A stretch of DNA of 64,000 nucleotides from Actinomycetes bacterium. GTDB lineage: Bacteria; Actinomycetota; Acidimicrobiia; Acidimicrobiales; Acidimicrobilacustridaceae. The position numbers were made by a program, and so were the translations under genes. Shown here piece after piece: positions 1 to 64,000 of this stretch (its first letter is position 1; each line of letters starts with the position of its first letter). Below the pieces are notes generated by a model. That model had not been told where the DNA came from. It worked only from the letters and a program-made list of their open reading frames with translations, and made no database searches. The stretch covers positions 1 through 64,000 of the forward strand of contig JAKOVR010000105.1 in NCBI GenBank assembly GCA_029782025.1. Reading direction: 5' to 3'.

Positions 1-173
1 ACGAGGGTGCCGTAGCTCCAGTTCACGTCGGCCAGCCGACGCTGGTAGCGGGGGCAGTCGTCCGGGCACCGCCACGGCGCCTCGGGGGCCAGATCGAGGT
101 CGCACTTGCGCACCGTCTCGCCGTTGGCGTACGTCCGGCTCTCGAAGTGCTTGCAGTCCTGCCGCATCGGCAT
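1..173 (-). CDS. Cys-rich small protein (3' end cut by window edge)
   Basis: The minus strand is open from an ATG at 173 to the window edge and gives 57 codons. The peptide begins MPMRQDCKHFES and holds paired cysteines (DCKHF, RKCDL, WRCPDDCPRYQRR), a pattern that suggests metal binding, although no family is recognised. A GGGGGCGGGC stretch lies just before the start, 16 bases after the stop of the FHA gene, so the two are probably co-transcribed. An in-frame ATG at 167 is an alternative start. The C-terminus lies outside the window, so length and function cannot be judged. The regular codon pattern and the conserved-looking cysteine spacing are the reasons for calling it a gene. Confidence 0.55.
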   Translation of the reverse strand, partial: MPMRQDCKHFESRTYANGETVRKCDLDLAPEAPWRCPDDCPRYQRRLADVNWSYGTL

Positions 174-189
174 GCCCGCCCCCGACGGA

Positions 190-660
190 TCAGTGCAGGC
201 CGGGGCGCTCGCGGGGCGCGGAGGGGCTCGGCCGTTGCGACGGCGGCCGTCCGGACTGTCCCGGGCGGTGCATCTTCTGGCTGGCCTGGGTGAGCTTGCG
301 CGCCTCTTCGGAGATGCGGTGGCCCTCGGCCAGGGAGATGGCGGCGGTGGTCGCCCGGTGCTCGGTCTCGTGGCCCTGATGGATCACGAGCTCGGTCTCC
401 CCGATCCGCACGACGTTGCCGGCCTGGACGATCATCGGCTCGGCGATGCGCTCGCCGTCGATGTAGGTGCCGTTGGCGCTGCCGAGGTCTTCCACCACCA
501 AGCCGACCGCGGTGGGATCGAGCTTGGCGTGACGACGGGACGCCGTCGGGTCCTCGATCAGGATCCCGTCGCAGTCGCGACCGACCTCGACCTCGACCTC
601 GACGGTGACCACCCGTGGGGAATGGCCCGGTTCGGTGACCTGCACCCAATAGCCGCTCAT
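190..660 (-). CDS. FHA-domain protein
   Basis: This 156-residue cytosolic protein carries an N-terminal forkhead-associated domain (about residues 20-95), which in this family binds phosphothreonine peptides made by Ser/Thr kinases. The diagnostic residues are visible: GR at the first loop, SRRHA, and the D-x-x-SANGTYIDG loop. The last 60 residues are Pro/Ser/Arg-rich and look disordered. The ATG at 660 is preceded by AGGTAGGAAAC. It sits between a small membrane protein upstream and a Cys-rich protein downstream on the same strand, suggesting a small phospho-signalling operon. No kinase is present in the window, so the partner is unknown. Confidence 0.85.
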   Translation of the reverse strand: MSGYWVQVTEPGHSPRVVTVEVEVEVGRDCDGILIEDPTASRRHAKLDPTAVGLVVEDLGSANGTYIDGERIAEPMIVQAGNVVRIGETELVIHQGHETEHRATTAAISLAEGHRISEEARKLTQASQKMHRPGQSGRPPSQRPSPSAPRERPGLH

Positions 661-702
661 CGGTTTCCTACCTCGATCTCGTCCCCAGCACGCCTGCCGC
701 AG

Positions 703-954
703 CTACTTCTTCATCACCAGCAGGAGGATGACCACCACCACGGCGATGGCCACCACGGCACCGATCACGATCACCATGGTGTTCCCGCCACCCGCGGCCG
801 CCGCCGGTTCGGCCGGGGCCGGCGCCGCGTCCGGCTGGGGAGCCTCGGCCTTGGCGGCCGCGACCATGTTCTGGAGGTCCTCGCCGCTGAGCATGACGGT
901 CTCTTCCTTGCGCTTCTCCTCGCGGGAGCCGCGGAAGTCGCCCTGATCACTCAC
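703..954 (-). CDS. small tail-anchored membrane protein
   Basis: This 83-residue protein has a charged N-terminus, an Ala/Pro-rich linker (about residues 35-55) and one C-terminal hydrophobic helix (MVIVIGAVVAIAVVVVILLL) that ends in MKK, so it should be a tail-anchored single-pass membrane protein. The chosen start is the GTG at 954 because AAAGGGG lies 8 bases upstream; an internal ATG (MLSGEDL) would give 63 residues. A TAGACT hexamer on the minus strand (988-993) may be its own -10 box, which would separate it from sufB. It lies directly upstream of the FHA gene. No family is recognised. Confidence 0.6.
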   Translation of the reverse strand: MSDQGDFRGSREEKRKEETVMLSGEDLQNMVAAAKAEAPQPDAAPAPAEPAAAAGGGNTMVIVIGAVVAIAVVVVILLLVMKK

Positions 955-1021
955 CTGGAATCCCCTTTCGTGGGCTTGCCCGGGGCGAGTCTAGATCCCC
1001 CCGGAGCAGCGCACAGGGACA

Positions 1022-2425
1022 TCACCCGACCGAGCCCTCCATCTGGAGCTCGATCAGCCGCGACCACTCCACCGCGTACTCCATCGGGAGGGTGCGGGTG
1101 ACGGGCTCGATGAAGCCGTTGACCACCATGCCCATGGCCTGCTCCTCGGACAACCCGCGGCTCATCAGGTAGAAGAGCTGCTCGTCGGCCACCTTCGACA
1201 CGGTGGCCTCGTGGCCGATCACGGCGTCGTGGGCGCCGACCTCCATGTAGGGGAAGGTGTCGCTGACCGAGTCCCCGTCGAGGATGAGGGCGTCGCACTG
1301 GACGTGGCTCTTGCAGCCGTACGCGTCGTCCTCGACCCGGACGAGCCCGCGGTAGCTGGTACGACCGCCGTCCTTGCTGATGGACTTCGACACGATCTTG
1401 CTGGTGGTCTCCGGGGCGGCGTGCACCATCTTGGCCCCGGTGTCCTGGTGCTGCCCGGCGCCGGCGTAGGCCACCGAGAGGACCTCACCCGACGCCTTCG
1501 GGCCCATCAGCCACACCGCCGGGTACTTCATGGTGAGGCGCGACCCGATGTTGCCGTCGATCCACTCCATGTGCCCTTCGGCCTCGACCCGGGCCCGCTT
1601 GGTGACCAGGTTGAAGACGTTGTTGGACCAGTTCTGGATCGTGGTGTAGGTGACGCGGGCGCTGGGCTTGACGATGATCTCCACCACGGCGGAGTGCAGC
1701 GAGTCCGAGGTGTACACCGGGGCCGAGCACCCTTCGATGTAGTGCACCTGGCTGCCCTCGTCGGCGATGATCAGCGTGCGCTCGAACTGCCCCATGTTCT
1801 CGGCGTTGATCCGGAAGTAGGCCTGCAGCGGCATGTCGACCGTGACGCCCGGGGGCACGTAGATGAAGGACCCGCCGCTCCACACCGAGGTGTTGAGGGC
1901 CGAGAACTTGTTGTCGTTCTTCGGGATGACGGTGCCGAAGTACTGCTTCACCAGCTCGGGGTACTCCCGCAGGGCGGTGTCCATGTCGCAGAACACCACG
2001 CCCAGCTTCTCGAGGTCGGCCCGGTTGCGGTGGAACACCACCTCGCTCTCGTACTGGGCGGTGACGCCGGCGAGGTACTTCCGCTCCGCCTCGGGGATCC
2101 CGAGCTTCTCGTAGGTCTCCTTGATCGCGTCGGGGAGCTCTTCCCACTCGTCGACCTGCCCCTGGGTGGGCTTGATGTAGTAGTAGATGTCGTCGAAGTA
2201 GATCTCCGACATGTCGCCACCCCATGAGGGCATCGGCCGCTTGCGGAAGTGGCGCAGCGAGGTGAGGCGCTCGTCGAGCATCCACTGGGGCTCGCCCTTC
2301 ATCCAGGACATCTCCCGGACGATGTCCTCGGTGAGGCCGCGCTTGGGCTTGTAGACGTAGTCCTCGGCGTCGCTCCAGCCCAGCTTGTAGCGGGAAAGGT
2401 CGAGGCCGATGTCGGTGGTGCTCAT
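1022..2425 (-). CDS. sufB: Fe-S cluster assembly protein SufB
   Basis: This 467-residue protein matches SufB over its whole length; SufB is the scaffold subunit of the SufBCD complex that builds Fe-S clusters in the cytosol. Recognisable stretches include the N-terminal [19 protein letters not shown], the beta-helix core with YVPPGV and [10 protein letters not shown], and the C-terminal [25 protein letters not shown] and [22 protein letters not shown]. The ATG at 2425 is preceded by GGAGG. The usual neighbours sufC, sufD, sufS and sufU are absent: the next genes are a membrane protein and an FHA protein. Regulation may involve the AT-rich element at 2472-2491. Confidence 0.95.
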
Positions 2426-2471
2426 GGTGGCCCTCCGGACCGGCCGGGCGGCGCGCCCGGCCGAATTTCTC

Positions 2472-2491
2472 CTATGGCGATAGTAACAATA
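2472..2491 (-). promoter_or_regulatory. candidate promoter/operator of sufB
   Basis: This is an AT-rich island in GC-rich DNA, directly upstream of sufB. Read on the minus strand it contains TATTGT and TACTAT hexamers followed by CTAT-CGCC-ATAG, an imperfect dyad with 4-base arms (plus-strand 2472-2483) that would cover the transcription start. The position suits an Fe-S-responsive repressor, but the sequence does not clearly match a SufR or IscR site known to me, so the regulator is unassigned. Confidence 0.35.
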
Positions 2492-2499
2492 CCCGATGA

Positions 2500-3654
2500 T
2501 CAGGCCGGGTGCACACGCAGGATGGCGCCCGGGTCCGCATCCTGAGCCACGAAGAGGTCGCCGTCAGGGCCCTGCACCGCCACCCGCAGGCGGCCCTGGT
2601 CGGTGACGGCGCCGGCCTGGGCCACCACCGCGCCGGCGGCGTCGAGGCTGAGGATCCGGAGTTGCGCGCCCTTGAGCGCGGCCACGACCAGCGCCCCGTC
2701 CCACGCCTTCCACTGCGCCCCGGTGACGAACCCGGCCCCCGACGTGGCGATCGTGGGGCACCCCGACGACCAGGTGGCGACCTTGGCGCCGGGGAAGGCG
2801 GCGAGGTCGGTCATCGGGACGCTTTCGTTGTAGCCGACGCTCCCGTCGGTGGGCACCGGGTTCCAGCCGTAGTTGGCCCCGGCCACCATGACGTTGACCT
2901 CGTCGTCGCAGGTCGGACCGTGCTCGACCGCGAACGCCATGCCGTCAGCAGGGCGGAAGGCCAGGCCCTGGGCGTTGCGGTGCCCGTAGTTGTAGATCTC
3001 GGGACGGAAGGGCGGGCCGGCGTTGCCGGCCGCGGGCGCCCCGTCACGGTCGACGCGCAGGACCTTGCCCCCGAGGCTGGCCGGGTCCTGCGGGAAGGTG
3101 CCGGTGGCGGCATCGCCGGCGGTGACCCACAGGTAGCCGTCGGGCCCGAACCGGGTGCGACAGCCGGCGTGGCGGCCGGCCTGCCCGAGAGCGTTCACGG
3201 GCAGCCCGGTGAGGATGTCGGTACGCCCGCTCAGGGCGGTGTACGCCGCGTCGACCTGCCACCGGGCGACGCGGATGTCGCGGCTGCCGCCCTGGTTGGC
3301 GAGGAAGCAGGCGAAGACGGAGCGGTTCGAGGTGAACGCGGGATCCACCGCCAGCCCCATGAGCCCGGCCTCCCCGAGCACCTCGATGTCGGCGGGGCCG
3401 CCGAGGGTGTGCACCGCGCCGCCGACGAAGGCGTGGATGGCACCGGTCTTCTCGGTGAAGAGCATGGTGCCGTCCGGAGCGAAGGCGATGTCCCACGGAC
3501 GGTGGAGCCCGCCGACCTCCACGCTGACCGTGAGCGCCGGGGCCTCGGGCGGCGGAGGTGGCGGCGGGGGCGGGGCGACGACGCAACCCGCCACCGCCGC
3601 CAGCAGCGGGACGGCGGCGAGCCGGGCGAAACGGAACCGGCGGGCGCGGAGCAT
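2500..3654 (-). CDS. PQQ-dependent sugar dehydrogenase family lipoprotein
   Basis: This 384-residue protein belongs to the soluble glucose/aldose sugar dehydrogenase family (six-bladed propeller, PQQ-dependent oxidation of aldoses). It has a lipoprotein signal (LLAAVAGC, Cys24) and a nine-proline linker before the catalytic domain, so it is probably tethered outside the membrane. Family motifs are present in order: [42 protein letters not shown] with the expected catalytic His, and [13 protein letters not shown] with the expected Arg. The ATG at 3654 is chosen because it gives the complete signal peptide. The gene stands alone, divergent from the PAS-GGDEF-EAL gene. Substrate is unknown. Confidence 0.85.
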
Positions 3655-3753
3655 CGACCGAAGGGTACCGGGCTCCCGGCCCGGTCGTTCCTCTACACTC
3701 CTGGCCTCTCCCTGGGGGGCCGGGAGAGCGCCCGATCGCCCGGAAAGCTGACC

Positions 3754-6700
3754 ATGCACGACCCTCATCTGCGGGCGGACGAACGAGGCGGCACCGACGC
3801 GGACGACGGGCACGAGCCCGTGCTCGGCAACGTCGAGTTCCGGGTCCTGGCCGAGCACGCCCCGATCGGGATCGTGCTGGCCAACCGCCACCTCCGCATC
3901 GTGTTCGTCAACCCCCGCTTCCGCGAGATCACCGGGTGGACCGGCTCCCTCCCCGCGTCGACCCTCGACCTCGCGCCCGTCGTCCACCCGGACGACCGGG
4001 ACCGCATCGCCCACCTCTACCAGGAGGCCCGGTCCGGCGGCACGGAGCTCGAGGCCGAGTTCCGGGTCCTCCGGCCCGACGGCGAGGAGCGCACGGTGGT
4101 GATCCGGGGGGCGCTGGTGCACGCCGGTGGCGCGGCCGACGGTCGTCCCGACGGGGTCATCGGCACGCTCGTCGACGTCACCGAGCAGCGGCGGGCCGAG
4201 GCGGAGCGAGCCAACGAGGAGCGGCGCTACCGCGACCTCGTCACCCGCTCGGCGGTCGGGCAGGCCGTCTACGACATGGACGGCGTGCTCGTCGACGTCA
4301 ACCGCTCCTGGGCCGACCTGCTGGGCTACGAACCCGCCGAGGTGGTGGGATCCCGGGCCATCGACCACGTCCACCCCGACGACCGGCGCGCGCTGGTGAG
4401 GAAGGTCGAGGACCTCGTCGCCGGCAGCATCCGCTTGATCGAGAACGAGCGCCGGTTGCTCCGCCGCGACGGGTCGTCGGTGTGGGTGGCGAGCACCATC
4501 ACCATCGAGCGCGACCTCGACGGCACCCCGCGGCACTTCCACTCGATCGTGGTCGACATCGACGAGCGCAAGCGGGCCGAGCTGGCCCTCCATGACCACG
4601 AGCGCCAGTACGCCGCGGTGGTGTCGTCCATGCACGACGGCCTCGTGGTGCACGACGACGCTGGCGTACTGCTGGCCAACGCCAGTGCGGCCCGCATCAT
4701 GGGGCTTCCCGAGGATCAGCTGTCGGACGGCACCCTGCTCGCCCGCATCGAGGTGTGCGACGCCGCCGGCACGCCCCTCGCCCTCCATGAGCGGCCGTCG
4801 ATGATCGCGTTGCGCGAGGGCCGGGCCTGCCACGGCGTGATCCAGGGCATCCGCGCCCTCGACGGCACGTTGCGGTGGTGCCTGACCAACGCCGTGCCGC
4901 TCTACCACTCGGGCGACGACGGGCCGCCCTATGCCGTGGCCCTCATGTTCTCCGACATCACGGAGCGCCAGAAGGCCGAGGACGAGCTGCGCCAGAGCGA
5001 GGAGCGGTTCCGGACCCTGGCCGACGCGCTCCCCGTCGGCGTCTACCACGCCGACGCCACCGGCGACCTGCTCTACGTGAACCCACGGTGGGTCGAGATC
5101 AGCGGGACCGGGCTCGACCAGGCCGGCGACGTCAAGTCGCTCCACCGGGTCCATCCCGACGACCTCGAGGCCTTCCGGGCCGAGCTCCGGCGCGCCTTCG
5201 CCGACCACTCGCCGTTCCACGCCCGGTACCGGCTGCGGAGCGCCACCGGTGAGGAGCGGTGGGTGAGCTCCCGCGGCGCCGCGGTCTTCGCCCCGGACGG
5301 CACCACGGTGGAGGCGTTCGTCGGGTCGATCGAGGACATCACCCCGCTGGTGACCGCCCAGGAGGAGACCCACCGTCTGGCCGGGATCGTCGAATCGACC
5401 AGCGACATGGTGGGCATCGCCGACCAGCGCACCGACACCTTCGTGTACCTCAACGCCGCGGCCAGGGAGGCGTTCGGTCTGGTCGACGTCGACGTCACCA
5501 CCGTGCGTGACTCCTCGTTCATGACCGACGAGACCCGCCGACGGATGCACGACGAGATCCTCCCCGTCCTGCGCCGCGGTCAGAACTGGAGCGGCGAGCT
5601 CACGATGCTCGGCGGTGACGGGCAGGTGATCCACGTCTGGCAGTCGATGACCCCCGAGATCGACGGCGAAGGCGTGCTCACCCACATCTCGTCGGTGGGA
5701 CGCGACGTCACCGAGCAGCGCCGGGAGCAGGAGGAGCTGGTGCGTCGGGCCAGCCACGACGACCTGACCGGCCTCCCCAACCGGACGCTGCTCCTCGAAC
5801 ACCTCGATGCCGCCCTCGCCGCCGCCGGCGACGACGACACCCACCTGGCTCTGCTGTTCGTCGATCTCGACCGCTTCAAGCACGTCAACGACTCCCTCGG
5901 CCACACCGCCGGCGACGCCCTCCTCGTCGAGGCGGCCGAGCGCATCAGGGCCGTGCTCCGCCCCACCGACATCGTGGCCCGCATCGGCGGCGACGAGTTC
6001 GTGATCCTCTGCCTCGACGTCACCGACGAGAAGCACGCCGTCGCCTGCGCCAACCGGGTGAGCGCGGCCCTCGAGCGGGCGCCGTTCCTGCTCGAGGGCG
6101 CCGAGGTGAGCGTCACGGCGTCGATCGGGATCGCCCTGTCGGGCCCGGGGAAGGCCGAGCGCAGCGCCACCCACCCCGAGGCCATCCTCCGCGACGCCGA
6201 CGCCGCCATGTACCGGGCCAAGGACCTCGGGCGAGCCCGCCTCGAGATCTTCGACGAGCACATGCGGGCCCGCTCCGCTCAGCGGGTCCACCTCACCGAC
6301 CAGCTCACGTCCGGGATCGAATCGGGCGCCATCGAGGTGCACTACCAGCCGTGCGTCGACCTCCGGACCGGCCGGGTGACCAGCGTCGAGGCCCTGGCCC
6401 GGTGGCGCCACCCGGACCGGGGGGTCCTCGGTCCCAAGGAGTTCATCGAGCTGGCCGAGGAGACGGGGCTCATCGTCGGCCTGGGCCTCGTCGTGCTCTC
6501 CAAGTCCTGCATCCAGGCCCGGGAGTGGGAGCGGGCGCTGGGCAACGCCATGCCGCGGGTCCACGTCAACCTCTCGGCCCGCCAACTCACGGCCAGCAAC
6601 CTCCCGGACCTGGTCCGGGGCGTGCTGGCCGACACCGAGCTCACCCCCCACCGGCTGTGCCTCGAGATCACCGAGAGTGTGCTGATGGAGGACGCCGAAG

Positions 6701-7059
6701 CGGTGCTCGACACGCTGGCCGACCTGAAGGCCATCGGCGTGTCGCTCGCCATCGACGACTTCGGCACCGGGTACTCGTCGCTGTCGTACCTCCGCCGGTT
6801 CCCGGTCGACGTGCTCAAGGTCGACCACTCCTTCGTCGACGGCCTCGGGCCCGACGCCGAGGACTCCGCCATCGTGGAGGCCATCGTCGGGCTGGCCCGC
6901 ACCCTCCAGCTCGAGGCCATCGCCGAAGGCGTGGAGACCGAGGACCAGGTGCGGCTCCTGAAGAAGCTGGGCTGCGGCTCGGCGCAGGGCTTCTACTTCG
7001 CCCGGCCGGCGCCACCCGACGCCGTCACCGCCCTGCTCCAGGACGGCTTCGTGCTCTAG
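3754..7059 (+). CDS. multi-PAS GGDEF-EAL cyclic-di-GMP protein
   Basis: This 1101-residue protein has about five PAS-type sensor domains (residues 25-660), a GGDEF diguanylate cyclase domain and a C-terminal EAL phosphodiesterase domain. The GGDEF motif is intact at 745-749 and is preceded by an RPTD inhibitory-site motif with the expected five-residue spacing. The EAL motif is intact at 879-881, followed by NLSARQL, EITES and DDFGTGYSS, so both activities are possible. There is no transmembrane segment; it should sense a cytosolic ligand or cofactor. The ATG at 3754 follows GGAAAG, and a TACACT hexamer lies about 55 bases upstream. The gene ends in a tandem 18-bp repeat. Confidence 0.93.
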   Translation: MHDPHLRADERGGTDADDGHEPVLGNVEFRVLAEHAPIGIVLANRHLRIVFVNPRFREITGWTGSLPASTLDLAPVVHPDDRDRIAHLYQEARSGGTELEAEFRVLRPDGEERTVVIRGALVHAGGAADGRPDGVIGTLVDVTEQRRAEAERANEERRYRDLVTRSAVGQAVYDMDGVLVDVNRSWADLLGYEPAEVVGSRAIDHVHPDDRRALVRKVEDLVAGSIRLIENERRLLRRDGSSVWVASTITIERDLDGTPRHFHSIVVDIDERKRAELALHDHERQYAAVVSSMHDGLVVHDDAGVLLANASAARIMGLPEDQLSDGTLLARIEVCDAAGTPLALHERPSMIALREGRACHGVIQGIRALDGTLRWCLTNAVPLYHSGDDGPPYAVALMFSDITERQKAEDELRQSEERFRTLADALPVGVYHADATGDLLYVNPRWVEISGTGLDQAGDVKSLHRVHPDDLEAFRAELRRAFADHSPFHARYRLRSATGEERWVSSRGAAVFAPDGTTVEAFVGSIEDITPLVTAQEETHRLAGIVESTSDMVGIADQRTDTFVYLNAAAREAFGLVDVDVTTVRDSSFMTDETRRRMHDEILPVLRRGQNWSGELTMLGGDGQVIHVWQSMTPEIDGEGVLTHISSVGRDVTEQRREQEELVRRASHDDLTGLPNRTLLLEHLDAALAAAGDDDTHLALLFVDLDRFKHVNDSLGHTAGDALLVEAAERIRAVLRPTDIVARIGGDEFVILCLDVTDEKHAVACANRVSAALERAPFLLEGAEVSVTASIGIALSGPGKAERSATHPEAILRDADAAMYRAKDLGRARLEIFDEHMRARSAQRVHLTDQLTSGIESGAIEVHYQPCVDLRTGRVTSVEALARWRHPDRGVLGPKEFIELAEETGLIVGLGLVVLSKSCIQAREWERALGNAMPRVHVNLSARQLTASNLPDLVRGVLADTELTPHRLCLEITESVLMEDAEAVLDTLADLKAIGVSLAIDDFGTGYSSLSYLRRFPVDVLKVDHSFVDGLGPDAEDSAIVEAIVGLARTLQLEAIAEGVETEDQVRLLKKLGCGSAQGFYFARPAPPDAVTALLQDGFVL

Positions 7060-7079
7060 GTCGGCTTCGTGCTCTAGGT
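7044..7079. repeat. tandem 18-bp duplication across two convergent stop codons
   Basis: The 18-base unit CGGCTTCGTGCTCTAGGT occurs twice, at 7044-7061 and 7062-7079, with no mismatch. The first copy holds the TAG stop of the PAS-GGDEF-EAL gene (7057-7059). The second copy holds, on the other strand, the TAG stop of the ABC exporter gene (7076-7074). The duplication is a multiple of three, so readthrough of the first stop would add six codons before a second TAG. Confidence 0.9.
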
Positions 7080-8911
7080 CGACGCCGGCACGGCGGCGGG
7101 GTCGTGGTGCCCCGACCACGCCGCGAACAACGCGGCGTACCGGCCGCCGGCGGCCACGAGCTCCCGGTGCGACCCGAGCTCCACCAGCTGTCCGTCGGCC
7201 ACCACGCCGACCCGGTCGGCCCGCTCGGAGGTGGACAGCCGGTGGGCGATGACCACCACGGTCCGGCCCTCCATCAACCGGGCGAGGGCCAGCTCGACCG
7301 CGTGCTCCGTGCCCGGGTCGAGCGAGGAGGTCGCCTCGTCGAGCACCAGGACAGCCGGGTCGACCAGCGCGGCGCGGGCCAGCGACACGAGCTGGCGCTC
7401 GCCGGCCGACAGCCGTGCCCCCCGCTCCCGCACCGGGGTGTCGAGGCCCTCGGCCAGGGCGGCGAAGCGCTCGTAGGCCCCGACGGCCCGCAGGGCGTCG
7501 TCGACCTCGGCGTCGCTGGCGCCCGGGCGGGCGATGCGCACGTTCTCCCGGATGGAGCCGGCGAACAGGAACCCCTCCTGCGGGATGACCACGATGCGGT
7601 CGCGCAGCGACGAGAGGGTGGCGTCACGCAGATCGACGCCGCCGAAGGTGACCGAGCCCGACCGCGGGTCGTAGAACCGGGCCATCAACTTGGCCAGCGT
7701 GCTCTTGCCGGCGCCGGTGGGCCCGACCAGGGCCAACTTCTCCCCCGGGGCGACCTCGACGCTGACCCCGTCGAGCACGATCGGCCCCTCGCCGCCCGGG
7801 TCACCTTCGGCGTCGGCCCCGTCGGATGCGCCGTAGGCGAACGTGACGGCGTCGACGGCGAGGACGCCGCCGACGGGGAGGTCGACGGCGCCGGGACGCT
7901 CCGGCACGTCGCTGCCGGTGTCGAGGAGGCCGAAGAGCTTGCGCAGGCCGGCGCCGGCGGACTGCACCGTGTTGAACAGCTGACTGAGCTGGTTCACGGG
8001 CTCGAAGAGGTTGTTGAGCGTGAGGACGAAGAAGACGATCGAGCCCACCGGGATCGATCCCTGGATCGCCATCCACCCGCCGACCCCGATGGCCACCGCG
8101 GTGGTCCCGAAGCCGGCCAGCTCGATCACCGGCAGGTACCAGCTCTGCACCCAGACCGACCGCATGTGGGCCTCGAGGAGGTGCTCGCTGTCGGTGCGGA
8201 ACCGGCGCACCTGCTCCTCCTCCCGGGCGAAGGCCTGGATCACCCGCACCCCGGCGATGCCCTCCTGGAGCCGCGACAAGGTCGAGGCGATGGCGTCGCG
8301 CACGTGCAGGTAGGCCCGGTTGGCGTCGCGCTGGAACTTCACCGACGCACCGACGACGAAGGGCAGGGCCACCAGGCAGACCAGCAGCAGCTGCCACGAC
8401 ACGAGCGCCAGCGCCACCATCGAGAAGGCGAGGAGCAGGATGTTGCTGATGAGCTGGATGAGGCCGAACTGCACCAGCTCGGCCAGCGAGTCGACGTCGG
8501 AGGTCATCCGGGACACGAGCACCCCGGCCTTGGAGCGGTCGAAGAAGGTCATCGACAGGCCGGTGAGGTGGCGGAACACCCGGTTGCGCAGGTCGCGCAG
8601 GAGTCCCTCCCCGGCCCGGCTGAGGTTCATGATCAGCCGCCGCGACACGACGTAGGCGAGGACGGCGGTCACGATGTTGGCCAGCACGGCCCGGAACAGC
8701 ACGGCCTTGTCGCGCTTGACGATCCCCTCGTCGATCCCGTACTTCACGAACCAGGGCATGGCCAGCGCGGCGACGGTCGAGAGGACGACCAGCGCGATGG
8801 CCCGGACGGTCTCCCGCCGGTAGGGCCGCAGCATCGGCACGAGGCGCCGGACCAGCGCGCCGGCCTGGCGGCGGTCGAGCCGGTCGGCCTGGTCGACCGC
8901 CCCCTCCATCA

Positions 8912-8912
<1 letters not shown>
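7074..8912 (-). CDS. ABC exporter half-transporter, catalytic-site subunit
   Basis: This 612-residue half-transporter has a six-helix type-I exporter membrane domain (about 20-320) and a nucleotide-binding domain. It keeps Walker A GPTGAGKST, Walker B with the catalytic glutamate (LVLDEATSSLD, Glu526) and the switch His (IAHRLS). Its signature motif is altered to LSAGE (501-505) instead of LSGGQ. The partner encoded just upstream has the complementary defect, so the pair should form a heterodimer with one degenerate ATP site. The ATG at 8912 overlaps the partner's stop codon by one base (TGATG). The exported substrate cannot be inferred. Confidence 0.9.
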
Positions 8913-10700
<1,788 letters not shown>

Positions 10701-10708
<8 letters not shown>

Positions 10709-11597
10709 CGAGCAACGCCGGCGCGAGCCGGCGCCACGCGTCGAGCGGGGTCTCGTCGCGTGCGGGGAGCACCTGGATGCAGACGTGATCGGCGCCGGCC
10801 TCGAAGTGGGCGCCGACCTTCTCACGGATCTGCTCCGGGCTCCCCCAGGCCACCAGGGCGTCGACCAGCCGGTCGCTCCCCCCGTCGGCCACGTCGTCCT
10901 CGGTGAAGCCGAGGCGGAGCAGGTTGTTGGTGTAGTTGGGCAGGCCGAGGTAGCGGCTGAGGTGGTGACGCCCCGACCGCCGGGCGGTGTCGGGGTCCTC
11001 GGTGCAGGCCACGGCGTGCTCCACCCCGATGAACGGCTCGGGGCCGAGCACCTCCCGCGCCTGGGCGGTGTGCTCGGGGATGACGTTGTAGGGATGGGCG
11101 CCGGCGGCCCGGTCGCGGGCGAGGCGCAGCATGCGGGGCCCCAGCGCGGCCAGGACCCGGGGCGGCGGGGCCGGCGGCGCGGCCGCCAGGTAGAAGGCAC
11201 GGTCCATGGCGTCGAGGTAGGCGGCCATGGCCGAGTAGGGCTTCTCGTAGGGCTCGCCGTAGAAGCCCTCGACCGAGATCTGGTGGCTGACCCCCAGACC
11301 GAGCAGGAACCGGCCGGGGAAGGCCTCGGCCACGCTCATCTGCGAGGCGTGCATGGTCATCGCCGGTCGGGCCCAGATCGAGGCGATGCCGGTGGCCAGC
11401 GCCACCCGGTCGGTGGCGGCGAGCAGGGCGGTGGCCGCCACGAACGGATCGCGGATGCCGGCCTCGGGGATCCAGATGGCGCCGTAGCCGAGCGCCTCGA
11501 CCTCGACCGCCATGTCGCGCGCCTCGGCCATCGGCACGGCCGAGAACTGGAACGCCCACACCCCGACCCGTCCGAGATCGACTCCCCCTGGCTGCAT
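10701..11597 (-). CDS. luciferase-like F420-dependent oxidoreductase
   Basis: This 298-residue TIM-barrel protein belongs to the luciferase-like monooxygenase (LLM) class of F420-dependent oxidoreductases, close to the subgroup often called the MSMEG_4141 family. Typical stretches are EALGYGAIWIPEA near the N-terminus, ALATGIASIWARPAMTMH, and GRFLLGLGVSHQ. The substrate is unknown. The ATG at 11597 is preferred over an in-frame TTG at 11606 because a TAGGGT hexamer lies 8 bases before it, as expected for a leaderless transcript. It is the first gene of the unit with the ABC exporter, so a role with an exported or detoxified compound is possible but only inferred. Confidence 0.88.
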
Positions 11598-11674
11598 CGG
11601 CCCCAACCCTACGCGGCCGGTTGTGTGGCCGCCGTACCGATTCGCGCCGCGCGTGGCCGCGGCGGGTCCGGGTG

Positions 11675-11680
11675 TAGCGT
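11675..11680 (+). promoter_or_regulatory. leaderless -10 element (TAGCGT)
   Basis: TAGCGT ends 6 bases before the ATG of the DUF2752 gene, leaving no room for a ribosome binding site. The same spacing recurs before many genes of the window, which supports its reading as a -10 box of a leaderless promoter. Confidence 0.5.
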
Positions 11681-11686
11681 GGCCCC

Positions 11687-12178
11687 ATGGCGACCGTGCA
11701 CACCCATCACCACGGCCCCTGCGACCACGACCAGCTCCCGCCGCCGCCGCTCGCCTCGCGCATGAAGGCGATCATCCCGCTGTGGGTCTGGCCCGTCGTG
11801 ATCGCCGGTGGAGCGATGGCGGCGTGCGTCTACACCTTCGCCAACGACCCCAACACCACCACCGGGGTGTACCCGCAGTGCCCGTTCAAGGCCTACACCG
11901 GCTGGGACTGCCCCGGCTGCGGGATGACCCGTGGCGTGTACGCGCTGATGAAGGGCGACCCGGTCAAGATGTTGAACCACAACATCCTGCTCGTCGTGCT
12001 GCTCCCGGCCATGCTCTACGGGTACCTGCGGTGGACCCTCCAGTCGTTCGGGCTGCGGGCGCCGAGGCCGATCCACCTCAAGCCGTGGCAGAGCATCGGG
12101 CTGGCCGTGTTCACGCTGGCCTTCTGGGTCGTGCGCAACGTGCCCGGCCCGCTGTCCTGGCTGAACTCGGTGGCCTGA
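11687..12178 (+). CDS. DUF2752 membrane protein
   Basis: This 163-residue protein has a His-rich N-terminus (residues 4-15 contain five His), then three predicted membrane helices. The DUF2752 hallmark is clear at about 84-102: CPFKAYTGWDCPGCGMTR, with three cysteines. The biochemical role of the family is not established. The ATG at 11687 follows TAGCGT by 6 bases. It is transcribed alone, divergent from the F420-type oxidoreductase gene, and ends in a possible terminator hairpin. The N-terminal His cluster could bind a metal, but that is speculation. Confidence 0.88.
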   Translation: MATVHTHHHGPCDHDQLPPPPLASRMKAIIPLWVWPVVIAGGAMAACVYTFANDPNTTTGVYPQCPFKAYTGWDCPGCGMTRGVYALMKGDPVKMLNHNILLVVLLPAMLYGYLRWTLQSFGLRAPRPIHLKPWQSIGLAVFTLAFWVVRNVPGPLSWLNSVA

Positions 12179-12195
12179 CCGGCCATCCGGTCTTT
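12177..12195 (+). terminator. short hairpin after DUF2752 gene
   Basis: GACCGG (12177-12182) and CCGGTC (12187-12192) form a perfect 6-bp stem with the loop CCAT, followed by TTT. It starts inside the TGA stop codon of the DUF2752 gene and lies between two convergent genes. The stem is short, so efficiency is uncertain. Confidence 0.4.
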
Positions 12196-12199
12196 CGCC

Positions 12200-12718
12200 T
12201 CAGTCGATCCGGCGCAGCCCGGACCGGTAGTGGCGGGCCCGTTCGAGGTACGACCACATGGCACCGGCGATGTGCATCGGGTCGACGGCGTTCTCCCGGA
12301 TCTTGGCCGGGACGCCGAGGGCCATCGCCCCGCTCGGCACCTCCATGCCGTTGGTGACCACCGCGTTGGAGCCGACCAGCGCGCCGGTGCGCACCACCGC
12401 TTCGTGGAGCACGATCGATCCGTTGCCCACCAGGGAGCGGTCCTCGATCGTGCACCCCTCGAGGTGCACGAGGTGGCCGATCACGCACTCCTCCCCGACC
12501 ACCGTCTCGAGGTGGAACGTGCAGTGCAGCACGCACCCGTCCTGGACCGACGTGCGGGCGCCGATGCGGATGGTGTTGTCGTCGGCCCGCAGCACGGCCC
12601 CGGGCCACACGCTGGCCTCCTCACCGAGCACGACCGAGCCGATGAGCACGGCGTCGGGATGGACGTAGGCCGTGGGGTGGATCTCGGGCACGCGGTCGCC
12701 GAGTGCATAGACGGGCAC
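12200..12718 (-). CDS. gamma-carbonic-anhydrase-like hexapeptide protein
   Basis: This 172-residue protein is a left-handed beta-helix of the gamma-carbonic anhydrase/YrdA-PaaY type, normally a trimer with a metal held by three His between subunits. His residues appear in CVLHCTFH and GHLVHLEGC; at the usual LHGC position the His is replaced by Glu and another His sits two residues earlier, so metal binding cannot be assumed to be standard. GTG at 12718 is chosen because it lies 2 bases after the flavin reductase stop and gives the normal family length; a longer reading frame would overlap that gene. It could be a hydratase or an inactive relative. Confidence 0.85.
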   Translation of the reverse strand: MPVYALGDRVPEIHPTAYVHPDAVLIGSVVLGEEASVWPGAVLRADDNTIRIGARTSVQDGCVLHCTFHLETVVGEECVIGHLVHLEGCTIEDRSLVGNGSIVLHEAVVRTGALVGSNAVVTNGMEVPSGAMALGVPAKIRENAVDPMHIAGAMWSYLERARHYRSGLRRID

Positions 12719-12720
12719 GG

Positions 12721-13221
12721 TCAGACCTCGAACCGTCCGTAACCGCCCCGGAAGAACACGAGCGGTCCGCCCTCCCGGTCGACCTCGAGGTCCGTCACCC
12801 GACCGATGACGACGTCGTGGTCGCCCGACGCCACCACCTGCTCGATGGTGCAGTCGATGTGGGCGAGCGCACCGTCGAGCCGGGGGCACCCGTTGCCGCT
12901 GCGTCCCCAGCCGACCTCGCCGAACTTGTCGTCGGACTTCCCGGCGAACACCCGGCAGACCGCCTCCTGATCCGCGGCCAGGACGTTGACGCAGAACGTG
13001 CCGGTGGCCCGGATCTTGGGCCAGGTCGAGCTCTGCTGCCCGGCGCAGAACAGCACCAACGGCGGATCGAGCGACACCGACGCGAAGCTGCCGACGGCGA
13101 ACCCGATCGGCCCGCCGTCGTCGACGCTCGTGATGACCGTGACCCCGGTGGGGAAATGGCCGAGGACCTGGCGGAACTTGGCTGCGTCGAACGCGGTCTC
13201 GTGGGTGCTGTCGTCGGCCAC
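12721..13221 (-). CDS. flavin reductase domain protein (FMN-binding)
   Basis: This 166-residue protein is a flavin reductase-like split-barrel protein. FRQVLGHFPTGVTVIT near the N-terminus, SFASVSLDPPLVLFC and the FCVNVLA stretch are typical; such proteins bind FMN or FAD and either feed reduced flavin to a monooxygenase or act alone. GTG at 13221 is preferred to the upstream ATG (13254) because AGGAGCCCC precedes it and the promoter -10 box at 13253-13258 overlaps the ATG. It is followed after 2 bases by the gamma-carbonic-anhydrase-like gene. No partner oxygenase is adjacent. Confidence 0.88.
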   Translation of the reverse strand: MADDSTHETAFDAAKFRQVLGHFPTGVTVITSVDDGGPIGFAVGSFASVSLDPPLVLFCAGQQSSTWPKIRATGTFCVNVLAADQEAVCRVFAGKSDDKFGEVGWGRSGNGCPRLDGALAHIDCTIEQVVASGDHDVVIGRVTDLEVDREGGPLVFFRGGYGRFEV

Positions 13222-13252
13222 GGGGCTCCTCCCGGCGGTGGGTCGGAGCGCC

Positions 13253-13281
13253 ATGCTACGGAGCGGCGCCGGCCTTGTCAG
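13253..13281 (-). promoter_or_regulatory. sigma70-type promoter of the flavin reductase gene
   Basis: On the minus strand CTGACA (13281-13276) and TAGCAT (13258-13253) are separated by exactly 17 bases. Transcription would begin about 7 bases further on and the leader would carry GGGAGGAG before the GTG at 13221. Confidence 0.55.
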
Positions 13282-13297
13282 AACCCGGTCGGCCCGG

Positions 13298-14224
13298 TCA
13301 GACCTGGCTGAGCTGACGGTCGAGCCGGGCGGCGGCGCCGAGCTGCACGGTGAGGCCCTCGCTGGCGGCGATCACCTCGACCACGTTGGTCCCGTCGGCG
13401 GCGCGGCAGACGTACGCGTGGAGCTCGTCGAGCACCTCGTCACCGTGGGCGGGATCGTGGTGGAACAGGACGAGGCGCTTCACCCCGGCCTCCTGGGCCA
13501 CGGCCAGGGCGTAGTCGACCGAGCAGTGGCCCCACGTCGACTTCAAGAGGAACTCATCGGCGGTGTACTGCGAGTCGTGGATGAGCAGGTCGGCGCCCTG
13601 GCACAGCTCGAGCACCCGGGGATCGATGCGGTGGCTGCCGTCCTGGGGCTGCTGGTGGTCGGGGATGTACGCCACCGACAGGCCGGCGTGCTCGATGCGG
13701 TAGCCCACGGTGGGGCCGACGTGGGGGACGCCCCGCACGTGGACCGTGGCGCCGCCGATCTCGTGGACGCCGTCGTCGACGGTGTGGAAGCGGAACTGCC
13801 CGGGCAGGTCGCCGAGACGGACCGGGAAATACGGGGGCTTCATGAACCCCTCGAAGACCTCCTCCAGCGGCTCGTCGTCCTCCTGGCGCGGGGCGTAGAT
13901 GTCCATCTGGGAGCCGGGGATCAGCGACGGCACGAAGAAGGGCAGGCCCTGCACGTGGTCCCAGTGGAGGTGGGTGACGAGCGCGTGGCCGCGGAAGGAT
14001 CCGTCGTGGGGCAGGGTCTCGCCCCAGAAGCGCAGCCCGGTCCCCATGTCGAGCACGATGGGGTCGAGCCCGTCGGCCTCCACGGCGACGCACGCGGTGT
14101 TCCCGCCGTAGCGCTGGTTCGCTTCGCACGGGCACGGCGTGGAGCCGCGTACGCCGAAGAAGGTCACGTTCAAGGTCGGTGCACCCCCCGGTGACGGTTC
14201 CCCTGGTCTCTTGAGCGTAGCCAT
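13298..14224 (-). CDS. MBL-fold metallohydrolase
   Basis: This 308-residue protein has the metallo-beta-lactamase fold. The metal motif HLHWDH is at about residue 86-91, with further ligands in PHVG, HDSQ and a C-terminal LFHHDP. The N-terminal NVTFFGVRGSTPCPCEANQRYGGNT resembles the PqsE/RNase Z-like group of MBL proteins that act on phosphodiesters or small esters; the substrate is unknown. It ends just upstream of the flavin reductase promoter, so it is probably a separate transcript. The ATG at 14224 is used, although the conserved domain begins about 18 residues later. Confidence 0.88.
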   Translation of the reverse strand: MATLKRPGEPSPGGAPTLNVTFFGVRGSTPCPCEANQRYGGNTACVAVEADGLDPIVLDMGTGLRFWGETLPHDGSFRGHALVTHLHWDHVQGLPFFVPSLIPGSQMDIYAPRQEDDEPLEEVFEGFMKPPYFPVRLGDLPGQFRFHTVDDGVHEIGGATVHVRGVPHVGPTVGYRIEHAGLSVAYIPDHQQPQDGSHRIDPRVLELCQGADLLIHDSQYTADEFLLKSTWGHCSVDYALAVAQEAGVKRLVLFHHDPAHGDEVLDELHAYVCRAADGTNVVEVIAASEGLTVQLGAAARLDRQLSQV

Positions 14225-14297
14225 CGGGCGGTTGGTCTGTCGCCCTTATGTGACAAGCGTCTCAACCCGTTCGGCCGGTCGGTTCGCGGGCGCCGGG

Positions 14298-14303
14298 TAG
14301 GGT
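14298..14303 (+). promoter_or_regulatory. leaderless -10 element (TAGGGT)
   Basis: TAGGGT ends 8 bases before the ATG of the alpha/beta hydrolase gene; no ribosome binding site fits in between. Confidence 0.45.
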
Positions 14304-14311
14304 GCGCGCCC

Positions 14312-15187
14312 ATGGCCGAGATCGCACAGCACCACGGCGAGGTGAACGGGATCGAGTTCGCCTGGCTCGAAGCCGGGCCGCCCGACGGCCCGCTCGCCCT
14401 CTGCCTCCACGGCTTCCCCGACACCCCGGAAGGCTGGCGCCCGCTGCTCCACGCCCTCGCCGACCAGGGCCACCACGCCATCGCCCCGTGGGCGCGCGGC
14501 TACGCCCCCACCGCGGTCCCCGCCGACGGCCTGTCGCCGATCGGCGCGTGGGTGGCCGACGCCATCGCCTTCCACGACCGCTTCGGCGCCGGTCAGCCCG
14601 GCGTGATCGTCGGCCACGACTGGGGGGCGATCACCACCTACGGCGCGGCGTCGATGGAAGCCGACCGGTGGCGCGCCGTCGTCACCGCCTCGGTGCCACC
14701 GACGGCGGTCATGGCCACCCGCCTCCTCGACTACGCGCAGGTGAGGGCCTTCTGGTACCAGTACGTCTTCCTGCAGCCCACGGCCGAGCTGATCGTCGCC
14801 AACAACGACCTCGCGTTCATCGCCGGGCTGTGGGCCGACTGGTCACCGGGCTACGACGCCACCGCCGTCCTCCCTGCCGTGAAGGCGGCACTCGCGCCCG
14901 GGCCGAACCTCACGGCCGCCCTGAGCACCTACCGCGCCACGTACGACTTCTCGCTGCAGGGCGAGTGGATCAACCACGCCGCCGCCATGCTGTCCCCCCA
15001 CCCGCAACGCACCCTGTACCTGCACGGTGACGCCGACGGGTGCGTGCCCGACCTCGACCTCGACCAGGTGCTCGCCGTCCTCTCGGCCGGCTCCCGCACC
15101 GAGCTGATCGAGGGCGCTGGTCACTTCCTCCAGTACGAGCGGCCCGACGCGGTGACCAGCGCCGTTCTCGCCTTCATCGACGGCTGA
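14312..15187 (+). CDS. alpha/beta hydrolase, epoxide-hydrolase-like
   Basis: This 291-residue protein is an alpha/beta hydrolase of the epoxide hydrolase/haloalkane dehalogenase type. HGFPDTPEGW forms the oxyanion region, the nucleophile is the Asp in GHDWGA, the acid is probably Asp in GDADGCVP and the base is His in GAGHFLQYERPD. With Asp as nucleophile and HGFPD, epoxide hydrolysis is the likeliest reaction, but substrate is not visible. Start at 14312 is supported by the TAGGGT element. It stands alone and converges on mutY. Confidence 0.87.
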   Translation: MAEIAQHHGEVNGIEFAWLEAGPPDGPLALCLHGFPDTPEGWRPLLHALADQGHHAIAPWARGYAPTAVPADGLSPIGAWVADAIAFHDRFGAGQPGVIVGHDWGAITTYGAASMEADRWRAVVTASVPPTAVMATRLLDYAQVRAFWYQYVFLQPTAELIVANNDLAFIAGLWADWSPGYDATAVLPAVKAALAPGPNLTAALSTYRATYDFSLQGEWINHAAAMLSPHPQRTLYLHGDADGCVPDLDLDQVLAVLSAGSRTELIEGAGHFLQYERPDAVTSAVLAFIDG

Positions 15188-15206
15188 CCCCGGCCGCGGC
15201 GACCCC

Positions 15207-16076
15207 TCACCGAGCGGCGTCGGGCCACACCAGGGCCCGGTCGGCGTCCCAGGCCGCCAGCCCGTCGGCCACCAGCCCCGCCGCCACCCGTGCCGCCCGG
15301 GCGGGGTCGTCCGGCCACCCCGCGGCGCCGGCCAGGCCGCCGGCCGGCACGCGGCCCGCGGCCCGCAGCGCGTCGACGAGCCGGCCCCGGCCCTGCCGGT
15401 CGGACCCCTCGAAGCGGGACTGGCCGCCGGCCACCCCGGCGCTGCCGTCGGCCGGATCGTCGCCCTCCCCCCGCCAGGCACACCAGCGAGCCACCGGGCA
15501 GTTGCCACACTTCGGTGCCCGCCGGGCGCACGGCCCGGCCCCCAGGTCGAACAGGGCCTGGTTCCAGCGCCATCCCGCCCCCGACGGCACGGCGGCGTCG
15601 GCGAGGCGTTGGACCTCGGACGGCCGGAGGCGGCGGCCCTCCCAGCGGGCCAGCACCCGCCCGACGTTGGTGTCGACCACGCCGACGTCATGCTCGAAGG
15701 CGAAGGCGAGGACGGCCCGGGCCGTGTACGGCCCGACCCCGGGCAGGGACAGGAGGGCGCCGAGCTCGGCCGGGAACCGGCCGCCGTGGGCCTCGACCAC
15801 CGAGGCGGCGGCGCGGTGCAGGTCCCGGGCCCGGCGGTTGTACCCGAGGCCGGCCCACAGCCCGAGCACCTCCGCCAGCGGTGCGGCGGCGCAGGCGGCC
15901 GGGTCGGGGAAGCGCTCGAGGAAGGCCTCGTACCGCGGCACCACGCGGGCCACCTGGGTCTGCTGCAGCATCACCTCCGAGACGAGGACGGCCCACGGGT
16001 CCCGCGTCCGGCGCCACGGGAGGTCGCGGGCCTGGCGCTCCCACCATCGGAGCAGGGCACGCTGGCGCGGGGTCAC
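15207..16076 (-). CDS. mutY: A/G-specific adenine glycosylase MutY
   Basis: This 289-residue enzyme removes adenine mispaired with 8-oxoguanine. It shows the catalytic Glu in SEVMLQQTQV, the helix-hairpin-helix LPGVGPYTARAV with the following VVDTNV Asp, and a [4Fe-4S] site C-x6-C-x2-C-x5-C (CARRAPKCGNCPVARWC). The C-terminus is short, with the FEGSDRQGRGRLVDAL stretch common in actinobacterial MutY, and lacks a full Nudix-like domain. GTG at 16076 overlaps the methyltransferase stop by 4 bases (GTGA), which fixes the start. It is the last gene of the MaoC-SGNH-methyltransferase-mutY run. Confidence 0.92.
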   Translation of the reverse strand: MTPRQRALLRWWERQARDLPWRRTRDPWAVLVSEVMLQQTQVARVVPRYEAFLERFPDPAACAAAPLAEVLGLWAGLGYNRRARDLHRAAASVVEAHGGRFPAELGALLSLPGVGPYTARAVLAFAFEHDVGVVDTNVGRVLARWEGRRLRPSEVQRLADAAVPSGAGWRWNQALFDLGAGPCARRAPKCGNCPVARWCAWRGEGDDPADGSAGVAGGQSRFEGSDRQGRGRLVDALRAAGRVPAGGLAGAAGWPDDPARAARVAAGLVADGLAAWDADRALVWPDAAR

Positions 16077-16849
16077 GCTCGACGGGCCCGGAACAGCGTG
16101 GTGACGTAGGGGAACCCGAACGAGGGGCGACCGGCCAGGTCCGGATGGGTGGTCACGAGGGCCCGCACCCGGTCGAACAGCGCCGCCTGCGCCGGCGGGG
16201 CGAGGGTGGCCACCACCGACACGGACGCGGTGCGGGCGACGAGCAGGTCCTCGTCCATGTCCTGCATCCACGTCGTGTCCCATCGCCCCGCATCGGTGAA
16301 GCCGGCGGCGGCGGCCAGCACGGCCTGCCAATCGGTCCGCCAGTACGCATCGAACGGTTGGCTCGGGGTGGCGGCCCGGAGCAGGTCGTCCCAGGCCGAG
16401 ACCCACGGGACCCGCCGGTCGCGGGTGTTCCACACCAGGGCCACGGACCCGCCGGGTCGGAGGACCCGGGCGATCTCCGCCAGCGCCGCCGAGCGGTCGA
16501 ACCAGTGGAAGGCCTGGGCCACCGTCACGAGGTCGACCGACCCGTCGGGCCACGGGATCGCCTCGGCCGTGCCGTCGAGGACCGTCGCGGTCGGCACGGC
16601 CGCGGCGAGGAGCTGCCGCATGGCCGCCACGGGCTCGACCGCGACCACCGACGCGCCGGTGTCGGCCAGCCGCCGTGTCAGCTTGCCGGTGCCGGCCGCG
16701 AGGTCGAGCACGGTCCGGCCGGCCCCCAGCCCGGCGCCCCGCGCCAGTTCGGCGACGAGATCCGACGGGTAGCCGGGCCGGGCGCGCTCGTACACCTCCG
16801 CGCCGGCGCCGAACCCCGCCGCCGCCCGAGGATCGACGCCCGCCGTCAG
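16073..16849 (-). CDS. class I SAM-dependent methyltransferase (possible CTG start)
   Basis: This protein is a class I methyltransferase: FGAGAEVYERARPGYP at the N-terminus, the SAM-binding VLDLAAGTGKLTRRL, then DGTAEAIPWPDGSVDLVTVAQAFHWF. The N-terminal motif belongs to the family, yet no ATG, GTG or TTG precedes it in frame. The CTG at 16849 overlaps the upstream stop as CTGA, the same 4-base arrangement as the ATGA and GTGA junctions elsewhere, and gives 258 residues. A GTG at 16795 would remove the first conserved residues. The acceptor substrate is unknown. Confidence 0.8.
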   Translation of the reverse strand: MTAGVDPRAAAGFGAGAEVYERARPGYPSDLVAELARGAGLGAGRTVLDLAAGTGKLTRRLADTGASVVAVEPVAAMRQLLAAAVPTATVLDGTAEAIPWPDGSVDLVTVAQAFHWFDRSAALAEIARVLRPGGSVALVWNTRDRRVPWVSAWDDLLRAATPSQPFDAYWRTDWQAVLAAAAGFTDAGRWDTTWMQDMDEDLLVARTASVSVVATLAPPAQAALFDRVRALVTTHPDLAGRPSFGFPYVTTLFRARRA

Positions 16850-17760
16850 GGTGCGTCGCCCTTGATCGTGCCCTTGGCCTCCTTGGGCATCAGGGGCTCC
16901 TCGTCGGTGGGGTGCTCGACCTTGTAGAGCCGCCACTGCACGACCGGCAGCACCGTCCGGGCCCACAGGGCGTAGCCCTCGTCGTTGGGGTGGTAGTGGT
17001 CGGCGGCGAAGTAGCGGTCGGGCTCGGCCGAGAACGCCGGACCGGTGAAGTCGGCGATGTTGACGTAGTCGGCGTCGTGGTCGCGCATGGCTTCGACCAC
17101 GGCGTCGTACGTGCCACCCCGCCAACCGGCGACGAACCGGAGCGGCTGGGGAAGGCGTGTGGCCGACCCGAGGTCGGGCACCCCCAGCACGATCACCGCG
17201 GTGCCGGTGACCAGCTGGTTGAGGATGGCGAGGTAGGCGTTGCGGAAGGCATTGACGCGCGTGAGGTGGGTGACGTCGTTGGCCCCGACGTCGATGACCA
17301 CCATGTCGGGCAGCGGGCCGGCGGCCAGCAGGGCGGGCAGCTGGCGCTCGAGGACGTCCTCGACGCGGGCCCCCGACACTGCGTACGACGACAGCTCGAC
17401 GGTGCGCCCGGGACCGAGGCCGCAGGCCACGAGCACGGGAAGGGTCCGGGCCGGCGACGAGGCGCCGACGCCCGCGGCCGTGGAGTCGCCGAGCCAGGCC
17501 ATCCGCACCGGGCGGGGCGACGGGCCGAGGTCGACCCGGCGCCCGCCGGCGAGGACGAGGTTGGCCGGTGCCGGCGCCGTGCCGCCGCACGACGCCGGAT
17601 CGCCTGGGGCGAAGCGACCCGAACCGGTGAAGGTGGTGGTCTCCTCGACCTTGGGCCCGCTCGCCGCCACCTGGGCCTCGACGAAGAGCAGCACCAGGAA
17701 CGCGACAGGGAGGGCCGCCGCCGTGAAGAGCACCGAGCGCCGGCGGACCCGTTGCCTCAT
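16846..17760 (-). CDS. secreted/anchored SGNH (GDSL) hydrolase
   Basis: This 304-residue protein has an N-terminal membrane anchor (residues 9-28) and a single SGNH hydrolase domain. Block I is LGDSTAAG with the nucleophile Ser, block III is VIDVGANDVT, and the catalytic Asp/His pair is in DHYHPNDEGY. These enzymes hydrolyse esters such as acetyl groups on polysaccharides or lipids, here outside the membrane. The start is the ATG at 17760, 19 bases after the MaoC-like gene. The C-terminal tail is Lys/Glu-rich. The specific ester is unknown. Confidence 0.88.
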   Translation of the reverse strand: MRQRVRRRSVLFTAAALPVAFLVLLFVEAQVAASGPKVEETTTFTGSGRFAPGDPASCGGTAPAPANLVLAGGRRVDLGPSPRPVRMAWLGDSTAAGVGASSPARTLPVLVACGLGPGRTVELSSYAVSGARVEDVLERQLPALLAAGPLPDMVVIDVGANDVTHLTRVNAFRNAYLAILNQLVTGTAVIVLGVPDLGSATRLPQPLRFVAGWRGGTYDAVVEAMRDHDADYVNIADFTGPAFSAEPDRYFAADHYHPNDEGYALWARTVLPVVQWRLYKVEHPTDEEPLMPKEAKGTIKGDAP

Positions 17761-17779
17761 GACCGGCGCGGCCCGCCGC

Positions 17780-18295
17780 TCACTCGCCGGCGAAGACGTC
17801 GTCGCCGTAGGGGTACCGCCGCGGCGGCGCCTGGTCGCGCTTCCAGACCATCACCCGACGGCGGAAGTAGCAGACCTCCTCCTCGCGCTGGTTGATCCCC
17901 TTGGTCTCGACGGCGACGATGCCCCGCTTGCCGTCCGAGGTCTCCTTCTTGTCGAGCACCTTGGTGACGGCGTAGATGGTGTCGCCGTGGAAGGTGGGCT
18001 TGGCGTGCTTGAGCGTCTCGATCTCGAGGTTGGCCACGGCCGAACCGCTGACGTCGGGCACGCTCATCCCGAGGACGATCGAGTACACGAGGTTGCCGAC
18101 CACGACGTTCTTCTTGTGGACGGTCTCGTTCTCGGCGAACCACTCGTTGGTGTGCAACGGGTGGTGGTTCATCGTGATCATGCAGAAGAGGTGGTCGTCG
18201 TACTCGGTGATCGTCTTGCCGGGCCAGTGCCGGTAGACGTCGCCGATCTCGAAGTCCTCGTAGTAACGGCCGAAGGGGCGATCCAGCGTGGTCAC
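17780..18295 (-). CDS. MaoC-family dehydratase
   Basis: This 171-residue hot-dog-fold protein resembles R-specific enoyl-CoA hydratases and mesaconyl/beta-methylmalyl-CoA dehydratases of the MaoC group. FGRYYEDFEIGDVYRH at the start and the TITEYDDHLFCMITMNHHPLH region contain the expected Asp and His. GTG at 18295 is chosen because AGAAAGG precedes it by 8 bases; a GTG at 18304 is also in frame. Together with the acyl-CoA dehydrogenase at 18773, it suggests acyl-CoA metabolism, but the two are on opposite strands and separated by the zinc-ribbon gene. Confidence 0.87.
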   Translation of the reverse strand: MTTLDRPFGRYYEDFEIGDVYRHWPGKTITEYDDHLFCMITMNHHPLHTNEWFAENETVHKKNVVVGNLVYSIVLGMSVPDVSGSAVANLEIETLKHAKPTFHGDTIYAVTKVLDKKETSDGKRGIVAVETKGINQREEEVCYFRRRVMVWKRDQAPPRRYPYGDDVFAGE

Positions 18296-18408
18296 GCCTG
18301 ACACCTTTCTCGTGCGCGGTCGAGGCCGCGGCGGTCGGGAACGGCGGCAGCCTAGGCCCACCGGGGCCCGCGCCCACGACCGGGCGTCAGGGCTGCGTCA
18401 GGGCCGGG

Positions 18409-18636
18409 TCAGGGCTGGGTCGAGGCCGGGTCGACGTCCACGGCGTTGGTGCCGGCGACGTTGGTGCCGGCGGCCCGCACGCCGAACGCGCTCAGGGCGC
18501 AGTCGATGCAGAGCGGCGGCCGTCCCCGTCCGTAGGCGTACACGAGGCAGTGGTCGCAGAACTCCTCGCCACAGGCCCGGCAGGTCCCGTGCGCCGCCTC
18601 ATCGTGTCGGTGGCAACGGCCCGGCGCATCGGTCAC
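18409..18636 (-). CDS. small zinc-ribbon (B-box-like) protein
   Basis: This 75-residue protein is dominated by a B-box-like zinc motif: CHRH near residue 8, CRAC, CDHC and CIDC, enough for two zinc ions. The C-terminus is Ala/Thr-rich. GTG at 18636 is preferred to ATG at 18672 because TACCGT (18648-18643 on the minus strand) lies 6 bases upstream, the leaderless spacing seen throughout, and because the protein then begins just before the zinc motif. It is divergent from the acyl-CoA dehydrogenase gene. In other proteins this motif sits at the N-terminus of membrane proteins; here it is alone. Confidence 0.65.
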   Translation of the reverse strand: MTDAPGRCHRHDEAAHGTCRACGEEFCDHCLVYAYGRGRPPLCIDCALSAFGVRAAGTNVAGTNAVDVDPASTQP

Positions 18637-18713
18637 GAAAGCACGGTACGAAACCCCATGTGACACGTGCATGAGTCGGATGGATCATTACGAATCAGTT
18701 TCAGGATTCTTGA

Positions 18714-18731
18714 GGGAACCGAGACGTTCCC
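18714..18731. promoter_or_regulatory. inverted repeat upstream of acyl-CoA dehydrogenase gene
   Basis: GGGAAC and GTTCCC form perfect 6-base arms around a 6-base spacer. The site lies 42 bases before the ATG at 18773 and 28 bases before a TAACCT -10 element (18760-18765), so an activator or repressor could bind at or above the -35 position. Confidence 0.45.
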
Positions 18732-18772
18732 GGATATGAGCACCGGAGCTACCTCCCGGTAACCTCGGCGCC

Positions 18773-20389
18773 ATGTCCGACGCCTTCGACGCCTCCGCTG
18801 CCCTCGCCAACGCCAAGGCCGTGATCGACGCCGCCCACGCCGTGGTGGCCGCCGGCACCGCCACGCTCGCCGCCGGCGACCTCGACCGCCTGCAGGTCCT
18901 GGCCTACGACGTCGCCCACGCCGCCGCCGCGGTGGAGACCGGTCGGGCCATGCTCACCTACGGCGCCAAGGGCGACCTCGAGGCCCAGCTCACCGTGGCC
19001 TACATCGCCGACGCCGTCGGGGAGCTCGCCGCCAAGCTGTTCGGGCGGGAGGCGCTCTGGGGTGTGGCCCCCGATGCCCTCGACGACTGCCGGTCCTTCG
19101 TGGCCGCGTACCGCGATCCGGACTTCCTCGCCCCCCTCGCCATGGAGCCCGGTCCGCGACACCTCGACGGCGACTTCGAGCTGGTGCAGGACACCTTCCG
19201 ACGGTTCGCCGAGGACAAGCTGGCCGAGGTGGCCGAACACATCCACCGCCACAACGCCGACATCCCGGAGGACCTCATCGACGGCCTGGCCGAGATGGGC
19301 GTGTTCGGGCTCTCCATCCCGGAGGAGTACGGCGGGTTCTCGATGGGCGGCGAGTCCGAGTACATCGGCATGGTCGTGGCCACCGAGGAGCTGTCCCGGG
19401 GCTCGCTCGGCGCCGGCGGCTCCCTGATCACCCGCCCGGAGATCCTCACCCGCGCCCTCCTCGCCGGCGGGACCGAGGAGCAGAAGCAGACCTGGCTCCC
19501 CCGCCTGGCCAGCGGCGAGATCATGAACGCCGTGGCGGTCACCGAGCCCGACTACGGCTCGGACGTGGCCGGCATCAAGGTCACGGCCACCCGCACCGAC
19601 GACGGCGCGGGGTGGGTGGTCAACGGGGTGAAGACGTGGTGCACCTTCGGCGCCCGTGCCGACGTGCTCATGCTCCTCGCCCGCACCGACCCGGATCGCA
19701 GCCTCACCCACAAGGGCCTGTCGATGTTCATCGTGCCCAAGCCCCGCGGCGAGGGGCACGGCTTCGAGTTCACCCAGGCGGCCGAGGGTGGCGCGCCCGG
19801 CGGCGGGAAGATGGAAGGCCGCCCGATCGACACCATCGGGTACCGGGGCATGCACTCGTACGAGATCGCCTTCGACAACTGGTGGGTGCCGGCCGAGAAC
19901 CAGATCGGCCTGGAGGCCGGCCTCGGCAAGGGCTTCTACTACCAGATGGCCGGGTTCGAGAACGGCCGGCTCCAGACCGCGGCCCGGGCCATCGGCGTGA
20001 TGCAGGCCGCCTACGAGGCCGCCCGCCAGTACGCCCTCGACCGCAACGTGTTCGGCTCGCCCATCGCCGAGTACCAGCTCACCCAGGCCAAGTTGGCCCG
20101 CATGGCCTTCCTGATCCAGGCCGCCCGGCAGTTCTCCTACGACGTGGCCCGGCTCATGGCCCAAGGGAAGGGCCAGCTCGAGGCATCGATGGTGAAGGCC
20201 TACGTGTGCAAGGCGGCCGAGTGGGTCACCCGGGAGGCCATGCAGATCCACGGGGGCATGGGCTACGCCGAGGAGTACGCGGTGAGCCGCTACTTCGTCG
20301 ACGCCCGCGTGCTGTCGATCTTCGAGGGCGCCGACGAGACGCTGTGCCTCAAGGTGATCGCCCGGCGACTGGTGGATGCGGCGCGCTGA
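18773..20389 (+). CDS. acyl-CoA dehydrogenase with N-terminal helical extension (possibly methylsuccinyl-CoA dehydrogenase)
   Basis: This 538-residue flavoenzyme has a standard acyl-CoA dehydrogenase core from about residue 130 (EEYGG, AVTEPDYGSD, GYRGMHSYE, RNVFGSPIAEYQ, QIHGGMGYAEE) with the catalytic Glu in SIFEGADETL. The first 130 residues are an extra helical region with AYDVAHAAAAVETGRAMLTYGAKG. That extension and overall length resemble (2S)-methylsuccinyl-CoA dehydrogenase of the ethylmalonyl-CoA pathway, but I assign it only tentatively; a general acyl-CoA dehydrogenase is the alternative. The ATG follows TAACCT by 7 bases, so the transcript is probably leaderless. A GGGAAC-N6-GTTCCC site lies upstream. 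Confidence 0.85.
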   Translation: MSDAFDASAALANAKAVIDAAHAVVAAGTATLAAGDLDRLQVLAYDVAHAAAAVETGRAMLTYGAKGDLEAQLTVAYIADAVGELAAKLFGREALWGVAPDALDDCRSFVAAYRDPDFLAPLAMEPGPRHLDGDFELVQDTFRRFAEDKLAEVAEHIHRHNADIPEDLIDGLAEMGVFGLSIPEEYGGFSMGGESEYIGMVVATEELSRGSLGAGGSLITRPEILTRALLAGGTEEQKQTWLPRLASGEIMNAVAVTEPDYGSDVAGIKVTATRTDDGAGWVVNGVKTWCTFGARADVLMLLARTDPDRSLTHKGLSMFIVPKPRGEGHGFEFTQAAEGGAPGGGKMEGRPIDTIGYRGMHSYEIAFDNWWVPAENQIGLEAGLGKGFYYQMAGFENGRLQTAARAIGVMQAAYEAARQYALDRNVFGSPIAEYQLTQAKLARMAFLIQAARQFSYDVARLMAQGKGQLEASMVKAYVCKAAEWVTREAMQIHGGMGYAEEYAVSRYFVDARVLSIFEGADETLCLKVIARRLVDAAR

Positions 20390-20397
20390 CCGGCTCC

Positions 20398-20412
20398 GGG
20401 GCCGCTGGCCCC
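20398..20412. terminator. bidirectional hairpin between convergent genes
   Basis: GGGGCC (20398-20401 plus CC) and GGCCCC form a 6-bp GC stem with the 3-base loop GCT, lying between the stops of the acyl-CoA dehydrogenase and dienelactone hydrolase genes. CTGAC before it and GTCAG after it could add an outer stem across a 7-base bulge. No U-tract is present. Confidence 0.4.
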
Positions 20413-20413
20413 G

Positions 20414-21100
20414 TCAGCCGAGGGTGTCGCGGAACAGCGCGACGGTGGTGGCGAAGGCCGCCGCCGACTCCTCGGGCTTGTACACCTCGGGCCGCGTGTC
20501 GTTGAAGAACGCGTGGTCGCACCCGGGGTGGACCTCGATGGTGGCGTCCTTGCCGAGGGCGCGGAGGTCGGCCTCGAGGCCGCGGGCCAGGTCGGGGCCG
20601 AAGAACCCGTCGAGCTCGGCGAAGTGGCCGCGGACGGTGGCCTGCAGCGTGCTGTAGTCGGGCTTGAGCGACTCCCACGGGATCACGCCGTAGAACGGGG
20701 CGCAGGCCTTGATGGCATCGGGCCGACGGCAGGCCAGGACCAGGGCCAACCCCCCGCCCATGCAGAAGCCGACGACGCCCAGCCCGGGGCCGGTGGTGGC
20801 GTCGTGGCCGAGGAGGAAGTCGACGGCCCCCGACAGGTCCTTGACCGCCTGGTCGGTGTTCAGCGCCATCATCAGCTTGCCGGCCTCGTCGGGCTCCCGG
20901 GTGGTCTCACCGTGGAAGAGGTCGGGCGCGAGGGCCACGAACCCCTCGGCCGCGAAACGATCGGCCACGTCCTGGATGTGGGGCACGAGGCCCCACCACT
21001 CCTGGATGACGATCACGCCCGGACCGGATCCCGAGGCCGGGACGGCGAGGTAGCCGGTGCAGGAGGAGCCGTTGCTGGGGAAGTCGACCATGGTGCCCAT
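20414..21100 (-). CDS. dienelactone hydrolase family protein
   Basis: This 228-residue alpha/beta hydrolase has the dienelactone hydrolase pattern: the Glu in QEWWGL, the Cys nucleophile in GFCMGGG (about residue 115), and the His in CDHAFFND. In the classical enzyme it opens dienelactone in chloroaromatic breakdown, but most family members have unknown substrates. ATG at 21100 is supported by TAGGGT 8 bases upstream, so the transcript is probably leaderless; the ATG at 21091 is the alternative. It is monocistronic and convergent with the acyl-CoA dehydrogenase gene. Confidence 0.88.
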   Translation of the reverse strand: MGTMVDFPSNGSSCTGYLAVPASGSGPGVIVIQEWWGLVPHIQDVADRFAAEGFVALAPDLFHGETTREPDEAGKLMMALNTDQAVKDLSGAVDFLLGHDATTGPGLGVVGFCMGGGLALVLACRRPDAIKACAPFYGVIPWESLKPDYSTLQATVRGHFAELDGFFGPDLARGLEADLRALGKDATIEVHPGCDHAFFNDTRPEVYKPEESAAAFATTVALFRDTLG

Positions 21101-21147
21101 GGCCGCGCACCCTACCGCAGCGCGGTCGGCCGGATGCCGCCGTCCCG

Positions 21148-21753
21148 TCAGCTCTCCTTGACCACCGCGTACCAGATGCGCTCGGCCACCTCGACGACGT
21201 CGTCGGCGACGCGGGCGAACCGCCGGTAGAGCTCCCGCCGGCTCATGACCACCCGCAGGTCGTCCTCGGCCAGCAGCGCCGACATGGCGGTGCGGTACAC
21301 CTTCTCGACCTGCCGGGCCTCGTGCACGGCGGCGTCGGCGGCCGCGGTGGCACCGTCGGCGTCACGGCCCAGCGTGGTGACGGCGGCGAGGAGCCGGGCC
21401 GTGGCCGCCTGCAGGAGCGCCGCCATCCGGGCACAGGGCTCGTCGGGCGGCGTGGCCATGACCTCGGCCTCGCCGACGATGTTCTTCGCTCCGTTGAGCA
21501 CGGCGTCGAGGCGGGCCGAGAGCGCATAGAGGTCCTCGGCGTCGATGGGGGTCACGAACGCCGCCCGCAGCGTGGTCCGGAGGCGGCGCACCTCGCCGTC
21601 GGCGTCGTGCTCGAGGTCCCGGACCACCTGCCCCTGGGTGGCGTCGCCGGCCGCCCAGGCCACGAACGCCCGCAGCCCGGCATCGGTGACGGCGGCCTGC
21701 CGTTGGAGGTTGCCGAGCAGGTCCGGGTCGTCGGGCAGGAACCAGCGGCTCAC
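21148..21753 (-). CDS. DUF47/PhoU-like Pit accessory protein
   Basis: This 201-residue all-helical protein belongs to the DUF47 (PhoU-like) group, which usually accompanies Pit phosphate transporters and modulates them. It has LEHDADGEVRRLRTTLRAAFVTPIDAEDLYALSARLDAVLNGAKN, the conserved core of the family with acidic metal-binding residues. GTG at 21753 overlaps the pit stop by 4 bases (GTGA), so translation is coupled. No Pho box is recognised in the shared promoter region upstream of pit. Confidence 0.88.
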   Translation of the reverse strand: MSRWFLPDDPDLLGNLQRQAAVTDAGLRAFVAWAAGDATQGQVVRDLEHDADGEVRRLRTTLRAAFVTPIDAEDLYALSARLDAVLNGAKNIVGEAEVMATPPDEPCARMAALLQAATARLLAAVTTLGRDADGATAAADAAVHEARQVEKVYRTAMSALLAEDDLRVVMSRRELYRRFARVADDVVEVAERIWYAVVKES

Positions 21754-22754
21754 GCCACCACCTTCCAGACCGGGAGGAGCACGCCCGCCATGATCGCGCA
21801 GGCCGGCAGCGTCACCAGCCAGGCCGCCCCCACGTCCCGGACCACCCCCCACCGGATCCGCCGCCGTCGGTCCCGCCCGAAGCCGACACCGACGACGGAG
21901 GAGGCCACCACCTGGGTGGTGCTGATCGGCGCGCCGAGCACCGAGGCCGCGCCGAGGACGAGGGCGGAGCTGGCCGTGCTCGTGAACCCGTCCAGCGGCC
22001 GGATCCGGTAGATCCTCCGGCCGATGGTGGCGACGATGCCCCACCCTCCCACGGCCGTTCCCGCGGTCAGGGCGAGGCCGGCGACGAGACCGACCCACCA
22101 CGGGGGCCCGAGATCCTCGTGGCGTCCCGTCGCCGCCAACAGGACGGCGACGATGCCCACCGTCTTCGCGGCGTCGTTGGCCCCGTGGCTGAGGGCCAGC
22201 ACTCCCGAGGCCGCCCACGATCCGACCCGTACCGGCCCGGCCATGGGCCGGGCGCTGCGCCGCAGCAACCGGCGGGCGATGCGCTCCCCCCAGGCGCCCA
22301 TCCCCATGCCCAGCACCGGGGCGACGACCAGGGCGGCGAGCACGCCGAGCACCCCGACCGGCCGGCCTCCCGAGAACCCGCCCCACCGGACCGCGCCGAC
22401 CCCGGCATCGACGACACCGGCGCCGACCAGCCCGCCCACCAGGGCGTGGCTCGAGCTCGAGGGGGTGCCCCGTCGCCACGTGATCACGTTCCACCCGGTG
22501 GCCGCGGTGAGGGCGGCGCCGACGACGGCGACGGCGCTCGTGACCGGCACCTCGATGATCCCGGCCACGGTGTCGGCCACGGCGGCGCCGAGCACGAGCG
22601 GGCCGGCCAGGTTGCAGATCGACGCCAGCACCACCGCCTGCGCCGGGCGGGCACCCCGCACGGCCACCAGTGCCGCGACGGCGTTGGCGGCGTCGTGGAA
22701 GCCGTTGGTGAAGGCGAAGAGCAGGGCCAGGACCACGGCCGCGGCGAAAGCCAT
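21750..22754 (-). CDS. pit: low-affinity inorganic phosphate transporter (Pit family)
   Basis: This 334-residue protein has about 9-10 membrane helices and both Pit signature repeats, FTNGFHDAANAVA near the N-terminus and SHGANDAAKTVGI near residue 192. These bind phosphate and the coupling ion, so uptake of phosphate (perhaps as a metal-phosphate complex) is expected. It forms a translationally coupled pair with the DUF47 gene and diverges from the universal stress operon. The 100-base intergenic region holds TAGGTC and TAGGGT hexamers that could serve either side. Confidence 0.93.
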   Translation of the reverse strand: MAFAAAVVLALLFAFTNGFHDAANAVAALVAVRGARPAQAVVLASICNLAGPLVLGAAVADTVAGIIEVPVTSAVAVVGAALTAATGWNVITWRRGTPSSSSHALVGGLVGAGVVDAGVGAVRWGGFSGGRPVGVLGVLAALVVAPVLGMGMGAWGERIARRLLRRSARPMAGPVRVGSWAASGVLALSHGANDAAKTVGIVAVLLAATGRHEDLGPPWWVGLVAGLALTAGTAVGGWGIVATIGRRIYRIRPLDGFTSTASSALVLGAASVLGAPISTTQVVASSVVGVGFGRDRRRRIRWGVVRDVGAAWLVTLPACAIMAGVLLPVWKVVA

Positions 22755-22855
22755 GCGGGCAGTCTCCCGGCCCCGTCAAGGGTGACCTAGGACCCTGGAA
22801 AGGGGATCCGAGGCGGCCCTAGGGTGAGGTGAGAGCCCGGAAAGGGCGGAATGAC

Positions 22856-23272
22856 ATGAGGATCGCACTGATCGGGACCGAAGCCCACGCCATCGACCAA
22901 GCCCGAGAGATCCTCCGCCGGGCCGGCCACACCGTCGTCAACTGCTACGACGAGCACCCCCGAGGAACCGGACCGGTCGATCCCGACCAGCACATCGGGT
23001 GCCCTGGCCCGCCCCGGGTCGACGTGATCGTCGCCGTCCGAGCCCACCCGGTCGACCGGGTCACGAACCAGGAGCAACACCTGCTGGTGTGCCCGATGCT
23101 GGCCGGCGCACCGCTCGTGGTGGCGGGCAGCCCGATGCCCAATCCGTTCGGCGACCGTGCAGACTCGCTGGTGTTCGGGCTCGACGGCATCGAGGCGGCC
23201 TGCGCCGAGGTCATCCGACCGCCGACCCGGGTCCTGCTTTCCCCACCCGCCACGACGAGGAGCGAACCATGA
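22856..23272 (+). CDS. hypothetical protein, first gene of stress operon
   Basis: This 138-residue protein is not recognised. It begins MRIALIGTEAHAIDQAREILRRAGH, a Rossmann-like beta-alpha opening, and continues with DVIVAVRAHPVDRVTNQEQHLLVCPM and LVVAGSPMPNPFGDRADSL, alternating strands and helices of a small nucleotide-binding-type fold. ATG at 22856 is chosen because AAAGGGCGGA precedes it. A TAGGGT hexamer about 30 bases upstream could be the -10 box of the whole operon. Its stop overlaps the next start as ATGA. Its conserved-looking LIGTEAH and PMPNPFGD stretches would be good search seeds. Confidence 0.65.
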   Translation: MRIALIGTEAHAIDQAREILRRAGHTVVNCYDEHPRGTGPVDPDQHIGCPGPPRVDVIVAVRAHPVDRVTNQEQHLLVCPMLAGAPLVVAGSPMPNPFGDRADSLVFGLDGIEAACAEVIRPPTRVLLSPPATTRSEP

Positions 23273-23610
23273 GCGATGCATCCATCAACGATCTCACCGC
23301 CCGCATCGAGGCCCTGGAGGCCGAGACCGAACGGCTCCGCGAGCAGCTGGTCCAGGCCCAGATCGACCAGTGGAAGGGCCGGATCGACGACCTCGACGTG
23401 CAGATGCACCTCGGCGCCCTCGACCTCCGCGACAAGCTCCAACCGGTGGTCGACCAGTTCCGCAGCAACGTCGCCGACGCCCGGGCTCGCCTCGGCACGG
23501 CCGCATCCACCGCCGACGACGTCCTCGCCAACCTCCGCAAGGGGTTCGACAAGGCCGTCGACGACATCTCCAAGGCGGTGCGGCAAGCCCGCGAGTCGGT
23601 GGGCTCCTGA
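23269..23610 (+). CDS. small coiled-coil protein
   Basis: This 113-residue protein is almost entirely helical: residues 6-32 form a heptad-rich coiled coil (TARIEALEAETERLREQLVQA), followed by amphipathic helices containing DDVLANLRKGFDKAVDDISKA. It has no membrane segment and no cysteine. The composition is like small stress or nucleoid-organising helical proteins, but no family is assigned. The ATG at 23269 overlaps the upstream stop by 4 bases, and its own stop overlaps the next start by one base (TGATG). Confidence 0.7.
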   Translation: MSDASINDLTARIEALEAETERLREQLVQAQIDQWKGRIDDLDVQMHLGALDLRDKLQPVVDQFRSNVADARARLGTAASTADDVLANLRKGFDKAVDDISKAVRQARESVGS

Positions 23611-24077
23611 TGTCCCGCATCGTCGTCGGCGTCGACGGGTCGGCCCCTGCGCTCGCGGCGCTGCGTTGGGCCGACGACGAGGCGCGGCGACGGCAGGCGA
23701 CGCTGGCCGTCGTCGTGGCCTGGCAGCCGCAGGTGCTGCTCAACCCCTACCCGTACGGCCCCGTCCCGATGCCGGACGACCGGGAGATCGAGGCGGCCGC
23801 ACGCACCGTGGCCGAACGCGCCGTCGAGGAGGCGGGGGTCGTCGGCGATCCCGAGCACGACGTGGTGATCGAGGTGGTCGAGGGTCCGCCCGTCCCCTCC
23901 CTGCTCGCCGCGGCGGCGGGGGCCGATCTCCTGGTGGTCGGATCCCGCGGCCACGGCGCGTTCACGGGCATGCTGCTCGGGTCCGTGAGCCAACACTGTG
24001 CGGGGCACGCGCCGTGTCCCGTCGTGGTGGTCCCGGACCCGGCCCATCACGAGCACCGAGGAGGATCATCGTCATGA
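23610..24077 (+). CDS. universal stress protein, single domain
   Basis: This 155-residue protein is a UspA-type protein: RIVVGVDGSAPALAALRWA at the start and VGSRGHGAFTGMLLGSVS near residue 118, which matches the ATP-binding G-x2-G-x9-G-S pattern exactly. ATP-binding Usp proteins in actinobacteria are tied to dormancy, hypoxia and oxidative stress. Start at 23610 overlaps the coiled-coil gene's stop (TGATG), and its stop overlaps the next gene as ATGA. A GGRSSS-like Ser tail ends the protein. Confidence 0.92.
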   Translation: MSRIVVGVDGSAPALAALRWADDEARRRQATLAVVVAWQPQVLLNPYPYGPVPMPDDREIEAAARTVAERAVEEAGVVGDPEHDVVIEVVEGPPVPSLLAAAAGADLLVVGSRGHGAFTGMLLGSVSQHCAGHAPCPVVVVPDPAHHEHRGGSSS

Positions 24078-24877
24078 CCACGGTCATCGTGCCGCTCGAC
24101 GGCAGCCACTTCGCCGAGTCGGCGCTGCCCACGGCCAGCTGGCTGGCCCGCAAGCTCCGGGCCGACCTGCGCCTCGTCACCACCACCTTCGTCGCCGACG
24201 CCGACGGCATGGAGCGGTACCTGGCCGAGAAGGCCGCGGCGTCGGGCATCGAAGGGGCGCAGGGCGAGATCGTCCGCCCCCACTTCCCGGGCTCGGGCAT
24301 CAGCGAGTACGCCGCCGGCCATCAGGACGCCGTGCTCTGCATGACCACCCACGGGCACAGCGGGGTGGCCGACATCCTCCTCGGCGGCGTCGCCGACGAA
24401 GTGGTGCGATCCGCCGCCGGGCCCGTGGTGCTCGTCGGCCCCCACGCGGCCAAGGGCGAACCGGTGGGCCAGCGCATCATCGCCTGTGTCGACGGCTCGG
24501 CCCCGTCCCAGGCGATCCTGCCCACGGTCTCGACCTGGGCCGACCACCTGTTGCTCCCGATCGATCTGGTCACGGTGGCCGAGCACGACGGGTCGGCCTG
24601 GGACCAGGCCGCGGCCCACGCCGAGCTCACCGCCCTGGCCGCCGGGCTGCGCGCCGACGGCCGCTCGGTCAACGTGACCGTCATCCCGGCCGACGAGGGC
24701 AAGGTGGCCGACCGCCTGCTGGCCCATGCCGAGCGCTACTCGGGCGCCCTGATCGCCATCGCCACCCACGGCCGGGGCGGCCTGCTCTCCAACGCCCTCG
24801 GCTCGGTGGTGACCCACGTGGTGCGCCACAGCACCCGCCCCGTCCTCGTGTGCCGGCCGGCAGGAACGGAGACCTGA
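24074..24877 (+). CDS. tandem-domain universal stress protein
   Basis: This 267-residue protein has two Usp domains (about 1-130 and 135-265), starting TVIVPLDGS and IIACVDGSAPS. Both nucleotide motifs are imperfect: THGHSGVADILLGG and THGRGGLLSNALGS lack the first Gly of the G-x2-G pattern, and the first also lacks the final Ser. ATP binding is therefore less certain than for its upstream neighbour. A GAGGATCATCGTC stretch precedes the ATG, which overlaps the previous stop by 4 bases. Confidence 0.9.
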   Translation: MTTVIVPLDGSHFAESALPTASWLARKLRADLRLVTTTFVADADGMERYLAEKAAASGIEGAQGEIVRPHFPGSGISEYAAGHQDAVLCMTTHGHSGVADILLGGVADEVVRSAAGPVVLVGPHAAKGEPVGQRIIACVDGSAPSQAILPTVSTWADHLLLPIDLVTVAEHDGSAWDQAAAHAELTALAAGLRADGRSVNVTVIPADEGKVADRLLAHAERYSGALIAIATHGRGGLLSNALGSVVTHVVRHSTRPVLVCRPAGTET

Positions 24878-26067
24878 TGGAACGGGCGGCGGACGTCCTG
24901 CTCCCCATCGACGTGGCAGTCGTCGATCCCGACCTGCTCTGGCGGGTCGAGTACATGAACGCGATCCGCCACGTCATGGTGAAGGAGTTCACGGCCCTGC
25001 AGGACGCGGTCGATGCCCTGACCCCGGGGCACCCGTCGGTCGTGGTGATCGGCCCGACGGTCGACGCATCACGCCGTGATCTCGCGCCGGCCGTCCGCGA
25101 GACCCGCCCGGAAGTGGTGTTCCTGGCCGTGGCGGCCGACGGCGAGGACGCGGCGGCGCTCGACAACGGCGCGCTCGACGGCGTGGCCCGGGTCCTCCCG
25201 ACCGAGGTCACCGCCGCCGACCTGGCCGAGGCCGTCCACCAGCTGCTCCCCCGCCGGGCCGCCCCCGCCGCCGTCCCCGCCGCGCCCGTCACGGGCCGGT
25301 CCGCGCCGGTCAACACCGCCACCCGGGCCGCGCCGGTGATGCACCTGCCCGAGAACATGATCCTCGTCACGGCGGCCAAGGGGGGCGAGGGCACGACCAC
25401 GGTGGCGGCCAACCTCGCCGCCGCCCTGGCCGCCCGACCCAACCTCCGGGTCGCCCTCGTCGACGCCGACGGCCGCTTCGGGGACGTCGCCGTGCACCTC
25501 GGCCTCACGCCGGTCCCCTCGGTGCGCGCCTCGCAACTCCCCCTCAGCGAGGAGTTCCTGGACCGCCTGTTCGAGCACCACGAGGCCACGGGGATGCTCG
25601 TGGCCCGGTCACCGCGGGCCACCACGCCCGACACCCGCCCAGGCGCCGTCGTGCTCGACCTGCTGGCCGAGGTGGCGTCGCGAGCCGACGTCGCCGTGGT
25701 CGACGCGCCGCTCCCCCTCGTGCTCGCCACCGACCTACACCGGGCGGCGTCGGTCGTCGTGCTGGTCACGTCGGAGCGGGCGGCGGAACTGAAGAACGCC
25801 ATCGTCGCCACCCGCGAGCTGGCGGCCGCTCCCCGCCTCGTCGTGCTCGTCAACGAGACGCGCCCGACCGATCGCCTGCGCGACCTCAAGGAGCTGTCGT
25901 CGTCGCTCGGCGTGCCGGTGATCGGCCGCGTGCCCTACGACGGCGCCATCGACCGGAGCACGCAGCGCACACCGCCCCGCATCATCGCCGGCTCCCACTC
26001 CAAGCTGGCGAGGGCGGTCACCGCTGCGGCCGAGGACATCGTGCGGCGGGCCCCGTTCATGATGTGA
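24877..26067 (+). CDS. CpaE/TadZ-like ParA-superfamily ATPase
   Basis: This 396-residue protein has an N-terminal receiver-like domain (about 1-125), a Pro/Ala linker and a ParA/MinD-type domain. The P-loop is AAKGGEGTTTVAANLA (Lys168-Gly-Gly-Glu-Gly-Thr-Thr-Thr): the deviant-Walker Lys168 is kept, but the canonical P-loop Lys is Thr, as in CpaE/TadZ proteins that localise Flp pilus machinery. VALVDADGRFGDVAVHLGL and VAVVDAPLPLVL complete the fold. No tad or cpa pilus gene is present; instead it is the last gene of a universal stress operon, starting in a TGATG overlap. Confidence 0.85.
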   Translation: MERAADVLLPIDVAVVDPDLLWRVEYMNAIRHVMVKEFTALQDAVDALTPGHPSVVVIGPTVDASRRDLAPAVRETRPEVVFLAVAADGEDAAALDNGALDGVARVLPTEVTAADLAEAVHQLLPRRAAPAAVPAAPVTGRSAPVNTATRAAPVMHLPENMILVTAAKGGEGTTTVAANLAAALAARPNLRVALVDADGRFGDVAVHLGLTPVPSVRASQLPLSEEFLDRLFEHHEATGMLVARSPRATTPDTRPGAVVLDLLAEVASRADVAVVDAPLPLVLATDLHRAASVVVLVTSERAAELKNAIVATRELAAAPRLVVLVNETRPTDRLRDLKELSSSLGVPVIGRVPYDGAIDRSTQRTPPRIIAGSHSKLARAVTAAAEDIVRRAPFMM

Positions 26068-26082
26068 GGCGCCCGGACGCCG

Positions 26083-26853
26083 CTACCGCCCCGGTGCCCG
26101 GACCACCAGCACCGGCGTGATGCTGCGCTGCAGCACCCCGGTGACGTGGCTGCCGTGCACGAGACGCCCCGCGCCGTGCCGACCGTGCGAGGCCATCACC
26201 GCCATCGCCGTGCCGTCGCGCTCGAGCAGCGCGCCGATGCCGCCGACCACGTCGGTGCTCGTGATGGTGACGGTGTTGACCGCGGGGCTGACGTGGCTGA
26301 GCTCCTCGGCCAGGGCGTCCATGCCGTCGAAGGGACCGCCCTCGCTGATGTACAGCACCGTGCATGGCAGGTCGAGGGCGCGCGCCCACGCCGCCGCGAG
26401 GTCGACGGCAGCCCGGTCGCGATCGGAACCGTCGACGCAGACGACCAGGCGCCGTGCCGCGCCGGGCGCCACGCGCTGGCACCGGGGCCCGACCAGGACC
26501 ATCGGGACGTCGACCCTCGAGAGCAGCGTCTCGGTCACGCTCCCCCGTGCCAGCCGGCTGGCGCCGTCCCGGGCATGGGTGGCCATGACGAGGATCGAGT
26601 CGGGACGCACGAAGACGGCCTGCTCGATGGCACCGGCCGGGTCGGTCATTCCGTCGAGGCGCACATACGTGTGCTCGTTGCTGAGCTCCTGGGCCCGGCC
26701 CTTCAGCGCCTCCAGCGTTCCCTTGCCCAGGGTGTCGGTGCTGGTGACGACCACCAGCTGGGAGCCGAACACGACGCACAGCTCCACGGCCAGCTGCTGG
26801 GCCAGCGACGACGCCGTCGAGCCGTCATTCGGGGCGATGACGTACCGGTACAC
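26083..26853 (-). CDS. tandem-domain universal stress protein
   Basis: This 256-residue protein has two Usp-like domains, YVIAPNDGSTASS and LVVCVDGSDRDRAAVDLA, with motif regions ATHARDGASRLARGS and ASHGRHGAGRLVHGS near the domain ends. The second fits G-x2-G-x9 only loosely. GTG at 26853 is preceded by GGAGG with 6-base spacing. It converges on the stress operon, ending 16 bases from the CpaE-like gene, and lies directly downstream of the IF-2B-like gene. The two genes may be co-transcribed. Confidence 0.9.
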   Translation of the reverse strand: MYRYVIAPNDGSTASSLAQQLAVELCVVFGSQLVVVTSTDTLGKGTLEALKGRAQELSNEHTYVRLDGMTDPAGAIEQAVFVRPDSILVMATHARDGASRLARGSVTETLLSRVDVPMVLVGPRCQRVAPGAARRLVVCVDGSDRDRAAVDLAAAWARALDLPCTVLYISEGGPFDGMDALAEELSHVSPAVNTVTITSTDVVGGIGALLERDGTAMAVMASHGRHGAGRLVHGSHVTGVLQRSITPVLVVRAPGR

Positions 26854-26880
26854 CGGTGACCTCCGGGGGAGGGGGGCCGA

Positions 26881-27744
26881 TCACAGGACCAGGCCCCGGT
26901 ACAGCTCCGGGCACTCCGGGCAGGGCGAGACCCGGTGGGCGACCTCCACGGCGACGAGCCCGGTCGGGCCCGCCACCTGGTCGACCAGGGTCAGCGGGAG
27001 CGCCTCGAGCTCGCCGTGCCACGGGTCGGCACGACGGTAGGGGGCCGAGAGGCCGTCCCACATGCGGGGACCGAACTGCCGGCCGACCCCACCGACCAAC
27101 CAGACGGGCACGCCGAAGGCCCGGCCGCACGCCGCGGCCGCGCCGCCGCCGAGCGGCACGAGGGCGTGCGTCGGCCCGATGGCTCGGGCTTCGACCAGCA
27201 CGGCCGCCGCGGCCTGCACGGCGGGCGCCAGCCCCGAGGGATCGAGCGTCTCGGCGCCGCCCTCGGCCAGCACCCGGGCCACCGACCGCGGCGCGTCGCC
27301 GTCGTCCTCCCACCACGCCGGGCGCAGGCGCGAACCGGTGGCGGCGCCCCGCCCGGTCGCCGACCCGATCGCCAGCACGGCCACGTCGGGCCGCCGCGCC
27401 AGGCCGGCGCCCAGCTCGCCGTCGCCCGACCCCGTGGGCCCGACGGCCACGACCCTGCCCTCGGGCAGGGCGTCGGCCAGCAGGCGGGGGGTGGGGTCGT
27501 CCTGCACCTCGGCGGCGGCGGCCCACAGCTCGTCGTAGGGATCGAGCGCCGACACGGCCCGGGCGACCAGCCACACGAGCGGCCCGCAGCCGGGCTGGCG
27601 GGCCAGGACGCGCTGGCAGGCGGTGAGGAACCCCTGCGGCTCGTCGGCGAACGAGGCGAGGGCGCCGGCCGCCTCCTGCACGAGGGGTCGGGGCGGGAGC
27701 GACCCGGACCGGGCCAGGAATCGGAGCCGCTCGATCGGGTGCAT
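26881..27744 (-). CDS. hypothetical protein, IF-2B/ISOCOT-like
   Basis: This 287-residue protein has a helical N-terminal half and a C-terminal half resembling the IF-2B/ISOCOT fold: AAAAVLVEARAIGPTHALVPLGGGAAAACGRAFGVPVWLVGGVGR follows the family's 'location, no-name, neighbour' pattern of strand-GG-helix-VPVW. Such proteins include methylthioribose-1-phosphate isomerase and ribose-1,5-bisphosphate isomerase, but the catalytic Cys and Asp are not evident. A C-terminal CPECPELYRGL could bind metal. ATG at 27744 is preferred because TAGCGT ends 7 bases upstream; GTG at 27753 is also possible. Function is not assigned. Confidence 0.6.
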   Translation of the reverse strand: MHPIERLRFLARSGSLPPRPLVQEAAGALASFADEPQGFLTACQRVLARQPGCGPLVWLVARAVSALDPYDELWAAAAEVQDDPTPRLLADALPEGRVVAVGPTGSGDGELGAGLARRPDVAVLAIGSATGRGAATGSRLRPAWWEDDGDAPRSVARVLAEGGAETLDPSGLAPAVQAAAAVLVEARAIGPTHALVPLGGGAAAACGRAFGVPVWLVGGVGRQFGPRMWDGLSAPYRRADPWHGELEALPLTLVDQVAGPTGLVAVEVAHRVSPCPECPELYRGLVL

Positions 27745-27778
27745 CATCGGCACGCTACCGCCGCGCCCGCCGCGGGGC

Positions 27779-28303
27779 TCAGAGCCCCGGCTTGAAGACC
27801 ATGTCGATGAGCATGAGGAAGAACAGGAGGTGGAGGATCCCGCCGAACATCCCGGCCTTCTTCCCCCGCTCCTGCAGCTCCACCACCTCGGCCGGCGGAC
27901 CGCCGGGGGCCGGGGTCACCTCGCCGCGGGCCAGCTTCTCCTGGAGGGCGAGCATCGCCCGCTGGTTGGGCTGGTGCAGCCCGAAGGAGACGCCGAGGCC
28001 GGCGAGGAAGAGCACGCTGGCGATGGACACCCACGCCTGGCTGAACTTGATCCCGTAATCGGCGCCCAGCCCGACGAGCACGAACCCCACCACACCGGTG
28101 GCGATGATGAACGGCGTCGTGATCCGCTCGGCGGCATGGAAGAGCAGGCTGCTGTACTTGTGGGCCACCGCCGGCTCGAACTCCTTGGCCTTGCTGCCGA
28201 GCATGGCCCAGACGAACGTGGAGCCGAAGCCGATCACGGCGAAGAGGAGGTGCAGGAAGAACAGGAACCGCACGAGGAACGACACGGTGGGGAGGCTGAG
28301 CAT
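27779..28303 (-). CDS. four-helix membrane protein (DUF2269-like)
   Basis: This 174-residue protein has about four membrane helices (residues 5-33, 65-90, 95-115 and 150-170) with a charged loop (GEVTPAPGGPPAEVVELQERGKK) before the last. The sequence FLHLLFAVIGFGSTFVWAMLG is like DUF2269-type integral membrane proteins; function is unknown. ATG at 28303 is supported by TACCGT (28315-28310, minus strand) 6 bases upstream, a leaderless arrangement, and begins exactly at the first helix. It diverges from the thioredoxin-like gene. Confidence 0.7.
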   Translation of the reverse strand: MLSLPTVSFLVRFLFFLHLLFAVIGFGSTFVWAMLGSKAKEFEPAVAHKYSSLLFHAAERITTPFIIATGVVGFVLVGLGADYGIKFSQAWVSIASVLFLAGLGVSFGLHQPNQRAMLALQEKLARGEVTPAPGGPPAEVVELQERGKKAGMFGGILHLLFFLMLIDMVFKPGL

Positions 28304-28392
28304 GGGCCGACGGTAGCGCACGGCCGCCGCGCCGCCGGCGACCGGGAGGCAGGGTTTCGCAGCCCATTTCCCGGTCCGCTACGTTTCGCGAC

Positions 28393-28881
28393 GTGCCGAT
28401 CGACGTGCCTGCCGACACCACGCTCACCGCCCTCACCGGAGATGCCGGCCCGATCTCCCAGTGGACCACCACCTTCCACCTGGCGCTGGTGGTCGTCGAT
28501 CCCTTCACCTACGAGAGCTCGTGGATCCTCGACACCGCGGTGCGGATCCTCCGGGACTTCAGCGCCGCCGACTGCCGGTGCGGCTTCCTCGCCACGTGCT
28601 CGGCCGACGAGGCCCGCCAGTTCCTCGGGCCGTACGCCGAGGAGCTCATGGTCTTCGTCGATCCCGACCGCTCGGCCGTGGCCGGGTTGGGCCTCGAGTC
28701 GCTGCCCGCCTTCGTCCACGTCAACATCCGGGGCCAGGTCGAGAACAAGGCCGAGGGGTGGGACCCCGACGCGTGGCGGGATGTGGCCGAGCACCTCGCC
28801 GAGGTGTTGAGCTGGCTGCGCCCGTCGATCCCCGTCGACGACGACCCCATGCCCTTCGCCGGCACGCCGGCCCAGGGCTGA
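28393..28881 (+). CDS. thioredoxin-fold-like protein without CxxC
   Basis: This 162-residue protein shows a thioredoxin-like order of elements: HLALVVVDPFTYESSWIL, an alpha segment, CGFLATCSADEARQFL, LMVFVDPDRSAVAGLGLESLPAFVHVNIRGQV with the likely cis-Pro in LPAFV, then a C-terminal helix. There is no CxxC, so it is not a classical disulfide oxidoreductase. GTG at 28393 follows TACGTT (28380-28385) by 7 bases. Its stop lies in a hairpin shared with the convergent peptide-binding gene. Function is unknown. Confidence 0.7.
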   Translation: MPIDVPADTTLTALTGDAGPISQWTTTFHLALVVVDPFTYESSWILDTAVRILRDFSAADCRCGFLATCSADEARQFLGPYAEELMVFVDPDRSAVAGLGLESLPAFVHVNIRGQVENKAEGWDPDAWRDVAEHLAEVLSWLRPSIPVDDDPMPFAGTPAQG

Positions 28882-28891
28882 TCTTCAGCCC
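28875..28891. terminator. hairpin made of two facing stop codons
   Basis: GGGCTGA (28875-28881) and TCAGCCC (28885-28891) pair perfectly around TCT. The TGA of the plus-strand gene and the TGA of the minus-strand gene are the two innermost triplets of the stem. It could stop transcription in both directions, but no U-tract follows. Confidence 0.4.
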
Positions 28892-30537
28892 ACCGACACC
28901 GTCTCGAGCCCGATCGTCCCCTGGAGTTGGGGCAGGGAGGGCCGCCCGTTGGGCAGCACGCCGGCGCCGGTCCCCTGCACCCGGGGCGACGCGGCGAGGC
29001 TGTCCCGCATCCGCACGAGGAAGACGAAGGGCATCTCCCGGGCGAGCTGGTCCTGCACCACCTGGAACGCCTCGGCCTGGGTCGTGACGTCGGCCGACCG
29101 GCGGGCCTTCTCGAGGGCCTGGTCGATCCACGGGTTCTTCAGCCCCGCGCCGTCGGCCCGGCTGTGCAGCGTGGCGTAGTCGGCGTCGGGGTGCTGCCCG
29201 TCGAAGAGGGGCACCAGCGCGGCGGTGAAGCGCCAGTCGGCCACCCGGGCCCGCAGCTCGACCCGGTCCAGCCACACCGGCCGCAGCTGGATGCCGACCT
29301 CCTGGAGCTGGAAGCCGAGCTCCTCCACCAGCCGCCGGTTGATGGGCGTGCTCTCGACCAACAGATCGAACCCGAGCGGCACCGTGGCATCGGCCCGGCG
29401 GGTCAGCTCCTCCTTGGCCGCCGCCGGGTCCCGGAGCGGCCACTGGGCCTGCCCGAACCAGCGGGATCCCTCGCTGAAGGGCCCCTCAGCCGGCGGGAAC
29501 TGGCCGTTGAACACCCGGCGGGCCAGGGCGTCGCGGTCGATGGCCTGGGCCAGGGCCATCCGGGCCGGGGCCTCGTCGAACGGGGCGCGGTCGGTGGCCA
29601 GGGCCAGCACCAGCTCGGGCGTCTCGCCGGCCTTGTCGGCATGCACCTGCACGGCACCCCGGCGCTCGGCCTCGCCGATCTCGGCCATGGCGGCGGGCTC
29701 GTCGAACTGGGCCAGGTCCAGCTCGCCGGCGATGAGCATCGCCGACCGGGCGGTGGCGTTGGCGACGAAGGAGAAGGTGATCGAGGGGGCGCGGGCGGGG
29801 ACGCCGCGCCAGTAGTCGGCGGTGCGCACGAGGTGGACCCGCTCCCCCGGTGTCCACTCGTCGATCCGGAACGGGCCGGTCCCCACCACGGCCGAGGGAC
29901 CGGGGGGCGCGTCACCGCCCGGCACGGCGGGGAGCATCACCAGGCCGAGCGGGCCGGCCAGCACGTGGGCGAAGGTCGACCACGGTCCCCGCATCTGCAC
30001 CACGACCTTGTGTTCGTCGACCGCCTCCACGCCCCGGATCAGGTCGAGCTCCGTCGCCCAGGTGGTGCTCCGCCGGGCCCGATCGAGCATGGCTGCCACC
30101 GCCCCGGCGTTGAAGGGGCGCCCGTCGCTGAAGCGCACCCCGGGCCGGAGCTGGATGGTCCAGGTGCGCTGGTCGTCCGACGGGGTCACCTGCTCGGCCA
30201 GCACGGGCTGGAGGTCGAGGCGCTCGTCGTAGGCCACCAGCGGGTCGAACACCGCGCGCGCCAGCTGGTAGGTGGCGCGGTCGTAGGGGCCATCGATCGG
30301 ATCGAGCGACCCGGGCTCCTCGGCCAGCCCGAACCGCAGGCCGGCCGGGACCGGCGTGGTGCCGGTGGGCGCGGTGCCGACCGTGCCGCCCGACCCGCCC
30401 GGACCGGGTGACCCGCTCCCCGGCGGCGCCGGACCGGGACCGTCGTCGCTGCGGCAGGCGCCGGCCAGGAGCACGAGAGCGGTGGCCATGGCGCAGGCCA
30501 CCCGCGCCGCCGGCCACCGGTGGACCCGGGTGCTCAC
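28885..30537 (-). CDS. family 5 solute-binding lipoprotein (peptide/nickel type)
   Basis: This 550-residue protein is a DppA/OppA-type extracellular solute-binding protein. It has a lipoprotein signal ending LVLLAGAC, a Gly/Pro-rich linker, then GLAEEPGSLDPIDGPYD and TWTIQLRPGVRFSDGRPFNAGAV, the usual N-terminal hallmark. Substrate may be a peptide, nickel complex or sugar. GTG at 30537 overlaps the GT-C gene's stop as GTGA. No permease or ATPase gene is nearby, so its transporter is encoded elsewhere or it acts as a stand-alone receptor. Confidence 0.88.
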   Translation of the reverse strand: MSTRVHRWPAARVACAMATALVLLAGACRSDDGPGPAPPGSGSPGPGGSGGTVGTAPTGTTPVPAGLRFGLAEEPGSLDPIDGPYDRATYQLARAVFDPLVAYDERLDLQPVLAEQVTPSDDQRTWTIQLRPGVRFSDGRPFNAGAVAAMLDRARRSTTWATELDLIRGVEAVDEHKVVVQMRGPWSTFAHVLAGPLGLVMLPAVPGGDAPPGPSAVVGTGPFRIDEWTPGERVHLVRTADYWRGVPARAPSITFSFVANATARSAMLIAGELDLAQFDEPAAMAEIGEAERRGAVQVHADKAGETPELVLALATDRAPFDEAPARMALAQAIDRDALARRVFNGQFPPAEGPFSEGSRWFGQAQWPLRDPAAAKEELTRRADATVPLGFDLLVESTPINRRLVEELGFQLQEVGIQLRPVWLDRVELRARVADWRFTAALVPLFDGQHPDADYATLHSRADGAGLKNPWIDQALEKARRSADVTTQAEAFQVVQDQLAREMPFVFLVRMRDSLAASPRVQGTGAGVLPNGRPSLPQLQGTIGLETVSVG

Positions 30538-31967
30538 CGGGCGCGGACCCAGGCCGTCCCCCGACGGACGATGCGATCGATGCCGATCGCCCCGGCCACC
30601 ACCAGGGCCACGTCGGCCGGCACGCGGTAGCGGGTGATCCCGAAGCTGAGCATCGCCGTGAGCGTGGCCGCCGCCGCCAGGCCGACGATCGGGCTCAAGG
30701 GGATGCCCCGGCGCCGCAGGTCGACGATCCCGACCGCCCCGAGCGGCACGAGGGCGGCGTAGTACCACAGCCCGAGGCGGGACGGCAGCTCGCCGCGCCC
30801 CTCGAGCTGGGCGTTGAAGGCCAGGTTGCCCTCGGGGTCGTAGACGTCCCACATGCGCCCGGCCCGGGCCAGCATCACCACCGGGAGCTGGTCGGCGTTG
30901 GCCTTGAGGTAGGCGATGGCCTGGGTCCGGGCTTCGGCGTCGGCCACCTCCTCGGCCACGATGCCGTGGTTCTGGGCCACGCTGGTGAGGTTGTTGGCGC
31001 AGTCGAAGCTGTAGTAGCCGATGGCCGACCCGAAGAAGGCCTCGTCGCACGAGCCGTGGACCAGCACCATGCCGGTGCCGGACGTGATCGTGACGGGTGC
31101 CGGGAAGCGGGCCAGGTTGTAGATCACCCACGGCGCGAGGACCACGCCCGTCGCCCCGCACACCACGGCGGCCAGGCCGAGGCGGTGCCGGACGCCGAGC
31201 TCCCGCATCCCCCACAGCAGCGACGGCAGCGTGAACACGACGAGGAGGAAGCCCTCGCCCCGGGTGAGTCCGGCCACCCCGATCATCGTGCCCAAGAGAA
31301 CGGCACTCGACCAGGACCGCCGGAACCAGAAGCGGTAGCACGCCATGATGAGCACGGCGACGATCGGGATGTAGATCGACTCCGACAGGTAGGCGAAGTC
31401 GTTGATCCAGAGCATCGGGTAGGTGGCGGCCAACAGGGCGGCGAGCGGCGCGACCACGTGGCGGCGCCGGCCCCCCACCTGCCAACCGGCCAGGCCGATG
31501 AGGAGCACGCCGGCGGTGCCCACGAGCACCTCGACCTTGCGGTGCTGATCGACCTCGGTGAGGCCCGCCTTGTAGAGCGAGGCGAGGAACACGGTGTAGA
31601 CCGGCGGGTGGCCCGCCCCCGGCATGATCTCGGGGATGTCCTCGTAGAAGCTGTGCTGGAACCAGGCCGAGGGGTTGGCGAACCCGTTGCCCTCGGCCAG
31701 CAGGTAGGCCTGGGTGCGGTAGTAGAACGAATCGCCCCACACGATCTTCTGGTAGCAGTCCTCGGGGAGCTGCTCGCCGAACTGCTTGGGCTCGGGGCAG
31801 GTGGGGTAGGCGCTGGTGACGGCGTACCACCGGATCCCGAAGCCGACGGCGGCGGCGAGGAGCACGAGCAGGACGACCAAGCCCCGGGCCGCCGGGGCCC
31901 GGGTGGGTTCGTCGTCGTTGTCGCCCGGCGCGGGGGCAGGCTCGGTCGTGGTGTCGAGTGCGGTCAT
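30534..31967 (-). CDS. GT-C-fold membrane glycosyltransferase-like protein
   Basis: This 477-residue protein has about 10-11 membrane helices and the GT39/ArnT-like layout: a first helix, then an extracytoplasmic loop with WGDSFYYRTQAYLLAEGNGF, where the Asp is the likely catalytic residue, and GHPPVYTVFLASLY. Related enzymes transfer sugars from polyprenyl-phosphate donors to proteins, lipids or arabinan outside the membrane. The acceptor is unknown. It lies 15 bases downstream of an SDR gene and overlaps the peptide-binding lipoprotein gene by 4 bases. Confidence 0.75.
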   Translation of the reverse strand: MTALDTTTEPAPAPGDNDDEPTRAPAARGLVVLLVLLAAAVGFGIRWYAVTSAYPTCPEPKQFGEQLPEDCYQKIVWGDSFYYRTQAYLLAEGNGFANPSAWFQHSFYEDIPEIMPGAGHPPVYTVFLASLYKAGLTEVDQHRKVEVLVGTAGVLLIGLAGWQVGGRRRHVVAPLAALLAATYPMLWINDFAYLSESIYIPIVAVLIMACYRFWFRRSWSSAVLLGTMIGVAGLTRGEGFLLVVFTLPSLLWGMRELGVRHRLGLAAVVCGATGVVLAPWVIYNLARFPAPVTITSGTGMVLVHGSCDEAFFGSAIGYYSFDCANNLTSVAQNHGIVAEEVADAEARTQAIAYLKANADQLPVVMLARAGRMWDVYDPEGNLAFNAQLEGRGELPSRLGLWYYAALVPLGAVGIVDLRRRGIPLSPIVGLAAAATLTAMLSFGITRYRVPADVALVVAGAIGIDRIVRRGTAWVRAR

Positions 31968-31982
31968 CGGAGCTCGGTCGAT

Positions 31983-32777
31983 CTAGCGGGCGGTCCAGCC
32001 CCCGTCGACGGTCAGGGTATGCCCCGTCACGTAGCTGGACGCGTCACCGGCGAGGAACAGCAAGGCACCGTCGAGCTCCCACGCCTCGCCGCCCCGCCCC
32101 ATCGGGGCGTTGGAGCGGAGGAAGGCGATCGACGCCGGGTCCTCCCACATGAGCGTGGTCTTCTCCGAGAGGAACCACCCCGGCGCCAGGGCGTTGACCC
32201 GCACGCCCTTGCGGGCCCACTGGACGGCCAGCTCCCGCGTGAGGTTGATGACCCCGGCCTTGCTGGCGGCGTAGGACGCCTGCTTGATCGGCGCCGACGC
32301 CACCAACCCGAGGATCGAGGCCACGTTGATGATGCTGCCGTGCCCCTGGGCCAGCATCTGGCGCCCCACGAGCTGGGACAGGGCGAACACGCTGGTGAGG
32401 TTGACGTCGACCACGTGGGCGAAGTCCTCCACGGGCTCGTCCTCGGCCGCGACCGGGGTGCCGACGCCGGCATTGTTGACGAGCACGTCGATCCGGCCCG
32501 TGACGTCGAGCGCGGCGGCGACGACGGCGTCGCGCCCGGCCGGATCGGTGACATCGGCGATGACCGTGACGATCCCCGGCAGGCGTTCGGCCAGCTCGGC
32601 CAGGCGGTCGGCCCGCCGGGCGCACACCACGACGGTGGCGCCCACCGCCCGCAGCACCTCGGTGAAGCGGACCCCGAGTCCGCTCGAGGCCCCGGTCACG
32701 ATGGCGACCCGGCCGTCGAGCCGGAAGAGCCGGTCGAGGTCGCCGGCGAGGATGGGAGCTGCCGACCCGTCAGCCAT
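31983..32777 (-). CDS. short-chain dehydrogenase/reductase
   Basis: This 264-residue enzyme is a classical SDR: TGASSGLG for NAD(P) binding (about residues 29-36), NNAGVG, the catalytic Ser in INVASILG and YAASK. The C-terminus LTVDGGWTAR is typical of the glucose/ribitol dehydrogenase-like group. The preceding DAR-type residue is Arg after CAR, which mildly favours NADP. It starts at the ATG at 32777 with CATACT 6-7 bases upstream. It is the first gene of a run with the GT-C protein and the solute-binding lipoprotein. Confidence 0.9.
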   Translation of the reverse strand: MADGSAAPILAGDLDRLFRLDGRVAIVTGASSGLGVRFTEVLRAVGATVVVCARRADRLAELAERLPGIVTVIADVTDPAGRDAVVAAALDVTGRIDVLVNNAGVGTPVAAEDEPVEDFAHVVDVNLTSVFALSQLVGRQMLAQGHGSIINVASILGLVASAPIKQASYAASKAGVINLTRELAVQWARKGVRVNALAPGWFLSEKTTLMWEDPASIAFLRSNAPMGRGGEAWELDGALLFLAGDASSYVTGHTLTVDGGWTAR

Positions 32778-32809
32778 GGCGAGAGTATGGCCGCCGGGAG
32801 GGGCGCCAG

Positions 32810-33424
32810 TCAGGTCCGCACCGGCGGGGCGAGCAGTCCTTCGAACATCCCGAGCAGACCGCGGGTGGAGAGCACGATGAACTCCTCGTCCCGGGCGGGG
32901 TCGCCCAGCTCGAGCCACTCGAGCACGCCCGTCTGCAGGTAGCTCACCGCAGCCCGGGCGGCCCAGGCCTTCACCACCGGATCGGTGATGCGGTCGCCGA
33001 TGAGCGCGTCGGCGAGGAGGACGGCCCCGTCGCGGTACTCGCGCGCGTGCTCGGCGAACTTCGGCTCGCGCTCGGCGTGGACGAACACCAGCCGCACGCC
33101 ATCCGGATCGGTGCGGGCCACGGAGAGGATGGCGCGGGTGGTGAACCCGAAGCGCTCGGCGTCCGGGCGCTGGAGCTGGGCCGTGAGCTCGTCGCGGAGG
33201 CGCCCGGCCACGCCGGCCAGCACGGCCCGGTACAGCTCCTCCTTGGAGTCGAAGTGCCGGTAGAGGATGAGCTTGGTGACGCCCGCGGCGGCGGCCACGT
33301 CGTCCATGCTCGTGGCGGCGAAGCCGGCGCCGGCGAAGGCGGTGGCCGCGGCCCGCAGGATCGAGGCGGACCGCTGCTCCCGGGTGAGCAGCTGGCGGGT
33401 GGTGGTGCGGGCCCTGGGTGCCAT
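32810..33424 (-). CDS. TetR-family transcriptional regulator
   Basis: This 204-residue protein has an N-terminal TetR helix-turn-helix: ILRAAATAFAGAGFAATSMDDVAAAAGVTKLILYRHFDSKEELY. The remaining helices form a ligand-binding domain of the TetR_C type. The ATG at 33424 lies immediately next to a 32-bp palindrome (33429-33460), which it very likely binds, repressing itself and the divergent gene at 33509. The ligand is unknown. Confidence 0.92.
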   Translation of the reverse strand: MAPRARTTTRQLLTREQRSASILRAAATAFAGAGFAATSMDDVAAAAGVTKLILYRHFDSKEELYRAVLAGVAGRLRDELTAQLQRPDAERFGFTTRAILSVARTDPDGVRLVFVHAEREPKFAEHAREYRDGAVLLADALIGDRITDPVVKAWAARAAVSYLQTGVLEWLELGDPARDEEFIVLSTRGLLGMFEGLLAPPVRT

Positions 33425-33426
33425 CG

Positions 33427-33460
33427 TTGCCAACTGTATACTCCTGAGTATACAGTTGGC
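33427..33460. promoter_or_regulatory. 32-bp palindromic operator with two divergent promoters
   Basis: GCCAACTGTATACTC (33429-33443) and its exact complement (33446-33460) form 15-base arms around CT. On the plus strand TTGCCA (33427-33432), 16 bases and TATACA (33449-33454) make a promoter for the gene at 33509; the mirror image gives CTGCCA-16-TATACA for the TetR gene. One bound dimer pair would block both. Confidence 0.85.
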
Positions 33461-33508
33461 AGGCATGGGGCCCGGGCGAGCCGGGCGCACGACCACAGGG
33501 GGCGCACC

Positions 33509-34654
33509 ATGGGCCACGACACCGACCAGGTGGAGTTCACGGCCGAGGAGCTGCTGGCCGACCATGCCTACGCCGAGCCGCTGGTGGCGGCGGGCGTGCG
33601 CTGCCACGGCGGGTTCGACGAGGACGGGCGCTACGTGTCGCCCCGCACCCTCCACCGGGTCCCGGCGATCGCGGCGTGGGAGGCCAAGCGCGTGGCCGAG
33701 GCCGGCACCGAGATCCTGCACCTGCCGATCGACACCTGGCCCGAGCACTTCCCGTCGGTGGCCCAGAGCACGTTCCTGATCGGCAAGGGCGTCACCCAGC
33801 CGACGGTCAGCGAGCTCACCCGCATCGGCACGGTCGAGGGGTTCGGCGCCATGATGCGCTACCTGCCGCTCCCCGACCTCCAGCAGATCTTCGCCGACTC
33901 GATCCGCGGCACGGCCACGGACCACATCCGCAAGGGCCTCTTCGAGGCCCACTCCCGCGACGAGGCCGGCTTCGAGGACGAGGCGGGGCACGACAAGATG
34001 TGGTTCGCGGCACGGGACATCGCCTTCGAGCACCCGGTCACCGAGGACCAGACCGCAGCGATGTTGTCGCGCATGGGCATCCCCTCCCCCGCCGCCGGTG
34101 CGCCCGACCTGGAGAAGCTGCGGGCCGCCGCCCTGGCCGCCCGCGTCCTCCCCGACGACATCCCCTTCGAGCTCGAGGCCGTGCTCACCCGCATGATCGG
34201 CCTGCTCTTCATCGAGCTGTCCGCGTTCCGGGCGTTCAGCTGGGCCGAGGCCGTGCTGTCCGACGACGACCTCGTCGCCGGCGAGGGCGAGGCCGGGCGC
34301 ATCGTGTCCTACATCCGCCAGGACGAGACCCCCCACGTCGGGTACCTGCAGGTGGCGCTGTCGGAGATGCGCGACCGCACGTGGCGCGGCAGCAGCGGCA
34401 CCACCTACGACGGGGCGGAGATGATCCGGCTCCTGTGGGACCGGGCGCTCCAGGATTCGCTCGTGGCCCGGCGGGCCGACTTCCTCCGCCTGATCACCCG
34501 CGAGATCGAGGCCAGCGTCGCCGGGCGGGCCGACGCCGACGACGTGCTCGACGAGTTCTTCGCCCTCGGGTCGGTGCACCGGCTGGCCGACGGCACCCTC
34601 GTCGAGGTCGCGCCGGGGGGCGAGGAGCTGCGGGTGCCCCCCGTGGCGGCCTGA
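33509..34654 (+). CDS. unrecognised two-ExxH helical protein, possibly diiron
   Basis: This 381-residue protein is not assigned to a family. Two ExxH motifs lie in helical regions, Glu158-His161 (FEDEAGHDKMWF) and Glu273-His276 (RQDETPHVGYL), with an intervening FIELSAFRAF helix, a layout like ferritin-like diiron proteins. The N-terminus has CHGGFDEDGRYVSPRTLHRVPAI. The ATG at 33509 follows AGGGGG by 8 bases; a 45-base leader separates it from the palindromic promoter shared with the TetR gene. Control by TetR suggests an inducible enzyme. A pure structural helical protein is the alternative. Confidence 0.7.
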   Translation: MGHDTDQVEFTAEELLADHAYAEPLVAAGVRCHGGFDEDGRYVSPRTLHRVPAIAAWEAKRVAEAGTEILHLPIDTWPEHFPSVAQSTFLIGKGVTQPTVSELTRIGTVEGFGAMMRYLPLPDLQQIFADSIRGTATDHIRKGLFEAHSRDEAGFEDEAGHDKMWFAARDIAFEHPVTEDQTAAMLSRMGIPSPAAGAPDLEKLRAAALAARVLPDDIPFELEAVLTRMIGLLFIELSAFRAFSWAEAVLSDDDLVAGEGEAGRIVSYIRQDETPHVGYLQVALSEMRDRTWRGSSGTTYDGAEMIRLLWDRALQDSLVARRADFLRLITREIEASVAGRADADDVLDEFFALGSVHRLADGTLVEVAPGGEELRVPPVAA

Positions 34655-34658
34655 TCGG

Positions 34659-35930
34659 TCAGCGCCCCAACCGCTCGAAGCGACCCCCGAGGATCTCGTC
34701 GGTGGGGCCGCCCAACCAGTCGAGCGCGGTGGCGTAGACCGACCGGGTGTCGAGCACCACCGGGAGGTCGCCGTCGTCGAGGTGGTCGAGGTCGTACCCG
34801 CCGGTCACCGCACCGCCGGGCAGGGCCCCGCCCGCCGGGCCGACCAACAGCTCGACCCCGCCCTTGCCGTGGTCGGTGCCGCCGCCGTTCTCGGCCACCC
34901 GGCGCCCGAACTCGCTCGTCGTCATCAAGAGCACCCGGTCCCCGCGGCCCTGCCGGTCGATCTCGGCCACGAAGTCGGCCACGCCCTTCCCGATGTCGGT
35001 CAGGAGCGCGGCGTGCCGGCGCTCCTGGTCGCTGTGGGTGTCGAACCCGTCGGCGGCGACGACCACCACCCGGGTCCCCACGTCGAGGTCGATCAGCCGG
35101 GCGGCCACACCGAGCAGGGCGGCCGCGCCACCACCAGCATCGCCGCCGTCCTTGTCCCGAGCGGCGGCCAGGGCCGGGGCGAGGGTGTCCACCGCATCGA
35201 GCGTGCGGGGCAGGGCGCTCTGGGCCGCGGCCACCAGGTCCACGCCGCTGGCCGGCACCGCGGTCGCCCGGAACGCCGCCGCCAGCTGGGCCGCGTCGGC
35301 CCCCCGGGGAGCACGGAGCGAGAACGAGGCCGGGTCGAGGATCACCGTCGACTGGGCCCGGGCCCCGGCCAGCATCGGCGCGTTGGCCCCGAGGGCCACC
35401 GCCGTGAGGGGGTTGCCCGGATCGGCGGCCTCGTCCAGCCACCGGCCCAACCAGCCCGTGGTCCGGGTGCGGCCGGGCTGGGCCGACCACCACGTGTCGA
35501 GGGCGGCGAAGTGCGACCGGCTCTGCCCCTCGAACCCCACCCCGGCGACGGCGGCGAGGCGCCGGGCCGCCCACAGGGGCGCCAGCGGGGCCAGCTCGGC
35601 CGCCAACCCGAAGGCGTCGGCCCCGGGGAGGGGCACCACCCGGTCGTCCTTGCGCCCGAGCTCCGGGCGGGCGTCGTGGTAGCGACCGGCGGTGACCGGG
35701 ACGAGGGTGTCGAGGGCGTCGTTGCCACCGTTGAGGGCGAGGACCACCAGGATGGTCCGGCTCGGGGCGGTCGTCCCCGCCGGCCCTCCCGCCGTGTCGG
35801 TGCCCGGGGCGCGGCTGGCGAGGGCGTCATCGAGGTGCTCGGCCACCCGACCCTGCCAGGCGGCCAGGCCGGTGACGGCGGCGCCGGCGGCGACGGTGCC
35901 GCCGATCAGGAAGCCTCGACGGGTGACCAT
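34659..35930 (-). CDS. DUF1501 secreted protein (Tat signal)
   Basis: This 423-residue protein has a Tat signal (TRRGFLIGGTVAAGAAVTGLAA) and belongs to DUF1501, an alkaline-phosphatase-superfamily-like fold. Visible conserved stretches are VLALNGGNDALDTLVP, HFAALDTWWS, and STEFGRRVAENGGGTDHGKGG, the last containing likely metal ligands. Function is unknown, but the partner DUF1800 is nearly always adjacent. ATG at 35930 overlaps the DUF1800 stop as TGATG; a GTG at 35933 would give one more residue. Confidence 0.9.
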   Translation of the reverse strand: MVTRRGFLIGGTVAAGAAVTGLAAWQGRVAEHLDDALASRAPGTDTAGGPAGTTAPSRTILVVLALNGGNDALDTLVPVTAGRYHDARPELGRKDDRVVPLPGADAFGLAAELAPLAPLWAARRLAAVAGVGFEGQSRSHFAALDTWWSAQPGRTRTTGWLGRWLDEAADPGNPLTAVALGANAPMLAGARAQSTVILDPASFSLRAPRGADAAQLAAAFRATAVPASGVDLVAAAQSALPRTLDAVDTLAPALAAARDKDGGDAGGGAAALLGVAARLIDLDVGTRVVVVAADGFDTHSDQERRHAALLTDIGKGVADFVAEIDRQGRGDRVLLMTTSEFGRRVAENGGGTDHGKGGVELLVGPAGGALPGGAVTGGYDLDHLDDGDLPVVLDTRSVYATALDWLGGPTDEILGGRFERLGR

Positions 35931-37213
35931 CACGCCACCACCACGTCGGGCGCGGCCATGGCCACGGTGGCGGCGACCCGGGCCGACGACCGGCCGGCGG
36001 CGATGCCCTCGAGCGCCGCCACCGTCCCCGGGGCGAACCCCTCGGGCCGCCCGACGGCCGACGCCAGCGCGGCCCAGTCACGCCGTGCGGCCGCGGCCAC
36101 GACCGGTCCGTCGCCGGCGAACCCGGCCACACCGCCGGCCAGGGTGGCGCGGGCGAGGGTGGTGGCCGAGGTGAGCCACGCCGTGCCGCCGGGCCAGCCG
36201 GCCACGTTCGGGGCGTCCATGGGCACCTGGCCGGCGGCGATGAGCTGATCGGCCGCCGGTCCCACGACCCGCGCCATGTCGAGGCCGTTGGCCCGGACCA
36301 TCGCCACGAACCACGGCAACGGCGCCCACACCATCGGGGTGGACGCCCCGTCGAGCCCGGCCTCCAGGATGCGCCGCAGGAGCGGGGCCACGGCCAGGCC
36401 GTCATCGCGGAACTGCCCAGCGAGGCGAGCGACCAGGCCGGCGTCGACGTCGGGGCCGAGGATCGCCCGGCAGAGCTTGCCGGCGATGAAGGGGGCACAG
36501 GCCTCGTGGGCGGTGACCGCCCGCACGACGCCGTCGAGGTCGTGGACACCGTCCACCCCGAGGTACTGGTGGGGCGTGTCGTCGTGCTCCCGGGCGACGA
36601 AGCGTGCGGTGCCGGTCTCCCGGTCGATGCGCCACCCGCTCAAGGCCTCGGCGCCGGCCCGCACGTCGGCCTCGGTGTAGTGACCGATGCCGAGGGTGAA
36701 CAGCTCGAGCAGCTCCCGCCCGTAGTTCTCATTGATCCGGCCCTTCCGGTTCGTGCGACCGTCGAGGTAGATGAGCATGGCCGGGTCGATGGTCACGGCT
36801 TTCACCAGCGGGGCCAGCTGGCCCTGGCCGAGGCGGCCGAGGAGGCGGAGCTGCTCGGCCATGAGCGCCGGCACCTTGACCACCCGCAGGGTGGACACGA
36901 AGTGGCCGTGCCAAAACCAGCGCACCCACTCGTCGAGCGGACGGGGCGTGGTGGCCATGTGGACGATCCAGGCCCCGACAAAGGCGCGGGCCCGCTGGCG
37001 GCCGGCCTGGCCGTCGAGGTCCCCGGCGAGGTCCATGCCCGCCCACGGATCGGGGGCGGCGGGCACCCCGTGCCCGTCGGGGTCCAGGAGCTCGTCGAGG
37101 GCCCGGTCCACGCCCTTGGCCGCCAGCTCGTCGAGCTGCCCCGGGGCCAGGCCGAACGCCGCCCGACGGTACAGCCAGGCGATGCGGGAGCGGTCGGTGG
37201 CCGGCGAGGACAT
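35930..37213 (-). CDS. DUF1800 protein
   Basis: This 427-residue protein is a DUF1800 protein: an N-terminal YRRAAFGLAPGQLDELAAKG, WFWHGHFVST, the hallmark NENYGRELLELFTLGIGHYTEADV and AEALSGWRID. There is no clear signal peptide, in contrast to the exported DUF1501 partner. The two form a coupled pair (TGATG overlap), a combination widespread in Actinobacteria and Planctomycetes with no known activity. It starts at the ATG at 37213 with GATACT 6-7 bases upstream. Confidence 0.9.
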   Translation of the reverse strand: MSSPATDRSRIAWLYRRAAFGLAPGQLDELAAKGVDRALDELLDPDGHGVPAAPDPWAGMDLAGDLDGQAGRQRARAFVGAWIVHMATTPRPLDEWVRWFWHGHFVSTLRVVKVPALMAEQLRLLGRLGQGQLAPLVKAVTIDPAMLIYLDGRTNRKGRINENYGRELLELFTLGIGHYTEADVRAGAEALSGWRIDRETGTARFVAREHDDTPHQYLGVDGVHDLDGVVRAVTAHEACAPFIAGKLCRAILGPDVDAGLVARLAGQFRDDGLAVAPLLRRILEAGLDGASTPMVWAPLPWFVAMVRANGLDMARVVGPAADQLIAAGQVPMDAPNVAGWPGGTAWLTSATTLARATLAGGVAGFAGDGPVVAAAARRDWAALASAVGRPEGFAPGTVAALEGIAAGRSSARVAATVAMAAPDVVVA

Positions 37214-37274
37214 GGCGTCAGTATCGGCACGGGGTGTGAGGAGAGTGTGAGCCTCCCTCGCTCCTTCCGTGGCG

Positions 37275-38786
37275 CTACTCCTTGCCCTCGCCGCCCCCGC
37301 CGGAGGCCGACACGCACGCCGTGGCCCGCACCTTCCCCGTGTCGGGGGTCTCGATGGTGGCGCCCGGGTAGCGCTTGGCCCAGAGCTTCAAGGCGTCGGT
37401 GAGCTCGGTCAGGTCCTGCCCCGAGTCGGCGGCCCAGTCGATCCGGCCGCAGATCGTGTCGCCGTTGTCCTGCTTCCACGACACACCCCAGTCGCCGCCC
37501 CACCCGGTGGCGGCCCGTTCGGCCGACGCCTTGCCGATCACCGGGGAGAGCAGGAGCCGGGTGTCGCGCTCACCGAAGACCCGGTCGTCGACCTCCTGGC
37601 CGCCCGAGGGGGGTTTGGGCACCTCGATGCGCTTCTCCCGTGTCCGTAGCTTGTCGTCGTGGAGCACCTGCTCCGACGAGTCGGGCGGGGTGGCGAAGAG
37701 GGCGTCGAGGGCGGGCTGACCCTCGCGGCTGAACACCTTGGTGGTGAGGGGCTCGCCGAGCTCGTACGGGGCGGTGAGCTCCTCGATGAGCAGGGGCGGC
37801 ACCCCGCCGAGGTCGACCGCGGCGGCGGACTCGTTCTCGTCCACGTCGAGCTGCTGGCGGCGGTCCTCGGGGAGCTGGTCCCGCCAGAGCTTCTCGATCC
37901 GGCGGGCGTCGCCCTCGGCCACGGCGCTCAACCCGAAGGCGATCTCGTCCTTGCGGTCGTCGTACTCGGGCCGGTCGAGGTCGAAGTGCTGGTCCTGGAG
38001 GGCGTGGTCGAGCTCGTGCACGATCACCGTGCGCGTGAGCTCGTTGACCTCGACGCCCTGCACCACGAGCTCCTTGCTCCGCGGGTCGTAGAAGCCGAGG
38101 ACGGACTGGGTGAGGAGCTGCTTCATGGTGGCCTCGACGTCGATCCCCGGGGGCATCATCCCGAAGGCGACGTAGATGGCCGTCTCCCTGACGGCTTTGT
38201 CCTTCTCCTCGTCGAACTTGTCGAGGAGGAGCTCGCCGAACTCCTTCGGGGCCAGCACGGTGACCGTGACCGGCTCCTTGAACTTCAGGCCCCGGTGCTC
38301 CTCCAGCCACGGCTTGATCGTGTCGACCTCCTTCTGGATCACCTCGGGGGCGACGGGTGGGCGGGTCGTGCCCGGCGGGCGGGCCGCCGTGGTGCCGGGG
38401 GCCGACGTCGACGGATCGACCTGGCCCGGGTCGAGCGTGGTCGACGTGGAGCTCGGCCCGGACCGCGACGTGGCCGTCCCCCGGGTGGTGGTGGTCGACC
38501 CCGCCCCGGCCGCCACCTGGTCGCCGCCCCGGCGGGCCAGGAGCACCAGCCCCACGATGAGGGCGAGGGCCAGGGCAATCGAGCCGGCAACCAGCCGCCG
38601 GTCGGTGCCCGACAGCGGTGGGGGTGGCCCGACCGGCGCGCTCAGCGGGTCGATCACCGGGCCCGCACCGCCGCCGGTGACCCCGGCGACGGGCGGCGCG
38701 GCCGGGAGCCCGTCGACGCCGGGGACACGGGACGGGGCCAGCGGGGGCTGCGACGGCGGTTCGGCGCCGGACCACGGGTCGGTCAC
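37275..38786 (-). CDS. membrane-anchored HExxH protein
   Basis: This 503-residue protein has a Pro-rich cytosolic N-terminus, one membrane helix (RRLVAGSIALALALIVGLVLLARR, about 105-128), a Thr/Pro-rich stalk and a large external domain. The domain holds TVIVHELDHALQDQHFDL, an HExxH zincin motif with a following acidic region, so a zinc metallopeptidase is likely but unproven. GTG at 38786 is chosen because it gives a start just before the Pro-rich region; a longer frame from 38912 is possible but would overlap the divergent gene. It diverges from the subtilase-like gene, 64 bases apart. Confidence 0.7.
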   Translation of the reverse strand: MTDPWSGAEPPSQPPLAPSRVPGVDGLPAAPPVAGVTGGGAGPVIDPLSAPVGPPPPLSGTDRRLVAGSIALALALIVGLVLLARRGGDQVAAGAGSTTTTRGTATSRSGPSSTSTTLDPGQVDPSTSAPGTTAARPPGTTRPPVAPEVIQKEVDTIKPWLEEHRGLKFKEPVTVTVLAPKEFGELLLDKFDEEKDKAVRETAIYVAFGMMPPGIDVEATMKQLLTQSVLGFYDPRSKELVVQGVEVNELTRTVIVHELDHALQDQHFDLDRPEYDDRKDEIAFGLSAVAEGDARRIEKLWRDQLPEDRRQQLDVDENESAAAVDLGGVPPLLIEELTAPYELGEPLTTKVFSREGQPALDALFATPPDSSEQVLHDDKLRTREKRIEVPKPPSGGQEVDDRVFGERDTRLLLSPVIGKASAERAATGWGGDWGVSWKQDNGDTICGRIDWAADSGQDLTELTDALKLWAKRYPGATIETPDTGKVRATACVSASGGGGEGKE

Positions 38787-38850
38787 GGCGGAAACGGTAC
38801 CGGCCCCCCGTCCCGGCGCGGTCGCAGCCCCACGCCGTACTGTCCCTGCC

Positions 38851-41800
38851 GTGCGCTCCATCTCGTCCCGCGCTGCTCGCGCCGTCGCCGCCGTCGCGCT
38901 GCTCGCCGCCACCCTGGCGGTGGCCTCGACCGTGACCGCGAGGCCCGCCGTCGCCGCCCCCCTCGACTGCTCGACCTGGCGCTACGGCGCGGCCGACGAG
39001 CCGGCCACCCTGCCGCCCGAGTTCGACCGCAACGACTTCCGCCGCACGTCGCTCCGCGACGCCCGCCCCGAGCTGTTCGCCTCGCCCCACAACCAGTGCG
39101 GCCAGAGGGGCGCCGCCGTCGACCTGGCCTGGGGGCTGACCCGGGGCACGCCCGACGTGCGGATCGCCGTGCTCGACTCCGGGATCATGTGGCGCAACGC
39201 CCACGACATGGTCGACCTCGCCGACCAGGCCTACATCAACCTCGGCGAGGCCCACCCGCCGTGCTGGCCCGGGGTCGCCGACGGCGACTGCAACAGCGAC
39301 GGCCGCTTCTCGATCGCCGACTTCGGCGCCGTCGCCGACCGCAACGGCAACGGCGTGGCCGACCCCGAGGATCTCATCCTCGATCCGGCCGTCGCCGACG
39401 GGACCGACGCCGACGGCAACGGCTACGTGGACGACATCTCGGGCTGGGACTTCCTCTACGGCGACAACGACCCGCTCGACACCGTGACCTACGGGCACGG
39501 CACCGGTGAGGCCGAGGACTCGACCGCGGCCGAGAACGGCACCGGCGACGTCGGGACCTGCCCCGGCTGCCGGTTCATCCCCGTCCGGGTCGGCGACTCC
39601 TTCATCGCCGACGGGGGCCGCTTCGCTGCCGGCGTCCTCTTCGCCCTCGACAGCGGGGCCGACGTGGTGCAGGAGGCGCTCGGCGCCCTCAACAACCCGC
39701 GGCAGGCGCAACAGGCCATCGACGCCGCTTACGCCCGCGGCGTGCCGGTCGTGGCCTCCATGGCCGACGAGGCGGCCGAGCACCCCAACCTCCCGGCCTC
39801 GCTCGAGCGCACCATGGCCGTGAACTCGGTGACGGGCAGGCAGATCAGCCTGGCCAACGTCCCCAACAGCGGCTGGCTCGCCCTCAACGGCTGCACCAAC
39901 TTCGGGGCCCACACCTTCGTCAGCATCCCGTCCAACGCCTGCTCGTCGGAGGCCACCGGCAAGGCGGCGGGGATGATGGGGCTGCTCGAGTCCTACGCCC
40001 GCACCCAGGGCGTCGCCCCCCACCCCGACCTGAGCGGCGCCGCCGGCGCGAACGTGCTGTCGGCCAACGAGGCCATGCAGCTGTTCCGGGCCTCGGCCGA
40101 CGACATCGACTTCTCGACCCCCAACGCCGTCGATCCCGCCAACGACGTCGGCACCCCGACGGGCAACCCGATCCTCGACACCGTCCGCTACCCGAGCCGG
40201 CCCGGCTGGGACGCCACCTTCGGCTACGGCCGCACCAACACCTACGAGCTCTTGAAGCTCGTGCGGGCGGGGCGGATCCCGCCGGAGGCGATGATCGACG
40301 GCCCGTCGTGGTTCGACGTGCTGCCGGTCGGCGGCACCGTGCCGGTCACCGGGCGGGTGGCGGCGGTGCGGGCCACCACCTACGACTACCGCGTCGAGTG
40401 GGCCCCCGGGCAACAGCCGCCCCCGTGGCCGGCCACCGATACCTGGACCGTGGCCGGCGGTCAGGCCGGCCTTTCCTCGCCCCGCTCGGGCACCCTGGCC
40501 ACCCTCGACCTCGCCGCCATCGCCGCCGCGCTGCCCGGCGGCGGCCACGGTCCGCCCACCGACCCCGGCGACCGCGGCCGGCCCGACCCGAACCGCTTCG
40601 CCGTACGGATCCGGGTGGTGGTCACCGCCCACGGCGGCCCCACCGACGGCCTCACCGGCGAGATGCAGAAGGAGGTCTTCGTCCACGACGATCCCGACCT
40701 GCTGCCCGGGTTCCCCGCCCGCATCCCCGGGGTCGGCACAGCGAGCCCGCGGTTCGTCGACCTCGACGGCGACGGCACCGCCGAGCTGGTGGTGGCCACC
40801 GACGACGGCGACGTGCACGCCTACCGGCCGGCCGGGGGCGAGCTGCCCGGTTTCCCCGTCCACACCGACGTGTCGCCCTGGTGGCCGGCGGCCTCCCCCA
40901 CCGCCAGCGCCGACGCCATCCCGCCCCACCGCGGCGCGGTGATGCTCGGCGGCCCGGCCATCGCCGATCTCGACCGCGACGGGCGGCCCGAGATCGTGGT
41001 GTCTGACCTCGACGGGCGGGTCCACGTCTGGAACGCCACCGGGGGGTTGGTCGCCACCATGGGCGTGGATTCGGCCTTCTCCCGGGACAGCACCACCACG
41101 CAGGACCAGTTCAACCGCACCAAGCCCGGGTTCGCCGCCGCCCCTGCGTTGGCCGACCTCGACGGCGACGGCACCCGGGAGATCGTGGTCGGGGCACTCG
41201 ACCGCCACCTCTACGCCTGGCACCACGACGGCACCGCGGTCGCCGGCTTCCCGGTGCTGCTGGTCGACCCGGCCAAGGTGGCCTCGATCGATCCCGTGTC
41301 GCACCGCGTCACGTTCGCCGCCGGCTCGGGCGTGGCCGAGGGCGGCGAGATCACGGCCGCTCCCACGGTGGCCGACCTCGACGGCGACGGCCGGCCCGAG
41401 ATCGTGGTGGGGGCCCAGGAGGAGTACGTCGAGCCGCCCAACATCGGCGACCACCCCGCCGTGGTGTCGCTCCTCGCCGCCACCGGCACGGCCGGCAACG
41501 CCCGCCTCTACGCCGTCCGGGGCGACGGCTCGCTGTTGCCGGGCTGGCCGGCCAAGCTGGCCATGGCCAAGACCGAGCTCCTCCCCTCGATCGGCGACGG
41601 CGTGGCCATGCCCGCCGCCGTGGGCGACGTCGATCCGAGCTCGCCCGGCCCCGAGATCGTGGCCGCCTCGGCCGCCGGCCCGCTCTACGTGCTCTCCCCT
41701 GCTGGCCGCAGCGTCTACGGCACCACCGCCAGCGGCGACATCCCCGCCCGCTGGAGCGCCCAGCTCGACCTCTCCGAGGCCGGCGCCTTCGGGGCCAACC

Positions 41801-42525
41801 GCACCTCCGACGATCTCGCCGCCGTGCTGGTCGGCTTCGGCGGCCCGGTCGTGGGCGAGGTGCGCCCCGGCCACCTCGACGCCGCCGCCCCCACCGCCGG
41901 CCTCACGCGGCTCATCGACCTCCTCGCCCCGGACCTGCAGCTCCCCAACGACGACCAGCTCATGGTCTGGGACGGCACCTCGGGCGCGCCCCTCCCCTTG
42001 GCTCCCCACGCCACCCCCGATCTGGCCTTCTTCGCCGCGCCGGCCATCGCCGGCCTCGGCCCGTCCGGCACCGGTGCCGGCGCCCACGTCATCGCCGGCA
42101 ACGCCCTGCACACCCTCAGCGCCGTCGATGCCAACGGTGTGCCCGCCCCGGGCTGGCCCAAGCTCACCGGCGGCTGGACGGTCGGCACGCCGGCGGTGGG
42201 CGACTGGAACGGCGACGGCACGCTCGAGGTGGCCCAGCCCCGTCGGGACGGCGTGCTGCTGGTGTGGACCACCCCGGGCCGGGGCGCGGCGTCGTGGTCG
42301 GGCTGGCAGTGCGACGCCGCCCACACCGGGGCCTGCGCCGTCGCCACCGCTGGTCCGGTCACGACCACCACGGCGGCGACCGGTCCCGGCACCGCCGGCC
42401 CCGGGGCCCTGCCGACGACCGGCGGCGGCGGCGCCCGCGCCGCCTGGTGGGGGGCCCTGCTCCTGCTCCTCGGACTCTCGCTCCTCGGGCTGCGGGGGTT
42501 GGCCGAGCGCCACCGGGCGCCCTGA
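38851..42525 (+). CDS. subtilase-like surface protein with FG-GAP propeller and LPXTG tail
   Basis: This 1224-residue protein has a signal peptide, an S8-like domain (about 95-480), then FG-GAP/VCBS-type repeats (VDLDGDGTAELVVAT, ADLDRDGRPEIVVS, ADLDGDGTREIVVG, ADLDGDGRPEIVVG) forming a propeller, and a C-terminal LPTTG (1187-1191), hydrophobic helix and positive tail for sortase anchoring. The triad is Asp109, His216 (YGHGT) and Ser366 (SSEATG). The oxyanion Asn position appears to be Asp306 in VVASMADEA, and the Pro after the Ser motif is Gly, so activity may be unusual. GTG at 38851 follows TACTGT by 7 bases. Confidence 0.85.
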   Translation: MRSISSRAARAVAAVALLAATLAVASTVTARPAVAAPLDCSTWRYGAADEPATLPPEFDRNDFRRTSLRDARPELFASPHNQCGQRGAAVDLAWGLTRGTPDVRIAVLDSGIMWRNAHDMVDLADQAYINLGEAHPPCWPGVADGDCNSDGRFSIADFGAVADRNGNGVADPEDLILDPAVADGTDADGNGYVDDISGWDFLYGDNDPLDTVTYGHGTGEAEDSTAAENGTGDVGTCPGCRFIPVRVGDSFIADGGRFAAGVLFALDSGADVVQEALGALNNPRQAQQAIDAAYARGVPVVASMADEAAEHPNLPASLERTMAVNSVTGRQISLANVPNSGWLALNGCTNFGAHTFVSIPSNACSSEATGKAAGMMGLLESYARTQGVAPHPDLSGAAGANVLSANEAMQLFRASADDIDFSTPNAVDPANDVGTPTGNPILDTVRYPSRPGWDATFGYGRTNTYELLKLVRAGRIPPEAMIDGPSWFDVLPVGGTVPVTGRVAAVRATTYDYRVEWAPGQQPPPWPATDTWTVAGGQAGLSSPRSGTLATLDLAAIAAALPGGGHGPPTDPGDRGRPDPNRFAVRIRVVVTAHGGPTDGLTGEMQKEVFVHDDPDLLPGFPARIPGVGTASPRFVDLDGDGTAELVVATDDGDVHAYRPAGGELPGFPVHTDVSPWWPAASPTASADAIPPHRGAVMLGGPAIADLDRDGRPEIVVSDLDGRVHVWNATGGLVATMGVDSAFSRDSTTTQDQFNRTKPGFAAAPALADLDGDGTREIVVGALDRHLYAWHHDGTAVAGFPVLLVDPAKVASIDPVSHRVTFAAGSGVAEGGEITAAPTVADLDGDGRPEIVVGAQEEYVEPPNIGDHPAVVSLLAATGTAGNARLYAVRGDGSLLPGWPAKLAMAKTELLPSIGDGVAMPAAVGDVDPSSPGPEIVAASAAGPLYVLSPAGRSVYGTTASGDIPARWSAQLDLSEAGAFGANRTSDDLAAVLVGFGGPVVGEVRPGHLDAAAPTAGLTRLIDLLAPDLQLPNDDQLMVWDGTSGAPLPLAPHATPDLAFFAAPAIAGLGPSGTGAGAHVIAGNALHTLSAVDANGVPAPGWPKLTGGWTVGTPAVGDWNGDGTLEVAQPRRDGVLLVWTTPGRGAASWSGWQCDAAHTGACAVATAGPVTTTTAATGPGTAGPGALPTTGGGGARAAWWGALLLLLGLSLLGLRGLAERHRAP

Positions 42526-42565
42526 CCCGTCGCCGCCGCCCCGCCGGCCGGGCTACGGTCCCCCG

Positions 42566-43510
42566 GTGCCGCTCGCTCCCCGCCTCCGTCCCGTCGTCTG
42601 GCTGGGCAACCGCGCCGGCCGCGACGACCTCGCCGTGCCCATGGCCATGCGCCGAGCCCAGGCCGCTCGGTTGTCCGGCCTCGGCAAGCGCCTGGTCATG
42701 CGGGCCGAGCCCGCCCCGGCCCGCGTCCACCACCGCACCGTGCCGGTCGACGGCGGGCGCATCCTGGTGCGCCTCTACCACCCCCACGGCACGGGTCCGT
42801 TCCCGCTGTTCGTGTTCCTCCACGGCGGCGGGTGGTGCCTCGGCACGCTCGACGAGCGCGACGACCGCTGCGCCGCCATCGTGGCCGGCGCCGGCTGCGT
42901 GGTGGCCTCGGTCGACTACCGCATGGCGCCCGAGAACCAGTACCCGACGCCGCCCGAGGACTGCTACGCCGCGCTGTGCTGGCTCGTCGACCACGCCGAG
43001 GAGTTCGGCGTCGACCCGGCCCGGGTGGCCATCGGCGGCGAGTCGGCCGGCGCCAACCTGGCCGCCGTCGCCTGCCTCATGGCCCGGGACCGTGGGGGCC
43101 CGGCCCTCTGCCACCAGTGGCTCGACGTGCCCGGCGTCGACCTCACCTGCTCGCAATCGGGCTTCCGGGACGTCGATGACGGCTACCTCCTCGACCGGGC
43201 CGTGATCGACGACTTCCTCGAGCACTACCTCCCCTCCCCCGAGGTGGTCCGCGAGCCGTACTGCTCCCCGCTGTTCGGCGACCTCCACGACCTGCCGCCG
43301 GCCTGGATCATGAGCGCCGAGTACGACAAGCTCCGCGGCGACGCCGAGGCCTACGCCGATGCGCTCCGGGCCGCCGGCGTGCCCGCTACCCACGTCCGCC
43401 TCGACGGCGGCATCCACGCCGGCTTCGCGTTCACCCGGGTGTGGCCCCGGGCCCGCACCTACCAGGCCGAGGCCATCGCCGCCCTGGCCGCCGCCTTCGC
43501 CGCGGCGTAA
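42566..43510 (+). CDS. HSL-family alpha/beta hydrolase (esterase)
   Basis: This 314-residue protein has hormone-sensitive-lipase features: FLHGGGWCLGTLDERD for the oxyanion hole, GESAGAN with the nucleophile Ser, an Asp in AEYDKLRGDAEAYADAL and the catalytic His in GGIHAGFAF. It should hydrolyse short-chain esters in the cytosol. GTG at 42566 lies 6 bases after TACGGT, so the transcript is probably leaderless although it follows the subtilase-like gene by only 40 bases. Confidence 0.9.
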   Translation: MPLAPRLRPVVWLGNRAGRDDLAVPMAMRRAQAARLSGLGKRLVMRAEPAPARVHHRTVPVDGGRILVRLYHPHGTGPFPLFVFLHGGGWCLGTLDERDDRCAAIVAGAGCVVASVDYRMAPENQYPTPPEDCYAALCWLVDHAEEFGVDPARVAIGGESAGANLAAVACLMARDRGGPALCHQWLDVPGVDLTCSQSGFRDVDDGYLLDRAVIDDFLEHYLPSPEVVREPYCSPLFGDLHDLPPAWIMSAEYDKLRGDAEAYADALRAAGVPATHVRLDGGIHAGFAFTRVWPRARTYQAEAIAALAAAFAAA

Positions 43511-43555
43511 CGGCGGGCGGCGGCCACCCGGGGCGGTCGCTCCGAGCGGCGGGGC

Positions 43556-43879
43556 CTAGAGGAGCGCTTTGCCGTGCTCGTAGAGCACGGCGTCGATGCG
43601 ACCCTCGGCGAAGGCCGACTCGAGGGCCAGGCGGCGGGCCACCAGCCCGGCGCCGTCGGGCAGGATGGCCCGCAGCGCGTCGGCCGGATCGGTCCCGAGG
43701 ACCTCCTCCGGCCCGACCGCGGCATCGACCTCGATCTCGGCCTCACGGAGGTCGATCTGCGGATCGGTGAGATCGATGACCTCCGCCGTGGGCTCGACCG
43801 GCTCGACGTTCGGTGACGGCGCCCCCGATGCTCCCGGGAGGTGGAAGAGCCCCCGTGGCGCCCTGTGCTGACCAGGCAT
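43556..43879 (-). CDS. small acidic hypothetical protein
   Basis: This 107-residue protein has an N-terminal Arg/Pro-rich segment and an acidic C-terminal half (EVIDLTDPQIDLREAEIEVDAAVGPEEVLG, then a helix ALRAILPDGAGLVARRLALESAFAEGRIDAVLYEHGKALL). No family is recognised. ATG at 43879 is preferred over an upstream ATG because GGAG precedes it by 9 bases. It converges on the esterase and diverges from the AurF-like gene. The intervening region 43880-44089 holds a GTAGG-N5-CCTAC repeat at 43966-43980 in addition to the AurF-side operator. Confidence 0.6.
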   Translation of the reverse strand: MPGQHRAPRGLFHLPGASGAPSPNVEPVEPTAEVIDLTDPQIDLREAEIEVDAAVGPEEVLGTDPADALRAILPDGAGLVARRLALESAFAEGRIDAVLYEHGKALL

Positions 43880-44053
43880 TCGTCGTTTCTCCGGATCCCC
43901 AAGACCTCGTGGTGCGGACGGGCTGGGTGACCTCCTAGGTCTTTCGGCCCATACGCGGCGGAACTGTAGGACAAACCTACCGGGCGACTCTACGGCGACG
44001 ACCCCGACAGCGCCAGGTGTCATCGTACCCATTTCGTGCACCGGCTAGAGTTC

Positions 44054-44071
44054 CGTAAGCGCACACTTACG
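44054..44071. promoter_or_regulatory. candidate TetR operator before AurF-like gene
   Basis: CGTAAG and CTTACG form perfect 6-base arms around CGCACA. A TAGAGT hexamer (44046-44051) lies just before it, so the site covers the expected transcription start. The TetR gene in the same operon (45037) is the likely binder. Confidence 0.6.
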
Positions 44072-44089
44072 TTCTTTGGAGGAGGCGCC

Positions 44090-45037
44090 ATGCTCACCGT
44101 CGACGTCCCCGACCGGGTGGCCGAGCGGCTCAACACCGCCAGCGCCAGCCGGCGCTGGTACCCCTTCGACGCCGACGTGATCGACTGGTCCGTCCCGCTC
44201 ACGGATGACTGGTGCTACATGCCAGCGGGCCAGTCGGTGTTCAGCGACAGCGGGATCTTCGAGCGCCTCGACGTGGCCGACCGGGCCTTCCTCGAGCGGT
44301 GGGAGATGACCCAGAACATGCGCAACGTCGCCCACGGCGAGCACCTCCTCAACCAGGGCATCCTGGCCATGCTCTGGACCGTCGACCCCTACGACCCGAG
44401 CTTCCGCTACCTGCTCCACGAGGTGGCCGAGGAGTGCCAGCACATGGCCATGTTCAACCACTGGGTCCGGCTCAACGCCGACATCCAGACGGTGAGCGCC
44501 GGCGAGGCGGCGTGGGGCAAGACGGCGGCCGACTTCACCCAGGACATCGCCGTCCGCCTGCCCGAGGCGTTCTGGGTCAACGTGCTGCTGTTCGAGTTCG
44601 TCGGCGACGACTTCAACCAGGCCATGAAGGCCAACCCCGGCCTGGCCGCCTCCTCCGACGGCCGGCCCATGCACCCGATCCTCGTCGGCATCGGCCTGGC
44701 CCACACCGCCGAGGAGGCGCGCCACATCGCCTACGCCCGCCGCTGGCTCCACGAGGGCATGCCCGGCCTCGACGACGACCAGGTCCGCGAGGTGCAGCAG
44801 CTGGCCGAACTCGGCGCCCAGGCCCTCATCGACCGCAACTCGTTCCTCCCCATCCGCTACACCGAGCAACTCGCGCCGTACCTCACCAAGGAGGAGTTCG
44901 TCGCCGCCCGCGGCGTCTCCCCCGCCTCCCGCGCCATGCTCCGGCAGCTCAAGAAGCTGCTCGACGAGTTCGAGTCGCTCCGCATCGTGCGCCCCGAGAC
45001 CATGCGCCGCTGGGAGGACGCCGGGGCCTTCGCCTGA
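44090..45037 (+). CDS. AurF-like diiron oxygenase
   Basis: This 315-residue helical protein resembles the p-aminobenzoate N-oxygenase AurF family. It has diiron ligands in HEVAEECQHMAMF and the later HTAEEARHIAYAR, plus VGDDFNQAM and a C-terminal helix. AurF-type enzymes oxidise amines to nitro compounds or hydroxylate fatty acids; the substrate here is unknown. A strong GGAGGAG lies 7 bases before the ATG at 44090, so this gene, unlike many neighbours, has a leadered transcript. The TetR gene follows with a TGATG overlap, and an operator-like repeat lies at the transcription start. Confidence 0.88.
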   Translation: MLTVDVPDRVAERLNTASASRRWYPFDADVIDWSVPLTDDWCYMPAGQSVFSDSGIFERLDVADRAFLERWEMTQNMRNVAHGEHLLNQGILAMLWTVDPYDPSFRYLLHEVAEECQHMAMFNHWVRLNADIQTVSAGEAAWGKTAADFTQDIAVRLPEAFWVNVLLFEFVGDDFNQAMKANPGLAASSDGRPMHPILVGIGLAHTAEEARHIAYARRWLHEGMPGLDDDQVREVQQLAELGAQALIDRNSFLPIRYTEQLAPYLTKEEFVAARGVSPASRAMLRQLKKLLDEFESLRIVRPETMRRWEDAGAFA

Positions 45038-45642
45038 TGCCCGGACCCGACCGGCGCCGCCGCGACACCCGCGACCGCATCCTCGCCGCCTCGCTGGCCC
45101 TCTTCGCCGAGAAGGGCTTCGCCCCCACCACCGTGGCCGAGATCGAGGGCGCCGTCGGCCTCCGCCCCGGCAGCGGCGCCCTCTACCGCCACTTCTCCTC
45201 CAAGGACGAGCTCCTCCTCGAAGCGGTGCGGGCCTACCACCGGCGGGTGACCGACCTCCGCACTGACCTGGCTGCGGCCCGGGCCACCCGCCCCGCCCCC
45301 GACGTAGCGGCAGAGTTGCGCCGGATCGTCGCCGCGCTGGCCGACTTCCTCGCCGGCGAGCGCCCGATGGTGCGCCTCGGCCTCGACGCCCACGGGTTGC
45401 CCGACGCCGCCCGCCACGTGATCGGCGACGCCTGGGACGAGGGCTACGGGATCCTCGAGGACGCCTTCACCGCCCACGGCGTGACCCCCGACCGGGCCCG
45501 GCTCCTGGCCCTCGGCGCCGTCGGATCGCTCAACCACTACACCGCCCACCTCGCCACCTGGCGCCAGCTCCCCGCCGGCGTCGACCCCGCCGCCTACCTC
45601 GACGCGTGGATCGGCCAGTGGAGCGCCCTCGCGCTCCCCTGA
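45037..45642 (+). CDS. TetR-family transcriptional regulator
   Basis: This 201-residue regulator has the TetR helix-turn-helix at the N-terminus: DRILAASLALFAEKGFAPTTVAEIEGAVGLRPGSGALYRHFSSKDELLLEAV, followed by a variable ligand-binding domain. The ATG at 45037 overlaps the AurF-like gene's stop (TGATG), so the two are co-translated. It probably represses its own operon at the CGTAAG-N6-CTTACG site. Confidence 0.92.
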   Translation: MPGPDRRRRDTRDRILAASLALFAEKGFAPTTVAEIEGAVGLRPGSGALYRHFSSKDELLLEAVRAYHRRVTDLRTDLAAARATRPAPDVAAELRRIVAALADFLAGERPMVRLGLDAHGLPDAARHVIGDAWDEGYGILEDAFTAHGVTPDRARLLALGAVGSLNHYTAHLATWRQLPAGVDPAAYLDAWIGQWSALALP

Positions 45643-45652
45643 CCGCAGCGCA

Positions 45653-46606
45653 TCAGGCGGTGCGCATCGCCACCAGCCGGGGCGCCGCTTCCCGGAGGCG
45701 GTCGGCGTACTGGAGGGTGTCGACCCATCGTGCCGGCACGGCCGCCGCGCCATCGCGCACCCCGAGGAGGCCGCCGGCGATGGCCCCGTTGGTGTCGGTG
45801 TCGCCCCCGAGGTGGACCACGTCGACGAGCACCTCCTCCAACGGCCGCGGGTCCAGCACCGCGGCCACGGCCAGCGCCAGCGAGTGCAGCACGAAGCCCG
45901 AGCCCTCGTACGGGTTGCCGCGGTGGTCGGCAGCGTCGACCACCGAGAGCTGACGCCCTTCGCCCACCTTCCCGGTGATCACCTTGGCGACCTCGGCCGG
46001 CGCCTGGGCGGCGACCACGGCGACGCCGGCGTCCACGGCGGCCTCGGGCGCGGCGCCGTCGACCAGGGCCGCGGCCATCTCGTTGTAGGCGGCGCAGCTC
46101 CACGTGCACACCGGGTCGTCATGGGTGACGGCGCTGATCTCCCGCGACTCGAGCACCCGCCTGGCCTGGTCCCCCCGGGCCAGCCCGGTGGGGAGGCAGC
46201 GCATCAACGACCCGTTGCCGGCCGACCCCGGCCCCGCGCCCGCTCGCCGGGGATCACCGGTCCGCTCGAAGTTGCGCAGGCCGTTCTTGGTGGCTCCGCC
46301 GACGTCCTTCGGCCCCCGGTGGAGCCAGGCCAGCATGTTCCTCGCGGCCACGTCGAGGTCGAACCCTCCCGGATCGAGGTAGGCATCGAGCACGGCCAAG
46401 GTCAGGTCGGTGTCGTCGGTCGCCGCCCCCGGCGCCCACCCGAACGCCCCGCCCCCGACGATGTCCCGCAAGCGCCAGCCCGGCGGCCGGCCGGCGACGA
46501 TGTCGGGCCACAACCGGAACTCGTGCGTGGCACCGAGCGAGTCCCCCGCGTGCACGCCCAGCAATCCGCCGAGCACCCGATCGTCCACCGGCACCGTTCC
46601 TGTCAT
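45653..46606 (-). CDS. ADP-ribosylglycohydrolase family protein
   Basis: This 317-residue protein is of the DraG/ARH type, which removes ADP-ribose from proteins or small molecules using two Mg or Mn ions. GDSLGATHEF, TDDTDLTLAVLDAYLD, GNGSLMRCLPT and GGDTDTNGAIAGGLLG hold the metal-binding Asp/Thr residues. No ADP-ribosyltransferase gene (such as draT) or nif gene is nearby, so the target is not nitrogenase as far as can be seen. The ATG at 46606 is preceded by CATGAT 6 bases upstream. It converges on the TetR gene. Confidence 0.93.
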   Translation of the reverse strand: MTGTVPVDDRVLGGLLGVHAGDSLGATHEFRLWPDIVAGRPPGWRLRDIVGGGAFGWAPGAATDDTDLTLAVLDAYLDPGGFDLDVAARNMLAWLHRGPKDVGGATKNGLRNFERTGDPRRAGAGPGSAGNGSLMRCLPTGLARGDQARRVLESREISAVTHDDPVCTWSCAAYNEMAAALVDGAAPEAAVDAGVAVVAAQAPAEVAKVITGKVGEGRQLSVVDAADHRGNPYEGSGFVLHSLALAVAAVLDPRPLEEVLVDVVHLGGDTDTNGAIAGGLLGVRDGAAAVPARWVDTLQYADRLREAAPRLVAMRTA

Positions 46607-46618
46607 GGGCAGATCATG

Positions 46619-47095
46619 TCACTGCATCGTCGCCAGCAGCTCGTCCAACTGGCTGAACGTCTCGTCGGCCGCGTCCGCGGCACCGCCCTCGGCGTCGAGC
46701 GCCTCCTTGGAGGGGAACACCTCCGTCATGACGAGCCGTGTGCGTCCGTCGATCTCCTCGAACGTGACCGTGGTGACGGAGCCGCCCTCGCCGCCTTCCT
46801 CGTTCGTCCAGACGATGCGGGACGGCGGGGTGACCTCGACGTACCGCCCGAAGAAGTCCATGCCCTCGCCGAAGTTGAGCCGGTAGGTGCCCCCGGTGCG
46901 GACGTCCATCTCGCAGGCGTGCAGCGTGGCGCCCAGCGATCTCGGCACCCACCACCGCTGGAAGAGCTCGGGATCCGACCACGCCTCGAACACGAGGCGG
47001 GCCGGCGCGTCGAACCAGCGGGTGACGACGATCTCACGATCAGATCTCCGCTCCACGGTCGTGCGGCCCGTGACCGCACCCTCACTTGCTTCCAT
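46619..47095 (-). CDS. AHSA1/SRPBCC-domain protein
   Basis: This 158-residue protein has the SRPBCC (START-like) fold of the AHSA1 group: REIVVTRWFDAPARLVFEAWSDPELFQRWWVP, GGTYRLNFGEGMDFFGRYVEV and VTFEEIDGRTRLVMTEVFPSKEALD. Such proteins bind hydrophobic ligands in a deep pocket. It overlaps the ArsR gene upstream by 14 bases, the usual ArsR-AHSA1 pairing, and is probably the regulated target of that repressor. Confidence 0.92.
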   Translation of the reverse strand: MEASEGAVTGRTTVERRSDREIVVTRWFDAPARLVFEAWSDPELFQRWWVPRSLGATLHACEMDVRTGGTYRLNFGEGMDFFGRYVEVTPPSRIVWTNEEGGEGGSVTTVTFEEIDGRTRLVMTEVFPSKEALDAEGGAADAADETFSQLDELLATMQ

Positions 47096-47438
47096 GCTGT
47101 CTCTCCTTGTCCTTCAACTCACCGATGACCTTGTCCAGCTCACGGAAGCGCTCGTCCCAGAGCTGGTGATAGGCGTCGATCCATCCCGCCACCTCGTCGA
47201 GCCGACGCACGCCGATCCGGCACCGGCGCGCCCGCCCGACCTTCTCCGTGACCACCAGCCCCGCGTCCTCGAGGATCCCGACGTGCTTCCTCATCCCGGT
47301 CAGCGTCATGCCGAACCGCTCGGCGAGGTCCGAGATCGACGCCTCCCCGTGCCCCAACTGCTCCAGCACCCCTCGCCGCGTGCCGTCGGCCAGAGCGCTG
47401 AACGAGGCATCGAGGTCAGCGGTCGAATACTGAACCAT
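47082..47438 (-). CDS. ArsR-family transcriptional regulator
   Basis: This 118-residue repressor has a winged helix-turn-helix: ALADGTRRGVLEQLGHGEASISDLAERFGMTLTGMRKHVGILEDAGLV, followed by a basic wing KVGRARRCRIG. No metal-binding Cys pair is present, so it is of the AHSA1-associated subgroup rather than a classical metal sensor. The ATG at 47438 sits inside a 28-bp palindrome, there is no ribosome binding site before it, and AATACT (47451-47446, minus strand) ends 7 bases upstream; the mRNA is probably leaderless. Confidence 0.92.
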   Translation of the reverse strand: MVQYSTADLDASFSALADGTRRGVLEQLGHGEASISDLAERFGMTLTGMRKHVGILEDAGLVVTEKVGRARRCRIGVRRLDEVAGWIDAYHQLWDERFRELDKVIGELKDKERQHGSK

Positions 47439-47474
47439 CTGGTTCAGTATTCACGATCCCGTCGGTCAGCGCAA
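47425..47474 (-). promoter_or_regulatory. ArsR promoter and operator overlapping the start codon
   Basis: GAATACTGAACC (47425-47436) and GGTTCAGTATTC (47441-47452) are perfect 12-base arms around ATCT. On the minus strand TTGCGC (47474-47469), 17 bases and AATACT (47451-47446) make the promoter; the -10 box is in the right arm and the ATG (47438-47436) lies at the centre of the palindrome. Confidence 0.8.
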
Positions 47475-47506
47475 CCCTGCCGGACCGCGATCACGTAGGC
47501 CTGGCG

Positions 47507-49027
47507 TCATGCCGAACACGCCGCCTCGAGCTTGGCGAGCGTCGCTGCGAGGTCGAGATCGTCCACGGCCCAGAGATCCGTGATCGTCGCCGGTCTCATG
47601 CCCGCGCTCGAGCACTGCTCGACGATGTCGACGTGAGCCGCCCAGGTCACGAGCGGTTGTTGCGCAAGGATCGAAAGCAGCTCGGCGACGTGTGTTGATC
47701 CAAGTTCGTTGATCGCGGCTGTCCGCACGCTTTCGCGACGATCGCGCAGCGCGAGGTCGACAAGTCGATCGTGCAGGACGTCGGCCCTGGACTCGTGCAC
47801 GCTGTATGTGCGGACGGCCTCGTGTGCTCGCGTGCCCGCGATCGTTCCGCCGGCTATGAGGTACCAGGTGAAGTCCGCGATGTCCTGACGATGCTCGACG
47901 AGCCCCAAGTAGTACACGGCAACCTTCCGCACCCCCAGGTCGTCGTCGCCTGCAGCAAGCTGGAGGAGGCGATCGGCTTCATTCCAGTCCGCCAGGGCGC
48001 GGCACGTCGCCATGCGAACCTCAGGATCGAGGTGCGCGGCGAAGTAGCCAGCGAGCGCTCGGCGCTCGGCGCCGACGACAACCGTCCAATCGTAGGAACG
48101 GAGCGACCGAAGCTTCTCCGCCCACGGGCCATCGATCTCATCGAGCGCGGTGATCAGCTCGGCTGCCGTTGGTGGCGGTGGCCGTTTCGGGCTCGAAGGT
48201 CCGGAGCCACCAGCACGGTCGGGTTCGAGCCATTCGTTGTCCAAGTCAAGGAGGGGCTCGATCGGCCCCATCCATGCCCGGAGCGCGTCATAACGCACCG
48301 GATCGTCGATAGCGGCGGACAGTTCGTGGAGGAACCAGAATCGGTTGCTCTCGAATCGTTCCGTCGCCCATTGCGCCCGCTGCGGGTCCGGTGCACCGCG
48401 AAGGGCAGCGAGCACCGCGAGCGTCTGACGGCTGCGGTAGTACTCCAGCGTCTCGAACGCACGACACGCGACATCGGGATCGTCCTCTGCCGCGTGCGCG
48501 AGCAGTGCCGCCTCTGCCGCCACGGGCTCGTCCCAGAGCAGGACAGAAGCAGCAGTGCGCCGCACCACCGAGTCGGGGTGACCGAGTGCCCGGATCTTGC
48601 GGTGCTGCCACTCTGGCTCCTCGAACGAGAACTCGAGCCCCTCGATCGCGGCGTGATGCATTGGGTGCGCAGGGTCGTCCGCGACTGGACCGATCAGGTC
48701 GGCTTCGGTGCGCTCAGCGAAGTACATCACCGCACGATCGAGCACCTCATCTCCGCTGCCCCACCACGCCCGAAGCGCATCGCCACCAGGCCCGTGTCCC
48801 CCGGCAACGAGGACGTCCAGGCACGCCAGGCGGCTGTCGGACAAGAGCGCCGGGTCCTTCACTGCCGACCACAGCCGGTCGGTCATCCGCGGGTCTGCGA
48901 CGAACCCCATGGTTCGAGCGGCCTCCGTTCGCACCTCCGCGGTCACCGAATCGGAGACGACCAACCCGAACAACTCGGCCGACCTCGAGCGGTCCTGAGA
49001 CTCGCGAACGTCCTCCCAACCATCCAT
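47507..49027 (-). CDS. HEAT-repeat-like helical protein
   Basis: This 506-residue protein consists of repeated helical pairs resembling HEAT repeats, with segments such as VTAEVRTEAARTMGFVADPRM, DSVVRRTAASVLLWDEPVAAEAALLAHAAEDD, LDPEVRMATCRALADWNEADRLLQLAAGDDDLGVRKVAVYYL and RESVRTAAINELGSTHVAELL. No catalytic motif is seen; such proteins are usually scaffolds for protein binding. The DNA here has visibly lower GC (about 65% in one counted line against 73% nearby), which suggests transfer. The ATG at 49027 is chosen because the protein begins MDGWEDV and upstream frame lacks coding character. Confidence 0.65.
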   Translation of the reverse strand: MDGWEDVRESQDRSRSAELFGLVVSDSVTAEVRTEAARTMGFVADPRMTDRLWSAVKDPALLSDSRLACLDVLVAGGHGPGGDALRAWWGSGDEVLDRAVMYFAERTEADLIGPVADDPAHPMHHAAIEGLEFSFEEPEWQHRKIRALGHPDSVVRRTAASVLLWDEPVAAEAALLAHAAEDDPDVACRAFETLEYYRSRQTLAVLAALRGAPDPQRAQWATERFESNRFWFLHELSAAIDDPVRYDALRAWMGPIEPLLDLDNEWLEPDRAGGSGPSSPKRPPPPTAAELITALDEIDGPWAEKLRSLRSYDWTVVVGAERRALAGYFAAHLDPEVRMATCRALADWNEADRLLQLAAGDDDLGVRKVAVYYLGLVEHRQDIADFTWYLIAGGTIAGTRAHEAVRTYSVHESRADVLHDRLVDLALRDRRESVRTAAINELGSTHVAELLSILAQQPLVTWAAHVDIVEQCSSAGMRPATITDLWAVDDLDLAATLAKLEAACSA

Positions 49028-49206
49028 GACACCAGTCTCGCTGACGCGCCGGTGGGTTCTCGTCGTCCGGTGGGTCAGCGCTGTCGCCGAGAATCGCTGG
49101 GAACCCGCCCGCTTCGGTGGCATACTGGACGGAGCCAAGGGCCCAGGGCCTGCGGAAGTGAACCCAGCTCCCGTCCGGACGGTCGGCGGCTGGGTTTGCG
49201 GCTCTT

Positions 49207-49746
49207 TCAGCCGACTTCGCGGATGATCTCGATGGCAGGGCGAACTCGGCGGAGCCAGTCGCCGCCAGCACCGACGGGCCACACGAAGCAGTCGGGCAAC
49301 CAGAGCAGCGGATCCGCCGACGGCACGAGGTGCTGATACGTGAGCACGCTCTCGGGATGGCGGACCCGATCCATCGTCCGGCGATCCTCGCTGTCTCGCC
49401 CCTCGCGTCGTTCGATGAACAGGACCACGTCTCGTCCGCGACCCTGCAGGTGCTCGACGATCGCCGTGAGGCACGCAACGCGTACCCGACGCTCGGGCTG
49501 TCCTGCACGGTGACGCTGGTAGAAGACAGCGACCGACACGTCGAAGGTGACGAGCTCGCCCAGTAGTTGTTTGCGCCGCCGGACGCTCTCCTTCTGGAAG
49601 TGAAGGCGACGCTGTCCCGGGAGCAGCAGGTCCTTCGTTCGGCGACGAACGCCACCGACCGATTCGGGCTCGACCATGACGACGCACATCAGGTACTTGC
49701 CCGCGCGCACGCTTTCGTCGACGTAGGCATAGAGGACCTGGCTCAC
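49207..49746 (-). CDS. DUF3800-like protein
   Basis: This 179-residue protein begins QVLYAYVDESVRAGKYLMCVVMV, with the YVDES motif of DUF3800, a family with an RNase H-like fold found in defence and mobile contexts. LQGRGRDVVLFIERREGRDSEDRRT and a C-terminal DPLLWLPDCFVWPV also fit that family loosely. GTG at 49746 is chosen because an upstream frame would enter the tRNA. It shares low-GC codon use with the HEAT-like gene and ends 180 bases before it on the same strand. Function is not established. Confidence 0.7.
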   Translation of the reverse strand: MSQVLYAYVDESVRAGKYLMCVVMVEPESVGGVRRRTKDLLLPGQRRLHFQKESVRRRKQLLGELVTFDVSVAVFYQRHRAGQPERRVRVACLTAIVEHLQGRGRDVVLFIERREGRDSEDRRTMDRVRHPESVLTYQHLVPSADPLLWLPDCFVWPVGAGGDWLRRVRPAIEIIREVG

Positions 49747-49796
49747 CTGGACCCCGCAGCCAGGTCGGCGACCCAGGCCACGCGGGCAGGCTCGGG

Positions 49797-49879
49797 TGCC
49801 CGGGGTGGGATTCGAACCCACACGACCCGAAGGTCTGGGGGGTTTAAGCCCCCTGCGTTTGCCATTACGCCACCCGGGC
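49797..49879 (-). tRNA. tRNA-Leu (anticodon UAA)
   Basis: This is an 83-base class II tRNA on the minus strand. The acceptor arms GCCCGGG (49879-49873) and CCCGGGC (49804-49798) pair perfectly, the discriminator is A, the anticodon loop CTTAAAC contains TAA flanked by GGGGG/CCCCC, there is a long variable arm with GACC-TTCG-GGTC, and GTGGGTTCGAATCCCAC forms the T arm. The 3' CCA is not encoded (ACCC instead). Its 5' end is overlapped by the HNH gene's last codons. Confidence 0.95.
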
Positions 49880-51253
49880 TGGGCCCGGCCACGCTACAGC
49901 GGGGTTGCTCACGCGGGTCGTGCCCGTGGACCATCGGAAGAGGAGGGCACCGTCGGCGTGGCCGGTGATCTCGAGGTGTCCGTCGTGCACCTGGCCGTGG
50001 TGGAACGGACAAAGGAGCACCAGGTTCCACGGATCGGTCGGGCCGACGGGCCAGGGCCGGATGTGGTGGGCGTTGAGCCCGTGCCGGTGCGGGCAGCCGG
50101 GCGCGCGGCAGCCGTGGTCGCGCTGTTGGAGCACTCGGAAGAGACGACCGCTGATGGTGCGGGTGCTGTGCCCGGCCCCGATCGGCCGGCCTTGGGCATC
50201 GTGGACGACGACCCGCCAGCGGGCGTCGCACAGGAACAGCTGGAGCCGGTTGAGGGGCTGGGGCACGACGGTGGTGCCGTCGGTGACGAGATCGCCGGCC
50301 GGGCCGGTGTCGGGGACGAGGGGATCCCACCACCACTCGTCGGCGCCGGCCTCCACCCGGCGTCGTGTGCGCAGCGATCGGACCCGCTCCGCGATGCGCT
50401 GCCGGACCTCCTCCTCCTCGGCGACGGCCTCGGCCGTGAGGGCCTCGACCTCGGCCGGATCACCGTCGAGGGCGACGAGGTCGGCCAGCTGCACGTGGAC
50501 CGCGACCTCGGCTCGGCGGCCGGCCCGCTGGGGCGCCGATGCCGCCAGCCCGACCAGGGCTTGGCCCCGCAGCCGGGCGAGGGGCTCCCCGGCCCCCACC
50601 CCGGGCGTGGCCCGGAGCACCGCCGCCCCCTCGTCGAGCGCGTCGAGGATGGCGGCACCCTGCTCGGCGTCGAACGTGCCCCGGAAGCGGAAGCGGCCGG
50701 TGTGGGGATCGACCCGCACGTCGAGGCAGCCATCGCGATCGGGCCGGTCGGGCTCGTCGACCGCCGGCGGCGGCGCCGCCAGCCGCGCCGCCAGGCCCTC
50801 GAGCTGGGAAACGGTGTGGGCCTCGAGCAGCTCGGCCACCTCTCCCTGTGAAAGCCGGCGACCGAGGCGGACACCGACCCGAGCCTGATCGAAGCTGATC
50901 TCCCCCGCCGCCAGCAGCGCCGAGACCGCCGGCTGCTCGGCCAGGCGCCGGCCCACCCCCACGAGATCACGACCGGTCGACGGGCGCACGTCCAACGTGG
51001 CGGCCGCCCACGCACCGGCGTCGGCGAACCCGTCGGGCCGATGCCACCCCTGTGCCGTGTAGACCCGCACCGCCTCGGCCAGCACAGCCTGGGCCGAGGA
51101 CACCAACGCACCGACCCCGCGGATCACCTCCACCAGTTCGTCGGGCGTGCAGGCCGAGAGATCGGTCGGCTCCACCCCCAACCGGGCCATGAACGCGACC
51201 GGATCGAAGCCGCCATCGGCCTCCTCGGGGGTTGGCGCACCGTCCGCTCGCAT
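49865..51253 (-). CDS. DUF222/HNH endonuclease
   Basis: This 462-residue protein has the actinobacterial DUF222 (13E12-type) region, about 20-300, and a C-terminal HNH domain: CRAPGCPHRHGLNAHHIRPWPVGPTDPWNLVLLCPFHHGQVHDG, with the HH, Asn and final His plus zinc-type CxxxC. Such genes are multicopy and possibly mobile in Actinobacteria. The ATG at 51253 is used. The TAA stop (49867-49865) lies inside the D-arm region of tRNA-Leu, so the last five codons overlap the tRNA by 15 bases. Confidence 0.9.
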   Translation of the reverse strand: MRADGAPTPEEADGGFDPVAFMARLGVEPTDLSACTPDELVEVIRGVGALVSSAQAVLAEAVRVYTAQGWHRPDGFADAGAWAAATLDVRPSTGRDLVGVGRRLAEQPAVSALLAAGEISFDQARVGVRLGRRLSQGEVAELLEAHTVSQLEGLAARLAAPPPAVDEPDRPDRDGCLDVRVDPHTGRFRFRGTFDAEQGAAILDALDEGAAVLRATPGVGAGEPLARLRGQALVGLAASAPQRAGRRAEVAVHVQLADLVALDGDPAEVEALTAEAVAEEEEVRQRIAERVRSLRTRRRVEAGADEWWWDPLVPDTGPAGDLVTDGTTVVPQPLNRLQLFLCDARWRVVVHDAQGRPIGAGHSTRTISGRLFRVLQQRDHGCRAPGCPHRHGLNAHHIRPWPVGPTDPWNLVLLCPFHHGQVHDGHLEITGHADGALLFRWSTGTTRVSNPAVAWPGPARVA

Positions 51254-51312
51254 GCCCCTATTCTCCCATACCCCACCGACAGGTATCGCACACCCGTTCG
51301 TGGTTCTGCGGA

Positions 51313-51993
51313 TCAGGCGAACGGGGGTTGGCGCAACCTCGCCTCGATCCCCGGCTGGTCGGCCAGGGCCCGCCCACCTCGCAGCTGGGCGACGCGCACC
51401 CGGGCGGCGAAGCCCCACCGCCCGCCGGCAGACAGGGATCGGACGGCGGCCGCCTCGGCGTCCCACTCCTCGACGAAGAACGAGAACCACTCCTCGGGGT
51501 GGGCCGGGACAGGGAACCGGCCGTGATGGCCGAGGAAGGTGAGCGCGGCCCGGTGGGCGTCGACGAGCTCGGCCGGCGATGCTCCCGGCACGCTCTGCTC
51601 CAGCGACGTGGGCAGCAACGGCGTGGTGATCACGGTGGTGGTGGCCAGCGTGCCGCGGTCGAGTCGGGTCTTGATCGAGTAGGGCCCCGTGGTCCCGTCG
51701 GCGCCGACCCAGATGCGGCAGAACCCGGGGAGCTCCCGATGCACACCGATGATCGTCCACGCCGTCGGCGCGCCGGGCGACGGGGCGGTGACCCCGCCGA
51801 GCATCTCGAACCCGGCGGCCTGGAAGGCGACCACCAGCGGGATCGGGTGCCCGGGCACCTGCCAGAAGTCGACCGGGATCTTGGTGGCCTGCTCGAAGTG
51901 CCGGAAGCTCCGGGACATCACCAGGACGGGCGTGGCGAGCCACAGCACCGCCACCACGACGACGAGCAGCACGATCAGCGCGATCTCCCCCAC
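51313..51993 (-). CDS. membrane-anchored hypothetical protein
   Basis: This 226-residue protein has one N-terminal membrane helix (residues 4-22, IALIVLLVVVVAVLWLATPVL) and a soluble domain. SRSFRHFEQATKIPVDFWQVPGHPIPLVVAFQAAGFEMLGG begins it; the middle holds TTTVITTPLLPTSLEQSVPGAS. No family is recognised. GTG at 51993 follows TAGCGT (52005-52000, minus strand) by 6 bases, so the transcript is probably leaderless. It lies between the HNH gene and another hypothetical. Confidence 0.6.
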   Translation of the reverse strand: MGEIALIVLLVVVVAVLWLATPVLVMSRSFRHFEQATKIPVDFWQVPGHPIPLVVAFQAAGFEMLGGVTAPSPGAPTAWTIIGVHRELPGFCRIWVGADGTTGPYSIKTRLDRGTLATTTVITTPLLPTSLEQSVPGASPAELVDAHRAALTFLGHHGRFPVPAHPEEWFSFFVEEWDAEAAAVRSLSAGGRWGFAARVRVAQLRGGRALADQPGIEARLRQPPFA

Positions 51994-52020
51994 GGGCGAA
52001 CGCTAGCCAGATCGGCGGGT

Positions 52021-52395
52021 TCAGGCGGCGGAGGCGCCGGGGAGCGCCCGACCGGGAACCGGGGCCCCGGCGCCCACCGCCGGCTCGCCGGGCACGACAC
52101 CGGCGAGCTGGAGGGCCGACCACAACGCGGCGCGCACCGCCCCGGCCTCGGGGGCCGTGAGCTCGTTGGCCCGGACGACCCCATCGACCATGTCGGCCAG
52201 CACCGCCGGCCAGGGCCGCCCGGCCATGCGGACGGCGATCGTGACCCCGCCGGCACGGTGGTGCTGGAGGCTGCGCTCCACCCCGGCGGCGCGGGGCGGC
52301 GATCGGAACGTGGGCACGATCGGCAGGGCCAGCCGCCGGGCCGTGGCGGTGAGGGCTCTCGCCGCTGTGCCGAACTGCAGGGATCGCGCTTCCAT
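52021..52395 (-). CDS. hypothetical protein
   Basis: This 124-residue protein begins MEARSLQFGTAARALTATARRL, with an RLALPIVPTFRSPPR stretch and VAFRMAGRPWPAVLADMVDGVVRAN-like helices in the second half; there is no membrane segment or motif. ATG at 52395 is chosen because CCAGGG precedes it; GTG at 52425 and ATGs at 52407/52404 are also in frame. The frame has normal codon use for the window, but with no homolog known to me the call rests on that alone. Confidence 0.45.
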   Translation of the reverse strand: MEARSLQFGTAARALTATARRLALPIVPTFRSPPRAAGVERSLQHHRAGGVTIAVRMAGRPWPAVLADMVDGVVRANELTAPEAGAVRAALWSALQLAGVVPGEPAVGAGAPVPGRALPGASAA

Positions 52396-52450
52396 CCCTG
52401 GCATCATGCCCAGGGGGTGTGACACCTAGCCCGGGCCCCTGCCGACGACC

Positions 52451-53386
52451 GTGACCGACGACGACCTCTCCCCCACCCAGCGCCGCCTCGTCGAGGTCCT
52501 CGGCGCCCGCGGCACCGAGCGGCCCGCCTTCCCCGAGGGAACGGGCGAGGCGGTCCGCGCCGACCTCGAGGCCCGCCTCGCCCCGATCGTGGCGCCGCTG
52601 CCCGAGGACGCGGTCCCGCTGTGGGTGAACAAGCACGACCTGTCGTCGATCCACGGGTGCGAGGGCCGGTACCTGGCCGAGCAGGCCGAACCCTTCGCCT
52701 GGACCGTCCCGATGGCCCGGGGCACGGTGGCCCACAAGGCCATCGAGCTCAGCCTCGGCTGGCGGGGCGAGGTCCTCCCCATGGCCCTCGTCGACGAGGC
52801 GGTGGCCCGGCTCGAAGCCGGCGAGCGCAGCCTGGGCGAGTTCCTGCAGCGGGCCAGCGAGGCCGACCTGGCCGAGCTGCGGGCCGAGGCCAACGAACGG
52901 GTGGCGGCGTTCCTCGAGCTGTTCCCGCCGCTGAAGCGGGAGTGGCGCCCGGTGATGGAGGCCCGGCTGCGGGCCGAGCTGTGCGACGACCGGCTGGTGC
53001 TCAACGGCAAGGTCGACCTCACCCTCGGCCGGGCCGTGGGCCTGACGGCGGGGAAGGTGCTGGTCGACTTCAAGACCGGTGGGCCGGCCCTCGCGCACCG
53101 CGACGACCTCCGCTTCTACGCCGTGCTCGAGACGCTCCGGTTGGGCGTGCCGCCCCGGCGGCTGGCCACGGTGTACCTCGACAGCGGCCGCATCGACGCC
53201 GAGGACGTCACCGAGGGCCTGCTCGACGCCAGCGTCCGGCGAGTGGCCGACGGCGTGGCCCGCCTGGTGTCGCTGGCCCGGGCCCCCGACGACGCGGTGC
53301 TGCGACCGGGCAGCGCCTGCCGGTGGTGCGTGCGGCTCGAGTCGTGCGCCACCGGCCAGGCCCACCTGGCCGACGAGGACGCCTGA
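52451..53386 (+). CDS. PD-(D/E)XK nuclease with predicted [4Fe-4S] site
   Basis: This 311-residue protein is a RecB-like nuclease domain. The motif order is ARGTVAHKAIE, LNGKVDLTLG and VLVDFKTGGPALAHRDDLRFYAVL, with the expected Glu/Asp-x-Lys residues. Cys70 (SIHGCEGRYL) and Cys290, Cys293 and Cys299 (SACRWCVRLESC) give the C-n-C-x2-C-x5-C arrangement of Fe-S nucleases such as AddB, Cas4 and Dna2. It should cut or trim DNA ends. It stands alone, with no helicase or CRISPR gene nearby. GTG at 52451 is the start. Confidence 0.85.
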   Translation: MTDDDLSPTQRRLVEVLGARGTERPAFPEGTGEAVRADLEARLAPIVAPLPEDAVPLWVNKHDLSSIHGCEGRYLAEQAEPFAWTVPMARGTVAHKAIELSLGWRGEVLPMALVDEAVARLEAGERSLGEFLQRASEADLAELRAEANERVAAFLELFPPLKREWRPVMEARLRAELCDDRLVLNGKVDLTLGRAVGLTAGKVLVDFKTGGPALAHRDDLRFYAVLETLRLGVPPRRLATVYLDSGRIDAEDVTEGLLDASVRRVADGVARLVSLARAPDDAVLRPGSACRWCVRLESCATGQAHLADEDA

Positions 53387-53387
53387 C

Positions 53388-55091
53388 CTACTGCTTGATC
53401 CAGACCTCGCCGATCCAGGACTTCTCGCCGAGCGTCTGGATCGAGCCGTTGGCGGCGGGGTAGATGCCGTTGACCCGCTTGTTGGCGGCCAGGTTCCACA
53501 CCACGCGGCCCAGCCAGATGTAGGGCACCTGCTCGGCCATGCGGGTGGCCACCTTCTTGTAGGCCGCGTCCTTGGCCTGGGGGGTCGTGGCGGCCAGGGC
53601 GTCGTCGATCGCCTTGTCGATCTCGGCGTCCTTGAACCGGGCGGTGTTCAGCGAGACGCCGCCCTTGGGCAGGATGCTCTCGGACCGCCACCAGATCGTG
53701 TCGGCGTCGGGGTCGGGCATGCCGAAGTTGCGCCAGATGCTGACCTGGTAGTCGCCGGTGACGACGTGGGCGATGAGTTGGGCCTGGCCGAGGGAACGGA
53801 TCGTGACCTTCATGCCGGCCGCCCGCATCATGTCGACGAGGAGCTGGGCCTCGGTCCGGTCGCTCGGGTCGTCGCCGGCGGTGTACTCGAACTCGAGCGA
53901 CTTGCCGGTCTTGGTCTCGTACTCCTTGACCAGCTTCTTGGCCTCGTCGAGGTTGAACGAGGGGTAGCCGCTGTTGTCGGAGTAGCCGGGCTGGGTCGGG
54001 CCGAAGGGGCTGTTCAGCGGCTGCTTGACGTCCTGGGTGATCTCCTTGCGCCACTTGGCCGTGTCGACGGCGTAGGCCACGGCCTTGCGGGCCGACAGCT
54101 CATTGAAGGGCGCCTCCTCGGTGTTGATCGAGAGGAAGTCCTTCTCGCCGTCCGAATACTCCACCCGCTTGATGTTGTCGAGGCCGCGGAGGGTCACCGT
54201 CTGGTTCGGCTTCACCGTGTGGATGAGATCGAGGTCGCCGCTCTGGAACTCGCGCATGCGGCGGTCCTCGTCGACGCGGACCCGGAACTCGATCGCGTCG
54301 AGGTACGGGAGGGCCCGACCGCCGCTGTCCTTGCGCCAGTACGACGGGTTCTTCTTCAGCTGCCACACCTCGTTCATGGTGTGCTTGTCGTACATGAACG
54401 GGCCGGTGCCGATCGGGGTGTAGGCCAGCTGCGGGTCGTCGATCATCTTCGGGTGCATCACGTACCCGATCTGGGTCGTGAGGGCGACGGGGAAGGCCAC
54501 CCATGGCTGGGAGAGCTTGACCACGACCTTGTCCTTGGCCGGCGCCTCGATGGCGCTGACGGTCCGGAAGAAGGCCGACGTGATGGCCGACCGCTGGAAC
54601 ATCTCGAAGTCGGCCTTGACCGCCGCGCTGTCGAGGGCGTCGCCGTTGTGGAAGGTGACGCCGGGCCGGAGGGTGATGGTCCACGTCTTGGCGCCGTCGC
54701 TGCCCTCGATCGATTGGGCGAGGAAGGGGACGGGCTTGCCGTCCTTGTCGAGGGTGGCGAGCGAGTCGAAGACCGAGGACGCGACGAAGTAGCCCGACGC
54801 GGCGAAGGGCACGCGGCTCGGGTCGAGAGCTTCGGTCTCGGCCTCGACCCCCATGATCAGGCGCCCGCCCGGGGTGGGCGTGGCGTCATCGGTAGGACCG
54901 AAGACCCGGGTGTTGGGTGCGGCCGACCCGCCGGCGCTGCGGCCGCCGGCCGACGTTCCCTGGGACCCGCTCGCCGCGGGCGTGTCGTTCTTGGCACAGG
55001 CCGCCGATGCCAGGACGAGCACGGCCAGCGCGGCCGCACACGCGGCCTGAACGCGGCGCGACGAACGAAGGGGGTGCGGATGCAACAACAT
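53388..55091 (-). CDS. family 5 solute-binding lipoprotein
   Basis: This 567-residue protein is a second DppA/OppA-type solute-binding protein. It has a signal ending LVLASAAC, a Ser/Gly linker, GVEAETEALDPSRVPF and TWTITLRPGVTFHNGDALDSAAV. It differs clearly in sequence from the one at 28885, so a different ligand is likely. TAGGGT about 27 bases before the ATG at 55091 and GGGAGA as ribosome site suggest a leadered transcript. The stop is only one base from the convergent nuclease stop. No permease gene is adjacent; a GH31 gene is upstream on the same strand, so a glycoside might be the ligand. Confidence 0.88.
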   Translation of the reverse strand: MLLHPHPLRSSRRVQAACAAALAVLVLASAACAKNDTPAASGSQGTSAGGRSAGGSAAPNTRVFGPTDDATPTPGGRLIMGVEAETEALDPSRVPFAASGYFVASSVFDSLATLDKDGKPVPFLAQSIEGSDGAKTWTITLRPGVTFHNGDALDSAAVKADFEMFQRSAITSAFFRTVSAIEAPAKDKVVVKLSQPWVAFPVALTTQIGYVMHPKMIDDPQLAYTPIGTGPFMYDKHTMNEVWQLKKNPSYWRKDSGGRALPYLDAIEFRVRVDEDRRMREFQSGDLDLIHTVKPNQTVTLRGLDNIKRVEYSDGEKDFLSINTEEAPFNELSARKAVAYAVDTAKWRKEITQDVKQPLNSPFGPTQPGYSDNSGYPSFNLDEAKKLVKEYETKTGKSLEFEYTAGDDPSDRTEAQLLVDMMRAAGMKVTIRSLGQAQLIAHVVTGDYQVSIWRNFGMPDPDADTIWWRSESILPKGGVSLNTARFKDAEIDKAIDDALAATTPQAKDAAYKKVATRMAEQVPYIWLGRVVWNLAANKRVNGIYPAANGSIQTLGEKSWIGEVWIKQ

Positions 55092-55162
55092 GCAGGATTC
55101 TCCCGGCCGAACGGACCCGAGACCCTAGCCCGCGTCCAGTGAGACAGTCCGGTCCGCGACGG

Positions 55163-57412
55163 TCACGACGGCGGGCGGACGGCGCCACCCTCCCGCACGT
55201 AGAGCGGCAGCCGGTCCACCGGTGCGGCCACCGTCCGCTCCACCGGACCCTGGGTCACGGTGCCGTCCCACCAGTCGACCCACCGGCCGGGCGGGAACCA
55301 CACGGAGCGCTCCCGGTCCCCCACCCGCCACACGGGGGCGACGAGCACGTCGGGGCCGAGGGTCCACTCGTCCCAGCGGTTGCGGGCGGCGGCCTCCGTG
55401 GGCCACGTGAACACGAGCGGACGGACGAGGGTGAGACCGGTGCGGTGGTTCTCGTCGGCCAGCCGGCCGAGGTACGGCGCCAGCTGGGCGTGGAGCTCGA
55501 CGTAGCGCCGGTAGGTGCCGAGGAGCTCGGCATCGAGGGTGCCGCCGGGGCCGGCGTCCCACGGGGCGGGGCCCTTCCCGTGGAAGCGCATGAGGGGGCT
55601 GGCCGCGCCCACCTCGACCCAGCGCTGGTAGAGCTCGCGGCCGAACTCGCGGTCGCCGCCGGACCAGTCGGAGTAGCCGGCGATGTCGGAGCCCCAGTAC
55701 GCGGTCCCCATGAACGCCGCCCGTTGGATGGAGATCAGCACGGAGCGGAGGCCCTTGTCGGTGACGGGCGTGGTCTCGGGCTGCTCGGGGATCAGGATGC
55801 CTTCGCGGCTGTGGGTGTCGCCGCCCCATCGCATCACGAAGGCCTGGCTGCCGGTGTAGGCGCCGCGGGCGATGAGCCAGCCGCTCCCGTCGGGCCGCGC
55901 CTCGTCCATGGCCTCGCGCCAGAGGCGGTCGAACAGCACGACGTAGTCGTTGTGGACCTCCCGGCCGGTGCGGCCGTCGTGGTACACGTCGGTGGCTTGC
56001 GAGGTGACGTCGCCTTCCTCGCCGCGGTCCATGAAGAACCCGTCGATGTACCGACCCTCGGGGCCCCGGAGGAACGCCACCAGCTTGCCCTTGATCCACG
56101 CCCGGGCATCAGGGTGGGTGAGGTCGAGGGCCCGCGGCGAGTTGGGGGCGAGGAAGCCCTTGACCTTGGCCTCTTCGCCGAGCGGGCCGATGGCCCACGG
56201 GCTGGTCCACACCTCCATGTGCCAGCCCGCCTTCTGCATCTCGGCCAGCATCTGTTCGGCGTTGGGGAATCGGACGGGGTCGAACCGGAAGTCGCCGTAG
56301 CCCTCCTGGCCGACGGCCCACGGTCGGTCGAAGTGGAAGACGCCGGGAGGGATGTGGTGGTCGTCGTAGGCCTGCAGGTCGCGGGCGACGTCGGCGTTGA
56401 TCGTGATGCCGTGCCACTCGGCGGTGGGGCCCGAGCGGTACTCGTCCCGTCCCCGCCAGGTGGTGAACACCGGATCCGGCGGGCGGGGTGGGCGGCCGGT
56501 GAGCCGGGTGTACTCGTCGAGGATCTGGGCGTGACCCGGGCCGTGGAAGAGGTGGAAGCTGCCCTCCTTGGCGGTGGGCGAGAGCTCGAAGCGGACGTCG
56601 ATCACGTTGGGATCGGTCTTACCGATGTCGTAGACACCGGGCATCGTGCCGTCGACGAGGAGGCCGTAGCCCTTCGAGGACTGGTAGAAGGGCGCGTAGC
56701 CCGAGATGGTCGCCCGGGTGTACATGGTGACGACCTCGCCCGACCGGTCGAGCGAGCCCACCTCCGCCGGCGTCCACTCCGAGGCGTTCATGTCGTCGAC
56801 GATGCGTTCGGTCAGGCCGTAGATGGCTTCGTCGGGCGCCTTGGCCAGCGAGATGCCCCACTCGGTGACGCCGGCGGGGTCGTCGGGCTTCAGGACGAAC
56901 TGCACGGTCTGGTTGGTGACGGGGAGGACGGTGAGCGTCGCCGTCGCGCCGTCGGTGAAGGTGAGTGACGCCGTCGGTACGCCGTCCTCGATGCCGAGCT
57001 CGGCCGACCGCACCGGCGTGCGGGCGCCATCGCGCACCAGGTACAGGCCGTCGGTGGGCTGGACGGGGTCGGGGTAGCTCGACGACGTCGACGAGCCGAC
57101 GAGCAGGCCGCCGTCGTCACGGGCCACGAAGGCGAACGACGTACGGCGACCCAGGAGGCTGACCTGGAGGGGCCCGGTGGTAGCGAACACCTCCTGCTCC
57201 TCGAGATCGGTCACCTCGGTGAATCGGGGTGCCCGTTCCGGGAGAACGGTGCCAGATGCCTCACCCCGGGCGCTTCCCGTTGTCGTGCCCCCGGTCCGGA
57301 TCGTCGCGGTGGTCGCAGGTTTGGGGTCGCTCCCGGTGCACGCGCCGGCCAGGACCAGCAGGGCCACCGTCGCCGACGCCGCCACCCGGCGGGACAAGCT
57401 CGGTGTGTGCAT
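55163..57412 (-). CDS. GH31-family glycosidase lipoprotein
   Basis: This 749-residue protein has a lipoprotein signal (VALLVLAGAC), an N-terminal beta-sandwich and a GH31 catalytic barrel. The nucleophile Asp is in DGFFMDRGEEGD and the acid/base Asp in RWGGDTHS, with YWGSDIAGY and a C-terminal PLYVREGGAVR. GH31 enzymes are alpha-glucosidases, alpha-xylosidases or sulfoquinovosidases; the WRGRDEYRSGPTAEW stretch does not settle which. The ATG at 57412 is chosen over an upstream GTG frame because it gives the complete signal. It may act together with the solute-binding lipoprotein downstream. Confidence 0.88.
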   Translation of the reverse strand: MHTPSLSRRVAASATVALLVLAGACTGSDPKPATTATIRTGGTTTGSARGEASGTVLPERAPRFTEVTDLEEQEVFATTGPLQVSLLGRRTSFAFVARDDGGLLVGSSTSSSYPDPVQPTDGLYLVRDGARTPVRSAELGIEDGVPTASLTFTDGATATLTVLPVTNQTVQFVLKPDDPAGVTEWGISLAKAPDEAIYGLTERIVDDMNASEWTPAEVGSLDRSGEVVTMYTRATISGYAPFYQSSKGYGLLVDGTMPGVYDIGKTDPNVIDVRFELSPTAKEGSFHLFHGPGHAQILDEYTRLTGRPPRPPDPVFTTWRGRDEYRSGPTAEWHGITINADVARDLQAYDDHHIPPGVFHFDRPWAVGQEGYGDFRFDPVRFPNAEQMLAEMQKAGWHMEVWTSPWAIGPLGEEAKVKGFLAPNSPRALDLTHPDARAWIKGKLVAFLRGPEGRYIDGFFMDRGEEGDVTSQATDVYHDGRTGREVHNDYVVLFDRLWREAMDEARPDGSGWLIARGAYTGSQAFVMRWGGDTHSREGILIPEQPETTPVTDKGLRSVLISIQRAAFMGTAYWGSDIAGYSDWSGGDREFGRELYQRWVEVGAASPLMRFHGKGPAPWDAGPGGTLDAELLGTYRRYVELHAQLAPYLGRLADENHRTGLTLVRPLVFTWPTEAAARNRWDEWTLGPDVLVAPVWRVGDRERSVWFPPGRWVDWWDGTVTQGPVERTVAAPVDRLPLYVREGGAVRPPS

Positions 57413-57464
57413 CGGCGCCCCGGAGGGCGCCTCCGCACCCACTGTCGCCCCAGAGGTCACGCGC

Positions 57465-58973
57465 TCACGCACCCAAGAGGTTCACGTTGTTGCCGCCGTC
57501 GGTGAGGGTGACGGCGCGGCCGACCCACTCCTCGGACTCCATGGCGGTGAGGATGTCGGGGTCGAGGGCCTTGGCGTAGCAGCGCTCGCCCGAGGGCAGG
57601 TCGCACACGGCGAGAGCCCACTCGGGGCCCCCATCGCGGCCGTGGACCACCGAGTAGGTGGCGACGGTGGCGGCGCCGGTGGCCGTGGGGGCGACCGCCT
57701 TCTTGCCGCGGGTGTCGAGGCGGGCCTGGACGGCGGCCGGCTCGCCGAGCACCGAGGTGGCCGGGCTCGGGGGCGGGACGCTGGACCACAGCCCGAAGGC
57801 GTGCTTGGTCATGTGCATCCCGACGCCGCTGGTGAGGCCGAACGAGCCGGGGGCGGCCCGCAGCACGTCGACCATCGTGGCGATCGAGTGGCCGAGGTAG
57901 TTCGAACCCGGACCGCCGTGGTACGGCAGGCCGCCCGTGACCGTGAGCCCGCGCGGATCGTCGGGCGAGATCCCGAGCGCGTCGCAGGCATGGTGCACCG
58001 ACGACGCGAAGCACGAGTACAGGTCGAGGTGGGCAACGTCGTCGATCCCCACGCCGCCGCTGGCCAGCACCGAACGAGACACCTCGGCCATCCCCGGCAC
58101 CTCGGCGAACGAGTTGTGCTCGGCCAGGTAGTACGGGTCGGTGCCGTAGCCGATGCCGCGCAGGTACACCCGCCGATCCGCCGGCACGCCCAAGGCATCG
58201 GCCGCGCCATGGGACGCCACGATCACCGCCGCGGCCATGTCGACGTCCATGATCGCCACGCTGCGCTTGGTGTAGGGGTAGCCGACCATCCGGTTGTCGG
58301 CGGTGGGGGTGGCGATCTCGTCGGGCGTGTAGGCGGTGGGGAACCAGGCCCCGGGGTTGGTGGCGGCCACGGCCGACAGCGGGGCCATGGTGCGGCCGAT
58401 CGTGGCCCGGTAGGCGTCGGGCTCGACGCCGAGCCTGGCCCGCCGGCCGATGTCCCACATGGCGAACGTGAGCCAGGCCTGGAACACCTCGTGGCTGATC
58501 TCGGTGTCGAGGAAGGGTGCTTCGAGCGGGAACGGCTTGCGCTCGGGGTCACGGAACGACCACTGCGGCTTCTCCCCCGCCTTCTTCATGCGCCGCACCG
58601 TGGCCAGCGCCTCGGCCCCGACCACACACCCGACGTCGATCTGGCCGGCCACGATCCGCTCGGCCAGCGACCGCAGCTCCTGGAGAGGCCGGGTGCCTCC
58701 GATGCCCGTGTACCCCTGATCCGCCGGCACGATCCCCAAACGCTCGGCCAGCCGACCGGCCGGATCGTCGTAGTTCCAGCTCTGGGTGTAGATCACCCGG
58801 AGGGCGCCGATGGAGAGGCCCGGGGCCCCGGCGTCGGCCGCCGCCGCCCGCACGACCTCCTCCCACATGGCCAGGGGTTCGGGGGCGCAGCCGTCGGCCA
58901 ACGACGGGTCATCGGGCCGCCACGTGCGCTGCCCGACCCCGATGACACAGACGGCCCGCGGGTCGACGCTCAT
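57465..58973 (-). CDS. thiolase-like (acetyl-CoA acetyltransferase family) protein
   Basis: This 502-residue protein is of the SCP2/thiolase group: AVCVIGVGQRTW at the N-terminus, AYRATIGRTMAPLSAVAATNPGAWFPTAY, DVAHLDLYSCFASSVHHACDALGISPDDPRGLTVTGGLPYHGGPGSNYL, and a C-terminal domain after residue 400 with VVHGRDGGPEWALAVCDLPSGERCYAKA, an OB-like extension. The classical Cys of thiolase I is not obvious at the normal place, so it may be a non-canonical condensing or cleaving enzyme. It lies 61 bases after the enoyl-CoA hydratase gene on the same strand. Confidence 0.85.
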   Translation of the reverse strand: MSVDPRAVCVIGVGQRTWRPDDPSLADGCAPEPLAMWEEVVRAAAADAGAPGLSIGALRVIYTQSWNYDDPAGRLAERLGIVPADQGYTGIGGTRPLQELRSLAERIVAGQIDVGCVVGAEALATVRRMKKAGEKPQWSFRDPERKPFPLEAPFLDTEISHEVFQAWLTFAMWDIGRRARLGVEPDAYRATIGRTMAPLSAVAATNPGAWFPTAYTPDEIATPTADNRMVGYPYTKRSVAIMDVDMAAAVIVASHGAADALGVPADRRVYLRGIGYGTDPYYLAEHNSFAEVPGMAEVSRSVLASGGVGIDDVAHLDLYSCFASSVHHACDALGISPDDPRGLTVTGGLPYHGGPGSNYLGHSIATMVDVLRAAPGSFGLTSGVGMHMTKHAFGLWSSVPPPSPATSVLGEPAAVQARLDTRGKKAVAPTATGAATVATYSVVHGRDGGPEWALAVCDLPSGERCYAKALDPDILTAMESEEWVGRAVTLTDGGNNVNLLGA

Positions 58974-59034
58974 CCGGATCCCCGCTCGGTGTGGGCATCG
59001 TCGCCCAAGGGCTCCTCAGCACCCACGCTCGCGC

Positions 59035-59862
59035 TCATGAACCGCTCCACTGGGGCGGCCGCTTCTCGGCGAAGGCCTTGGGGCCCTCCTTGGCATCGGC
59101 GGTGGCGAAGATCTTCGTGCTGAGCTCCTGCTCGATGCCGTAGGCCTCGTCGAGGGTCGTGGACAGGCCGCGCAGCACGCTCTCCTTGGTGGCCTGCACG
59201 GCGAGGGGGGCGTTGACGGTGATCCGACGCGCCCACTCGAAGGCCCGGGCCAGCAGCTCGTCCTCGGGCACGATCTCGTTGATCAGGCCGAGCTTCAGCG
59301 CCCGCGAGGCGGGGAAGGCCTCGGCCGTGAGGAGGAACTCCATGGCCGCCGGGAACGAGAGCTGACGGGGAAGGCGGGCGGTGGTGCCGCCGCCGGCGAA
59401 GAGGCCCCGCTTGGGCTCCATCACCCCGAAGGTGGCGTGCTCGGTGGCGATGCGGATGTCGACGCCGCCGAGCATCTCCATCCCGCCGGCCACGCACGGC
59501 CCGTTGATGGCGGCGATGATCGGCTTGTAGATCTTGGCGTCGCGCAGCACGGCCCGGGTGCCGTCGGACAGGCGGCAGCCGTCGATCTCGGTCACCTCGC
59601 CCTTGCCGATCTCCTTGGCCAGCGCCGTCACCTGGGGGATGTAGGTCTTCAGGTCGGCCCCCGACATGAAGTTGCGCTCCACCCCGGTCACGATGGCCAG
59701 CCACACGTCGTCGTCGTAGCGGACCTGCTTCCAGGCGCCGGCCAGGTCGCGGAAGTGGTACATGTCGAGCGAGTTGCGGCTCTCGGGCCGGTCGATCGTG
59801 ATGAGCACCACGTGCTCGAGGCCGGGTTCGGCGTTGGGGTGCTTCTCGTAGTGGATCGGCAT
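59035..59862 (-). CDS. enoyl-CoA hydratase/isomerase family protein
   Basis: This 275-residue crotonase-fold protein has the oxyanion elements SRNSLDMYHFRDL, GVERNFMSGADLKTY and INGPCVAGGMEMLGGVDIRIA, with RGLFAGGGTTARLPRQL near the substrate region. Exact reaction is uncertain. The ATG at 59862 is preceded by GAGGGGAG and by an operator-like repeat that lies just after TAGGGT (59920-59915, minus strand), which overlaps the SDR stop. With the thiolase-like gene downstream it suggests a beta-oxidation-type branch, perhaps of steroids or other large acyl groups. Confidence 0.92.
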   Translation of the reverse strand: MPIHYEKHPNAEPGLEHVVLITIDRPESRNSLDMYHFRDLAGAWKQVRYDDDVWLAIVTGVERNFMSGADLKTYIPQVTALAKEIGKGEVTEIDGCRLSDGTRAVLRDAKIYKPIIAAINGPCVAGGMEMLGGVDIRIATEHATFGVMEPKRGLFAGGGTTARLPRQLSFPAAMEFLLTAEAFPASRALKLGLINEIVPEDELLARAFEWARRITVNAPLAVQATKESVLRGLSTTLDEAYGIEQELSTKIFATADAKEGPKAFAEKRPPQWSGS

Positions 59863-59887
59863 CGGTCGCTGGCTCCCCTCGACTCCG

Positions 59888-59907
59888 ACCTGACACCGAC
59901 GTCAGGT
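59888..59907. promoter_or_regulatory. operator-like repeat of enoyl-CoA hydratase gene
   Basis: ACCTGAC (59888-59894) and GTCAGGT (59901-59907) are perfect 7-base arms around a 6-base spacer. It lies between the TAGGGT -10 box and the ribosome binding site. A related sequence, 15 of 20 positions identical, lies at 60701-60720. Confidence 0.65.
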
Positions 59908-59917
59908 GGCCGACACC

Positions 59918-60691
59918 CTATTCCCTGGCCGATTCCGTGGCCGCGCCCGGCCGGCTCAGGACCGAGAGGTCGAGCACCGGTGCGAGATCGGTGGCCGGTG
60001 CCTCGAGCCACCGGCGGACGATGGCGGCCGCCGGCACCTCGACCGGCTGGGGGGTGACCTCGTCGAACCAACCGGTGGCGATCCAGCGCTCGAAGTACGC
60101 GCCCATCAGCGCCGGGTCCCAGGCCGCGGCCAGGTCGGTGGTGGTGGGGCCGATCACGATGCGCGTGACCGGCACCCCGGGGAACTCGACCCCGAGCGTG
60201 GCCAGCAGGTGGTTGAGCGCCGCTTTGGTGACGGAGTAGGCCAGCAACCCCTCCAGCGGGGCGTCGACCGAATCGGAGGACAGGGCGGCGAAGCGCCCGC
60301 CGCTGCGGTGCAGGAGCGGCAGGGTGGCGGCGGCGACGTGGGCCGCGCCGACCGTGTTGCTGGCGAACAGCCGCGACCAGTCGGCGGAGCTCATCGCCTC
60401 GAGGGGGGCGAGGTGGGTGACGGCGGCGCAGTACAGGACGGCGTCGAGCCCGCCCCAGACCTCGTCCGCCTGCGCGGCGAAGGAGGCGGCGACACCGTCG
60501 GCGGCGGCGTCGCCCACGAGGGCGAGGGCCGAGCCGGCCGGCCGGTCCTGCACCACCTCGGCCAGGGGTTCGGCCCGCCGCGCGGCCACGGCGACCCGCC
60601 AGCCGGCGTCCCACGCCGCCCGCGCCGTGGCCCGGCCGATGCCGGACGAGGCGCCCACGACGAGGAGCCGTGGCCCGGCGTCGGTTCCCAT
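59918..60691 (-). CDS. short-chain dehydrogenase/reductase
   Basis: This 257-residue protein is an SDR with LLVVGASSGIGRATA at the N-terminus, VLYCAAVTH in place of NNAG, the Ser in AALSSDSVDAP and YSVTKAAL as the active-site YxxxK. The altered NAG motif and the short C-terminus make substrate prediction unsafe. The ATG at 60691 is 21 bases from the divergent ATG at 60712, so both promoters overlap the operator-like sequence. It precedes the enoyl-CoA hydratase gene on the same strand. Confidence 0.88.
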   Translation of the reverse strand: MGTDAGPRLLVVGASSGIGRATARAAWDAGWRVAVAARRAEPLAEVVQDRPAGSALALVGDAAADGVAASFAAQADEVWGGLDAVLYCAAVTHLAPLEAMSSADWSRLFASNTVGAAHVAAATLPLLHRSGGRFAALSSDSVDAPLEGLLAYSVTKAALNHLLATLGVEFPGVPVTRIVIGPTTTDLAAAWDPALMGAYFERWIATGWFDEVTPQPVEVPAAAIVRRWLEAPATDLAPVLDLSVLSRPGAATESARE

Positions 60692-60698
60692 GGCTGGC

Positions 60699-60717
60699 TA
60701 GCATGACACACATGTCA
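60699..60717. promoter_or_regulatory. leaderless promoter and operator over a start codon
   Basis: TAGCAT (60699-60704) ends 7 bases before the ATG at 60712. TGACA (60704-60708) and TGTCA (60713-60717) are inverted arms around CACA, so the repeat spans from the -10 box into the coding sequence. The 60701-60720 stretch matches 15 of 20 positions of the site at 59888. Confidence 0.6.
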
Positions 60718-62712
60718 GGTTCGGGGGCCCGGGGCGTCGACCCCACGCGTCGCGCCCACCCCGCCCGCCCCGCCCGGCGGTGGATCGGCGCCCTCGCCGC
60801 CACGGCTGCGGTCCTCGCCGGCGCCGCCGGTTGTGGCGCCGACGGTGCCGGGGGCCGGAGCACCGGCACGGCCGGCGCGGGCGGTGGCGGGGCCGGGTCC
60901 GGCGCCTGCGAATGGTCGATGACTGGGGCGTCGCTGGCCCGCACCTTCACCGCGACCTGTCCCAGCGCCATCACCCCGGCCACGGTCGGTCGGCTCGAGG
61001 AAGCCTGGTTCGCCGGCACCGACGACGTGGTCACCACCTCCCCCGCCGTGGTGGGCGGGGTGGTGTACGTGGGCGATTGGTCGGGCACCTTCTACGCCCT
61101 CGACGCCGCCACCGGCGCCCGGCGCTGGACCTTCGCCATCCCCGACAAGCAGGCCAGCATCTACGCCGGCCAGATCACCGGCGGCGCCGCCGTCGGCGAC
61201 CTCGGCGGGGTGCGCACGGTGGTGTTCGGCGGCGGCAAGACCGTGTACGCCCTTCACGCCGCCACCGGGGCCCTGCGCTGGAAGCACACGATCGCGCCGG
61301 CCCAGAAGGACGACACCACCGAGATCGAGACGAGCGTCGCCATCGCCGACGGGACGGTGCTGGCCGGCTACGACGTGCACAACAGCCCCAACTTCCGCGC
61401 CGGCGTGGTGGCGCTCGACGGGCGCACCGGCGAGTCGGTGTGGACCTGGGACGGCGACAAGGGCCGCGAGCCGAGCGGGTGCGCCGACGTCTGGGGCAGC
61501 CCGGCCGTCGACGTGAGTCGGAAGCTCGTGTTCTTCGGCACCGGCAACTGCACGACCTCACCCAAGAACTACGCGCCCCACGCCGAGGCCATCATCGCCG
61601 TCCACCTCGACACGGGCGAGACGGCCTGGACCTACCAGCCCCACGCGCCCAACAACGACGACCTCGACTTCGCCGGCTACCCCAACCTGTTCGAGATCGA
61701 CGGCCGCCCGGTGGTGGGGCTCGGCAACAAGGACGGCACCTACTACACCGTCGATCGCAACACCGGGGCACCGGTGTGGAAGGCCAAGGCCACCGAGCCC
61801 GGCATCACCAAGCCGGGCAGCGGCTTCAGCACCGGCGGGTTCATCGGCGGCACCGCGGTGGCCGACGGCGTGGTCGCCGGCGGCACGGCGGTGGGGCCGT
61901 CGCCGTACCTCCACGGCATCGACGCCCGCACCGGCCGCATCCTGTGGCAGCAGGCCAAGGCCGAGGCCACCTACGCCAGCGTGGCCACCGTCAACGGGGT
62001 GCTCTTCAGCGGCGGCAACGACTTCACCCTGCGGGCCCTCGACCTGCACACGGGCGACATCCTCTGGAGCCACGAGATGAAGGGGGCGGTGGCGGGCGGG
62101 CCGGCCGTCGTGGGCGACGAGGTCTTCGCCGTGGCCGGCATCCGGGAGCCGGGGAGCGACGCCCCGTCCAAGAGCAGCGGCGTGACCAAGTTCCGCCTGG
62201 CCCCCGCCGGTCAGGGCACGACCACCACGGCCAAGGCCACCACCGGCGGCACGGGCGTGCCGGTGGCCAAGCTGGCCAACCAGGCCGGCAGCCAACCCTG
62301 CCTCGGCACCGCCTGCCCGCTGCCGTTCAACCTCAAGCCGGTCCCCGCCGGGCTGACCCCGACGGGCACCCTGACCATCACGCCGGCCCCGTACTCGATC
62401 AGCATCACCGCCTCCGGGCTGGGCCGACCCGACCAGTGGCTCACCCCCGGCAGCCAGGCCGCCGACGAGGGGGCGAAGGTGTTCGCGCTCTACATCAGCG
62501 AGAGCGACGACAACCCGGTCGGGGGTCTGCTCTGCGTGCTCGACGAGGCCGCGGCCTGCACCGCCCGGACCCTGCCCCGGTCCACCACCTACAACCGCAT
62601 CACGCTGCTGGCGGTGAACGACCCCTCGACGCTGCCGCCCATCGCCCAGGGCCTCGCCCGCATCGTGACCACGGTGTCGTTCTCACCCCTGCTCGCCCCG
62701 GAGGCCGGATGA
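60712..62712 (+). CDS. PQQ-binding-type beta-propeller lipoprotein
   Basis: This 666-residue protein has a signal with LAGAAGC lipobox, a Gly-rich linker and an eight-bladed PQQ-type propeller with the repeated tryptophan motif: YALDAATGARRWTF, YALHAATGALRWKH, VALDGRTGESVWTW, AVHLDTGETAWTY, YTVDRNTGAPVWKA. This suggests a polyvinyl-alcohol-dehydrogenase-like or other PQQ-dependent oxidoreductase, although a pure binding propeller is possible. A separate C-terminal domain follows after residue 520. The ATG at 60712 is chosen because TAGCAT precedes it by 7 bases. Its stop overlaps the next gene (ATGA). Confidence 0.82.
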   Translation: MSGSGARGVDPTRRAHPARPARRWIGALAATAAVLAGAAGCGADGAGGRSTGTAGAGGGGAGSGACEWSMTGASLARTFTATCPSAITPATVGRLEEAWFAGTDDVVTTSPAVVGGVVYVGDWSGTFYALDAATGARRWTFAIPDKQASIYAGQITGGAAVGDLGGVRTVVFGGGKTVYALHAATGALRWKHTIAPAQKDDTTEIETSVAIADGTVLAGYDVHNSPNFRAGVVALDGRTGESVWTWDGDKGREPSGCADVWGSPAVDVSRKLVFFGTGNCTTSPKNYAPHAEAIIAVHLDTGETAWTYQPHAPNNDDLDFAGYPNLFEIDGRPVVGLGNKDGTYYTVDRNTGAPVWKAKATEPGITKPGSGFSTGGFIGGTAVADGVVAGGTAVGPSPYLHGIDARTGRILWQQAKAEATYASVATVNGVLFSGGNDFTLRALDLHTGDILWSHEMKGAVAGGPAVVGDEVFAVAGIREPGSDAPSKSSGVTKFRLAPAGQGTTTTAKATTGGTGVPVAKLANQAGSQPCLGTACPLPFNLKPVPAGLTPTGTLTITPAPYSISITASGLGRPDQWLTPGSQAADEGAKVFALYISESDDNPVGGLLCVLDEAAACTARTLPRSTTYNRITLLAVNDPSTLPPIAQGLARIVTTVSFSPLLAPEAG

Positions 62713-63941
62713 TCCGCCCACGCCGTACCCGCACCCTGACCGCCGTCGCCGCCGCCCTCCTGGTTAGCGCCGCGGCCTGCAGTTCCTCCGGCTCGACACC
62801 CCCCGGCGGCACGGCCGGCCCGGCCACGTCCGCCCGCACCGCCGGCGCCGGGACGACACCGGCCACGGGTCGGGCGGCGGGGACGGCCATCGTGTTCAAC
62901 GGCCAGGGCAACAACCTCGACGCCTACGAGGCCCAGCCGCCGTTCCGCACGCAGCGGGTGATCACCACCGCGGCGAAGGACCCCGCCGGCATGGACATCA
63001 ACGCCCAGCTGTGCTTCTTCCCCGACGGGTCGAACCGGTTCGTGGCCGGGGAGGACACCAACCAGACCAAGGGCGACCGGCAGGGCTGGGGCATCTTCCA
63101 GTTGGAGGGAACCGCGGTCGGGTCGCTCAAGGCGCGCGAGGTGGCCAAGCTCGTGCCCACGTTCCAGGGCAGCGAGGACAACGCCGAGAACTACGGCTGC
63201 GGCTTCCTGAAGGACGGCCGCATCGTCACCACCGACGTCGGCAACCAGGCCCTCGGCCCGGCCGACGGCCAGCTCATCGTGTGGTTCCCGCCCTTCGACT
63301 CGCACACGGTGAAGTACTGCAAGATCGACGTCCACATCGCCACGGCCCAGAGCATCTGGGTCGACCCCGACGACAACGTGTGGGTGGCCGCAGCCCGGCC
63401 GGGCACGGTCGAGGGCGACACCGGGTCGGGCGTGTGGAAGTACGCCGGCCCCTTCCCCACCGCCGACACGCCCGGGGCAGGGTGCGGCAAGAAGGACAGC
63501 ACCGGCGCCCCCCTGGCCGACTCGGTCACCAAGACCCGGGTCATCGTGCCCGGCGAGCCCGGGCTGCTCTCGCCGGCCGGCATCGCCCCCACCGGCACGG
63601 GCACGCTCTACGTGAGCAGCGTGGCCACCGGCTACATCAACGAGTACCGGCTCGACGGCAGCTTCGTGCGCACCATCCTGCAGCCGCCCGCCGGCGAGAA
63701 GCTGGGCGAGAAGCCCTACTCCACGGGCACCCCGCTCGGCATCGGCGTGGCCCCCGACGGTTCGGTGTTCTACGCCGACATCGGCATCGTCAGCAGCGCG
63801 AAGGGGATCGGCCCCGGCAACGGCACCGGCACCGTGCGCCGCATCGCCTTCAAGGACGGCCAGCCCCAACCCCCCGAGACGCTGGCCTCGGGCCTCGCCT
63901 TCCCCGACGGCATCGGCATCTGGACGCCGCCGGCCGGGTGA
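62709..63941 (+). CDS. SMP-30/NHL-like beta-propeller lipoprotein
   Basis: This 410-residue protein has a lipoprotein signal (LLVSAAAC) and a Gly/Thr-rich linker, then a propeller with SIWVDPDDNVWVAAAR, AGIAPTGTGTLYVSSVATGYINEY, LGIGVAPDGSVFYADIGI and a C-terminal LASGLAFPDGIGIW. These repeats are like SMP-30/gluconolactonase or NHL proteins. Cys residues in ENYGCGFLKDG and YCKIDV could form disulfides. It overlaps the upstream PQQ-type gene by 4 bases, so the two secreted propellers probably act together. Confidence 0.75.
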   Translation: MIRPRRTRTLTAVAAALLVSAAACSSSGSTPPGGTAGPATSARTAGAGTTPATGRAAGTAIVFNGQGNNLDAYEAQPPFRTQRVITTAAKDPAGMDINAQLCFFPDGSNRFVAGEDTNQTKGDRQGWGIFQLEGTAVGSLKAREVAKLVPTFQGSEDNAENYGCGFLKDGRIVTTDVGNQALGPADGQLIVWFPPFDSHTVKYCKIDVHIATAQSIWVDPDDNVWVAAARPGTVEGDTGSGVWKYAGPFPTADTPGAGCGKKDSTGAPLADSVTKTRVIVPGEPGLLSPAGIAPTGTGTLYVSSVATGYINEYRLDGSFVRTILQPPAGEKLGEKPYSTGTPLGIGVAPDGSVFYADIGIVSSAKGIGPGNGTGTVRRIAFKDGQPQPPETLASGLAFPDGIGIWTPPAG

Positions 63942-63976
63942 CGGCGACGACACCGGCGCGGGCTAGCGTCGGGGCG

Positions 63977-64000
63977 TTGGAGACCGAGCCGGACCCCGGG
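63977..64000 (+). CDS. possible gene start at window edge
   Basis: TTG at 63977 (peptide begins LETEPDPG, M in vivo) lies 7 bases after TAGCGT (63964-63969), the same spacing as other leaderless starts here. Only eight codons are inside the window, so the call rests on that spacing alone. Confidence 0.25.

Follow-up and report, generated by a model that had tools for sequence, protein, structure and literature searches.

The five-gene operon at positions 22856–26067 of the window (the whole 64,000-nucleotide stretch that was analysed) is, on computational evidence, probably part of a DosR-type hypoxia/dormancy regulon, a judgement that extends to the full proposed chain, including an ATPase that would act outside any pilus. 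A DosR-type box in front of the operon, DosR and DosS orthologues in the source genome, and boxes before gene-1 homologues and before the coiled coil/Usp pair in other genomes together make membership in the DosR regulon the most likely explanation. The source genome, from an uncultured acidimicrobial bacterium, is a draft of 219 contigs and the only genome listed for its genus.

Arrangement of the Operon

Five genes on the plus strand overlap at all four junctions, by 4 or 1 nt each: ORF1 (gene 1; 22856–23272, 138 aa), a coiled-coil protein (gene 2; 23269–23610, 113 aa), UspA (gene 3; 23610–24077, 155 aa; PF00582, 1.3e-31), the tandem universal stress protein UspB (gene 4; 24074–24877, 267 aa; two stretches of PF00582) and a CpaE-like ATPase (gene 5; 24877–26067, 396 aa; CbiA, 2.5e-11). 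The ORF1/coiled coil and UspA/UspB junctions read ATGA (23269–23272 and 24074–24077, respectively), and the coiled coil/UspA and UspB/ATPase junctions read TGATG (23608–23612 and 24875–24879). A codon-usage gene finder recovered exactly these five genes, in agreement with an earlier note on this DNA, which had described overlaps at every junction and whose coordinates were exact. The neighbours described there are likewise borne out by domain models: a divergent DUF47 and Pit phosphate transporter pair (21148–22754, minus strand; PF01384, 2.5e-73; DUF47/PhoU_div PF01865, 1.1e-7) and a convergent tandem Usp, UspC (26083–26853, minus strand; PF00582). The gene downstream of UspC (26881–27747, minus strand) has no Pfam match at E 1 and no NCBIfam match at 0.1. 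A search for sigma-70 promoters and terminators, uninformative here, gave no match.

The coiled-coil protein belongs to the sll1863 stress family (NCBIfam NF052504; 49.8 bits, cut-off 35), and all three Usp proteins lie well above the PF00582 gathering cut-off of 24 bits (UspA, 110.5; UspB, 93.4; UspC, 78.2). UspA is a single universal stress domain with an intact G-2x-G-9x-G(S/T) ATP motif, GSRGHGAFTGMLLGS; in UspB, a motif scan finds the ATP motifs altered in both halves.

A Candidate DosR Box Upstream of ORF1

A predicted DosR-type box, GGTGACCTAGGACCCT, lies on the plus strand at 22781–22796, its centre 67 bp upstream of the ORF1 start and 35 bp from that of pit, within the 101-bp intergenic region common to the operon and the divergent Pit/DUF47 genes, and marks the operon as a predicted member of the DosR/DevR regulon. 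The matrix used for scoring was built from DosS-adjacent intergenic sites of other genomes within the order, together with the G005 locus, and yields the consensus CGGGACCTTCGGCCCT. At 15.4 bits it ranks first of all positions in the 64-kb window, and column-shuffled matrices placed their best match in the ORF1/Pit intergenic region in 4 of 2000 cases. Several positions of the box differ from the consensus, and most training sites score higher; random 460-bp stretches, among which real boxes are included, have a 99% quantile of 15.9 bits. Only the trained matrix separates the site, since the plain DNA pattern of the box with 3 mismatches gave a match count no better than chance, and a hand-weighted score used earlier, which the trained matrix replaced, had ranked other window sites above it. 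The second-best box-like site in the window (36782–36797; 15.1 bits) falls within a gene called at 35930–37213.

Across the source genome, GKGACBTWSGDCCCT has 10 exact matches, the box being one of them. A related pattern, with letters picked so as to admit the window site, has 31 matches compared with 12 for a reversed control; 26 of the 30 sites inspected are intergenic, and the sites precede PNPOx-like, PPDK-like and other genes.

DosR and DosS Orthologues in the Source Genome

As judged by sequence comparison, the genome encodes close orthologues of both DosR and DosS. The best PDB match of its response regulator is M. tuberculosis DevR (3c3w, 6.7e-79), followed by VraR (8.7e-43), and the recognition helix, EKTVKNYVS, is identical in the DosR-like regulator and DevR. 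The GAF domain of the kinase matches DevS (4.7e-48), its best matches being DevS and relatives, and it conserves the histidine of the HPPM motif, which we take to be the heme ligand H149. The kinase gene lies on contig C44 beside the DosR-like regulator, a PNPOx-like gene, a P-type ATPase and an ORF1 paralogue, so that a member of the ORF1 family is found at the genome's own dosRS locus. In G005, an ORF1–coiled coil pair adjoins a DosR-like regulator and a GAF kinase, an arrangement that led to the idea of a DosR regulon for the operon.

Boxes at Homologous Loci

The search for ORF1 and the coiled coil covered an order-wide sample of genomes. At ORF1 loci without a type IV pilus link, the top matrix match lies within 170 bp upstream in all nine cases (window included, the two G005 loci that fed the matrix excluded; 0.5 expected), compared with one of six pilus-type loci; the homologues were split in this way once the boxes had been seen, and sequence and neighbourhood largely agree. 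Coiled-coil homologues taken alone had a box as the top upstream match in two of the seven loci tested, which is not significant. In two genomes (G216, G217) a UspB homologue comes directly after the coiled coil and a box precedes the pair; in two more (G127, G227) the coiled coil and UspB homologues are close, with a divergent gene inserted between them and boxes present. In G095, a UspB homologue flanks a PNPOx gene and a DosR-like gene, with a box of 20.6 bits. A weaker box (13.1 bits; L071 4052–4067) lies 73 bp upstream of the ATPase's convergent tandem Usp neighbour in G222. Upstream of the relatives' solo ATPases no box was found, so that DosR control of the ATPase is predicted from the source genome only.

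The ATPase Belongs to a Solo CpaE/Ssd-like Group

The window ATPase is a member of the ParA/MinD superfamily whose P-loop, KGGEGTTT, lacks the Walker A lysine, and its N-terminus is predicted from the sequence to be a pseudo-receiver-like region. The earlier note had noticed no Flp pilus, which holds for the neighbourhood of the operon, where the ATPase has neither CpaF nor CpaB beside it; for the genome as a whole it does not hold, since contig C207 carries a tad locus that has a CpaE, a CpaF and a CpaB of its own. The window protein scores 40 bits on TIGR03815, the Ssd model, far below the cut-off of 154.45, and the genome's own tad CpaE, at 78.8 bits, is likewise below it.

The search for the ATPase covered 37 genomes of the family, and retrieved stretches showed which genes surround its solo relatives. 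Tad-linked copies that could be read keep KGGxGKS, whereas solo copies lack the P-loop lysine; two tad-linked loci had no readable gene, and one solo copy missed by the motif pattern (L058) also lacks the lysine in the alignment. In the tree, solo and tad-linked CpaE proteins fall on opposite sides of a branch with 100/100 support, and the window ATPase joins the G222 copy (95/88). The end branches of the window protein and most solo copies are long (about 1.9–2.5, versus <0.8 for tad CpaE), and the inner placements of the solo copies are unsure for this reason, as the program warned. In a wider contig scan, whose output may omit near records, the four best listed matches all came from Acidimicrobiia assemblies and the others were far weaker. 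Together, locus, P-loop and tree rule out an Flp-pilus CpaE, in support of the earlier placement of the ATPase outside pilus function; ATPases in the tad loci of relatives, which the note would have counted against its five-gene unit, do exist, but they form a different group and do not refute it. The window ATPase is a rapidly changing relative of the ATPases that position pili and cell division.

Proposed Regulation and Alternatives

In the proposed chain, low oxygen, or a redox signal related to it, would be sensed by the heme-GAF kinase DosS, which would phosphorylate DosR. DosR would then bind the box at 22781–22796 and activate the five genes together as a single transcript, and perhaps the divergent Pit genes too. 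ORF1, the Usp proteins and the sll1863-family coiled coil would serve as dormancy or redox stress proteins. The ATPase, a solo CpaE/Ssd-like protein and not a pilus part, would most likely act in spatial or division control, helping division to stop as oxygen falls. The gene layout, the position and score of the box, the DosR/DosS similarity, the boxed homologues, the ATPase grouping and the P-loop loss are direct results of the analysis, whereas DosR binding, induction and all protein functions after transcription are inferred. Overexpression of Ssd, the actinobacterial CpaE homologue, blocks septation in M. tuberculosis and induces the dosR regulon (PMC3095998), which makes a division role the leading idea for the window ATPase; a part in division arrest is suggested by this analogy. 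A bolder version, in which DosR directly turns on a CpaE relative free of the P-loop lysine to halt or reposition division in dormancy, along with ORF1 as a new cysteine-bearing, receiver-like member of the regulon and possible redox sensor, is doubtful as a whole, and a redox role for ORF1 is a guess.

A general stress or phosphate-responsive operon, under another regulator common to the divergent Pit genes and with the box a chance match, is an unlikely reading. The intergenic region is indeed shared with Pit/DUF47, and Synechocystis sll1863 responds to many stresses (PMC8670252, PMC6789579), but the best match in the window falls at this very site, which shuffled matrices rarely reproduce, and homologues of ORF1 and of the coiled coil–UspB pair lie behind boxes in other genomes. 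The earlier note had instead suggested one stress-signalling complex. Its stress component is supported, as a co-transcribed stress operon with a DosR-type box, DosR/DosS and boxed homologues; the five-gene functional unit, tied by the note itself to conserved gene order, is refuted, since the order is absent from every solo-ATPase locus read in the family. The operon unites pairs that are seen apart elsewhere (gene 1–coiled coil, coiled coil–tandem Usp, and ATPase with convergent tandem Usp). The closest relative of the ATPase, the G222 copy, has the convergent tandem Usp as its one common feature (L071 2004–3987) and is the only solo ATPase in the family beside a Usp.

A single physical complex of the Usp proteins, the coiled coil, ORF1 and the ATPase, with the ATPase as scaffold or switch, is thus unsupported and very improbable: the overlapping junctions suggest coupled translation, and a tandem Usp stands beside the ATPase in G222 too, but the solo-ATPase loci read elsewhere in the family lack this order, and G095 has its homologues of gene 1, the coiled coil, the ATPase and the Usp proteins scattered over separate places. 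Hardly any weight, and marginally less again, goes to a decaying Flp-pilus CpaE copy that rides on the operon without function. Loss of the P-loop lysine and the long end branches would fit such decay, but eight solo copies in the family remain open, all on one side of the 100/100 branch, and K168, D198 and the N-terminal motif are kept in the seven that were aligned.

Comparison with Known Systems

The predicted system resembles the M. tuberculosis DosR/DevR and S. coelicolor OsdR regulons (PMC5069765) in its DosR, heme-GAF DosS relatives, palindromic box and Usp genes, as well as in the PNPOx-like and PPDK-like genes nearby or behind boxes. It differs in the box consensus given above, in carrying the ORF1 family and, in the source genome, in the predicted addition of a CpaE/Ssd-like gene. 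With Ssd (Rv3660c; TIGR03815) the ATPase shares the ParA/MinD superfamily, and differs in scoring far below the model, in lying outside a tad locus and in its lost lysine. Furthermore, Ssd acts upstream of the dosR regulon, its levels altering septation and that regulon (PMC3095998), whereas the window ATPase is placed, by prediction, under DosR. CpaE/TadZ proteins of Tad (Flp) loci have the same N-terminal receiver-like region and ParA/MinD-type domain, and differ in the P-loop lysine and the tad neighbours, both of which the solo copies lack. The coiled coil scores over the curated cut-off of the sll1863 family; its cyanobacterial representative is linked to general and salt stress, whereas the window member is predicted to be under DosR.

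Among the papers searched, none names both DosR and Acidimicrobi-. If the proposal is true, the DosR system reaches this acidimicrobial group with a readable box, ORF1 is a marker gene family that no Pfam model covers, and oxygen sensing may be linked directly to division control, a connection for which mycobacterial work so far suggests the reverse direction.

The ORF1 Family

ORF1 is a small receiver-like alpha/beta protein with conserved cysteines, of which C30, C49 and C79 are invariant in 13 sequences. Sequence searches of Pfam, NCBIfam and the PDB gave no match for it. The AlphaFold2 model (pLDDT 79, pTM 0.72) has mostly response-regulator receivers as its nearest folds in Foldseek, with a best E of 4.8e-3 and none at E ≤ 0.001. 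Beyond the order, no member was found in a phylum sample among the 9 candidates scored per genome. Elsewhere, one open frame (L037 11754–12641, minus strand) joins an ORF1-like domain to a stretch resembling the PNPOx-like proteins of DosR loci, and no NCBIfam family was reported for its whole length. At L018, a type IV pilus locus, a DosR-type box of 23.0 bits is placed close to the end of an ORF1 homologue, ~414 bp inside from its start (compare L042 5000–6787), and ahead of a pilB-like gene, so that DosR may control this pilus operon as well.
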